In this document: piece after piece, positions 1 to 35,670 of the stretch
Layout: the number at the start of each line of letters is the position of its first letter
Position numbering within the stretch: position 1 is the stretch's first letter
IMG/VR virus record: IMGVR_UViG_3300005536_000011
Span: 1-35,670 of that record
DNA: 35,670 nucleotides
Source: a virus
Direction: 5' to 3' (one strand)
The notes under the pieces: model-generated
The model's input: only the letters and a program-made list of their open reading frames with translations
Told to the model about the DNA's origin: nothing
Databases searched by the model: none
Made by a program: the position numbers and the translations under genes

Positions 1-78
1 GCCGACGCCTTCAACCTCGCCATCCACGCCCGGTCACGCGCTCGACGCCGGGTCCGAAGCTTCGGAGCTGCTGCGTGA
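1..78 (+). CDS. Probable large terminase subunit, C-terminal 25 residues (partial)
   Basis: Frame 1 is open from the first base to a TGA at 76-78. The fragment begins ADAFNLAI and ends in an Arg-rich tail. A D-A-x-N/V-x-A-I pattern near the C-terminus is typical of the nuclease domain of large terminases, which cut and pump DNA into the prohead. The position directly before the portal gene fits the usual terL-portal order. The rest of the gene lies outside the window, so the call rests on a short motif and synteny; another protein is possible. Confidence 0.5.
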   Translation, partial: ADAFNLAIHARSRARRRVRSFGAAA

Positions 79-83
79 CGTAC

Positions 84-299
84 CTACTTCTTGGGGACTG
101 GCGTGAAGGGTCGACTGTTGAACGGCCGGATATCGGACGATGGGTTCAGGACCCTGTCGAATACATCCGGCAGGTCGTCGTAGCTCAGCTGCCCGCCGGG
201 TGTCCAGATGCCGATGACGTGGCCGTTGACGAGGACCTTCGTGGGCTTGGTCAGCCGAGCGTAGGCCTTCCGGAACTCCGTGCTGCTCAGTACATCCAT
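84..299 (-). CDS. Phd/YefM-like antitoxin, stand-alone
   Basis: A 71-residue protein on the minus strand. Its N-terminus (MDVLSSTEFRKAYARL) resembles the DNA-binding start of Phd-type antitoxins (S-x-x-E-F-R-x-x-Y-A-R-L), followed by a short beta-hairpin-like stretch (VLVNGHVIGIW). In that family the N-terminal half binds the operator and the C-terminal tail neutralises a toxin. No toxin gene is adjacent: it ends 5 bp after the terminase stop (convergent) and starts 26 bp from the portal ATG (divergent). ATG 299 is preferred over the in-frame GTG at 305, because a TACAAT -10 box on the minus strand (312-307) would start the transcript about at the ATG. It may act purely as a regulator. Confidence 0.6.
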   Translation of the reverse strand: MDVLSSTEFRKAYARLTKPTKVLVNGHVIGIWTPGGQLSYDDLPDVFDRVLNPSSDIRPFNSRPFTPVPKK

Positions 300-306
300 G
301 CGCACG

Positions 307-315
307 ATTGTACAA
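307..315. promoter_or_regulatory. TACAAT -10 element and TTGTACAA palindrome between antitoxin and portal
   Basis: The minus strand reads TACAAT at 312-307, 5 of 6 matches to the -10 consensus, placing a transcript start at or next to the antitoxin ATG (299). The perfect palindrome TTGTACAA occupies 308-315. No good -35 box is visible. Phd-type antitoxins usually repress their own promoter at a palindrome, so this could be the autoregulatory site; that is inference. Confidence 0.35.
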
Positions 316-325
316 GGTTGCGCAC

Positions 326-2845
326 ATGAGCGAGTGGGACGGCACGTCGTGGGCCGGCACCCCCGCCAGTCAGATCGCCATCCGCGAACCGCTGGGCGTC
401 ACACGCCTGCCGCTGAAAGCCGTGACCGGCCCCGGCGTAGCGGCGTACGCCAACGACTACCCGCTGTCGACCCTCGGCAACTCGCCCCAGGACAAGTGCG
501 CGGCCTACCTCAAGGCGTACAAGTGCGGCTGGTTCTACAAGGCCGAGTCCAAGATCTCGGGTGACCTCTCGACGCTGCCGTGGACGGTGACCGACGGGGA
601 CATCGAGTCCGACGACCCCAGAGAGACGGAGATCGGGCGGCCGGACCTCGACGTTCCCATCGAGCAGCTGAACCCGATCGAGCAGTTCATGCGCCTCATG
701 GAGCGGCCCAACCCCCGTCAGACGGGCCGACAGCTCCGCCAGAAGACGTTCATCCGCCGGGACATGGCGGGCGTGGCGTTCTGGTACCTCGAAGCGGCCT
801 CGCAGTCGAGTCCGATCACTGCCATCTACGGCATCTCCCCGTCCCGGTTGTGGCCGGCCTACGACTCGCGCAAGCAGCTCATGGGCTGGGTGCTCGACTA
901 CAACCAACCCGGCGGAGGGACGCCGTTCGAGACGTGGGAGATCGTGCCGTTCTCCAACGCCTCGGCCGACGACGACGACATCTTCGGCATCGGCGCGGTG
1001 GAGGCGGTCTACGCCGAACTCCCCTTGACCGACCTGCTGACCAAGCACACCGCCGACCTCCTGTCGACCGGAGGCAGGCTGGCGGGCATGCTGTGGCCCA
1101 AGGAACGCAGCCTCAACGAGGACGAGTTCACGGACGCGCAGCGGGCGTGGCGCAACGTCGTGTCGGACCCTGCCTCTGCCCGCAGGCTGCTGCTGTTCCC
1201 GGAGCCGATGGAGTGGACTGCGGGAGCTAGCACCCCGGCCGAGATCGGCATCCCCGAGCTCGCCGCGCTCAACCGCGACAACATCCTCACGGCGTTCCCC
1301 ATCGCGCCCGAGATCCTCGGCGTGCCCATGCCAGCGGGGCTGAACGCGTCCGGTGCCACCCGCCGGGAGCTGTACGACTTCTACTGGTCGGACACCATCG
1401 GTCCGCGCGCGGCGTCGTTCGACGAGATCGTGCAGACCACCATCATCAGCCGCTACGAGGCGCTGATGGGCCAGACGTTCCGCTTCGAGACCGAGCTGCC
1501 CCAACTCGACGACGCGTCGTCGCTGCTGGAGAAGGCGGGGGCGTTCCGCTCCCTCGTGAGTATCGGCTTCGACCCCAAGGACACCATCAAGGCGGTCGGT
1601 CTCGACCATATCAAGTGGACCGCGCTGCCAGCGCAGCTCGACCCGAACAAGCCGCCCGAACCCCCGCAACTGCCCACAGGCAATCAGCAGATCCCCGCGA
1701 CCTCGGCGTCGGTGACCGACGACACGCGCGACAACTCCAGCGTCAGCCAGGTGGTGTCCAAGGCGACCAAGAGCCGCGAGACCATCGCCGACATGTCGAA
1801 GGGCCGCGTGCAGTCGTTCCTGCACGACCAGCGCGAGCGGCTGTCCGAGCGGATCCGTCAGACCTTCCCAGCGAACCGCAAGGGCCAGGACACCAAGGCG
1901 CTGCGCATCGCCGCGGTCAAGGCGCCGGACTGGTTCGACAAGGCCGAGGAGGACCGCATCCTGCGCCAGGCGCTGTACGGGCTGTACCTCGACGCCTCTC
2001 GGGGCTCGCTCCAAGTGGTGGCCGACCTGCTCAATCGGATCATCCCCAACAAGGCCGTCGACCGCGTGGTCGCGGACATCGCCGACTACGGCGGGGAGCG
2101 CATCGTCGACATCAACGAGGGGACCAAAGGCGCGCTGACCGATCTGCTCACGGTCGGCACCGAGCGCGGCTACAGCATCCCGCAGCTCATCGACGGGGTG
2201 CCCGACGAGGGCTTCGCGGGGGTCAAGGGCGTGACCCTCGACAACGGCGTGCCGGCGTTCGGCGACGCTCGGGCCGAGACGATCGCGCGCACCGAGACGG
2301 CACTGTCGTACAACCGCGCGGCGCTCGACGCGTACAAGGAGTTCAGCGTCAGTCATGTCATCGCCTACGACGGCGACGGCGACGAGGTGTGTGCCGAGCG
2401 CAACGGCAAGGAGTTTACCGTCGAGGAGGCGTTCGGCATCGAGGACCACCCCAACGGCACCCTCGACTGGGCGCCGGTCGTCGACAAGGCCGCGCACTTC
2501 GACGAGGAGCGCACCGTCAAGGCCATGACCGAGCTGGCGCGCTATATGCAGCCAGTCATCAAGGCCGACAGCGTGCAGATGCCGCTCACGCTCGACCCAG
2601 TGCCGTTCACCGACGCGCTCAAGGAGCAGACGGCGCTGACCGTAGAGGCCATCGGCAAGCTACCGGCGCCGGTGGTCAACGTGCCCGAGGCCCAGATCAT
2701 CGTCACTCCAGCCAAGGCGCAGGGCACCCAGGACGTGCGCATCGTCGACGACATCTCACCGCCCAAGGCCAAGCGCGTGGTCCGCGGGGCGCCGTCCAAG
2801 CAGTACCCGGCGGGACCGATCGAAGGAGTCGTGGACGTCAAATGA
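326..2845 (+). CDS. Portal protein fused to a MuF-like head morphogenesis domain
   Basis: An 839-residue protein. Residues about 1-440 look like an HK97-type portal, the dodecameric ring through which DNA enters and to which the tail joins (PNPRQTGRQLRQKTF, then GISPSRLWP, the LSTGG wing region, and NREN-like helices near GVPMPAG). Residues about 640-715 resemble the MuF/SPP1 gp7 minor head domain: ARAETIARTETALSYNRAAL, then GDGDEVCAERNGKEF and HPNGT. The usual terminal HPNCRC is HPNGT here, so the second metal-binding Cys pair is missing. A Pro/Lys-rich tail of about 120 residues follows. ATG 326 is chosen over the in-frame TTG at 308 because CAAGG lies about 8 nt upstream of the ATG. The stop overlaps the next start (ATGA). 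Confidence 0.9.
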   Translation: MSEWDGTSWAGTPASQIAIREPLGVTRLPLKAVTGPGVAAYANDYPLSTLGNSPQDKCAAYLKAYKCGWFYKAESKISGDLSTLPWTVTDGDIESDDPRETEIGRPDLDVPIEQLNPIEQFMRLMERPNPRQTGRQLRQKTFIRRDMAGVAFWYLEAASQSSPITAIYGISPSRLWPAYDSRKQLMGWVLDYNQPGGGTPFETWEIVPFSNASADDDDIFGIGAVEAVYAELPLTDLLTKHTADLLSTGGRLAGMLWPKERSLNEDEFTDAQRAWRNVVSDPASARRLLLFPEPMEWTAGASTPAEIGIPELAALNRDNILTAFPIAPEILGVPMPAGLNASGATRRELYDFYWSDTIGPRAASFDEIVQTTIISRYEALMGQTFRFETELPQLDDASSLLEKAGAFRSLVSIGFDPKDTIKAVGLDHIKWTALPAQLDPNKPPEPPQLPTGNQQIPATSASVTDDTRDNSSVSQVVSKATKSRETIADMSKGRVQSFLHDQRERLSERIRQTFPANRKGQDTKALRIAAVKAPDWFDKAEEDRILRQALYGLYLDASRGSLQVVADLLNRIIPNKAVDRVVADIADYGGERIVDINEGTKGALTDLLTVGTERGYSIPQLIDGVPDEGFAGVKGVTLDNGVPAFGDARAETIARTETALSYNRAALDAYKEFSVSHVIAYDGDGDEVCAERNGKEFTVEEAFGIEDHPNGTLDWAPVVDKAAHFDEERTVKAMTELARYMQPVIKADSVQMPLTLDPVPFTDALKEQTALTVEAIGKLPAPVVNVPEAQIIVTPAKAQGTQDVRIVDDISPPKAKRVVRGAPSKQYPAGPIEGVVDVK

Positions 2846-2994
2846 GGTTCATCCCCAAGCAACGCTCGCAGTGCGCCAAGTGCGACCGACCGATCGTCGA
2901 GCGCAAGCGCAAGCCATGCCCCGACTGCGGCTCGCTCAACCGCGTCATCGCCCGCTCCGCCGACGACGCCGTCGGCGCCAACGACAAGCTGTAA
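2842..2994 (+). CDS. Small zinc-ribbon protein
   Basis: A 50-residue basic protein with two CxxC pairs (CAKC and CPDC) separated by a Lys/Arg-rich loop, the pattern of a rubredoxin-like zinc ribbon. Its ATG overlaps the portal stop (ATGA), which implies translational coupling, and its own stop is followed at once by the AAGGAG ribosome site of the next gene. Small zinc ribbons next to portal genes are common in phages but have no agreed function; DNA, RNA or protein binding is possible. Confidence 0.75.
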   Translation: MRFIPKQRSQCAKCDRPIVERKRKPCPDCGSLNRVIARSADDAVGANDKL

Positions 2995-3003
2995 GGAGAC
3001 ACA

Positions 3004-3810
3004 GTGCGTCTGATCGTTCCCCGCGTCGAGGTCGCCCAGCGCTTCGACGACGGCGCCCTGCTCACGCTGCTGCGAGGCCCCAGGGTGGCCGACCGCATCC
3101 GGCTTGGTCCCAACGAGGTCCACGCGCTCGTCATCCACGAAGACGGCTCATGGGACGACGCGGGCATCAGCCACAACCTCATCACCACCGCCAACGACGG
3201 GGGTAGGGACCAGGTCTCGGCGATGCTCGGCGGTAAGCTCGGCTTCGGCGTGTCGGGCACCATCGCCACGGCCACCTCGGCGACTTCGCTGACGGCCACG
3301 GCCACACCGTTCGTGACGTCGGCCTACATCGGCTGCGTCGTGCTGGCCGAGGAGTCGACCAACGCGCCGGTCCACGGCACGATCATCTCGAATACGACGT
3401 CGGTGCTGACGATCGACGCGTGGCGCAACGGCGACGACTCGGCCGGCAACACGCCCGCCGCCACGGCCAACTACCACATCCTCGCGGGCAACGCCCCGGC
3501 CCGTTACATCGCACTGACCGAGAACGCCGGTGCGGCTAACGCTGCGGACACGGCGCTGACCGGTGAGATCACGACCGGCGGTTGCGGGCGAGCGCTGGGC
3601 CTGTACGCGCACACCCTCGGCGCGGCGACGTTCACGCTGACCAAGACATTCAGCGTGACCGCCACCTTCGCGGCCATCCACAAGGCCGGCCTGTTCCAGG
3701 TGTCCACGGCTTCGTCGTCGCTGCTCAGCTTCGAGACGGTGCTCAACGCCGACGCCTCGGTCGTGAACGGCGATTCGCTGGCGCTGACCTGGACCATCAC
3801 CATCAGCTAG
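3004..3810 (+). CDS. Probable virion structural protein
   Basis: A 268-residue protein with a GTG start preceded by AAGGAG at good spacing. The composition (Thr, Ala, Ser, Gly rich, few charges) and alternating hydrophobic stretches point to a beta-rich particle protein. The C-terminal half contains ITTGGCGRALG, then TFTLTKTFSVTATF and FETVLN, ending in a strand-like LALTWTITIS. Such proteins recur in phage structural operons as fibre, decoration or neck components, but I cannot assign a specific role. No catalytic motif is visible. It lies between the portal and a secreted protein gene. Confidence 0.6.
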   Translation: MRLIVPRVEVAQRFDDGALLTLLRGPRVADRIRLGPNEVHALVIHEDGSWDDAGISHNLITTANDGGRDQVSAMLGGKLGFGVSGTIATATSATSLTATATPFVTSAYIGCVVLAEESTNAPVHGTIISNTTSVLTIDAWRNGDDSAGNTPAATANYHILAGNAPARYIALTENAGAANAADTALTGEITTGGCGRALGLYAHTLGAATFTLTKTFSVTATFAAIHKAGLFQVSTASSSLLSFETVLNADASVVNGDSLALTWTITIS

Positions 3811-3819
3811 GAGGGCGTC

Positions 3820-4203
3820 ATGCGTCCCATCCTCATCGCGCTCGCAGCGCTGGTGCTGCTCGGAGCCAAGCCGGCATGGGCCGGACCGACGGACCCGTAT
3901 CTCACGCTCGATACGCCGCCGCCATACCACTACGCCGGCACCATCGTGGTCACGACGCACGGCGACATCCGCCACGAGTCGCGCCTGCAGATGTTCTGCT
4001 ATCAGGGCACCGACCTCGTGTACATCGAATCCATCGACGCGTCGGTGACGGAGACGGCGTACACGCTCCACTTCGGCTTGGGACGGCCCGGCGATACGTG
4101 GGCCGGTGGTGCGGCGGATTGCCAGATCCGCTTCGGACGCGTCGGCCACGTCGGTAACTCGTACGACCCGTACACGGTCATCGACATCCACGTCGAGGCG
4201 TAG
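3820..4203 (+). CDS. Exported protein with signal peptide, unknown function
   Basis: A 127-residue protein. Residues 1-21 form a clear Sec signal peptide: short basic start, hydrophobic LIALAALVLLG, and a cleavage-type AWA-G site. The mature part is about 105 residues, aromatic and beta-rich, with two Cys (in QMFCYQ and ADCQIRF) that could form a disulphide outside the cytoplasm. The ribosome site AGGAGGG is strong. An exported protein inside a virion operon is unusual. Superinfection exclusion or a cell-surface role would fit, but nothing in the sequence proves either. The next gene starts directly after its stop. Confidence 0.7.
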   Translation: MRPILIALAALVLLGAKPAWAGPTDPYLTLDTPPPYHYAGTIVVTTHGDIRHESRLQMFCYQGTDLVYIESIDASVTETAYTLHFGLGRPGDTWAGGAADCQIRFGRVGHVGNSYDPYTVIDIHVEA

Positions 4204-5370
4204 ATGGCGGTCGTCGCCGTCGTCGGGTTCGAGGGCCAGTCGCGCTTCGCCGACAGCACGCCATCAGGGACCGGCGGCACGATCATCACGCTCAGCGGTA
4301 CGGCGAGCTACAGCACGTCGACGTTCCGGACCGGTGCAGCGGCACTCCGTTGCAACCCCGCATCCGGGGCCAGCGGCAACGCGCAGATCACTACTAACAC
4401 CTTCAAGTATTGCCATTTCGCCATCAATGTCGCCACGTTGCCGAGCGTCGATCGGGTCGTCGCAGGACAGATCACGGCAGGCCAGATCCACGCCAAGTTG
4501 ACCAGCACGGGTGCCATCGCCGTCTACCTCAATACGACGCTCATCGGAACGTCGACAACGACGCTGACCACGGGGACGTGGTATTGGATCGGCCTTCGCT
4601 ACGAGACCGGCACCAGCGTCGTGTTCCTCCAGATCAATGGCACCGATGAAGTCACGGGTACGGCGACAGTCACGGCCACGGATGGGGGCGTCGGCTTTCG
4701 AGGGACCGAGGCCAGTGCGGTCGACGCCTATTTCGACGACATCATCTTCGACGGTGCCGGGTTCATCTCCAACGGCAAGGTCAACCTCGCCGTACCGATC
4801 AGCGACAACGCCCGTGCCACGCTGTGGACCGGCGGTGTCGGTGGTACGACCAACCTGTTCGATGCCGTCAACAACACGCCGCCCATCGGCACCGCGACCG
4901 AGACGGACCTGACGCAGATCGAGCACGCAGGCGGGGCAGCGGGGACGACCGATGCGTACGACGCGAACATGACGACGTACACCAACCTCGGTATCCAGGC
5001 CGGGGACACGGTGCTCGCCATCCAGTACGCCATCAGCCACGGCGAAGATGTCGCCACCGGCACCAAGCTGCTCAACTTCTCGCTTGTGTCGAACCCGACG
5101 CAGGCATCGGGCCTCGCCAACTTCTCCGCTGGGGCCGACGTCGGGGCGCTCGGCACCTACTCGACCAACTGGACCACGACGGTCAATACCATTATCACCA
5201 GTCCGTCGGTCACCCTCGGCACGTCGCCCGTCATGCGCGTCGTCCGACCCGAGACGGCGAGCCGCGTCGCGTCGGTCTGCTTCATGGGCATGAACGTGGC
5301 GTGGACACCGGGTGCCGCCGCCGAGCAGGTGCCCTACGTCAACCCCATGCCCCAGCTTCTAGCGCAGTAG
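4204..5370 (+). CDS. LamG/concanavalin-like virion surface protein
   Basis: A 388-residue protein starting at the base after the previous stop. Residues about 5-190 follow the jelly-roll pattern of LamG-type domains: an opening GFEG, alternating strands, TTGTWYWIGLRYE in the middle, and the closing AYFDDIIFDGAGF. In phages such domains often sit on tail fibres or capsid decorations and bind sugars. The C-terminal half is Ala/Thr/Gly-rich with further strand-like segments and TWTPGAA near the end, as in particle proteins. Receptor binding or decoration is inferred from fold and position. Confidence 0.65.
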   Translation: MAVVAVVGFEGQSRFADSTPSGTGGTIITLSGTASYSTSTFRTGAAALRCNPASGASGNAQITTNTFKYCHFAINVATLPSVDRVVAGQITAGQIHAKLTSTGAIAVYLNTTLIGTSTTTLTTGTWYWIGLRYETGTSVVFLQINGTDEVTGTATVTATDGGVGFRGTEASAVDAYFDDIIFDGAGFISNGKVNLAVPISDNARATLWTGGVGGTTNLFDAVNNTPPIGTATETDLTQIEHAGGAAGTTDAYDANMTTYTNLGIQAGDTVLAIQYAISHGEDVATGTKLLNFSLVSNPTQASGLANFSAGADVGALGTYSTNWTTTVNTIITSPSVTLGTSPVMRVVRPETASRVASVCFMGMNVAWTPGAAAEQVPYVNPMPQLLAQ

Positions 5371-5380
5371 CGGAGACGAC

Positions 5381-5878
5381 GTGTCGGACCAGGTCTACAC
5401 GGTCACCATGGAGAACCAGACGATCGTCGCGGACGCGTCGCTCATCTGCGTCCGCGCCGCCACGGCGTGGAGCTCGCGCGGCTCGCTGCTCGAGGTGCTG
5501 CGGGTCACGGTCAGCCAGTCGGGCACGTCCACGTCCCAGCAGCTCGGCGTCATCTTGGGGCAGAAGGCGTCGGCGTTCGGTACGTTCACCAGCACCACCC
5601 CCGCCCCGACGTCGATCGGTTCGGTCGCTTCGGCCATCACCGGCTCGACCTCGGTCGCCGCCGCGAGCGCCGGCACGGATGCGTCGGCCGAGGGTGCCGG
5701 GACGGTCACGACGACCGTGTCCGATTCGTTCAACAACCTCAACGGCTATCTGTGGGTGCCGACGCCCGAGGAGCGCATCTGGATCGGCCCCGACCTCGCG
5801 TTCATCGTGAAGATCCGGGGTACTCCGACGACCCTGATCGGCTGGCATGCCGTGTTGTGGTTCAAGGAGATCAACTGA
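5381..5878 (+). CDS. Hypothetical virion-associated protein
   Basis: A 165-residue protein with a GTG start after CGGAG. A low-complexity Ala/Ser/Thr/Gly segment (residues about 60-120) joins two more ordered parts: an N-terminal VTMENQTIVADASLICVRAA and a C-terminal LWVPTPEERIWIGPDLAFIV followed by GWHAVLWFKEIN. No enzyme motif is seen. Its place in an uninterrupted rightward block of particle-like genes suggests a minor structural role. The stop and the next start share bases (TGATG). Confidence 0.55.
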   Translation: MSDQVYTVTMENQTIVADASLICVRAATAWSSRGSLLEVLRVTVSQSGTSTSQQLGVILGQKASAFGTFTSTTPAPTSIGSVASAITGSTSVAAASAGTDASAEGAGTVTTTVSDSFNNLNGYLWVPTPEERIWIGPDLAFIVKIRGTPTTLIGWHAVLWFKEIN

Positions 5879-6150
5879 TGCCGAACTTCACGGCCGCCGA
5901 CGGCGCGATCGTGGCCGATGGCGACAAGCTGATCCTGACCCTGGCCAAGGGCTCGGAGGCGACGAACGACTACTCGACCCGCGAGGTCAAGGGCAAGGTC
6001 CGGGCGTACGAACACGTCGACCGCGTCCTCGATGACGACGGTTACGCCGTCGACAAGGTCGTGACCGTCGTCTGGGAGATCGGCACCGGCGACCCGCGCT
6101 ACCCGGCCATCGGCTTCCGTCCGGAGAACGTCCTCAGCGCGAAGAAGTAG
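5878..6150 (+). CDS. Small hypothetical protein in the structural block
   Basis: A 90-residue protein whose ATG overlaps the previous TGA and which has AAGGAGA at 5864-5870. It is rich in Asp, Lys and Val with strand-like stretches (KLILTLAKGS, KVVTVVWEIGTG) and no recognisable domain. Tight coupling to its neighbours suggests it is made with the virion proteins. I do not recognise a family. Confidence 0.6.
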   Translation: MPNFTAADGAIVADGDKLILTLAKGSEATNDYSTREVKGKVRAYEHVDRVLDDDGYAVDKVVTVVWEIGTGDPRYPAIGFRPENVLSAKK

Positions 6151-6153
6151 ATC

Positions 6154-7359
6154 GTGGCACGCGGCCTGTTCCGCCATCCGCCCAACCCGCAGCAGCCATA
6201 TCCGAAGCAGATCGAGTCTGGCCCGGCGGTCCTCGAACGGACCGCCGACGATAGCATCTCGTTCTCGGACTCCGTCACCAGGACGGGGACGTTCGGAAGG
6301 ACAGCCTCCGACAGCGTCACTGCCTCGGACTCGGTAGCCCGCATCGGGACGTTCCTACGGATCCTTAGCGACTCGGTCGGGTTCTCCGACGCCGTAAGCC
6401 GGGTCCTGACGCTGGTCCGCACGGCCACCGACAGCGTCAGCGTCGGCAATACCGTCTCGCGCGTCGGCACCTTCCTGCGGACCGCGGCCGACAGCGTCAC
6501 GTTCAGCGACTCGGTCAGCCGGGTCGGGACGTTCCTCCGCTCCGTCTCCGACGCGGTGTCGTTCTCCGACTCCGTGGCGGGGCTCAAAGTCACCGTCCGC
6601 TCGGTCGCCGACTCGATCACCGTCTCGGACAACCTGAGCCGGACGGGCACGTTCCTGCGGACGGCCGCGGACTCCGTTGGGCTGGCCGACAGCCTGACGC
6701 GCACGGGGACGTTCCTCCGCACGCTGGCGGACTCCGTCACGGCCTCGGATTCCGTGACCCGAGCGGGCACCTTCCTGCGGACGCTCGCGGACAGCGTGAC
6801 GCTGGGCAACACCGTCAGCCGAACGGGCACGTTCGTCCGGGCGGTGTCCGATTCGGTCGGCCTCAGCGATGCGCTGACGCGGGTCGGGACGTTCCTGCGC
6901 AGCCTCACCGATAGCGTCACCTTCTCGGACGCCGTCGACGCGCAGAAGTCGGGCGTCGTAAGCCGGACTGCCGACGACTCCATCAGCTTCTCCGATGCCG
7001 TAGTCAGGGTCGGCACGTTCGTCCGCACCGCGACGGACTCCGTCTCCCTGTCGGACGCCGTCACGCGGGTCATCACCAAGGTCCGCACCCTCGCGGACAG
7101 CGTCTCGTTCTCGGACAGCGTCAGCCGCGTCCTGACCCTGCCGCGCACCGTCTCGGACTCGGTCACCCTCACCGACAGTCTCAGCGCCACGATCAACGGC
7201 CAGCCGGTGGTCGACCGGGGCGGGCGCGGCGGGCGGGTCGAGCCGCAAGTCGGCATCCGGCGCGGGAACCGGCGCTACACGGTGCTGCTCGACGAGACCG
7301 AGCCGTATCTCATCGACGACGAGGAAGCGATCCTCGCCCTGCTACTGGCGGATGACTGA
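6154..7359 (+). CDS. Repeat fibre protein, 16 copies of a 20-residue unit
   Basis: A 401-residue protein with a GTG start. Residues 1-28 are a Pro-rich leader. Residues 29-350 are sixteen tandem 20-residue units of consensus R-T-x-x-D-S-V-x-x-S-D-S-V-x-R-x-G-T-F-L; one unit (the 12th) has two extra residues. The remaining 50 residues are non-repeated, Arg/Gly-rich, then acidic (end ALLLADD). Regular 20-residue units with alternating small polar and hydrophobic positions suggest a beta-helical or extended trimeric fibre. A surface fibre role is inference from the repeat and the structural neighbours. The last 18 bases overlap the convergent HNH gene. Confidence 0.7.
   Translation: MARGLFRHPPNPQQPYPKQIESGPAVLERTADDSISFSDSVTRTGTFGRTASDSVTASDSVARIGTFLRILSDSVGFSDAVSRVLTLVRTATDSVSVGNTVSRVGTFLRTAADSVTFSDSVSRVGTFLRSVSDAVSFSDSVAGLKVTVRSVADSITVSDNLSRTGTFLRTAADSVGLADSLTRTGTFLRTLADSVTASDSVTRAGTFLRTLADSVTLGNTVSRTGTFVRAVSDSVGLSDALTRVGTFLRSLTDSVTFSDAVDAQKSGVVSRTADDSISFSDAVVRVGTFVRTATDSVSLSDAVTRVITKVRTLADSVSFSDSVSRVLTLPRTVSDSVTLTDSLSATINGQPVVDRGGRGGRVEPQVGIRRGNRRYTVLLDETEPYLIDDEEAILALLLADD
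6238..7203 (+). repeat. Tandem 60-bp (20-codon) repeat, about 16 units
   Basis: The repeat lies inside the fibre gene. Units are diverged at DNA level while the D-S-V/S-D-S-V core and the G-T-F-L end are kept, so selection has acted on the protein. The period is 60 bp except one 66-bp unit. Such arrays can change copy number by recombination. Confidence 0.85.
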
Positions 7360-7908
7360 TGACCGCTGCTCTCGCCAGCGCTTCCGCTGATTGCATCGCT
7401 GGCACATCGTTTGGAGGTTATCGGGCGTATTCGTACCGCCACGGAATAGACCAACGATGTGGTCAATGCCCCGACCTCGACCGCACTCGACACAGACGGG
7501 CTGTCGGTCCCACAGGGCGAGGATGTCGGCGTAGGTAAGAACGCCGACGCTCTGCCATTGGCTGGCGCGCCTGTTCGCGGATCGAGCCGCGGCGCTTGCG
7601 CTCAGACGCCGGAGTGTCTCAGGTCGACGCAGCTGCTCATGCTCGCGGCGACAGGCCATCGAGCAGTAGCGGCGTCCCGTGTCGTAGTTCCATCGCTCGA
7701 ATATCGAGCCGCATTGCGGGCAGCTCATCGTTTCGACTGCCTCGTGGCCGTGCCGCCTTCCCATCGCCGCAGCACACGCGCGCGAACAGAACTTTCCGTG
7801 ACCGGCGTTGTGACGTTCCTTCCGAACGGCCTTTGAGCACCAGGCGCACCTGAACTCGACGTAGGTCACGGCTCGCGCACCGGGTTCGCCACGTCGGGGC
7901 CAAGGCAT
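7342..7908 (-). CDS. HNH homing-type endonuclease with two zinc-finger modules
   Basis: A 188-residue protein on the strand opposite to all surrounding virion genes. Two Cys4 modules of the form CxxC-x(n)-CSxxC come first (CAWC...FCSRAC and CPQC...YCSMAC), likely for DNA binding. The HNH core follows: CVECGRGRGIDHIVGLFRGG, then N-x-x-N/D-N-LQTMCQRCNQRK. These have the ligand and catalytic pattern of an HNH nuclease (DHI, Asn, CxxC). Reverse orientation between the fibre gene and the prohead protease is typical of a mobile free-standing endonuclease. ATG 7908 has GAGGT upstream; a GTG at 7869 is an alternative start. Confidence 0.85.
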   Translation of the reverse strand: MPWPRRGEPGARAVTYVEFRCAWCSKAVRKERHNAGHGKFCSRACAAAMGRRHGHEAVETMSCPQCGSIFERWNYDTGRRYCSMACRREHEQLRRPETLRRLSASAAARSANRRASQWQSVGVLTYADILALWDRQPVCVECGRGRGIDHIVGLFRGGTNTPDNLQTMCQRCNQRKRWREQRSSVIRQ

Positions 7909-7925
7909 ATGTCAGGAGACCTCAA

Positions 7926-8780
7926 ATGGCTGCATGGTCCTCAGCACTGATTGCTAGTTTACCCAACAGCGCGTTCGCGTGCGTCGACAAGTCGGGCCGT
8001 CATTACCCCCACCACGACGCAGCGGGCAAGCTCGACCTGCCCCACCTGCGCAACGCCCTGTCGCGCCTGGCGCAGGACGACACCACGTCGTGCGGTGCCG
8101 CGCACCTGCGCGCCCATGCCAAGTCGGCGGGAGTCGGCCAGAAGGAGGCGGATCCGATGAAGGCCGAGCGACTGACCACGACCAAGTGGCGCGTGCTGGC
8201 GATCCCGTTCGGCGGGCCGCTCAAGGGCGGCAAGGACCTCGACGGCGAGTTCTTCTCGCCCAACACCGACATCAAGGCCGACTGGTTCGACCGCCGCCCG
8301 GTCATCTTCCACCACGCCCAGGACGAGACGCTCAAGGACGAGACGCTGGGCACCGAGGACGACCTCGAGCAGGCCAAGGACGGCTGGTGGGCGACCCTCT
8401 GGCTGGACCGCGCCAACCAGTACTGGGAACGCATCAACAAGCTCCTCGCGGCGGGCAAGATGTACGGCTCGTCCGGAGCCCTTGGCCACCTCGTGCGCAA
8501 GGACCACAAGTCGGGCGAAATCCTCGTCTGGCCGCACATCGAACAGACCCTCACCCCGACCCCTGCCAACCCGTTCGCGCGGGTGGTGCCGGTCAAGGCG
8601 CTCGACCACTTCTCCTCTGTCGGCATCGAGCTCGATCCGGCCATGCTGGACGTGCTCTCCGAACCCGACGCGACTGACCTGGGTCCCGACCTGCCGGAAG
8701 GTGGCGACGACTCGGCGATGGAACGCATCCGGGTAGCCCGTCAACAACTCGCCGAGCTGCAGGCGCGGCTCGTCGAATAA
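7926..8780 (+). CDS. Prohead protease (HK97 family, U35/S78-like)
   Basis: A 284-residue protein. It trims scaffold or capsid N-termini during prohead maturation. The catalytic pattern is visible: His in VIFHHAQD (residues 126-132) and Ser in MYGSSGA (Ser182/183), spaced as in phage prohead serine proteases. A Cys/His-containing N-terminal extension of about 75 residues (ACVDKSGRHYPHHDAAGKLD) resembles small DUF-type domains that often precede proteins in head operons. The C-terminal RIRVARQQLAELQARL could be a short coiled coil. It has AGGAG before the ATG and lies directly upstream of the capsid gene, as in HK97-like phages. Confidence 0.85.
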   Translation: MAAWSSALIASLPNSAFACVDKSGRHYPHHDAAGKLDLPHLRNALSRLAQDDTTSCGAAHLRAHAKSAGVGQKEADPMKAERLTTTKWRVLAIPFGGPLKGGKDLDGEFFSPNTDIKADWFDRRPVIFHHAQDETLKDETLGTEDDLEQAKDGWWATLWLDRANQYWERINKLLAAGKMYGSSGALGHLVRKDHKSGEILVWPHIEQTLTPTPANPFARVVPVKALDHFSSVGIELDPAMLDVLSEPDATDLGPDLPEGGDDSAMERIRVARQQLAELQARLVE

Positions 8781-8818
8781 GAGCCCGCCGCGCTCACGGG
8801 CGGAGGACTCATGTTCCC

Positions 8819-10096
8819 TTGGATACGAATCCCGAAGTCGAGGCCCTGAAGGCCGAGATCAAGAGTCTCGCGACCGAGCTCAAGGACAAGACGGACATCC
8901 CGCTCGACCGCATCGAAGCGATCGAGGCCGAGATCGCCACCAAGTCCGAGCGCATCGACGAGATCATCGAGCAGAAGCGCGCCGAGGACGTCGATAAGAA
9001 GCTCGCCGACCTCGACGCCAAGATGAACGCATTCACCCGGACGTCGGCGTCGACCAAGGCGCAGGCGATCCTGGCCGGCGTCCAGCAGCCCCCACCCGCC
9101 GTCAAGAGCGTCGGGCGCTTCTCCGAGACGAACTTCCTGTCGGCCCTCGTCGAACGCAAGAACGGCGACCCCGACGCGCAGGAGTTCGTCAAGGCGGTGC
9201 TCGGCACGTCGGTCGCCACCGGCCTCGCCGTGGTGCCCAACAACTTCGTCGCATCGCTCGTCGAGCAGATCGCGGCGGGCAACATCTATCGCCAGATCTT
9301 CAACGTGACGGCAGGCGTGTCGGGCTCCGGCGTGGACATCCCCTACGAGATCACCGCCGTCACCGCGGCGCTCCTCCAGGGTGCCTACGGCTCGAACAAG
9401 GACGTCCGTGACTTCAGCTTCGCGCGGGCCACGGCGACCCTCTACGAGATCGCCCAGATCGCCGACGTCGGCAACCAGCTGCTGCGCCAGTCCAACGGCG
9501 CGGCCGAGGCGTCGGCTCGCCGCCGGCTGGGTCGCTCGATCGCCATCGCCGAGGCGCAGTTCATCACCAACGGCACGGGCTCGTCCCAGCCGCTGGGATT
9601 CTTCCAGGCGTTCCTCGCGTACGGCGACCCGGCGGGCTTCAAGACGACCCTGTCGTCCGAATCCCGCGCGGCGGCCCTTGGCCGCGGCATCGGTGCGCTC
9701 GAGGCGCGCGGCATCCTGTCGGACAACCTCGTCATCGTGATGGGGCCGACCGACTACTGGGAGCTGTCGACCGAGACGCTCGGCTCGTCGGGCTCCGGCG
9801 GCTGGGTCATCGACCCGGCCACGGGCGCGGCGGCCAATCCGCCGGTCGGCTCGGTGTGGGGCGTGCCCGTGCGGCGCGATCCGCAGTGGCCGTCGGCGCA
9901 GGCCGGCACGGCGCTCATCATCGACACCTCGGACGTGGACATCTACACGGGCCAGGAATACCGCATCGACGTCTCGTCGGAGGCGGGCAACCGGTTCGAC
10001 CAGAACATCACGGCCTTCCGCGCGGAGGAGGAGTTCGCCTTCAACGCCGAGCCGTACGTTCGGACGGGTCGAGTCCAGAAGGTCCTGGGCCTGTAA
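8819..10096 (+). CDS. Major capsid protein, HK97 fold
   Basis: A 425-residue protein. Residues 1-75 are charged heptads (a coiled-coil delta/scaffold domain). The shell-forming part follows, with a typical G-x-G-V-V-P-type segment (TGLAVVPNNFV), a P-domain stretch rich in Gly/Ala and RRRLGRSIAIAEAQFITNGTGSSQPLG. The end is VDIYTGQEYRIDVS and FRAEEEFAFN. The delta domain is normally removed by the protease encoded just upstream. The only in-frame start is TTG 8819, 12 nt after GGAGG at 8802-8806. An out-of-frame ATG at 8811 sits closer to that ribosome site (see findings). Confidence 0.9.
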   Translation: MDTNPEVEALKAEIKSLATELKDKTDIPLDRIEAIEAEIATKSERIDEIIEQKRAEDVDKKLADLDAKMNAFTRTSASTKAQAILAGVQQPPPAVKSVGRFSETNFLSALVERKNGDPDAQEFVKAVLGTSVATGLAVVPNNFVASLVEQIAAGNIYRQIFNVTAGVSGSGVDIPYEITAVTAALLQGAYGSNKDVRDFSFARATATLYEIAQIADVGNQLLRQSNGAAEASARRRLGRSIAIAEAQFITNGTGSSQPLGFFQAFLAYGDPAGFKTTLSSESRAAALGRGIGALEARGILSDNLVIVMGPTDYWELSTETLGSSGSGGWVIDPATGAAANPPVGSVWGVPVRRDPQWPSAQAGTALIIDTSDVDIYTGQEYRIDVSSEAGNRFDQNITAFRAEEEFAFNAEPYVRTGRVQKVLGL

Positions 10097-10103
10097 GCCC
10101 ACA

Positions 10104-10175
10104 GGGGCGGGCTCCGCTCGCCCCACCCCATTACATGGGCTCCCGGCCGTTCTGAGCGCGCGGCCGGGAGTTCCC
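10104..10175 (+). terminator. Two tandem hairpins after the capsid gene
   Basis: The first hairpin is 10104-10112 with 10116-10124 (9 pairs including one G-T, loop TCC), 7 nt after the capsid stop. The second has perfect 10-bp arms, CTCCCGGCCG (10140-10149) and CGGCCGGGAG (10161-10170), followed by TTCCCC. The U-tract is weak, so this may stabilise the capsid message or partially terminate rather than stop transcription fully. Confidence 0.6.
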
Positions 10176-10208
10176 CGACAGCGCTCACATACACGGAGGC
10201 GCTCAGCC

Positions 10209-10919
10209 GTGTCCTACACCTTCACCGACGTCCAGACACCGCACGGACGACCCGCTCGGTTCAAGTGCCGCGACGGCACGTCTGACCTCGCCACCGTCGG
10301 GGCATCCAACCGGCTGTGGGGCAACCTCGTTGACGAGTACCAGATCCCCGAGGGCCTGACCGGCTTCGGCCTCGATGTCGGGGCGCACATCGGCTCGGTC
10401 ACCGTGCCGCTGCTCCTCGACAACCCCGAGTTGTGGGTGGTCGCCCTCGAGGCCGTCCCCGACAACGTGGCGCTGTTGCGCGAGAACCTCGCGCTCAACG
10501 GCGTCGAGGGACGCACCACGATCCTTGCCGGCGCGGCCTGGCCGGGCAAGGGCAGCATCGACGTGGAGTACGGCTACACCGGCTCCGAGCTCGCCGAGAC
10601 GCACGCCTACATCGGCTCGGTGACGCCGTGGCTCGACGCGCCGGGCGACAAGCAAGTCGTCACGGTGCCGCGCTACACGCTCGCCGGCGTGCTCACGGCG
10701 ACCGCGGGCAAGGGCTTCGTCTGGGTCAAAGCCGACTGCGAGGGCTGCGAGCACCTCTTCTTCCGGGGAGCGGGGCTGCGCAAGCTCGGCACCATCGTCG
10801 GAGAGTGGCACCAGCGTGACGGGACGCCAGAGGCCTTCGCCGCTCGGCTGTCAAAGACGCATCACGTGACCTGGAGCGAGGGCATCGGCGGCGGGCCATT
10901 CCGGGCGGTGCGGCGATGA
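10209..10919 (+). CDS. FkbM-family SAM-dependent methyltransferase
   Basis: A 236-residue protein. Motif I for S-adenosylmethionine is seen as GLDVGAHIGSVTVPLL (around residue 55), followed by ALEAVPDNVALLRENLALNG, the FkbM signature with an acidic residue and a helix. The later VKADCEGCEHLFFRGA corresponds to the family's K-x-D-x-E-G-x-E block. These enzymes methylate hydroxyls on sugars or natural products. With three glycosyltransferases directly downstream, methylation of a virion or surface glycan is the simplest reading. GTG start, GGAGG about 10 nt upstream. Confidence 0.85.
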   Translation: MSYTFTDVQTPHGRPARFKCRDGTSDLATVGASNRLWGNLVDEYQIPEGLTGFGLDVGAHIGSVTVPLLLDNPELWVVALEAVPDNVALLRENLALNGVEGRTTILAGAAWPGKGSIDVEYGYTGSELAETHAYIGSVTPWLDAPGDKQVVTVPRYTLAGVLTATAGKGFVWVKADCEGCEHLFFRGAGLRKLGTIVGEWHQRDGTPEAFAARLSKTHHVTWSEGIGGGPFRAVRR

Positions 10920-11008
10920 CGCCGTTCGACCTGCTGACCATCATCGTCGCCGTCAACTCGATCTCCATCATCCTGCTGGGTCTGACACTTCTGCGGTATT
11001 GGCGATGA
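10916..11008 (+). CDS. 30-residue single-pass membrane peptide
   Basis: A 30-codon ORF coupled at both ends: its ATG overlaps the methyltransferase stop and its TGA overlaps the ATG of the next gene. The peptide is one hydrophobic helix (LLTIIVAVNSISIILLGLTL) ending in a positive RYWR, consistent with an N-out/C-in membrane anchor. No homologue is recognised. Tight coupling argues that it is real; it might anchor or regulate the sugar-modifying enzymes, which is speculation. Confidence 0.55.
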   Translation: MTPFDLLTIIVAVNSISIILLGLTLLRYWR

Positions 11009-12042
11009 CGCAGCGGGTGCTGATCCTCGCTAGTCACGCCGTGGCCGAATACGACGACACGCGCATGTTCCACGACCTGGGCTACGACGTGTTCACACCG
11101 GGAGGCTACGAAGATCCCCGACAGGGCACGGAGGGGATTCGCCCCCCACTCCCCTCCGTGCCGTTCCACGCCGACCTCGCCCAGCGCTGCCGGGAGCAGC
11201 GCGAGGCGTTCGGCGAGCCCGGCTATCACATCGACTGGGCCAAGGCGCGTCTCCACGACGACGTCATCGACTGGGCCGATGTCATCATCGTCCACCACTT
11301 CCCCAAGGTGTGGATCGCCGAGCAGTGGGAGCGCATCCGCCACAAGCGCGTGGTGTGGCGGACGTGCGGCCAATCGGACCCCGCCACCGAGGCGGTCATG
11401 GCCGACCTCGACGGCCTCCAGATCGTGCGCTACTCCCCGAAGGAGCGCGCGGCGTTCGAGCGAGTGGGCTGCTTCGCGGGCGAGACGGCGCTGATCCGCT
11501 TCGGCAAGTACCCCGACGACTACGGGCCGTACATCGGTGACTGGGCCGTTATCGGCAACGTCACCCAGGACATGGTCGCGCGCGGCGACTCGACCGGCTT
11601 GGGGTTCTGGCGGAAGTTCACCGACCCGTTCCCCGCCATGCCCGCGGGCAAGGGCTCCGAGGCGTTGCCGGGTGGGATCGGGGCGCTGTCGTATCCCGAC
11701 ATGCTGGACTACCTGCGCCACATTCGGACGTACTTCTACACAGGCACCATCCCGGCGTCCTACACGCTCGGCCTCATCGAGGCGATGTTGTCGGGCGTGC
11801 CGGTGGTCGCCATCGGCCTCAAGACGGACTCGCTGGACCACCAGTGGCTTCACACCATCTCTGAGGCACACGACATCGTCAATCCGGGGTTGATGCTGTA
11901 CGACATCCCGCTCGCGGCCTATCTCGAGAACCGCGAGTACGCGGCAATGCGAGGTGCCGAACAGCGCGCCAAGGCCATCGAGCTATTCGGCATCGAGACC
12001 GTCGGCGCGCAGTGGGTGGACTTTCTGGGATCGACAGCATGA
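11005..12042 (+). CDS. Glycosyltransferase-like protein (GT-B fold)
   Basis: A 345-residue protein. A Rossmann-like N-terminus (QRVLILASHAVAEYDD) and a central VIIVHHFPKVW are followed by a C-terminal donor-binding region: TYFYTGTIPASYTLGLIEAM then LSGVPVVAIG, the G-L-x-x-x-E-A-M-x-x-G-V-P-V-V pattern of GT-B enzymes. ATG 11005 is chosen because it overlaps the preceding TGA. Acceptor and sugar cannot be read from sequence. It belongs to a four-enzyme cassette placed between capsid and connector genes. Confidence 0.75.
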   Translation: MTQRVLILASHAVAEYDDTRMFHDLGYDVFTPGGYEDPRQGTEGIRPPLPSVPFHADLAQRCREQREAFGEPGYHIDWAKARLHDDVIDWADVIIVHHFPKVWIAEQWERIRHKRVVWRTCGQSDPATEAVMADLDGLQIVRYSPKERAAFERVGCFAGETALIRFGKYPDDYGPYIGDWAVIGNVTQDMVARGDSTGLGFWRKFTDPFPAMPAGKGSEALPGGIGALSYPDMLDYLRHIRTYFYTGTIPASYTLGLIEAMLSGVPVVAIGLKTDSLDHQWLHTISEAHDIVNPGLMLYDIPLAAYLENREYAAMRGAEQRAKAIELFGIETVGAQWVDFLGSTA

Positions 12043-13079
12043 CCACGCTGCTGGCGGACTTTCACCACGATTGCCTATTCGAGAGCCTCGGCCTCCTCGC
12101 CGATCGACTCGGCTGGACGCTGTACCGGCCGATGGGCATGGAGTGGTTCGACGAGGGCTACTGGAACTTCGAACGGGCGTGGCACGGCGACGCGGTAGCC
12201 AAGCAATACCTCGAACCGTGGGGCTCGGACGCCGACGGGCGGCGGCTCAACACCTTCCACCAGCGGTATCAGAACCTACTCACTCTCGATGAGGCACGGC
12301 AGGACCCGCCCGACGTCGTCATGGCATCGGTGGCCCACAACCACGAGGGGCTGGCCCGCTTCGCGCGCGAGGTCGGGGCCAAGTTCGGGCTCCATCTCGG
12401 CAACGTGCGCTTCTCGCCGATCGACATGGCCGAGGACCGCTGGGACCTCGCCGACTTCGGCATCGTCACCAGCATCCTGCCGGGACCCGTATCGGTGCCC
12501 CACGTCGTGGTCCACCAGGAGTTCAGCCTGCAGGACTTCCGGCATGAACCACCGCCTGCCGACTTCCGGGTGTCGTCGTTCGTCAACTGTTTCCCGGAGA
12601 ACTTCGACGCGTACTCGGGCTGGAAGGCCGTGGCCTCGCAGCGGCCCGACTACGACTGGCGGGTGTACGGCGCGTACGGCTCGGTGCCCGAGGACGAATG
12701 GGCGGCGGGCAACCTGAACCGCTGCGCTGCGGTGGGCGACGCGATGCGCGCGGCGTCGGTGGCGTGGCACACCAAGCAGTGGTCCGACGGCTTCGGCCAC
12801 GTAGTCCACAACTGGGCGGCGGTCGGCCGGCCGCTGGTGGGCCACGAGTGGTATTACCGCTCCCAGCTCGCCGGGCCGCTGTGGCAGGAGGGCGTCACGT
12901 CGTTCGACATCACCGACAAGCCGGTTGACGACGTGGTGGCGCTGATCGATCGGCTGCATGGGGATTCTGACCTCGTGGCCCGGATGTCCGAGGCGATGGC
13001 CGCGCGATTCCGGGAGGTTGTGGACTTCGACCAGGAGGAGGAGCAGATCCGGCGCATGTTCGAGACGGTCCTGCCCTGA
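12039..13079 (+). CDS. Glycosyltransferase-like protein, GT-B type
   Basis: A 346-residue protein whose ATG overlaps the previous TGA. It is organised like its neighbours: an N-terminal TTLLADFHHDCLFESLGLLA, a central VVMASVAHNHEGLARFA and HVVVHQEFS, and a C-terminal donor region with FGHVVHNWAAVGRPLVGHE, where the usual E-A-x-A-x-G-x-P is degenerate. The conserved acidic donor-binding residue is not obvious, so it may be a diverged or accessory transferase. Coupling to genes on both sides (TGATG with the next) supports co-expression. Confidence 0.6.
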   Translation: MTTLLADFHHDCLFESLGLLADRLGWTLYRPMGMEWFDEGYWNFERAWHGDAVAKQYLEPWGSDADGRRLNTFHQRYQNLLTLDEARQDPPDVVMASVAHNHEGLARFAREVGAKFGLHLGNVRFSPIDMAEDRWDLADFGIVTSILPGPVSVPHVVVHQEFSLQDFRHEPPPADFRVSSFVNCFPENFDAYSGWKAVASQRPDYDWRVYGAYGSVPEDEWAAGNLNRCAAVGDAMRAASVAWHTKQWSDGFGHVVHNWAAVGRPLVGHEWYYRSQLAGPLWQEGVTSFDITDKPVDDVVALIDRLHGDSDLVARMSEAMAARFREVVDFDQEEEQIRRMFETVLP

Positions 13080-14341
13080 TGCGCCTGCTGCTCTTTTCGC
13101 ACTGGTCTCACACAGGCTTCGGCACGGTCACCCTGGAGCTCGGCTCGCGCTTCGTGGCACTTGGCATCGACCTGCGCGTGCTGGCCGTCAACCACCGCGG
13201 CGAGCCAATCAAGGGACCGCTCGCCGGGCGCATGTGGCCAGCCAACATCAACGGCGACGCGTTCGGCGGCAACATCTCGGCCGAGGCCATCGACGGCACG
13301 TTCTGGACGACGTTCGACCCCGACGACCACTGGCAGCCGGACGTCGTGCTGGTGGTGTCCGACGTGTCGGGCCTGCTGGCGCACATGGGCCGACTGACCG
13401 AGGCGCGCCACGACGTCTGGAAGAACGCGCGGGTCTACCACTACGTCCCGATCGAGGGCGACAACCTGCCGCCGATGTGGCGCCAGTTGTGGGACCTCAT
13501 CGAGCCCGTGGCGATGTCGGACTACGGCGCGCGCATCATCGGCGAGCACATCGGCCGACCCGTTTCCCGCATCTACCACGGCGTCGACACCGATGTGTTC
13601 TACCCCGTCTCGCCGGGGCGGCCGATCCGGGTCCGTGGCAACACGTTGCGGTCCAAGGAGGACTGCAAGCTGCTGTTCGAGCGCGACCCCAAGCGGATGT
13701 TGCTGCTGCGCGCCGACCGCAACGCGATGCGCAAGTTCTACCCCAAGACGTTCGAGGCGTTCGCGCTCATCGCACAGCGCAAACCCGATGTCGACCTCGT
13801 GATGCACTGCCGGCCGATCGACCCCGGAGCGGACGGACCGGACCTCATTCAGGAGCTGCTGCGCTACCCCGCCTTCATCCGCCAGCGGGTGTCCTGGACG
13901 CTCGGCCACGACACCTACGTCGGCTTCTCGCGACCCGAGCTCAACGCGCTGTACAACGCGGCCGACGTCTACTTCTCGACCACCGGCGGGGAGGGCTTCG
14001 GCCTGACCCTCGCCGAATCGCTGGCGGCGGGCACTCCCGTCGTGGTGACCGACTGGGCGGCCGACGCCGAGACCGTCGGCGATGGCGGCATCCTCGTGCC
14101 GCCGCTGCACGACACCTACGGCCAGCCGGTGCGCTTCCACCACCAGACCTACGGCATGGACTTCGGCGTCCCGGACGCGCGGGGGTTCGTCCAGCCGACG
14201 CTCGACCTGCTGGCCAACCGCAAGGCGCGGCGGGACCTCGGTGCGGCGGGACGACTGCACGTGAAGCGCTCGTTCGACTGGGACGTCGCCGCGAGCCAGT
14301 TCGTCGACCTGTTCAGCCAAGCCTCGGAGGCCGCCGCCTGA
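13079..14341 (+). CDS. Glycosyltransferase family 4 (GT-B)
   Basis: A 420-residue protein. The N-terminal acceptor domain starts LLLFSHWSHTGFGTVTLELG with the Gly-rich loop typical of GT4. A DYGARIIGEHIGRP-VSRIYHGVDTD segment lies at the domain hinge. The C-terminal donor domain has the diagnostic STTGGEGFGLTLAES (around residue 305) followed by LAAGTPVVVTDWA, the E-x(7)-E motif that holds the nucleotide sugar. It is the clearest enzyme of the cassette. Known phage relatives glycosylate virion proteins or DNA; the gene's place between head genes favours a virion target. Confidence 0.88.
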   Translation: MRLLLFSHWSHTGFGTVTLELGSRFVALGIDLRVLAVNHRGEPIKGPLAGRMWPANINGDAFGGNISAEAIDGTFWTTFDPDDHWQPDVVLVVSDVSGLLAHMGRLTEARHDVWKNARVYHYVPIEGDNLPPMWRQLWDLIEPVAMSDYGARIIGEHIGRPVSRIYHGVDTDVFYPVSPGRPIRVRGNTLRSKEDCKLLFERDPKRMLLLRADRNAMRKFYPKTFEAFALIAQRKPDVDLVMHCRPIDPGADGPDLIQELLRYPAFIRQRVSWTLGHDTYVGFSRPELNALYNAADVYFSTTGGEGFGLTLAESLAAGTPVVVTDWAADAETVGDGGILVPPLHDTYGQPVRFHHQTYGMDFGVPDARGFVQPTLDLLANRKARRDLGAAGRLHVKRSFDWDVAASQFVDLFSQASEAAA

Positions 14342-14979
14342 TGCCACCGCTGCCCACCGTCGCGGATCTCAAGACGTACCTCGGCATCACCGGGACGCAG
14401 GACGACGCCCTGCTGGCGCAGACGATCGTCGACGCGGTGGGCAAGGCCGAGCGCGATACCGGGCGCACGTTCGCGGCCGCCTCGAACGTCACCACGCGCT
14501 ATTCCACGGACGGGCAGTCGAGCCTCATCATCCACGACCGCCCATACGCTGACCCGTCCCGGACGGTGCAGCTGGGCGGCGCGTCGATGACCGAGGGCAC
14601 GGGCGTGTGGTTCCTGCCCGACCGGCGCGACCAGAACATCACGGCCACCATCCAACTCAGGTACTACGACCGCTCGCGGGTCGACTGGTACAAGGCCGAC
14701 CCCCAGTGGTTCGACAAGAACCTCGACAACCCGCGCTACTTCTCGGGCACGCCCAACGACCTCGTCATCGCGGGCATCGGCGGCATGCCGTTCCCGCACA
14801 ACGACGTGGTCGGCGCCATCCGCCTGCTCGAGGCATGGCTGTACTGGAACGCCAAGTCCGGCGCGTCGGGCGTGGTCCAGCTGCCGACCGGCGAATCGCT
14901 CGACCTCGAGGCCGAGCCACCGCGCTACCAGGAGTTCGTGCGCAACTGGCGCATCCGCACCGCCGTGGCCTCGCCGTGA
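14341..14979 (+). CDS. Head-tail connector (gp6-like adaptor)
   Basis: A 212-residue protein. The opening PTVADLKTYLGITGTQDDALL and the following helix are characteristic of the gp6/gp15-like connector family that forms a ring under the portal. The middle (RYYDRSRVDWYKADPQWFDK) and the closing helix (VGAIRLLEAWLYW) fit. It starts in the TGATG overlap and is followed by the usual partners, a gp10-like protein and a tail terminator candidate, which strengthens the call. Confidence 0.75.
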   Translation: MPPLPTVADLKTYLGITGTQDDALLAQTIVDAVGKAERDTGRTFAAASNVTTRYSTDGQSSLIIHDRPYADPSRTVQLGGASMTEGTGVWFLPDRRDQNITATIQLRYYDRSRVDWYKADPQWFDKNLDNPRYFSGTPNDLVIAGIGGMPFPHNDVVGAIRLLEAWLYWNAKSGASGVVQLPTGESLDLEAEPPRYQEFVRNWRIRTAVASP

Positions 14980-15449
14980 GCAGCCTCAAGGGCAAGCGTC
15001 AGTTGCAGGCGCGCCTCAAGGCCATCGGCCAGACGCGCACGCTGCTCCAGCAGCTGCAGCTGGAGACGATCGCCGAGGCCAAGCGGCTCGTCCCGCGCAA
15101 GACGGGCCACCTCGGACGGAGCATCCTGCCCGGCCGGGTGTCGCGCGACAGCGCGGTGGTGGAGGCGCGCACCACCTACGCCGCCGCGGTGGAGTTCGGC
15201 ACCAAGCGCCACGTCATCGTGCCAAGGCACGCGCGCGTGCTGGCGTGGCCAGCGTCGGAGGGCGGCCGGCGGCTGTCCGGCCGTGCCCGGACGAGGGACG
15301 GCAAGCCGACCGGTCCCACGGCGTTCGCCACCAAGGTCAACCACCCCGGTACCAAGGCGCAGCCGTATCTCATCCCCGCCGCCGAGAAGGCGCTGCGCGG
15401 TCATGGCTTCCGCGACCTCATCATCAAGCGCTGGAACTCGGCCGCGTGA
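14976..15449 (+). CDS. HK97 gp10-like head-tail joining protein
   Basis: A 157-residue basic protein with a GTG overlapping the connector stop (GTGA). The block IAEAKRLVPRKTGHLGRSI, then YAAAVEFGTKRHVIVPRHARVL and a late KVNHPGTKAQPYLIPA, is the signature of the gp10/HK97-type family (A-x-x-x-V-P-x-x-T-G-x-L-x-x-S and a C-terminal P-G-T-x-x-x-P-Y/F). It probably completes the neck between head and tail. Confidence 0.85.
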   Translation: MSSLKGKRQLQARLKAIGQTRTLLQQLQLETIAEAKRLVPRKTGHLGRSILPGRVSRDSAVVEARTTYAAAVEFGTKRHVIVPRHARVLAWPASEGGRRLSGRARTRDGKPTGPTAFATKVNHPGTKAQPYLIPAAEKALRGHGFRDLIIKRWNSAA

Positions 15450-15892
15450 CCACCACCTTCCGGCAGGACATCACCAACCAGCTGGTCGTCGCCATCGACG
15501 CGTTCATCAGCGCCAACCCGACGCTGCTGCGGCGCTCCGAGGTCGTCCGCCCGCCGTCGGTCGTGGGCGATCTGCCGCTCGCCTTCGTGGACGGGCGCCA
15601 GGAACAGATCAGCTTCTCCTCGGGCATCCGTGAGCGGGTCATGACGCCGTCGGTCGTGGTCGTCTCGCCGCTCGCCGACAACGCCGAGACGATTCAGCGC
15701 CACGACGTCCTCGTGGACGCGCTGGTCGACCACTTCACGGCCTACGCGCAGCTCGCCACCAACACGGTCTGGGACCGCATGGCGATCAGCGACGAGGACT
15801 ACACCGTGGACTCGGCCGACGGCACGGTCCGCCACTTCTTCGCCACGAGGTTCACGTTCAACAACGTGTCCATCATGGAAGGCCGGAACTGA
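15446..15892 (+). CDS. Probable tail terminator / tail completion protein
   Basis: A 148-residue protein with a GTG start overlapping the previous TGA. No strong motif, but its size, its place between the gp10-like gene and the tail tube gene, and a fold-like pattern (helix at residues 5-25, then strands in VVVVSPLADNAET and a helical DVLVDALVDHFTAY) match tail terminator proteins that cap the tube. Role assigned by synteny. Confidence 0.6.
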   Translation: MTTTFRQDITNQLVVAIDAFISANPTLLRRSEVVRPPSVVGDLPLAFVDGRQEQISFSSGIRERVMTPSVVVVSPLADNAETIQRHDVLVDALVDHFTAYAQLATNTVWDRMAISDEDYTVDSADGTVRHFFATRFTFNNVSIMEGRN

Positions 15893-15945
15893 TGCGCTCA
15901 CCACTCAGACCGCTGCGATACAGCGGATAGCGGAGGTCTCTAGAG

Positions 15946-16971
15946 GTGAGTGTTTCAGGTCTGCAACGGTTCCGACGGCACCTGATTGGGTTCCAGGCGT
16001 CGTTCACGTCGAACGTGCCGGCGACCAAGGTGCTGCCCTATCGCGGGGCCATCGAGATCGACCCGCAGCTGACCGACCCCGATGTCGACGTCGGCTCGCT
16101 CGACCCGATCCTCGCACCGTTCCCGGGACCCGCCAGCTACACCGGCACATGGGAGGGCAAGCTCGCCTACAATGACGCGCCCGACCTGTGGGCGGGCCTG
16201 CTCAAGGGCGGCGTGGCGCCAACCGGGGCGACGGCCAAGACGCATACGTTCCAGGCCGCGTCCTTGACGCAGGACACCTTCCCGTACTTCACCGACTACT
16301 GGGGCGACGACGTCGTCACCGACTGGATCGTCGGCGGGTCGGGCGTGCTCAACGGCCTGACCCTTGGCTTCGACGAGGACCTCGGCGCGTGGGACGTGAA
16401 CGCTGACACGCTGTTCGCGCGCGCGAACTTCGGCGGCCCGACCGGCGGGCTCAACGTCGACTCCAACCCGACGTGGGTGCTGGGCGACGACAGCGAGGTA
16501 TTCCTCGACTCGGCTCCCGGTTCCATCGGCGTCACCCGGCTCGACGCGTCGGTCCACCGAGCGTCCATCCAGGTCACCCCCAACAACGACCCGAAGCGCT
16601 TCGCGCAGGGCGTCGCGGCGGGCTCCAACACCAGCTTCACCCTCGCCAACATCGGGCGCGGCCAGCGCGAGATCGAGATCGTCCTGGGCGTGGCCAAGAC
16701 GGCCGTCACCACCGCCGAGCGCCAGCGCATCGACGACGGCCCGCCGGCCGAGCGGTACATCGAGCTGCGCTCGACGAGCAAGGTCATCATCACGGGCACC
16801 ACGCCGTACTCGCAGTCGGTCCGCTGCCCGGTGCGCCTCATCACCGCCACCGACGTGGAGTTCGGCGAGAACAACACCGGCTACGAGTTCACCTACCGCG
16901 CCAGATACAACTCGACCTTGGCCTATGCCATCAGGGTGGTCACGGTGACCACCAACAGCACGACCTACTAG
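15946..16971 (+). CDS. Major tail (tube) protein
   Basis: A 341-residue protein with a GTG start, GGAGG 9 nt upstream. The beta-rich sequence has several Gly/Thr-rich loops: SYTGTWEGKLAYNDAPDLWAG early, GVLNGLTLGFDEDLGAWDVN in the middle, and strand-like FTYRARYNSTLAYAIRVVTV at the end. Length and position, just before the tail chaperones and tape measure, fit the tube protein of siphoviruses. A small inverted repeat (CCGCTG 15910-15915, CAGCGG 15921-15926) lies in the 53-bp leader. Confidence 0.75.
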   Translation: MSVSGLQRFRRHLIGFQASFTSNVPATKVLPYRGAIEIDPQLTDPDVDVGSLDPILAPFPGPASYTGTWEGKLAYNDAPDLWAGLLKGGVAPTGATAKTHTFQAASLTQDTFPYFTDYWGDDVVTDWIVGGSGVLNGLTLGFDEDLGAWDVNADTLFARANFGGPTGGLNVDSNPTWVLGDDSEVFLDSAPGSIGVTRLDASVHRASIQVTPNNDPKRFAQGVAAGSNTSFTLANIGRGQREIEIVLGVAKTAVTTAERQRIDDGPPAERYIELRSTSKVIITGTTPYSQSVRCPVRLITATDVEFGENNTGYEFTYRARYNSTLAYAIRVVTVTTNSTTY

Positions 16972-16978
16972 ACCGCCC

Positions 16979-17203
16979 ATGGCTGACCAGGACGAGGCGC
17001 TGTTCCGCGCGAACGCCAACATCCTGCGCCTGCTCGACCGCTTCTCCGCGCGCACGGCCGCCGCCAGTGCGGCGGTCCGCCGCTCGACCGACGAACGCGC
17101 CGAAGTGGCCCGCAGGCTCCGCGCCGATGGGCTGACGGTGCGCCAGATCGCGCTCCGCCTCGACCGCACCGAACGCCACGTCTACCGGCTCCTCCACCGC
17201 TGA
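16979..17203 (+). CDS. Small helix-turn-helix protein inside the tail operon
   Basis: A 74-residue, all-helical protein. The C-terminal half reads VARRLRADGLTVRQIALRLD then RTERHVYRLLHR, a clear HTH of the resolvase/sigma-like type with the second helix rich in Arg for DNA contact. It lies between the tail tube and tail chaperone genes, and its stop codon is part of a long inverted repeat. It may regulate late genes or bind DNA in the particle; neither can be decided from sequence. Confidence 0.65.
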   Translation: MADQDEALFRANANILRLLDRFSARTAAASAAVRRSTDERAEVARRLRADGLTVRQIALRLDRTERHVYRLLHR

Positions 17204-17254
17204 CCCCTGCCCTGACATCTGACGATGCGTCATGACGTCGCGGCAGGGGTCAGC
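17199..17254 (+). terminator. Long hairpin between HTH gene and tail chaperones
   Basis: Perfect 13-bp arms, GCTGACCCCTGCC (17199-17211) and GGCAGGGGTCAGC (17242-17254), with a 30-nt loop that contains a second hairpin (TGACG-ATG-CGTCA, 17220-17232). The downstream TTGTCATGTC is only weakly U-rich. The left arm overlaps the HTH stop codon. Partial terminator or mRNA processing/stability element separating tube-protein from chaperone expression. Confidence 0.6.
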
Positions 17255-17307
17255 TTGTCATGTCGGGGCCGGAATCCGAGCGTAGGAGCACGTTTAGGAG
17301 ACGCCCC

Positions 17308-17793
17308 ATGCGCTCGTTCGATACCGACAACGTCGAGGTCCGCCTCGGCGCGTGCTACTGCCCCGGAACACCGCACGAAACGGACCTCGTGTACCTCCGC
17401 CCGTCGCTGTCGATGGCCGGCGGGATGGCCGCGCTGGCGGCCATCAGCAACGCGGATAGCGACCAGCTCCGCCTCCAGGAGCTGCTGGCCGCGGTGTGGA
17501 TCCGTCATGCGGTGGTCGGCTGGAACCTCGTCGACGAAGAGGGGTCGCCGTTACCGACCGACCCCGACACGGTCAGTCGGGCTCTCCCCTACGGCAAGGG
17601 CGGGCGCCTCGTCGCGGAGCGCGCCGACGACCTGTATTCGGAGGAGATCCTCGCCCCTTTAGTCGAACGACTCAGGAGCACATCGCCCTCTGGGCGGACC
17701 AACGGCTCTACCTCCACGCGCCGGGCGTCGACCCGGAAGCGGCCGTCGCCATCGTCGACCGCTACTACGGAGCCGGTGCGTCGGAGCGCGTGA
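17308..17793 (+). CDS. Tail assembly chaperone, short form (lambda G-like)
   Basis: A 161-residue protein in the zero frame, AGGAG about 8 nt before ATG 17308. The ordered part is residues 1-118 (FDTDNVEVRLGACYCPGTPH; LRLQELLAAVWIRHAVVGWN; ADDLYSEEILAPLVE). After that the reading frame degenerates into Ser/Thr/Arg low complexity up to the TGA, as expected when the true downstream coding is in the -1 frame. Located immediately before the tape measure gene, which these chaperones bind while the tail is built. Confidence 0.75.
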   Translation: MRSFDTDNVEVRLGACYCPGTPHETDLVYLRPSLSMAGGMAALAAISNADSDQLRLQELLAAVWIRHAVVGWNLVDEEGSPLPTDPDTVSRALPYGKGGRLVAERADDLYSEEILAPLVERLRSTSPSGRTNGSTSTRRASTRKRPSPSSTATTEPVRRSA

Positions 17794-17936
17794 CATGGCG
17801 ACGCTGGCAGGCCTACCGCGTGGTGCTGGCCGAGGAGTTCGTGCTCGGCCCGGAGCGGGCCGCAATCGCCCGCGAGCGGGCCGAGGAAGACGCCAAGTTC
17901 CGGCGCTCCAGTGAGGCGCTGCGGCGCGTGAAGTAG
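17308..17936 (+). CDS. Tail assembly chaperone, -1 frameshift product (lambda GT-like)
   Basis: Slipping back one base at 17655-17661 joins residues 1-118 of the short form to a 91-residue C-terminal part encoded from 17661 to the TAG at 17934-17936, giving 209 residues. The -1 frame product is well behaved: LWADQRLYLHAPGVDPEAA, VTWRRWQAYRVVLAEEF, then a charged helical end. It continues to within 10 bp of the tape measure start. The zero-frame product ends inside it. The two-product arrangement is the rule for tail chaperones of siphoviruses. Confidence 0.75.
17655..17661 (+). other. Candidate -1 ribosomal slippery site C-CCT-TTA
   Basis: The heptamer CCCTTTA fits X-XXY-YYZ exactly with zero-frame codons CCT TTA. 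After slippage the tRNAs would pair with CCC TTT. It lies where the -1 frame becomes well coding. A short inverted repeat (AGTC at 17661-17664, GACT at 17669-17672) follows at once but is a weak stimulator. Confidence 0.7.
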
Positions 17937-17945
17937 GGAGTCCCG

Positions 17946-19754
17946 ATGGCCCTCGCCGAGACCGCATCGCTCATCGTCGACCTCAACCTGCGCGGCAACT
18001 TCGGGCGCGGCCTGACCAAGGTGTCGCGCGACCTCAACACGTTCGACTCCCGTCTCGACCGCAGCCAGACGCGGGCATATCGCTTCGGGCAACAGATCGG
18101 CACCGGCATCCGGCGCGGCGCAGCGCTGGCTGCCGGTGGTTTGGCGTTTCTGGCGCTCAACGTCTCCAAGGGCCTCGACTCGCTGATCGACCTCGAGCAG
18201 CAGGTCGCCCAGACGAACGCGGTGCTCCGCTCGACCAAGGGCATCGCCAACGTCGACGCCGCGGCGGTGGGCAAGCTCGCCGAGAAGTACGAGAGCCTCA
18301 ACGCGCTCATCGGCGACGAGGTCATTCGCTCGGCCGAGAACCTGCTGCTGACGTTCACCAACGTGCGCAGCCGCGCCTTCCAGCCAGCGCTCACGGCGAT
18401 CCTCGACATGAACACCGCCCTGGGCCGCGGCGAGGGTGGGTTGCAGCAGTCGGTGATCCAGGTCGGCAAGGCGCTGCAGGACCCGATCCGAGGCATCACC
18501 GCCTTGCGCCGGGCGGGCGTCAACTTCACCAAGGCGCAGGAGAAAAAGATCAAGTCCCTCATCAAGGAGGGCAAGGCGTACGAGGCGCAGAAGCTCATCC
18601 TCGCCGAGCTCAACCGCGAGTTCGGCGGTTCGTTCGCCAAGCAGGGCGCGACCACGGCGGGGCGCATCGCCAAGTTCCGCGACTCGATCGACGACCTCCA
18701 GCGCGCGCTGGCCAAGGCGCTGCTGCCGACCCTGGGCAACGTGGCCGACGCGCTGACCAAGCTGCTGGCCGACCCCAAGGTAATCGCCTCGGTCGAGGCG
18801 CTGGGCAAGGACCTCGCGGGGCTGTTCTCGCAGGCTAATCTCGCCAAGGGCGCACGCCTGCTCGGGGACTTCTTCAGCGCGGCCAAGGAAGCCGCTCCCG
18901 GCATCATCGCCGGCGCCAAGGTCGCGGGCCAGGTGGTGGCCACGGCGGTCCGCCTGTTCCAGTCGCTGCCACCGGAGATCCAGAAGATCGCCATCGGCGC
19001 GCTGGCGGTCAACAAGCTCACCGGCGGCATCGTCACCAACCTCGCCGGCGGATTGATCTCGGCGGTGCTCAAGCAGCTCGTGGCAGGCGTCGTCAACGTG
19101 CAGGGCGCCGTGGTCAACGTCGGCGGTGGCATCCCCGGCGGCGGGATACCGGGTGGTAAGCCGGGAGCACCGACTCCCACGACCGGGGCACTGGCGCCTG
19201 CCATCGGTGCGGGCGTCGTCATCTCAGAGGCTGACCTGAACCAAGCGCTCGACATCTTCCACCGAAAGCTGTCGGCCAGCGTCAATGGGCCGATCAAGGA
19301 ACTACAGTCGCGGCTCCACGCGGTCATGCCGCCTAGAGCGAATGAACCGCGCAACCTGCCACCCGGCCATGATCTCAAGCTCACCCAGGATCAACTAGCG
19401 GCCATCAAGGAACGGACCGGCCAGACGACTGCGGCGATCACCGCACTCGACCCGAAGTTCTCCCAGATCTACGGGGGCCTCGACCAGCTTGGCCCCGATC
19501 TCGACATGGTGTCGGGCACGGTATCGGGTGCCGTGGATCGCGGGGCCATCGCGACGCAAAGTGCCATTCGCACGGCCGAGGACGGCGCGGCCTCGCGCGT
19601 GGTCGGCGCGACGCACGGCGCGGCGTCGTCGATCGTGGCGGCCATCTACGCCGCGCGGCCCATCGTCAACGTGACCAGCGTCACCAAGACGACGACCATC
19701 ACCAACCGCTACGGCCCGCCCAACGGCTCGTACGGCCAGACGTCCGGGCACTGA
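17946..19754 (+). CDS. Tape measure protein
   Basis: A 602-residue protein. Helical and Ala-rich throughout, starting LAETASLIVDLNLRGNFGRG; a hydrophobic helix at residues about 55-75 (GAALAAGGLAFLALNV); a conserved core GDEVIRSAENLLLTFTNV with RGITALRRAGVNFTKAQ and FGGSFAKQGATTAGRIAKF as in TIGR-type tape measures; then a second hydrophobic region (VVATAVRLFQSLPPEIQ...). By the usual about 0.15 nm per residue, a tail near 90 nm would be expected. A short Gly/Pro linker around residues 395-415 separates a C-terminal domain. Confidence 0.88.
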   Translation: MALAETASLIVDLNLRGNFGRGLTKVSRDLNTFDSRLDRSQTRAYRFGQQIGTGIRRGAALAAGGLAFLALNVSKGLDSLIDLEQQVAQTNAVLRSTKGIANVDAAAVGKLAEKYESLNALIGDEVIRSAENLLLTFTNVRSRAFQPALTAILDMNTALGRGEGGLQQSVIQVGKALQDPIRGITALRRAGVNFTKAQEKKIKSLIKEGKAYEAQKLILAELNREFGGSFAKQGATTAGRIAKFRDSIDDLQRALAKALLPTLGNVADALTKLLADPKVIASVEALGKDLAGLFSQANLAKGARLLGDFFSAAKEAAPGIIAGAKVAGQVVATAVRLFQSLPPEIQKIAIGALAVNKLTGGIVTNLAGGLISAVLKQLVAGVVNVQGAVVNVGGGIPGGGIPGGKPGAPTPTTGALAPAIGAGVVISEADLNQALDIFHRKLSASVNGPIKELQSRLHAVMPPRANEPRNLPPGHDLKLTQDQLAAIKERTGQTTAAITALDPKFSQIYGGLDQLGPDLDMVSGTVSGAVDRGAIATQSAIRTAEDGAASRVVGATHGAASSIVAAIYAARPIVNVTSVTKTTTITNRYGPPNGSYGQTSGH

Positions 19755-21391
19755 TGGCCTTCCGCGTCTTCTACGAAGCGGGCATCTATTCGACGTCCGA
19801 GGAGATCACCGATCGCGTCCAGCTGTACACGCTCGACGTGGCGCAGAACGCCGAGGAAGGCTCGGTCGCGTCGTCGTCGATCCTCGTCGAGGACCCCGAC
19901 GGCGACTACGACGTCGTCGGCTGGCGGCGCGTGCGCATCTACGAGGGGCTGGCCGCGTCGTCGAACACGCTCATGTACAACGGCTGGGTGGCCGACCGTG
20001 AGATCACCCGCGGCACGTCCGCACTGACCGCAGCGGCGCGGTCATGGAACGTAACGATGGTCGACAACAACACGGTCATGGATCTGCGCATCGAGAACGG
20101 CACCGACGCCAACCGCCCGGCCGAGACCGACGTGCAGCGCATCCAATGGTTGCTGACCACGACCGAGCTGAACCCCGTCACCGTGTCGGAGTACGTCAAC
20201 GCGTCGAGTCCCAAACAGATGGACGCGGTCGACTACCGCGGCCAGCGGGTGCGTGACGTCATCGACGACTGCGCGCAGATCTCGGGCAAGAACTACTTCA
20301 TCTACACCAAGGACGCGACGTCGTTCGGCGGCAGCCTCAGCCTCGGGCTGTGGTACGACTTCGTCGAGTCGACCGCCTACTCCTCACCCCTGCGGCTGAC
20401 CAACCTGCTGGCCGACGTCGACAGCACGTGGACGTTCGCCATCGCCGAGGACACCAGCCTCACGCGCGACCCGTCTCGTGTCTACTCCGGGGCGTACGTC
20501 CGCTACGACGGGGGGACGGTGTACGAGGAGAACATCACCACCGCCAATGTGTTCACCCGCCGCGACGCGGTGTATGACGCGTCGAACGTCAAGTCGTCGA
20601 CCAAAGCCACCGCGCGGGCGCTGCGCTACCTGACCCAGTCGGCCACCGAGGAGGACCGCATCGAGACGGCGTTCTGGTGCCCGCCCGACAAGGTCAACTT
20701 CGTGCGCGAGGGGATGCGCATCCAGTTCCGCGCCACGCACCTGCCGCAGTACGAGTCGTACCAGTGGCTGCGGGTCCTGTCGCGCAAGATCAAGCACGTC
20801 GCCGAGACGGACCGCGTCGGCTACCTCGTGAGCCTGACCCTGACGTCGGGCACGCTGCCCGAATCCCCCGCTGGCACGCCGACGACGTTGTTGTCGTTCG
20901 CGGGGCATATCGGTTCGGCCGTGTTCCTCGGACTACCGGCCGACCGCGAGGCCGACTACGGCTCCTCGCACGGCCAGACCGCCACGCTCACGGTGGGCAA
21001 GCAGTACCGCATCGTGTTCACGTCGACCGACTGCCGCGTCACTGATCCGTCCCGCGAATATGACCAGATCAACGGCTTCAACTGCCGGATCTTCAAACCT
21101 ACCGCGACCGAGACGCAGATCGTCCAGTCGGAGGGCTACAACTGGACGCCAGACGACGGCACGATGACCGCCTCGTTGCAGTACGCGGGTATCGGTTGGA
21201 ACGTGCGCTCGCCCATCCGCTCGGGTGGCACCGCACCCAACAACATGTATGGCCCAGGCTCGATCATCACTGGCGAATGGTTGACCTACGATGGCCCTAC
21301 CACCAGCGTCGACCTCGCCATGCGCGGCATCGCGCTGTCGGGCTTCTACGGGTTTGAGCTCCTCGGCACGGTGGAGCTCCAGGAACGATGA
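19754..21391 (+). CDS. Tail-tip / distal tail (baseplate hub-like) protein
   Basis: A 545-residue protein starting in the TGATG overlap with the tape measure. The N-terminal 350 residues (ITDRVQLYTLDVAQNAEEGS; DYRGQRVRDVIDDCAQISG; a late YQWLRVLSRKIKHVAE) resemble the hub/Dit-like minor tail proteins that follow the tape measure in siphoviruses. The C-terminal about 180 residues are a separate beta-rich domain (TLTVGKQYRIVFTSTDCRV) of the type found in carbohydrate-binding or fibre attachments. The exact tail-tip position is inferred from synteny. Confidence 0.7.
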   Translation: MAFRVFYEAGIYSTSEEITDRVQLYTLDVAQNAEEGSVASSSILVEDPDGDYDVVGWRRVRIYEGLAASSNTLMYNGWVADREITRGTSALTAAARSWNVTMVDNNTVMDLRIENGTDANRPAETDVQRIQWLLTTTELNPVTVSEYVNASSPKQMDAVDYRGQRVRDVIDDCAQISGKNYFIYTKDATSFGGSLSLGLWYDFVESTAYSSPLRLTNLLADVDSTWTFAIAEDTSLTRDPSRVYSGAYVRYDGGTVYEENITTANVFTRRDAVYDASNVKSSTKATARALRYLTQSATEEDRIETAFWCPPDKVNFVREGMRIQFRATHLPQYESYQWLRVLSRKIKHVAETDRVGYLVSLTLTSGTLPESPAGTPTTLLSFAGHIGSAVFLGLPADREADYGSSHGQTATLTVGKQYRIVFTSTDCRVTDPSREYDQINGFNCRIFKPTATETQIVQSEGYNWTPDDGTMTASLQYAGIGWNVRSPIRSGGTAPNNMYGPGSIITGEWLTYDGPTTSVDLAMRGIALSGFYGFELLGTVELQER

Positions 21392-22311
21392 AGATCACGG
21401 CGCTTGCCAATACCCGTCCGCTGCTGACGCTGACTGGCGAGGTCGCGGGCTCGTTCGGCGGCGTTGGACCGTCGGGCCAGGTGCCCACGTCGAACGGCTC
21501 GAATGTGGTGGCGTGGGGCTCCAACGTCGCCATCATCACGTCCAACTCGTCGAACGCGCTCCTGGGGCCGTTCGTCAACTTCGACTCCGGCGCGGGCATC
21601 GCCTTCGGGGCGGCGTCCAACACGCTGACCATCTCCGCCACAGGGACGGGCGGCGGAGGGGGTGGGGGTTCGTCGCACTACTCGCCGTGGGACCTGCCCA
21701 ACTCGCCCAACGGCTCCGACCGGGAGGGGTCATCGGCGGGTGCATTGACAGGCGCCACCGACCGCGCATCCGTCACGTCGTCGGTGGCCAACGGGCTCAT
21801 CAGCGTGACCAAGGCAGGAGCCACGGGGGACCGACTGGCGGGCACCGACTGGGCCGAGACGATGAGCGACGGTGACCACTGGACGATCGGCATCCAGGAC
21901 GGCCTGCTGTACCAGGACTTCCAGGCCGTGGGCATGTACGTGTGCGACTCAACGTTCACCGAGGCGTGGTCGATCGCGCTCGTCCACGACGGGACCGGCG
22001 GGGTCTATCCCCAGCTCAAGGACTGGACGAACACCGGCACCGGCGGTGGCGCGGCGACGAACTACCAGAACCCGGGCATCGTCGGTGCGGTGCTCAACGG
22101 CGGCATCTTCCTGCGCATCAAGCGCAACAGCTCGACGTCGTTCGACAACTACATCTCGTTCTCGGGCAAGGAGTTCCGCAAGCTGTCGAGCGCGCTCAAT
22201 CCGGGCTTCACCATCGCCCGCATCGGGATTGCCGCGTACAGCGCGGGCAACACAGTCGACGTGGCCTGCCACGTCCGCTTCCTGCGCAAGAACTGGGACT
22301 GGGGCAACTGA
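21388..22311 (+). CDS. Probable tail fibre / receptor-binding protein
   Basis: A 307-residue protein whose ATG overlaps the previous TGA. Residues about 20-85 are Gly/Ser/Asn/Val-rich with short strands, then a seven-Gly linker, then a domain ending in strand-like segments (WSIALVHDGTGGVYPQLKDW; GGIFLRIKRNSSTSFDNYIS; VDVACHVRFLRKNWDWG). This layout, an attachment stalk, Gly hinge and globular tip, is common in the last tail gene, which meets the host. The last 163 bp are overlapped by a minus-strand gene. Confidence 0.6.
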   Translation: MKITALANTRPLLTLTGEVAGSFGGVGPSGQVPTSNGSNVVAWGSNVAIITSNSSNALLGPFVNFDSGAGIAFGAASNTLTISATGTGGGGGGGSSHYSPWDLPNSPNGSDREGSSAGALTGATDRASVTSSVANGLISVTKAGATGDRLAGTDWAETMSDGDHWTIGIQDGLLYQDFQAVGMYVCDSTFTEAWSIALVHDGTGGVYPQLKDWTNTGTGGGAATNYQNPGIVGAVLNGGIFLRIKRNSSTSFDNYISFSGKEFRKLSSALNPGFTIARIGIAAYSAGNTVDVACHVRFLRKNWDWGN

Positions 22312-23102
22312 TCGGCCAACGGGAGAAGCAGGTAGTACGGAAGCCAATACGGCGAAAGCAGCAGTCCCGCCAGGCCAGGGCGGCCCCGCCAGAAGGCGAT
22401 GGCGGCAAGCACTACTCCCACGGGGATCCAAATGGTGCCGAGGAGTCGCGATGGCCCGATGTTGAAGATGGAGGTCATCTCGTCGGACAGCGACAGCATT
22501 CGCGCGAGCCATTCGTCGCCCCAGCCCGAGGCGGCCACCAGCGCGGTGTGAGCAAGGAGGAGGGCCGCGAAAAAGGGACGACTCCACGGCTGTCGCCATA
22601 GGAGCCACGCCACCAGAGGCAGGACGATTGGTCGCGGTACGAGCAGGGCCACAACAAACAACCCGACCACGGCCCACCGGCGACCGACCATGGCCCAGGC
22701 GGCGAACCATAGGACGAACGTCAGGACGTTGCCGAGCGCAACGTCGAACCAGAACGGCCACAGCGCCAGCGCGACCAACCCGACGCGGCGGTCGGGGAGC
22801 GTGGCGATCGCGATCGCGTGGAGCATTCGCCATACGGTCAGCCCAACCCAGGCGATTGGAGCGAAGGCCATCGCGAAGACCGGCGACCACTGGTAGCCGT
22901 AGATGTCGGTGCGTCCGTAGAGATCGGTCGTCCAGACACGCCGGCTCGCCTCCACGAGCGTCGTCCAGTCAGCTCCCGTGTCGCCGTTGACGATGCTGCC
23001 GATCTGGACACCGACCAATGCGGCATTGACGACGAACAGGGGAACGAGCAGGAGCCACAGTCCCGACCACGCGAGGACCGGATGGCTCAGCGTCCGTTGC
23101 AT
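22149..23102 (-). CDS. GT87-like (DUF2029) polytopic membrane glycosyltransferase, 3' end altered
   Basis: A 317-residue minus-strand protein with about eight hydrophobic segments. The lumenal loop WTTDLYGRTDIYGYQWSPVF and the next helices (AMAFAPIAWVGLTVWRML; ALWPFWFDVALGNVLTFVL; VALLVPRPIVLPLVAWLLW) resemble polyprenol-phosphate mannosyltransferases of the GT87/PimE type, in which an acidic loop residue is catalytic. Family members are usually nearer 400 residues. Here the sequence stops looking membrane-like at about LPLADQLPQSQF and the last about 54 codons are antisense to the tail fibre gene. It may act on lipid-linked sugars of the host surface, changing phage receptors. Confidence 0.65.
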   Translation of the reverse strand: MQRTLSHPVLAWSGLWLLLVPLFVVNAALVGVQIGSIVNGDTGADWTTLVEASRRVWTTDLYGRTDIYGYQWSPVFAMAFAPIAWVGLTVWRMLHAIAIATLPDRRVGLVALALWPFWFDVALGNVLTFVLWFAAWAMVGRRWAVVGLFVVALLVPRPIVLPLVAWLLWRQPWSRPFFAALLLAHTALVAASGWGDEWLARMLSLSDEMTSIFNIGPSRLLGTIWIPVGVVLAAIAFWRGRPGLAGLLLSPYWLPYYLLLPLADQLPQSQFLRRKRTWQATSTVLPALYAAIPMRAMVKPGLSALDSLRNSLPENEM

Positions 23103-23260
23103 CCACGCGCCCCCGCTAACGTCTACCGGCTAATGGGCCGGATGACGCAGGGTAGTCGACGTCCCGGCGACGGACAATCGTCCAGACCGCACTTATTCAT
23201 TGGGGGACGCGATGGACGGAGACATGGTCTGCTGGGCCGTTCTCATTCTGGACCCGCGGG
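23103..23260. other. 158 bp without a supported gene
   Basis: Lies between the GT87-like gene (which starts at 23102, leftward) and the 3' end of the repressor. It should contain the GT87-like gene's promoter, but I see no convincing -35/-10 pair. An ORF on the plus strand from 23200 is mostly antisense to the repressor and is not accepted. Confidence 0.5.
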
Positions 23261-23725
23261 TCATTCGGGTCCTGCTCCGCTATCGGGAGGACGTCGCGTC
23301 GGCGACGGAGCGCGCCTATCTCGATCTGCTGTCCCTGGGCTGTCATCAACCCGTCGCACTCCTTCGTCGAACCCTGAATCTGCGGCGGCATCCAACAGGG
23401 CTTCGACCGCCGCGGCGTCCAAGAGGAAGTCACTGACGGGCCGCTCATAGCGCGCCTTCTCGGGTGGGGCCGCGACGCGGCGTGGGTCGAGGCGCAGCGT
23501 GGTCACGAGGATCGGCAGGTGCTCGAGAAGCATCGGTGACTGACCCTTCTCGTAATCGGCTATGGCCTGTCGCGACACACCCAGGTGCGTCCCTAGGTCG
23601 CTCTGCGTCAGATCGGCGTCACGGCGAGCGCGCCTGACGAGGTCCCCTACGTTCTCGCGATAGCGCTGAGCGGAGCTACGGAGCGCCTGTCGTGCCACGC
23701 CGACAGTGTAGCCAACCCTATCCAT
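23261..23725 (-). CDS. Cro/CI-type (XRE) repressor
   Basis: A 154-residue protein. Residues about 20-80 form a lambda-repressor-like HTH: VGDLVRRARRDADLTQSDLG, then THLGVSRQAIADYEKGQSPM, with the Q-x-x-L-x-x-x-x-G-V-S-R-x-x-I-x-x-Y-E-x-G pattern. The C-terminal part is a short helical region (FLLDAAAVEALLDAAADSG) and a Pro/Arg-rich tail. It is transcribed leftward, divergent from a small HTH gene, the layout of a temperate phage switch. ATG 23725 is chosen because an upstream in-frame start at 23788 lies before the promoter; the leader would be about 29 nt. No peptidase domain for RecA-type cleavage is seen. Confidence 0.8.
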   Translation of the reverse strand: MDRVGYTVGVARQALRSSAQRYRENVGDLVRRARRDADLTQSDLGTHLGVSRQAIADYEKGQSPMLLEHLPILVTTLRLDPRRVAAPPEKARYERPVSDFLLDAAAVEALLDAAADSGFDEGVRRVDDSPGTADRDRRAPSPTRRPPDSGAGPE

Positions 23726-23760
23726 CCTGCACCGAGCGCGGTGGTGCACGCGCGCACCGC

Positions 23761-23788
23761 ATAGTAGCCTGTTTGCTCCCGGTGTCAA
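23761..23788 (-). promoter_or_regulatory. Leftward promoter for the repressor
   Basis: On the minus strand, TTGACA (23788-23783), a 16-bp spacer and TACTAT (23766-23761). The -35 box is a perfect consensus. The predicted start near 23754 leaves a short leader to the ATG at 23725. Confidence 0.7.
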
Positions 23789-23804
23789 TGGTCGCGACTT
23801 GACA
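23783..23804. promoter_or_regulatory. Candidate operator between the divergent promoters
   Basis: The two consensus -35 boxes face away from each other (TGTCAA 23783-23788 and TTGACA 23799-23804) and together form an inverted repeat; the 10 bp between them contain the perfect palindrome GTCGCGAC (23791-23798). A repressor dimer bound here would cover both -35 elements. The palindrome is off-centre by one base relative to the outer arms, so two overlapping sites are possible. Confidence 0.5.
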
Positions 23805-23827
23805 TAAAGTGTTTCGCACCGTACATT
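23799..23827 (+). promoter_or_regulatory. Rightward early promoter, probably leaderless
   Basis: TTGACA (23799-23804), 17-bp spacer, TACATT (23822-23827). The expected transcript start, about 7 nt after the -10 box, falls at 23834-23836, where the ATG of the next gene lies, so the message would have no leader and no ribosome site. Confidence 0.75.
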
Positions 23828-23835
23828 GGCCGGTG

Positions 23836-24051
23836 ATGGACACCTTCATAGCGAAGTCTCGCCAAGAGCAACTGGTCGAAGCTCGGTTCGGCGCCGACAT
23901 CCGCGTCGTGCTGCGGGACCTCTACGACTCGGGCCTGTCCCAGGCCGCGGTAGCTGATCGCGTCGGCGTCGGCCGTGCGACGGTCGTCGAGTGGATGAAG
24001 AAGTACGGCATCCCGACCCGTGACCGACGCGCCGTCAGGGAAGTCGCATGA
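23836..24051 (+). CDS. Small HTH regulator (Cro-like position)
   Basis: A 71-residue protein. The helices VVLRDLYDSGLSQAAVADRV and GVGRATVVEWMKKYGIPTRD form an HTH of the homeodomain-like/transposase type (S-x-x-x-V-A-x-x-x-G-V-G-R-x-T-V). It is the first gene of the rightward early transcript and faces the repressor gene, so a Cro, excision or early-activator role is likely. An upstream in-frame GTG at 23809 is rejected because it lies before the promoter's -10 box. The stop overlaps the next ATG. Confidence 0.75.
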   Translation: MDTFIAKSRQEQLVEARFGADIRVVLRDLYDSGLSQAAVADRVGVGRATVVEWMKKYGIPTRDRRAVREVA

Positions 24052-24221
24052 AGTGCCGACGCTGCGGCGCCGATGCCGTCCGCCTGACCCCCGACCAGCG
24101 CTATTGCCCGCAGTGCGTCCGTGACTTGGACGCGCTCCTGACACCCCGTCCCGCGCCCGCGTTCACGCCCGAGTGGCGACGGACTGCCAAGGCCAAGGAC
24201 CTAACGGGGGCCGCGGCATGA
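24048..24221 (+). CDS. Small zinc-ribbon protein
   Basis: A 57-residue protein with CRRC at residues 3-6 and CPQC at 21-24, a compact zinc ribbon, followed by a Pro/Ala-rich tail ending KAKDLTGAAA. Its ATG overlaps the HTH stop and its TGA overlaps the next ATG. It is the second gene of the leaderless early message. Function unknown; nucleic-acid or protein binding is plausible. Confidence 0.65.
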   Translation: MKCRRCGADAVRLTPDQRYCPQCVRDLDALLTPRPAPAFTPEWRRTAKAKDLTGAAA

Positions 24222-24451
24222 CCGCCCTTGCCATTGATCGGTTCCGGCAATCGGGCCTCCCGGCGCACCTCGAGGCCAAGGCTCAGAGGCGCGCGGCGGA
24301 GATGTTCCGCGCCGATGGGCCAGTCGAATACGCCTTGCTGTTCGGTTATCTCGAGCAGTCTGTGGCATTGGCGCTCAGGCGCCCACGCTGGCGTAGTCAG
24401 GATCAGCTTGCAGTTGACCTGCGCACAGTAGAGATCGCGGCCAAACGATGA
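24218..24451 (+). CDS. Hypothetical early protein
   Basis: A 77-residue, basic, helical protein (LPAHLEAKAQRRAAEMFRA; EYALLFGYLEQSVALALRRP). No family is recognised and there is no membrane segment. Four-base overlaps at both ends (ATGA) support a real gene in the coupled early run. Confidence 0.6.
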   Translation: MTALAIDRFRQSGLPAHLEAKAQRRAAEMFRADGPVEYALLFGYLEQSVALALRRPRWRSQDQLAVDLRTVEIAAKR

Positions 24452-24609
24452 CTGCGTGGACAGTGGCCAACGTCGCATCGGCGTTCGGGTTGGGCCTGAT
24501 CGCTATCGCCATCGTGCAAGCCATCCCCCTCGAAACCTGGACCCTCATCCTCGTCTTCGGCGTCGCGCTGTGGCTCGCGCTCGTCGCCACCGGACGGCGG
24601 CTGCAATGA
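24448..24609 (+). CDS. Tiny membrane protein, two segments
   Basis: A 53-residue protein with two hydrophobic helices (VASAFGLGLIAIAIVQAI and TLILVFGVALWLALVAT) separated by a short PLETW turn, ending in a positive GRRLQ. Both ends would be on the cytoplasmic side. This hairpin shape is that of small holin-like or superinfection-immunity peptides, but the early position, next to the lysogeny switch, argues against a lysis role. Confidence 0.6.
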   Translation: MTAWTVANVASAFGLGLIAIAIVQAIPLETWTLILVFGVALWLALVATGRRLQ

Positions 24610-24743
24610 AGCAAGCCGTCGCGGAAGTCGCGTTCATCTTCATCGCCACCGTCGCGACGTTCGTTGTGACGGCCGTCGGCGCTGGCGTCTGGCTCGGCCT
24701 CGTCTACCAGATTGCGCGCGGTGTTGTGGGCGCCACGCAATGA
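24606..24743 (+). CDS. Tiny membrane protein, one or two segments
   Basis: A 45-residue protein with a long hydrophobic stretch (VAFIFIATVATFVVTAVGAG then VWLGLVYQIA). Start and stop overlap the neighbouring genes by four bases. It is the middle one of three consecutive membrane microproteins. Unrecognised. Confidence 0.55.
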   Translation: MKQAVAEVAFIFIATVATFVVTAVGAGVWLGLVYQIARGVVGATQ

Positions 24744-24916
24744 AGCGCCACTACGACCTGCGCACCGGCCGCGACCGCGCCGTGTGGGACCGCGACAACG
24801 CGATCCAGATTCGGCGCCGCCGTCGGGACTGGCTGCCGGTGCTGCGCAAGGCCGTCGTCGGGGCGGCGCTCGGCTGGCTCGTGGTCGTGGCCGCGCTGGT
24901 GGGGTACCAGCCGTGA
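24740..24916 (+). CDS. Small basic protein with C-terminal membrane anchor
   Basis: A 58-residue protein: an Arg-rich cytoplasmic part (a run of five Arg near residue 25, in IQIRRRRRDW) followed by one hydrophobic helix (VVGAALGWLVVVAALVG). The positive charges before the helix predict an N-in/C-out anchor. It is coupled to its neighbours by ATGA and GTGA overlaps. Membrane tethering of nucleic acid or a partner protein is possible; function unknown. Confidence 0.55.
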   Translation: MKRHYDLRTGRDRAVWDRDNAIQIRRRRRDWLPVLRKAVVGAALGWLVVVAALVGYQP

Positions 24917-25755
24917 ACCACATCGACCTGTCCACCGTGCGCCTGGCGTCCGGCTCGCACTCCGAAGCCGCCGCGAAGAAGGGTGAGGCGTGCCTGCTCG
25001 AATGGAGCGCCATCTTCGCCGGGGTGCCCTACTCCGACCATCCCGAGTGCACGAGCCCCGTCCTCGGCGCGTTCGGGCGTGCGCTCAACGACGGCCTCGA
25101 CGACGAGCGCCGCCAGAAGCTCGTGCCGTTCATCCCGCGCCTGGTCGGCACCGCCGGCGATGCCGAGGCCGACCGGGTCCGCGCCTGGCTGGCGACCGAC
25201 TGGCTGGTGCGCACGTTCACGCCGACCTGGCTGCGCAAGGCGGGCCTCACCGAGCGAGCCGACGAGCTCGTCGCGCTGCCGGAACTGACCTCGGCGGCGC
25301 TCGCCATCGCGGCGATGCCGATCATCGAGCAGACCCGGAAGGATGCGTCCGCCGCCTGGGACGCCGCCAGGGACGCCGCCTGGGACGCCGCCTGGGACGC
25401 CGCCAGGGACGCCGCCTGGGACGCCGCCTGGGACGCCGCCAGGGCCGCCGCCAGGGCCGCCGCCTGGGACGCCGCCAGGGACGCCGCCTGGGACGCCGCC
25501 GGGGCCGCCGCCAGGGCCGCCGCCTGGGCCGCCGCCTGGGACGCCGCCGGGGCCGCCGCCGGGGCCGCCGCCTGGGACGCCGCCGGGGCCGCCGCGTCGA
25601 AGAAGAAGGGCTACAGCGCGCAATACGACGCGGCCTACAGGGCCGCCCGACCGCTGCTCGACGTGGCGCTGCGCGAGACGACCGACGAGCTGCTCGAGTC
25701 GGCACTCGCGCTGTTCGGGGAGATGTGCGACGTGCGATCGGCGGTGCCGGCATGA
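24913..25755 (+). CDS. Alanine/tryptophan tetrapeptide-repeat protein
   Basis: A 280-residue protein with a GTG start overlapping the previous TGA. Residues 1-146 are ordered and helical (ACLLEWSAIFAGVPYSDHPE; FIPRLVGTAGDAEADRVRAW). Residues 147-226 are twenty tetrapeptides of the form A-A-W-D, A-A-R-D, A-A-G-A or A-A-R-A, which would make one long helix with Trp and Arg in stripes. Residues 230-280 form a helical end. Such Ala/Trp/Asp repeats occur in actinobacterial and phage proteins of unknown function. Position in the early operon suggests a role soon after infection. Confidence 0.7.
   Translation: MNHIDLSTVRLASGSHSEAAAKKGEACLLEWSAIFAGVPYSDHPECTSPVLGAFGRALNDGLDDERRQKLVPFIPRLVGTAGDAEADRVRAWLATDWLVRTFTPTWLRKAGLTERADELVALPELTSAALAIAAMPIIEQTRKDASAAWDAARDAAWDAAWDAARDAAWDAAWDAARAAARAAAWDAARDAAWDAAGAAARAAAWAAAWDAAGAAAGAAAWDAAGAAASKKKGYSAQYDAAYRAARPLLDVALRETTDELLESALALFGEMCDVRSAVPA
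25351..25590 (+). repeat. 12-bp tandem repeat, about 20 units
   Basis: Units GCCGCC-TGGGAC, GCCGCC-AGGGAC and variants, perfectly in phase for 240 bp. The high identity between units indicates recent slippage or unequal crossing-over. All six frames are open across it, which creates false Pro/Gly-rich ORFs. Confidence 0.9.
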
Positions 25756-26045
25756 CGGCGCGCTACCGGCTCGTCGCTTGCGCCGTCCCCGGTTGTCCAC
25801 GCAATCACGGCGTGCTTCCAGCCTCTAGTTCAGCGCGTGCATCTGCGGGGGTGGATGACGCGCTGAGCGGGACGCTGGAGACAGCGGCTCTCCCCCTCAA
25901 TACCCCCCGGCCGGTGCACGGAGCAACGGTCGGGGGGCTTCCGACTCCTAGCGCGGCCGATCGGCATCCCGGTGTCGCTCGTCCGCGCGGGGTGCCGGAC
26001 AGCGTCCACGCGACGGGCGCCCCTGTGGGTCCTGCAGGGACCTAG
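25752..26045 (+). CDS. Possible small Cys-containing protein
   Basis: A 97-residue ORF whose ATG overlaps the previous TGA and which ends 10 bp before a hairpin. Only the first 20 residues look ordered (YRLVACAVPGCPRNHG, with a CxxxxC pair). The remainder is Pro/Ala/Gly/Ser low complexity and contains a C-run/G-run inverted repeat. It could be a genuine short gene whose 3' part is noncoding-like, or an accidental ORF. Confidence 0.35.
   Translation: MTARYRLVACAVPGCPRNHGVLPASSSARASAGVDDALSGTLETAALPLNTPRPVHGATVGGLPTPSAADRHPGVARPRGVPDSVHATGAPVGPAGT
25903..25937 (+). repeat. Inverted repeat CCCCCCG/CGGGGGG
   Basis: Seven-bp arms at 25903-25909 and 25931-25937 with a 21-nt loop, inside the doubtful ORF before the hairpin at 26056. 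May be a second weak terminator or a structural element. Confidence 0.35.
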
Positions 26046-26055
26046 CTCGGACCCA

Positions 26056-26089
26056 GGGCCGGGAGTTGGCGTGACGGCGCTCCCGGCCC
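26056..26089 (+). terminator. GC-rich hairpin ending the first early gene block
   Basis: Perfect 10-bp arms GGGCCGGGAG (26056-26065) and CTCCCGGCCC (26080-26089), loop 14 nt. No U-run follows, so partial termination or an RNA stability role is as likely as full termination. The next gene has its own strong ribosome site. Confidence 0.55.
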
Positions 26090-26123
26090 CGAGCACCCAG
26101 CCGTCACAGGAAGGAGCCGTCAC

Positions 26124-26420
26124 GTGACATTGACTACCGAAGCTCCCGCCGTCGAGCCCGCGGAGCGACTCCCTTGGGAGTACGACCCGGCCGCGCCAAC
26201 GGTTCACACCAACACGCACATCTTGGTGGGTGCGCCGTCTATCACGTTCGACGGGCGGGTGTATCCGAATATCGACATCCACGACAGCGAGGGGTTCTTC
26301 CACGCGTCATTCCGTCTGACGCTCACCGGCAATGCCGAGCAACGCCGGGTCGCGGCCGCTGCACTCCGAGCCACCGCTGATGCCATCGAGACGTGGACCG
26401 AAGAGCCGACCGGTGTGTAG
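26124..26420 (+). CDS. Hypothetical protein
   Basis: A 98-residue acidic protein with a GTG start and AAGGAG 7 nt upstream, first gene after the hairpin. A strand-rich middle (ILVGAPSITFDGRVYPNIDI; GFFHASFRLTLTGN) and a C-terminal helix (RRVAAAALRATADAIETW) suggest a small alpha/beta domain. No family recognised. Its stop lies inside the next gene's start region. Confidence 0.65.
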   Translation: MTLTTEAPAVEPAERLPWEYDPAAPTVHTNTHILVGAPSITFDGRVYPNIDIHDSEGFFHASFRLTLTGNAEQRRVAAAALRATADAIETWTEEPTGV

Positions 26421-26679
26421 CGCCAACGTCCGCAACGAGCCGCCATACGACCCGCCGACGCCGCAGCGCCCGCGCACGTACCTGCTGTCCGGCTCGGTAC
26501 CCCCGGCTCGCGTTACCGCGAGCATCGCGCTGGCAGTGATCGGCGAGATGCTCTCCGAGGTGGAGACGGCGGACATCGTGACGCCCGCTGGTGATGTCGC
26601 GACGGCCACCCTCCATGAGGCACGTCGGCGCATTGCCGAGGCCGAGGCCGAGTACGCGGACGGGACGGTGCGAGGGTGA
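26413..26679 (+). CDS. Hypothetical protein
   Basis: An 88-residue protein. GTG 26413 is chosen because it overlaps the end of the previous gene by 8 bp, as do the other junctions here. After a Pro-rich N-terminus it is helical (RVTASIALAVIGEMLSEVET; ATLHEARRRIAEAEAEYA), perhaps a short coiled coil. No function visible. Confidence 0.55.
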   Translation: MCSANVRNEPPYDPPTPQRPRTYLLSGSVPPARVTASIALAVIGEMLSEVETADIVTPAGDVATATLHEARRRIAEAEAEYADGTVRG

Positions 26680-26957
26680 GCACCCCCACCGCCACCCACG
26701 GGGCCATGGGTCTCTCGACGCCTTGGGCCAGGGACGGCATCACGGCCGCCGAGCGCGCCGAGGTCGAGTCCCGCCTGCCGGAGAACGTCGTCCTCGGTGT
26801 CAGCGTGACCCCTGACGGGCAGCGCTGGCTGCTGTGGCTGACCCGCGACGGCGAGGTCATCACCGACAAGCTCAAGGTGACGCGCGCGCTGCCGCACCGG
26901 ACGGTGTATCCGCTGCGGGCGGCCTGCCTGTTCGCGCTGGAGCACTGGGGACTGTGA
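26676..26957 (+). CDS. Hypothetical protein
   Basis: A 93-residue protein with a GTG start in a GTGA overlap. An N-terminal helix (DGITAAERAEVESRLPENV) is followed by a beta-hairpin (GVSVTPDGQRWLLWLTRDGE) and a C-terminal helix (PLRAACLFALEHWG). The gene is coupled to the small zinc protein that follows and then to the recombinase. Unrecognised. Confidence 0.6.
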   Translation: MSTPTATHGAMGLSTPWARDGITAAERAEVESRLPENVVLGVSVTPDGQRWLLWLTRDGEVITDKLKVTRALPHRTVYPLRAACLFALEHWGL

Positions 26958-27073
26958 GCCCGTACGGGCGCAAGCCTCGACTGCGCTGCTGGGCGTGCGG
27001 CTGCCGGGCCTATCGCGTCGGGCCGTACCGGGTGTGTCGCAACCTCGACTGCGATCGGCTGGTGGCGGCATGA
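26954..27073 (+). CDS. Micro zinc-finger protein
   Basis: A 39-residue basic protein with CWACGC and CRNLDC, a Cys pattern able to hold one zinc. GTG start in a GTGA overlap; the TGA overlaps the ATG of the ERF gene. Its length is below the limit of most gene finders. It may be a partner of the recombinase; that is inference from coupling only. Confidence 0.55.
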   Translation: MSPYGRKPRLRCWACGCRAYRVGPYRVCRNLDCDRLVAA

Positions 27074-27936
27074 CGACGGACGGCCTCGGTCCCTTGGCCG
27101 CCGCGCTCGCGAAGGCGCAGGGCGAGTTCGGCGACGTGAAGCGCGGCAAGAAGGTCAAGGTGCAGCTCAAGTCGGGCGGCTCGTACGAGTTCGCCTACGC
27201 ACCGCTCGACCAGATCCTCAGCGTCGTCCGCGCACCACTGGCCAAGAACGGCCTTGCGCTCGTCCAGCTGCTCGACTCCGACGCGTTGGTGACGATGCTC
27301 ATCCACGACTCGGGCGCATCACTGGAGGCTCGCACTCCCGTCCCGTCGTCGAGCGACATCCAAGGCTACGGCTCGGCCATCACCTACCTGCGCCGCTACG
27401 CCATTCAGGCGATGCTCGGCATCGCCGCCGAGGACGACGACGACGGCAACCGCGCCGCGGGCAATCAGACTGAACCGGCCGAGACAAAGACCAGCGGTAC
27501 CGAGACGCTCGAACTGCTCGGCAAGGTGGACGTCCGCGGCAAGGCCGCGCCGGGCGGCTCGGAGCGGTACAAGGGCGACTGGCGCGAGACGCCGGACGGT
27601 GCGGCGATCGGCTTCGCGCTGCGGCGCAACGGCGACAAGGACATCCCGCAGGTGCTCGTCATCGGCGACATCGCGGACGCGTTGCGCGTGGCCGAGCCCG
27701 AGTTCATGGGCGCCGACGTCCACGTCAAGGGCCGTCTCTACGCCGTCCGGGTGCCGGGCCGCACGACGTACAACCGGCTCGTCGTGGGCGAGGCCGACGG
27801 CCACTTCATCGAGACGCCGGACGTCCGTATCCCGGCCTTGCCGGAGGCCGTACCCCTCGCCGAAGGCCAGGAGCCCCTCCCGTTCGACGCGGCCGAATCC
27901 GGGCGCTTGGACGCCGAGGAAGCGACGGCCGTATGA
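27070..27936 (+). CDS. erf: ERF-family single-strand annealing recombinase with extra C-terminal domain
   Basis: A 288-residue protein. Residues about 1-140 carry the ERF signature: YEFAYAPLDQILSVVRAPL, then AKNGLALVQLL, then SSSDIQGYGSAITYLRRYAI followed by QAMLGIAAEDDDDGN. ERF proteins pair complementary strands for phage recombination and circularisation. After an acidic linker, residues about 155-265 form a separate domain with strand pattern ADVHVKGRLYAVRVPGRTTY then NRLVVGEADGHF, similar to an OB fold, as in single-strand binding proteins. No separate SSB gene is seen, so this half may replace it. ATG overlaps the previous TGA. Confidence 0.85.
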   Translation: MTTDGLGPLAAALAKAQGEFGDVKRGKKVKVQLKSGGSYEFAYAPLDQILSVVRAPLAKNGLALVQLLDSDALVTMLIHDSGASLEARTPVPSSSDIQGYGSAITYLRRYAIQAMLGIAAEDDDDGNRAAGNQTEPAETKTSGTETLELLGKVDVRGKAAPGGSERYKGDWRETPDGAAIGFALRRNGDKDIPQVLVIGDIADALRVAEPEFMGADVHVKGRLYAVRVPGRTTYNRLVVGEADGHFIETPDVRIPALPEAVPLAEGQEPLPFDAAESGRLDAEEATAV

Positions 27937-28331
27937 GGCGCAGGACGCCGCTCAAGCCATCGCGCGGGAGCGTCTGGCCGGACGAGGTACGCGAGCACGT
28001 GCGCGAGCACCAGCGCGGCCGCTGTATCGGCCCGCTGGCGGGCATGCTCGGCCATTGCTCGCCGGGTATCGAGCTCGACCACATCCGCGCGTCCCACGGC
28101 GTCGGCATGAAGTCGGAATCCATCGCCTCCAACGCCGCGCAACTGTGCTCGTGGCACCACGACATGAAGACGCGCGAGGGACGCCGCTGGCGGCCGGTGC
28201 TCTTGGACGTGAACCGCTGGCTGTCCGGGGACTGCGCGTCGTGCCGAGCCGAGCGCGAGCCTGAGCACACGCACGTCGAGTTCGCGTTCGGCTGTCCCGA
28301 GTGCTTCGCCATTCGAGCTCGACTGACGTGA
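27933..28331 (+). CDS. HNH-type nuclease domain protein
   Basis: A 132-residue protein. The core ELDHIRASHGVGMKS, then N-A-A-Q-LCSWHHDMKTREG, matches an HNH nuclease (D-H, Asn, H-H), flanked by Cys pairs before (RCIGPLAGMLGHC) and after (DCASC, CPEC) that probably bind structural zinc. It is co-directional and coupled to the recombinase gene, unlike the two free-standing homing nucleases, so a role in recombination or DNA end processing is more likely than homing. Confidence 0.75.
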   Translation: MRRRTPLKPSRGSVWPDEVREHVREHQRGRCIGPLAGMLGHCSPGIELDHIRASHGVGMKSESIASNAAQLCSWHHDMKTREGRRWRPVLLDVNRWLSGDCASCRAEREPEHTHVEFAFGCPECFAIRARLT

Positions 28332-28600
28332 GCAACGATAGGGGGAGGGACGAACGGCCGCGCCTTCGCATGAATGGACAGGCCATGCGCACGCTCCGCT
28401 ACCTGCGCGACCACCAGGGTGCGTCGTCGCTCGAGATAACCCGCGACCTGTACGTGGTGAACGTGACGGGGAGGATCTCCGACCTTCGCGCTGCCGGATA
28501 CAAGGTGGAATGCCGCAAGGGGACGGACGGCCGCGACCGCTACTTCGTCGTGGAGCCCAAACCCGTTACGACGGGTGAGCAGACGAGCCTTGCGTTGTGA
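28328..28600 (+). CDS. Winged helix-turn-helix protein
   Basis: A 90-residue protein with a GTG start in a GTGA overlap. The sequence MNGQAMRTLRYLRDHQGASS, LEITRDLYVVNVTGRISDLR and AAGYKVECRKGTDGRDRYFV is a small winged helix: helix, recognition helix (VNVTGRISDLR), then the wing hairpin. Relatives in other phages sit in the replication region. It ends the coupled run that began at the early promoter, and is followed by a 130-bp noncoding stretch it might control. Confidence 0.75.
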   Translation: MSNDRGRDERPRLRMNGQAMRTLRYLRDHQGASSLEITRDLYVVNVTGRISDLRAAGYKVECRKGTDGRDRYFVVEPKPVTTGEQTSLAL

Positions 28601-28730
28601 ACGTGGTTTCCACAATGCGCGAACACGTTTCGACCGTCCGTTCTGGAAGGTGCGGGGATAACCCCCTTGCGTCGGACAGAAGGAACCCCGACGCTGAGGG
28701 TGTCAAAGCTCCCAGCACCGAGGTTCCAGC
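28601..28730 (+). promoter_or_regulatory. 130-bp noncoding leader before the replication genes
   Basis: The longest gap inside the early arm. It contains inverted repeats AACGTG (28598-28603, partly in the preceding gene) with CACGTT (28624-28629), and GCGTCGG (28669-28675) with CCGACGC (28688-28694). It also has GGTGTCAA at 28699-28706, an 8-mer also present at 23781-23788 in the switch region. No consensus promoter is evident, so this could be a second operator or an mRNA leader structure. Confidence 0.35.
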
Positions 28731-28940
28731 ATGACTCTATCACCCGCCCGCGTCTGTCTGGCGTGTGAGTCGTTCCCGTGTCGCTGTATCCGCGTCCCGC
28801 TGGTGACGACGCACTACCCGCGGTTCGAGCCATGCGCCTGCGGCGGCACGATCCTCGCGCAGAGCGCCGCGTCCGTATTCGCCGCCGTCCAGTCCCACAA
28901 CGCCTCGACCGGCCACGCCATATGGCGAGCGGCCAGGTGA
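28731..28940 (+). CDS. Small Cys-rich zinc-binding protein
   Basis: A 69-residue protein with five N-terminal and central Cys (VCLACESFPCRC and FEPCACGG), enough for a zinc knuckle, and a helical end (ASVFAAVQSHNASTGHAIW). It is coupled to the initiator candidate through a GTGA overlap. No family recognised with confidence. Confidence 0.65.
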   Translation: MTLSPARVCLACESFPCRCIRVPLVTTHYPRFEPCACGGTILAQSAASVFAAVQSHNASTGHAIWRAAR

Positions 28941-29296
28941 GGGCGTACCACCGTGTCGACCCGCTCATGGACGAGCGCAAGTCGCACTACACGCCCGCCC
29001 AGTTCGGCGCGTTCCTCAAGGTGCAGCTTGTCGCCGGACGGCAGAAGCACCGGGGCCACTTTCGATCCGTGGAGGCTCTGCGCATGACGCTGCCCGCCGG
29101 CTACGCGCGCCACGTCGCCTTCCTCGTGGCCGAGGGGGACATAGCTGTCGCCGGTGACGGGACGGCGTACCTGCCCGGCTGGGACGAGTGGCAGGAAGGC
29201 GACATGACCGTCCGCGACCGCATGGCCAAGTTGCGTAACAAGCACCGTAACAACGGCGTAACCCGCACCGTAACCGGAGGCGTAACCGGTGCGTAA
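28937..29296 (+). CDS. Probable replication initiator / replisome organiser
   Basis: A 119-residue protein. The ordered part (HYTPAQFGAFLKVQLVAGRQ; VEALRMTLPAGYARHVAFLV; YLPGWDEWQEGDMTVRDRM) is of the type found in actinobacterial phage replication regions, where a small alpha-helical domain with a W-D-E-W-Q end resembles DnaD/O-like organisers. The C-terminus is a basic tail (KLRNKHRNNGVTRTVTGGV) encoded by an array of CGTAAC repeats, as the lambda O gene contains its own origin. GTG 28937 (GTGA overlap) is preferred to ATG 28922. Assignment rests on family resemblance and the iterons. Confidence 0.5.
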   Translation: MRAYHRVDPLMDERKSHYTPAQFGAFLKVQLVAGRQKHRGHFRSVEALRMTLPAGYARHVAFLVAEGDIAVAGDGTAYLPGWDEWQEGDMTVRDRMAKLRNKHRNNGVTRTVTGGVTGA

Positions 29297-29297
29297 C
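29234..29297 (+). repeat. Six CGTAAC iterons, 11-12 bp apart
   Basis: CGTAAC begins at 29234, 29246, 29257, 29269, 29281 and 29292. The spacings are 12, 11, 12, 12 and 11, about one helical turn. The hexamer falls in all three codon phases, so it is conserved as DNA and not as protein. The last copy contains the gene's TAA stop. Confidence 0.85.
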
Positions 29298-29410
29298 TCT
29301 CCGCTACAACTACGTTGTAGGGCTTTAGCGTTGGCGTTGACTGTTACGACAAAGGCTAAACGACTGGTTGGGGCAACAAGAGGCGCGCGCCTTAGCGGAG
29401 TCGTGGAGCC
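29298..29410 (+). other. Noncoding stretch after the iterons, candidate origin core
   Basis: 113 bp, clearly less GC-rich than its surroundings. It holds the palindrome CTACAAC-TAC-GTTGTAG (29304-29320), an inverted iteron GTTACG (29343-29348) and the inverted repeat TTTAGC (29324-29329) with GCTAAA (29355-29360). Together with the iterons this resembles an origin with an unwinding region. Confidence 0.5.
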
Positions 29411-29815
29411 ATGAGGACATACAGCCGAGCCGACTGGCTCGCCTCACAGGCTGCCTGGGACGACGGCGACTTTGGCTACCGCTGGCAGGCCATCCGTCGC
29501 ATCGCCGCCGACCGCGGCTTCATCTACCCGCCGTCCGGGACCATACACGACGACCGGGAGGTGGAATCACCGAGCCAACGCGCCATCGTCTGGCGGGCGC
29601 TCGAGGACAACCCCGGCAGGCTCGAGCAGATCGTTCGCCGCTCCCGTTCTTGGCACGACGTCGTGGACGGCATCATCGGGCTCGAGGATCGCTTGCGGCT
29701 GGACGCCGACGAGACGCAGCGCGAGGCCGACTGGGAGCGCAAGGACGACGCGACGCCACGCGACGCCGTCATGTCCATCGCCTCGATTCTGCGGCGCATC
29801 GGTGACTCGGCATGA
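29411..29815 (+). CDS. Conserved-type phage hypothetical protein
   Basis: A 134-residue, acidic, helical protein. The blocks DWLASQAAWDDGDFGYRWQA, RGFIYPPSGT, SPSQRAIVWRALEDNPGRL and RSRSWHDVVDGIIG form a pattern I associate with short proteins of actinophage early regions, of unknown role. It starts after the origin-like region and is coupled to the next gene (ATGA). Confidence 0.7.
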   Translation: MRTYSRADWLASQAAWDDGDFGYRWQAIRRIAADRGFIYPPSGTIHDDREVESPSQRAIVWRALEDNPGRLEQIVRRSRSWHDVVDGIIGLEDRLRLDADETQREADWERKDDATPRDAVMSIASILRRIGDSA

Positions 29816-30111
29816 CCGACTCAGACCGTCCCGTGAGCCCGAGCAAGGAGAATGCCGTGAAGTGGGTGTGTTCGGTATGCGGCTCGACCAACGTCAATCT
29901 CCGCTCATTGCAGCAAGCACTCGGAGATCCGAATCATCCGCTGGCGCGGTGCAACGACCACCAGCAAAAGCACGGCCTCTCGCCGCTCTGCACGCCGGAC
30001 GAGTACCGAGCCAAGCCGCGTAGGCAACCTGACGCCATGCCTGATGACGTGTTCGCGGCGTTGTCCGAGGACGAGCGGGTCGCCCTCCGAAAGCCGATCC
30101 GCTTGCTATGA
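29812..30111 (+). CDS. Hypothetical Cys/His-containing protein
   Basis: A 99-residue protein. CSVCGS at the N-terminal end with a later RCNDHQQKHG and C could bind one zinc ion (C-x2-C, C-x2-H). The C-terminal part is helical and acidic (PDDVFAALSEDERVALRKP). ATGA overlaps at both ends. Unrecognised. Confidence 0.6.
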   Translation: MTDSDRPVSPSKENAVKWVCSVCGSTNVNLRSLQQALGDPNHPLARCNDHQQKHGLSPLCTPDEYRAKPRRQPDAMPDDVFAALSEDERVALRKPIRLL

Positions 30112-30341
30112 CCTCCCAACCACCCTACGCCGACCTCGAGTGCCATGTCCCGGAAGCCTGGGAAGACATGGCGCAGCCGGTTTATCCCGCGCCGCATACG
30201 ACGGCCGCGACGTTCCGATGGATCCACCGCAGCCTTGTCCGGACGAATGCGACTCTCGACAGGACTATCGCGGTACTCACTCCAAAGCCGTCGCGCTGGC
30301 GTCGCAGGCTCGCTCGGTGGCTGGGGAGGGGGAGGCTATGA
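30108..30341 (+). CDS. Hypothetical protein with basic tail
   Basis: A 77-residue protein: a Pro-rich N-terminus, one helix (TTAATFRWIHRSLVRTNATL) and an Arg-rich C-terminus (PSRWRRRLARWLGRG) that could be an amphipathic membrane or nucleic-acid binding helix. The stop overlaps the next ATG. Confidence 0.55.
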   Translation: MTSQPPYADLECHVPEAWEDMAQPVYPAPHTTAATFRWIHRSLVRTNATLDRTIAVLTPKPSRWRRRLARWLGRGRL

Positions 30342-31192
30342 GGGCGCTGGCTCCCGACTCCCCGCGCCGGTTGGCTGCGGCGCGGTTCGCCGCCGAGCTT
30401 AACCGCGTCATGGCGTCCCGGAAGGTGAGCGCCAAGCGGCTGGCCGCGGCGATCGGTTCAGCCACGTCCGCCGTCGCAGTATGGCGTGCCGGCGACAACC
30501 TCCCCCGGACGGACACGGCGCAGCGATTGGCTGACGCGCTGGACGCGCCTCGCCTGGTCGAGTTGGCCCGCGCCGGTCGCCAAGGGACGTGCGCCCGCTG
30601 CGGTCGGGCGTTCGTCAACGAGGGTGGACAGCCCAAGCGGTTCTGCACCAGCGAATGCCGGGAAGTCGACGAACAGCTACGGGCGAAGGGTCCGGTCGGC
30701 TTGCTCTACGCGGCGGTCAAGGCCGAGGTCGATCGGGTCCACGGCACGACGGGCACGGTGTCCCGAAAAGTGCTGGCTGGCGCGCTGTCCGAGTACCGCC
30801 GCTCCGAGGCCAAGCGGCAGAGTCGCTCGCGGACGCTGGAGACGCGGCTCGGCGTGCTGCAAGGCTCAATCGACGCCATGTGCGCCGGCTGCGAGCCGTC
30901 CGGCGTCTGCCGGGACGCGGTGTGCCCGCTCCGGGCCGTGTCGCCGTTTCCGCTGGCGCTGGCACCGGGGAAGCACGCCGCTGAGGTCCGGCAGCCCGAG
31001 GGGGCGTGGGGGCCGAACCACCGTCCGGGCATGCTCGTCGCGATCCGGGCTGCCAATGCCGAGCGGTGGTCGCGTGATGGCGAGCGGGAGCGCCAGGGCG
31101 AGGCTACGCGACTCCGGTTCGCCGCACTCAGTGACGACGAGCGGGCCGAGCGAGGACGGCGCATCTCGGCTGGTCGAAGGCGGTCCGCATGA
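30338..31192 (+). CDS. XRE-type HTH protein with zinc-finger module
   Basis: A 284-residue basic protein. Residues about 10-75 are a lambda-repressor-like HTH (AELNRVMASRKVSAKRLAAA; IGSATSAVAVWRAGDNLPRT; AQRLADALD). A CARCGRAFVNEGG...FCTSEC module follows (CxxC and CxxxC), the same finger type as in the two homing HNH proteins. A second Cys group lies at residues 185-200 (MCAGCEPSGVC, CPLR). Likely a DNA-binding regulator. It lies mid-operon, coupled on both sides. Confidence 0.7.
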   Translation: MRALAPDSPRRLAAARFAAELNRVMASRKVSAKRLAAAIGSATSAVAVWRAGDNLPRTDTAQRLADALDAPRLVELARAGRQGTCARCGRAFVNEGGQPKRFCTSECREVDEQLRAKGPVGLLYAAVKAEVDRVHGTTGTVSRKVLAGALSEYRRSEAKRQSRSRTLETRLGVLQGSIDAMCAGCEPSGVCRDAVCPLRAVSPFPLALAPGKHAAEVRQPEGAWGPNHRPGMLVAIRAANAERWSRDGERERQGEATRLRFAALSDDERAERGRRISAGRRRSA

Positions 31193-31647
31193 AGCTCCTC
31201 ATCCTGCTCCTGGTCCTGCTCGTACCGACGGCCCCGCATGTCAGAGTCGCGGCGCCGGTGACACTCGTTCATGTCGCGCCCGCAGACAGGCCAGCCTCAC
31301 CGGCCGCGGACGGACTCGGGGTGCGTGAGGACGGCGCCGTGGCTCTCGCGTCGGCGCTCCAAGGCTGGGCCACCTGGTTCGACACCAAGGCCGGGATGGC
31401 AGCAGCCGGGCCGCTGTTCCGGAGCGGGGACTGGCGCGGCCGCGTCGTGACGGTGTGCGCCGGTAGCCGTTGCCTGGTGACGGCGCTGACGGATGTCTGT
31501 GCGTGCGGCTCGCGCCACGGCAAGCCGACGCTGCTGGACCTGGCCAAGAGCGACTTCGCGCGGCTCGCCCCGCCGTCACAGGGCGTTGTCTGGGTGACCG
31601 TGGGCCGCGCTGAACTCCCGCCAACCGACACATTGGAGACGCCATGA
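31189..31647 (+). CDS. Exported RlpA-like double-psi beta-barrel protein
   Basis: A 152-residue protein. Residues 1-22 are a signal peptide (KLLILLLVLLVPTAP). The mature C-terminal domain has the RlpA/DPBB pattern: GWATWFDTKAGMAAAGPLF, VVTVCAGSRCLVTALTDVCA with paired Cys, then LLDLAKSDFARLAPPSQGVV (the L-D-L-x-x-x-A-F-x-x-L-x-P motif). RlpA proteins bind or cleave denuded peptidoglycan glycan strands. It is the only wall-directed protein in the window and might help lysis or modify the wall during lysogeny. ATGA overlaps at both ends. Confidence 0.8.
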   Translation: MKLLILLLVLLVPTAPHVRVAAPVTLVHVAPADRPASPAADGLGVREDGAVALASALQGWATWFDTKAGMAAAGPLFRSGDWRGRVVTVCAGSRCLVTALTDVCACGSRHGKPTLLDLAKSDFARLAPPSQGVVWVTVGRAELPPTDTLETP

Positions 31648-31871
31648 CGGACGAGAGGGAACGACCCATGGAAGCGACAGTGCTGGCCCACGTCCAGACC
31701 GAGCGAGCGTTGCAGCGCGAGCGATGGTCGCATGACGCCGAACACTCCGATGACGAATGGAACGACCTCATCCGGTCGCGGCTCGAGATGCCGGGTGCGT
31801 CCCGCTACGTGCGGCTTATCCAGACCGCCGCCCTTGCCGTGGCCGCTGCCGAGCAGGAGTCACCGACATGA
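31644..31871 (+). CDS. Small hypothetical protein, shares its 5' end with a later gene
   Basis: A 75-residue protein with helices around VLAHVQTERALQRERWSHDA and YVRLIQTAALAVAAAEQE; the H-D-x-x-x-x-D-x-E-W pattern (HDAEHSDDEWNDLI) is seen in several phage proteins of unknown role. The first 22 bases are identical to the start of the gene at 32086. Coupled to both neighbours. Confidence 0.65.
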   Translation: MTDERERPMEATVLAHVQTERALQRERWSHDAEHSDDEWNDLIRSRLEMPGASRYVRLIQTAALAVAAAEQESPT

Positions 31872-32089
31872 CTTTCGACGGCCAGAGATTGCCCAATGTG
31901 GCGGGCAGCGAATGTCCGAACTGCCGTCACTTTCACCAACGGGGTGCTGTCTGTGACGCTCGATACGCGACTGATAACGGAACGCCGTGGCGGCCTTGCC
32001 CGTGTATTGAGCGCAGGAGAATGCCGCGAGCGACACCACCCGGACCGCCCGATGCGCCCCATCGTGAGTACCCGGAGCCAATGGCATGA
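31868..32089 (+). CDS. Small Cys-rich protein
   Basis: A 73-residue protein with CPNCRHFHQRGAVC and PCPC, a Cys/His set able to hold one or two metal ions, followed by a Pro/Arg-rich tail. ATG overlaps the previous TGA, and its TGA overlaps the next ATG. Unrecognised. Confidence 0.55.
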   Translation: MTFDGQRLPNVAGSECPNCRHFHQRGAVCDARYATDNGTPWRPCPCIERRRMPRATPPGPPDAPHREYPEPMA

Positions 32090-32640
32090 CGGACGAGAGG
32101 GAACGACTACGCGAGGCGCTGGTGACCGTGCCACGAGAGTTGATCGAGCCATTCGTCTTCTGTGATGCGACCGACAAGCGCGAACCGTGCAATCTGCCGA
32201 CTTGCCGGAACTGCACATTGCGCGCCGCCCTCGCCCATGACCGGCCCGGGTCTGTGGAGTCCATCGAGCCGGGGAACTGGCTCCGCTTCGGCCCGCTCAC
32301 GACCGAGGAGACAGAGGCCGTCGTGGCGCGGCTGGACAGCGACTACGGGCTCGCTGACATGGCGGGCCGATACGCTCAGGCGTGGCTCGACGTCGCCCGG
32401 CTCCTGTCCACGCTGGCGTACAACATCGGCAGGGCCGCCCTCTCCGGCTCTAGCGACCCGGAGGCTGGGGGGCTGCCGACTAGTGTCGATCCAGTGGTTG
32501 GCCTCAAGTGTCCGATGTGCGGCGGCGTTGGTCGCATCTTCGACGTGACGGCGGCCATCGAGGACGCTCAGCGCGCTGGTGAGATACGACTCGTGGAACC
32601 CGCCGCACGCACCGAAGCCAAGCCAGAGACACCGGCATGA
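32086..32640 (+). CDS. Hypothetical protein with Cys motifs
   Basis: A 184-residue protein. An N-terminal Cys group (FVFCDATDKREPCNLPTCRN, then C) and a C-terminal CPMCGGVGRIF (CxxC) flank a helical middle (DMAGRYAQAWLDVARLLSTL). Two separate metal sites or one joined site are possible. The first 22 bases duplicate those of the gene at 31644. No family recognised. Confidence 0.6.
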   Translation: MTDERERLREALVTVPRELIEPFVFCDATDKREPCNLPTCRNCTLRAALAHDRPGSVESIEPGNWLRFGPLTTEETEAVVARLDSDYGLADMAGRYAQAWLDVARLLSTLAYNIGRAALSGSSDPEAGGLPTSVDPVVGLKCPMCGGVGRIFDVTAAIEDAQRAGEIRLVEPAARTEAKPETPA

Positions 32641-32957
32641 GCGAGCCGCGCACCGAGGCCGGACGACGCCTTATCGAAGGCATCGTGCTCGACGGCGGCC
32701 AACTGTTCGGTGGTACTCACGAGTCGATTACCGCCGCCATCCTCGCCATCGAAGCCGAGGCCTCCTCCTCTGATGAGCTACGAGCGGCGCTGGACGACCA
32801 CTGGCCCGAAATCCATAGCTGGATCGACGACTCGACGTGGCTAGCTTGTTCGTGTGGTTGGGACTCCTCAGAGCCCAAGGCGGTCGATTGGGTGACACAT
32901 CTCCGCGCCGCCCTCCACGCCTCCCGGCTCGACGCTGACAAGGAGGGGGAGAGATGA
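32637..32957 (+). CDS. Hypothetical protein
   Basis: A 106-residue acidic protein. The centre reads WLACSCGWDSSEPKAVDWVT then HLRAAL, a pattern seen in short phage proteins with a single C-x-C turn next to Trp residues. Mostly helical. ATGA overlaps at both ends. Function unknown. Confidence 0.6.
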   Translation: MSEPRTEAGRRLIEGIVLDGGQLFGGTHESITAAILAIEAEASSSDELRAALDDHWPEIHSWIDDSTWLACSCGWDSSEPKAVDWVTHLRAALHASRLDADKEGER

Positions 32958-33127
32958 GCGGCCGTGACCTGACAACTGAGGAGTTGGTGCGGGAGCTGTC
33001 GCGCCGCGGGGCGATGCCGCGTTGTCGCTGTGGCAAGTGGCAGACATACATCGGTGTCTGGGATCGTCGCGGCAATACTCTTCGCTGTCACGGGTGCCTG
33101 CGGGCGATCGACGAATGTCGCTGCTGA
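32954..33127 (+). CDS. Small zinc-binding protein
   Basis: A 57-residue protein: an N-terminal helix (LTTEELVRELSRRG), then CRCGKW, CHGCLR and a terminal CRC. Six Cys in three groups suggest a compact zinc ribbon. The ATG overlaps the previous TGA. The next ORF's ATG at 33127 overlaps its stop. Confidence 0.6.
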   Translation: MSGRDLTTEELVRELSRRGAMPRCRCGKWQTYIGVWDRRGNTLRCHGCLRAIDECRC

Positions 33128-33393
33128 TGCGGTCCGAGTACCTGCGCTTCGTGCAGGCCCCCACCGAGCCGCGCCGGAAGACGCAAGTGTGGATGGTTCT
33201 GTCGGCGCGGACGAACGATCCGCTGGGACTGATCCTGTGGCGTGGCGCTTGGCGTCAGTACGTCTTTGAGCCTGAGCCGATGAGCGTCTGGAGCACCGGC
33301 TGCCTAGCCGACGTGCGGACGTTCATTGAGTCGCTGATGGCCGCAAGGCGGAGTCGTCAGGAAGCAGTGCCGGTCTCGGTGAGCGGCGTATGA
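33127..33393 (+). CDS. Hypothetical protein upstream of the excisionase
   Basis: An 88-residue protein with a strand-rich core (KTQVWMVLSARTNDPLGLIL; WRQYVFEPEPMSVWSTGC) and a C-terminal helix (LADVRTFIESLMAARRS). ATG 33127 is chosen for its overlap with the previous TGA; an in-frame ATG at 33115 is possible. Coupled to the excisionase (ATGA). Unrecognised. Confidence 0.6.
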   Translation: MRSEYLRFVQAPTEPRRKTQVWMVLSARTNDPLGLILWRGAWRQYVFEPEPMSVWSTGCLADVRTFIESLMAARRSRQEAVPVSVSGV

Positions 33394-33758
33394 CGGAGCC
33401 GCTCGTGCTGACCGTCGCCGAAGTCGCGCGGCTGCTCCAGGTGAGCAAATGGACCGTCGCCTCGATGACGCGCGACGGCCGGCTGCCCAAGGTGCCGGGT
33501 CTGCGGCGCATCCGGATCCCGCGTGCCGCCGTGCTCACGCTCATGGAGGGTGTGTACGACAATGGCGACGGTGAATCCGACGGGTCGACATCGGCGCAAG
33601 CGAAGGCACCACGGCGAAGGAACCGTCATCAAGCGGAACGACCACTGGCGTCGGCTGCCGTGGGTGGCGGTGGTGCCCTACACCGACGCATCGGGCCGAC
33701 GCCGGGAGATGTGGTTGTGCGCCGCGTCACGCGAGGAAGCGGACCGGCTCCGGCGTGA
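33390..33758 (+). CDS. Excisionase-like protein (MerR/HTH_17 type)
   Basis: A 122-residue ORF whose first about 55 residues are a winged HTH of the excisionase family: LTVAEVARLLQVSKWTVASM, then TRDGRLPKVPGLRRIRIPRA with the wing and the helix AVLTLMEG. Such proteins bend attachment-site DNA to favour excision. The remaining about 65 residues are low complexity and lie antiparallel in frame over the start of the integrase gene (197 bp shared), so either the tail is functional ballast or the overlap reflects a late extension. Confidence 0.75.
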   Translation: MTEPLVLTVAEVARLLQVSKWTVASMTRDGRLPKVPGLRRIRIPRAAVLTLMEGVYDNGDGESDGSTSAQAKAPRRRNRHQAERPLASAAVGGGGALHRRIGPTPGDVVVRRVTRGSGPAPA

Positions 33759-34725
33759 CAAGCTGGCCGAGCAGGACACCGTGCCGACCGAGCACACCGT
33801 GGGCTCGTACGTTTCGGACTGGCTGATGACGACCGACCTCGGCCCGTGGACGCATGATCGCTATCGCCACCACATCGAGCAGCGCATCTTGCCGACGCTC
33901 GGCTCCGTGCCCCTTGCCGACCTCACCCCACCGATGGTGCGCTCCGCGATGACCCGCTGGTCGGGTGCCGCCGCGACGCGGATGGGCGCGTTCGTTGTGC
34001 TCCGGGCGGCGATGCGCCAGGCGGTGACGGACCGGATGCTGGCCCACGACCCGACGGCCAACATCAAGGCCCCCCGACCCAAGCCCACGACGCCCGACGT
34101 GCTCGACGTCGCGGACGCGCGCCGGCTCATGGACACCGTCAAGGGCGAGCGATTCGCACCGATCCTAGTCGTGTCGCTGGGCCTCGGATTACGTCGGGGG
34201 GAGGCACTCGGCCTGCGGACGCCGGACATCGACTTCGATGCCGGGACGATGACCATCCGCCATTCGCTCCGGCGCGTGCCGGTGTCCGCTCGCGGTGAGG
34301 ATGACGAGTGGTGGCGGCTGGTGGCGCCGAAGCGCGACTCGGGCCGTACGTTGCCCCTCCCGGCGTTCGTGGTCACAGCGCTGCGGGAGCGCATTGACGA
34401 GCGCGACGCCGAGAAGAAAGCCGCGAAGGTATGGGCGCCCAATGACCTCGTGTTCAGCGACAAGCACGGCGACCCGGTGTCGTTCACGTCGCTGGATACG
34501 TGGTTTCACTGTGCGTTGAAACGTGCGAAGCTGCCGCGCATTCGCTGGCACGAGCTCCGTCACTCAGCGGCGACGATCCTCTTGGCCGAGGGCGTTCCTG
34601 AGAGAATCGTTCAGGACATCCTCGGTCACGCTAGTGGCGAGATGACAAAGCGTTACATGAAGGCACTGCCAAGGATGACGCGCGACGCGGCTAGTCGAAT
34701 GGATCGCGTAATGGGTAATCGCTAG
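33562..34725 (+). CDS. int: Tyrosine-type integrase
   Basis: A 387-residue protein. The N-terminal 60 residues hold an arm-binding-like basic region (RHRRKRRHHGEGTV...) and a beta-sheet (WVAVVPYTDASGRRREMWLC). A core-binding helical domain follows (VGSYVSDWLMTTDLGPWTHD). The catalytic set is intact: Arg211 in LGLRRGEALG, Lys257 in APKRDSGRTLPLP, His330 and Arg333 in HELRHSAATI, His356 in LGHAS and Tyr365 in KRYMK. It joins phage to host DNA by strand exchange. ATG 33562 (MATVNPTG) is chosen over the upstream frame because GGAGG lies about 12 nt before it. Confidence 0.92.
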   Translation: MATVNPTGRHRRKRRHHGEGTVIKRNDHWRRLPWVAVVPYTDASGRRREMWLCAASREEADRLRRDKLAEQDTVPTEHTVGSYVSDWLMTTDLGPWTHDRYRHHIEQRILPTLGSVPLADLTPPMVRSAMTRWSGAAATRMGAFVVLRAAMRQAVTDRMLAHDPTANIKAPRPKPTTPDVLDVADARRLMDTVKGERFAPILVVSLGLGLRRGEALGLRTPDIDFDAGTMTIRHSLRRVPVSARGEDDEWWRLVAPKRDSGRTLPLPAFVVTALRERIDERDAEKKAAKVWAPNDLVFSDKHGDPVSFTSLDTWFHCALKRAKLPRIRWHELRHSAATILLAEGVPERIVQDILGHASGEMTKRYMKALPRMTRDAASRMDRVMGNR

Positions 34726-35217
34726 ATGCCGCCGCGTCCTGTTGCGCCCATCGTCCTCACCTGCGATAGATGTGGCCGCACCTTCGAGCGCGTTCATTCG
34801 GTGCACGCAGCGAACCTGCGGATGGGTCGTCTGAGGTCGTATTGCTCGCGTGCCTGTTCGGACCTAGTCCAGAAGAACTTCCCAAAACGGCTGGTTGCGG
34901 AGACGTTCTGGGCGAGGGTGGATTGCACTGGGGATTGTTGGCCCTGGTTGGGTGCGCGCGATCCGGACGGATACGGGAACCTTCGAGCCGGAAACGTGAA
35001 CTATCGCGCGCATCGGGCAGCTTATGAGCTGACGGCGGGTCCGATCCCGAGCGGCATGGAAATCATGCACGCCTGCGACAACCCACCATGCTGCAACCCG
35101 AGGCACCTATCGCCTGGGAGTCATCAGCAGAACATGGCGCACCAGTGGTCCAAGCGGAAGGTGCTGCCCCGGATGGGGCGCAGCGCGGCCGATCGGATGC
35201 AGGGAGCGGTCGGATGA
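34726..35217 (+). CDS. HNH homing endonuclease with N-terminal zinc finger
   Basis: A 163-residue protein starting on the base after the integrase stop. An N-terminal CDRCGRTF...YCSRAC finger precedes the HNH_3-type core: CWPWLGARDPDGYGNLRAG, YRAHRAAYELTAGPIPSGME and IMHACDNPPCCNPRHLSPGS (His-x-Cys-D-N-x3-C-x-N-P-x-H-L). This is the standard free-standing phage homing nuclease. The position directly behind int suggests it rode into the genome next to an attachment or module border. Confidence 0.88.
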   Translation: MPPRPVAPIVLTCDRCGRTFERVHSVHAANLRMGRLRSYCSRACSDLVQKNFPKRLVAETFWARVDCTGDCWPWLGARDPDGYGNLRAGNVNYRAHRAAYELTAGPIPSGMEIMHACDNPPCCNPRHLSPGSHQQNMAHQWSKRKVLPRMGRSAADRMQGAVG

Positions 35218-35627
35218 TGGATCGACCGCTGTTCGACCGAATGTGGCAGGAGGCCGTGCGTGTCATCGGGCGCGAACCGGGGCGCCCCTTCGGGCTAGCC
35301 GATAGCCGTGGATTTGAGTGGCACGTCTCGGCGGACGTATTCCGTCGGCTGGCTGCCCACAAGGCATCCGCGCATCCGGTCATGTTCGGGATCCCCATCC
35401 AGCTCGACGATGAGCTCGCACCCGACACGGCTCGCCTTCTTCGACCAGGCATGCCGCGTCTACTACCGAATCACAAGAGGAAGCAAACCCCAGGCATAGC
35501 GAAGGGGCGGCCTATCCGCTTCGAGGAGATGGCCGCCCCATTCATTTTACCAATGGGCCTCGACACGGTCCCCGGAGGGCTTTCCATCCTACCCGGGAAG
35601 GGTTCGGATCCCCTTGAGGTCCACTAG
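35214..35627 (+). CDS. Hypothetical protein, 3' part doubtful
   Basis: A 137-residue ORF. ATG 35214 overlaps the HNH stop (ATGATG). Residues 1-80 look like protein: FDRMWQEAVRVIGREPGRPF, GFEWHVSADVFRRLAAHKAS and VMFGIPIQLDDELA. From about residue 95 the ORF runs through a strong terminator-like hairpin (35504-35539), so the true product may be shorter in the ancestral form, or the end may come from joined host or attachment DNA. No family recognised. Confidence 0.5.
   Translation: MMDRPLFDRMWQEAVRVIGREPGRPFGLADSRGFEWHVSADVFRRLAAHKASAHPVMFGIPIQLDDELAPDTARLLRPGMPRLLPNHKRKQTPGIAKGRPIRFEEMAAPFILPMGLDTVPGGLSILPGKGSDPLEVH
35504..35548 (+). terminator. Rho-independent terminator-like hairpin
   Basis: Perfect 9-bp arms GGGGCGGCC (35504-35512) and GGCCGCCCC (35531-35539), followed by ATTCATTTT. 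This is the best rightward terminator in the window, yet it lies inside an open reading frame about 80 bp before that frame's stop. Confidence 0.65.
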
Positions 35628-35670
35628 TTCGTACGATTCTACAGGCTCGATTCCCGGGCAGCAATGCCCC
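35628..35670. other. Window end, no gene seen
   Basis: 43 bp without a supported ORF, containing CCCGGG. The preceding 70 bp contain an inverted pair (GGGCCTC 35555-35561 with GAGGTCC 35616-35622) reminiscent of an acceptor stem, but they do not fold as a tRNA. An attachment site could lie here; unproven. Confidence 0.3.

Follow-up and report, generated by a model that had tools for sequence, protein, structure and literature searches.

The origin of phage lambda, oriLambda, lies midway along the initiator gene O and comprises tandem iterons, bound by the initiator, that are followed by an AT-rich tract (PMC7466680). In the Rep protein of plasmid pSK41, of the RepA_N type, an N-terminal winged-helix domain of ~120 amino acids binds four Rep boxes within rep itself; these boxes are central in the gene and encode a dispensable linker, a separate C-terminal domain is present, and both domains are DnaD-like (PMC5703833). 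Here, we describe a segment of viral DNA (IMG/VR record IMGVR_UViG_3300005536_000011, analysed over 35,670 nucleotides and hereafter called ‘the window’) that is likely, in our view, to be where a temperate phage starts its replication, situated within and just 3′ of its probably split initiator gene.

The segment contains six CGTAAC iterons on the plus strand (29234–29297), which start at positions 29234, 29246, 29257, 29269, 29281, and 29292, i.e. at intervals of 12, 11, 12, 12, and 11 bp (mean ~11.6 bp). They occupy the 3′ end of the open reading frame (ORF) at 28937–29296 (plus strand), in the frame of which the copies at 29234 and 29246 read Arg-Asn and those at 29257, 29269, and 29281 read Val-Thr; the copy at 29292 spans the end of the ORF (GCG TAA C) and supplies its TAA stop codon. 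An inverted copy, GTTACG on the plus strand, follows in non-coding DNA (29343–29348), and inverted copies are also frequent in homologues. A first-pass annotation of the window had described a very short iteron in six copies 11–12 bp apart at the end of this gene, in all three codon phases and followed by an inverted copy, and the coordinates bear this description out, with an iteron core of 5–6 bp. Only the clustering is unusual: the window-wide total of CGTAAC is ordinary (10, with 8.4 expected), for which reason enrichment by plain count was dropped as an argument, whereas six copies within 64 bp compare with a maximum of two in 100 first-order Markov simulations. The array and the inverted copy together make up 7 of the 15 occurrences of GTAAC/GTTAC in 35.67 kb, the remainder being scattered singly. 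A lone inverted GTTACG is also found at 28565–28570, ~370 bp upstream of the initiator gene and within a winged-helix ORF (28301–28600); it may be there by chance.

The 80 bp with the lowest GC content of the window (29290–29369; 48.75%, compared with a window mean of 67.8%) adjoin the array, and their weakest 60-bp duplex belongs to the bottom 0.02% of the window for stability. This stretch is a candidate DNA unwinding element. The less GC-rich stretch noticed at first pass is thus real, and the perfect interrupted palindrome reported with it is present as a hairpin (CTACAAC-TAC-GTTGTAG, 29304–29320) with 7-bp arms that is, by our own estimate, marginally beyond chance. In homologues, weak DNA at this place is only a tendency, with three of seven in the lowest tenth; the share of spans that are equally weak has a median of 0.23 for the window family and 0.15 for the phrog_9474 family, 0.5 being the chance value. 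Two tandem GCGTTG units of period 6 (29328–29339, plus strand) form a weak feature of the non-coding gap, and similar short period-6 runs, likewise weak, lie 3′ of the array in homologues L126, L138, and L139. Neither a sigma-70-like promoter nor a terminator was found near the array. The cumulative GC skew of the window reaches its minimum at ~30.0–30.5 kb, which is consistent with a nearby origin, if weak on its own.

The gene that carries the array encodes 119 amino acids if translation starts from the GTG at 28937, or 124 if it starts from an in-frame ATG at 28922. The protein has no Pfam match and a weak match to phrog_3926, a replication initiation protein family (E = 0.023; best family member, E = 0.0057). 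AlphaFold2, given a 17-sequence alignment, predicts a winged-helix-like fold (mean pLDDT 85, pTM 0.73), for which the best viral fold matches include replisome organisers, DUF1376 proteins, a replicon initiation protein, and helix-turn-helix proteins of Gordonia phages, all weak and none with E below 0.001; the DnaD N-domain 2vn2 (Z 4.9) and the Rep–DNA complex 5kbj (Z 4.8) score within the winged-helix background. A sequence search of solved structures returned only unrelated weak matches, and a search of cultured phages returned no relatives of the window protein.

Beyond the array and 114 bp of non-coding DNA lies a 134-amino acid ORF (29411–29815, plus strand) that resembles the C-terminal half of L136, a fused homologue (28% identity over 120 amino acids, E = 3e-8 in a single comparison). 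Because this ORF matches one half of a fused protein, the window initiator is most likely split, and the gene at 28937, described at first pass as a 119-residue initiator, is probably its N-terminal (winged helix-turn-helix [wHTH]) half and not a stand-alone initiator. That it belongs to an initiator at all, as had been proposed, is supported by the predicted winged helix, the weak replisome organiser, DnaD, and PHROG matches, and the adjacent C-domain ORF, which may serve in helicase or primosome recruitment. On the other hand, the scanned ORFs of the window revealed neither a helicase nor a helicase-loader gene. The surrounding early gene block encodes an ERF-type single-strand annealing protein (27052–27936, plus strand) and contains HNH and winged-helix ORFs, with a tyrosine integrase further on. 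Elsewhere in the window, the product of ORF 24712–25755 (plus strand, 347 amino acids) has weak PHROG matches of unknown function, and the ORF contains a long AAWDAARDAA-type repeat run at 25300–25640.

Like oriLambda, the window has tandem iterons inside a putative initiator gene and an easily melted low-GC tract adjoining them, the latter being a tendency among homologues. However, lambda-type iterons are imperfect inverted repeats of ~19 bp, much longer than the 5–6-bp core seen here at 11–12-bp spacing, and the window gene stops at its array, the C-terminal part being a separate ORF; the window protein matched no O-like family in Pfam or among PHROGs. As in RepA_N replicons, the array is placed between an N-domain and a C-domain, here in separate ORFs and with the N-domain protein as the putative reader of the iterons. 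The differences are that pSK41 has four Rep boxes and the window six hexamers at helical spacing, that the one replicon is a plasmid and the other an integrating phage, and that Pfam RepA_N (PF06970) does not match the window protein at E ≤ 1. Judged by layout, the window origin would work like oriLambda and RepA_N origins while belonging to neither by sequence. The first-pass description of an ‘unrelated version’ of the lambda-type layout has to be amended, because comparable arrays are seen repeatedly in the linkers of phage initiator families: in the epsilon15, DUF1376/YdaU, and phrog_9474/2509 initiators, too, an N-domain is followed by linker DNA with an array of a short word at 11–12-bp spacing. 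In phrog_9474/2509, this word is often the same GTAAC, but the words otherwise differ by lineage (GTCCGC, GCAATG, AGCAAT, CAGACG, and others). Comparison of the window family with phage initiator families gave hhalign probabilities of 8.6% and 1.4%, values at which a relation is not demonstrable with confidence: the second GTAAC family (phrog_9474/2509) resembled it weakly by profile, and DUF1376 (PF07120) gave neither a Pfam nor a profile match to the window protein.

Homologues were collected with the N-terminal domain alone as query, ending at 29236 and with the repeats ignored, which yielded 20 loci (16 by single sequence, 3 more by alignment, and 1 in a metagenome-assembled genome) at 38–71% identity. 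In the linkers of these loci and the window, scanned over the 330 bp that follow a conserved WQEGD, no other 5-mer is as enriched as GTAAC/GTTAC (76 copies, 2.0 expected). Two or more copies are present in 18 of the 21 loci, and 7 of 9 keep at least three once loci with N-domains ≥60% identical are removed. Their density over the initial 200 bp of the linker is 18.1 per kb, whereas the N-domain has 0.19 per kb and other DNA 0.22. Neighbouring copies are 11 or 12 bp apart in 29 of 57 gaps, and the consensus of the window family is CGTAACG-like. Individual copies are in phase 0 (RN), in phase 2 (VT), or inverted, and both phase and orientation differ between homologues. Redrawing synonymous codons from the usage of each locus gave 13.8 copies (maximum 27 in 2000 shuffles), far below the 74 observed. 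The array is therefore real and not a product of chance, because relatives keep the sites while the protein sequence changes. Two earlier expectations, namely that the constraint acts on DNA and not on protein and that the copies persist at helical spacing in homologues, thus hold. The contrary pattern, in which the Val-Thr tail is kept and the hexamers are lost, occurs at most once, at L137, where a Val-Thr-rich stretch carries GTGAC/GTCAC variants instead; L128 (45% identical) has neither array nor tail, and L129 has GTGAC, GTAAC, and GTCAC in 11-bp steps. At L137 (3250–3600), moreover, the linker encodes an HNH-endonuclease-like stretch at the place of the iterons, with the GTGAC/GTCAC repeats downstream.

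Beyond the window family, the pattern CGTAAC-N5/6-CGTAAC-N5/6-CGTAAC occurs at no fewer than 120 loci in IMG/VR and is absent from 199 Acidobacteriota genomes. These matches cannot be taken at face value: among those listed, 39 are in simple-repeat proteins, 28 are outside any ORF, and 54 are in other ORFs. The PHROG-classifiable proteins among these 54 are mostly replication initiation, primosomal, DnaD-like, or replisome-organiser proteins. Few relatives emerged from scans seeded with L113 and L021, and a second family (phrog_9474/2509) was gathered by the protein patterns MA[GY]DWIK and PGFGxAMA. GTAAC is again the top word in its linkers (221 copies, compared with 23), with at least three copies in 25 of 32 non-redundant members, numbers to be read in the knowledge that the seeds, although not the distant members, were picked for carrying it. 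The frequent gaps are 5, 7, and 12, which suggests paired inverted sites repeating each 12 bp. The distant members CP2 and CBW1004C-Prop1 of the phrog_9474 family retain GTAAC. Epsilon15 (NP_848250.1; L334, 1201–1878) and phiPSA1 instead have four copies of GTCCGC/GCGGAC at spacings of 11, 13, and 11; Klebsiella phage BUCT711 has three, at 13 and 11, and Cobetia phage Carin1 has four copies of the related TCCGCA at 11, 22, and 11. At L334 (epsilon15), L336, L337, and L338, a GTCCGC-type word sits where relatives have GTAAC, apparently as a result of iteron turnover within one initiator family.

A perfect (AGAGA)n tract, mostly of 14–28 bp, begins a short way 3′ of the final iteron in phrog_9474/2509 members (L254–L333 and also L334 [epsilon15], L335, L336, L337, and L340); period-5 runs of at least 16 bp are present in 24 of 32 linkers and in none of the 32 N-domains. 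The tract encodes REEKRREE, and its unit is AGAGG in L305 and AAGAC in L323; it looks like a DNA element because a period of 5 is off the codon step and the unit varies in concert. An interpretation of this 5-nt tract as a DnaT footprint was dropped, the structural study reporting 2 nt per subunit (PMC4132743). A further arrangement is seen in Arthrobacter phage Sonali, the gp49 of which is a 129-amino acid ‘replication initiation protein’ (L242): GCATTGC occurs twice and GCAATGC once just past the stop codon (2390–2440), and the gene order (exonuclease, RecT, SSB, initiator, 150-amino acid ORF) is comparable to that of the window. Sonali gp49 may represent a further case of a split initiator whose origin is at the 3′ end of the gene.

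A spacing signal can also be detected independently of any motif. When exact 6-mer matches are counted at fixed lags in the linkers of 31 non-redundant DUF1376 initiators, there are 149 at lag 11 and 144 at lag 12, with 54–71 at lags 22–24, 18–36 at lags 33–36, and only 0–4 at lags 9, 10, and 13–17. A pair at lag 11 or 12 is present in 27 of the 31 linkers, compared with 13 N-domains and 4 downstream regions. Lag 6 is high as well because of a separate hexanucleotide tract, which can feed lag 12 but not lag 11; since 11 is not a codon multiple, protein repeats fail to explain the spacing signal. The L162–L241 linkers have lineage-specific words at 11–12-bp lags, often together with period-6 tracts (CACCTT, CACAAT); such tracts, which encode PSPSPS-like stretches, are found in 16 of the 31 DUF1376 linkers and in none of the controls. 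GTAAC was rejected as a universal phage iteron, the array being present in 2 of the 31 DUF1376 relatives and Rac YdaU having other repeats. In the ydaU linker of the Escherichia coli Rac prophage (L161, 5510–5580), GTTCAAACA occurs twice and its inverse TGTTTGAAC once, which makes these repeats a candidate initiator site in a cryptic prophage of K-12.

Other readings of the window array have to be weighed. The Arg-Asn/Val-Thr tail could be a functional low-complexity linker, with the DNA repeat as a by-product, as in TGNVTGN repeat proteins, which match the search pattern too and illustrate the simple-repeat class noted above. Forward copies within the ORF do always read RN or VT. Yet phase and orientation vary among homologues, synonymous shuffles fall short of the observed count, one copy is a stop codon and another lies inverted in non-coding DNA, and a spacing of 11, again no codon multiple, is frequent; this protein-level explanation is already contradicted and, in our view, scarcely credible. 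The array could also be a set of operators, on which a wHTH protein mainly represses or times its own operon while replication begins elsewhere. Many phage wHTH proteins are repressors, the 28937 protein has a predicted wHTH fold, and the sites fall between the two halves of an operon. Against this, the sites are not at a promoter: the window has them at the 3′ end of the gene and most homologues have them mid-gene, and the neighbourhood is devoid of a sigma-70-like site. Annotations of families that share this layout name initiators, primosomal proteins, or replisome organisers, a DnaT domain being present in some, and the weakest DNA of the window adjoins the sites. We regard the operator reading as unlikely.

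It is very unlikely, finally, that the sites are read by a host protein or a different phage protein, in partition, packaging, or recombination, and not by the initiator. An ERF annealing protein encoded nearby does indicate a recombination module, and plasmid centromere arrays can have comparable spacing. The word, however, tracks the initiator lineage, being GTAAC in the window family, GTCCGC in epsilon15 and its relatives, and others in DUF1376 families. A word that varies with the initiator is unlike the site of a conserved host factor, which should stay constant, and the presence of a tyrosine integrase means that a partition site is not needed.

As a replication origin, the segment might function as follows. 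The first ~100 residues of the 28937 protein, predicted to fold as a winged helix, would bind GTAAC, and six sites 11 or 12 bp apart would let copies of the protein line up on the DNA. The bound row would strain, and possibly melt, the least stable DNA of the window, which is located directly 3′ and holds the inverted site, after which the protein encoded at 29411–29815 would bring in the host replicative helicase. More speculatively, protomers bound in a straight line would leave the DNA underwound, because the mean spacing of ~11.6 bp exceeds the 10.5-bp helical repeat.

A known origin is the exception among uncultured temperate phages. Here, a candidate has been placed within ~100 bp, and both a putative binding word and its putative reader protein can be named, in a family without a Pfam model. 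We consider the wider pattern across phage initiators to be more interesting than the window array itself, and in the open-access literature, to which our search was confined, no description of the motif or of a general design was found. Such a design, which we put forward as a possibility rather than a probability, is that winged-helix phage initiators of many lineages encode the origin in their linker as a lineage-specific word repeated each 11–12 bp. Equally tentative is the addition that a short tandem tract often follows (period 5, AGAGA, in phrog_9474; period 6 in DUF1376). The natural exchange of GTAAC for GTCCGC, with similar geometry and within one family, makes recognition specificity directly testable, and the motif-independent spacing signal offers a simple computational handle on phage initiator origins. 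If the general design is true, a spacing beyond the helical repeat would cause the bound row to underwind the DNA, the tandem tract would serve in strand opening or loading, and for a large share of temperate phages both the origin and the specificity of the initiator would follow from the linker sequence alone.
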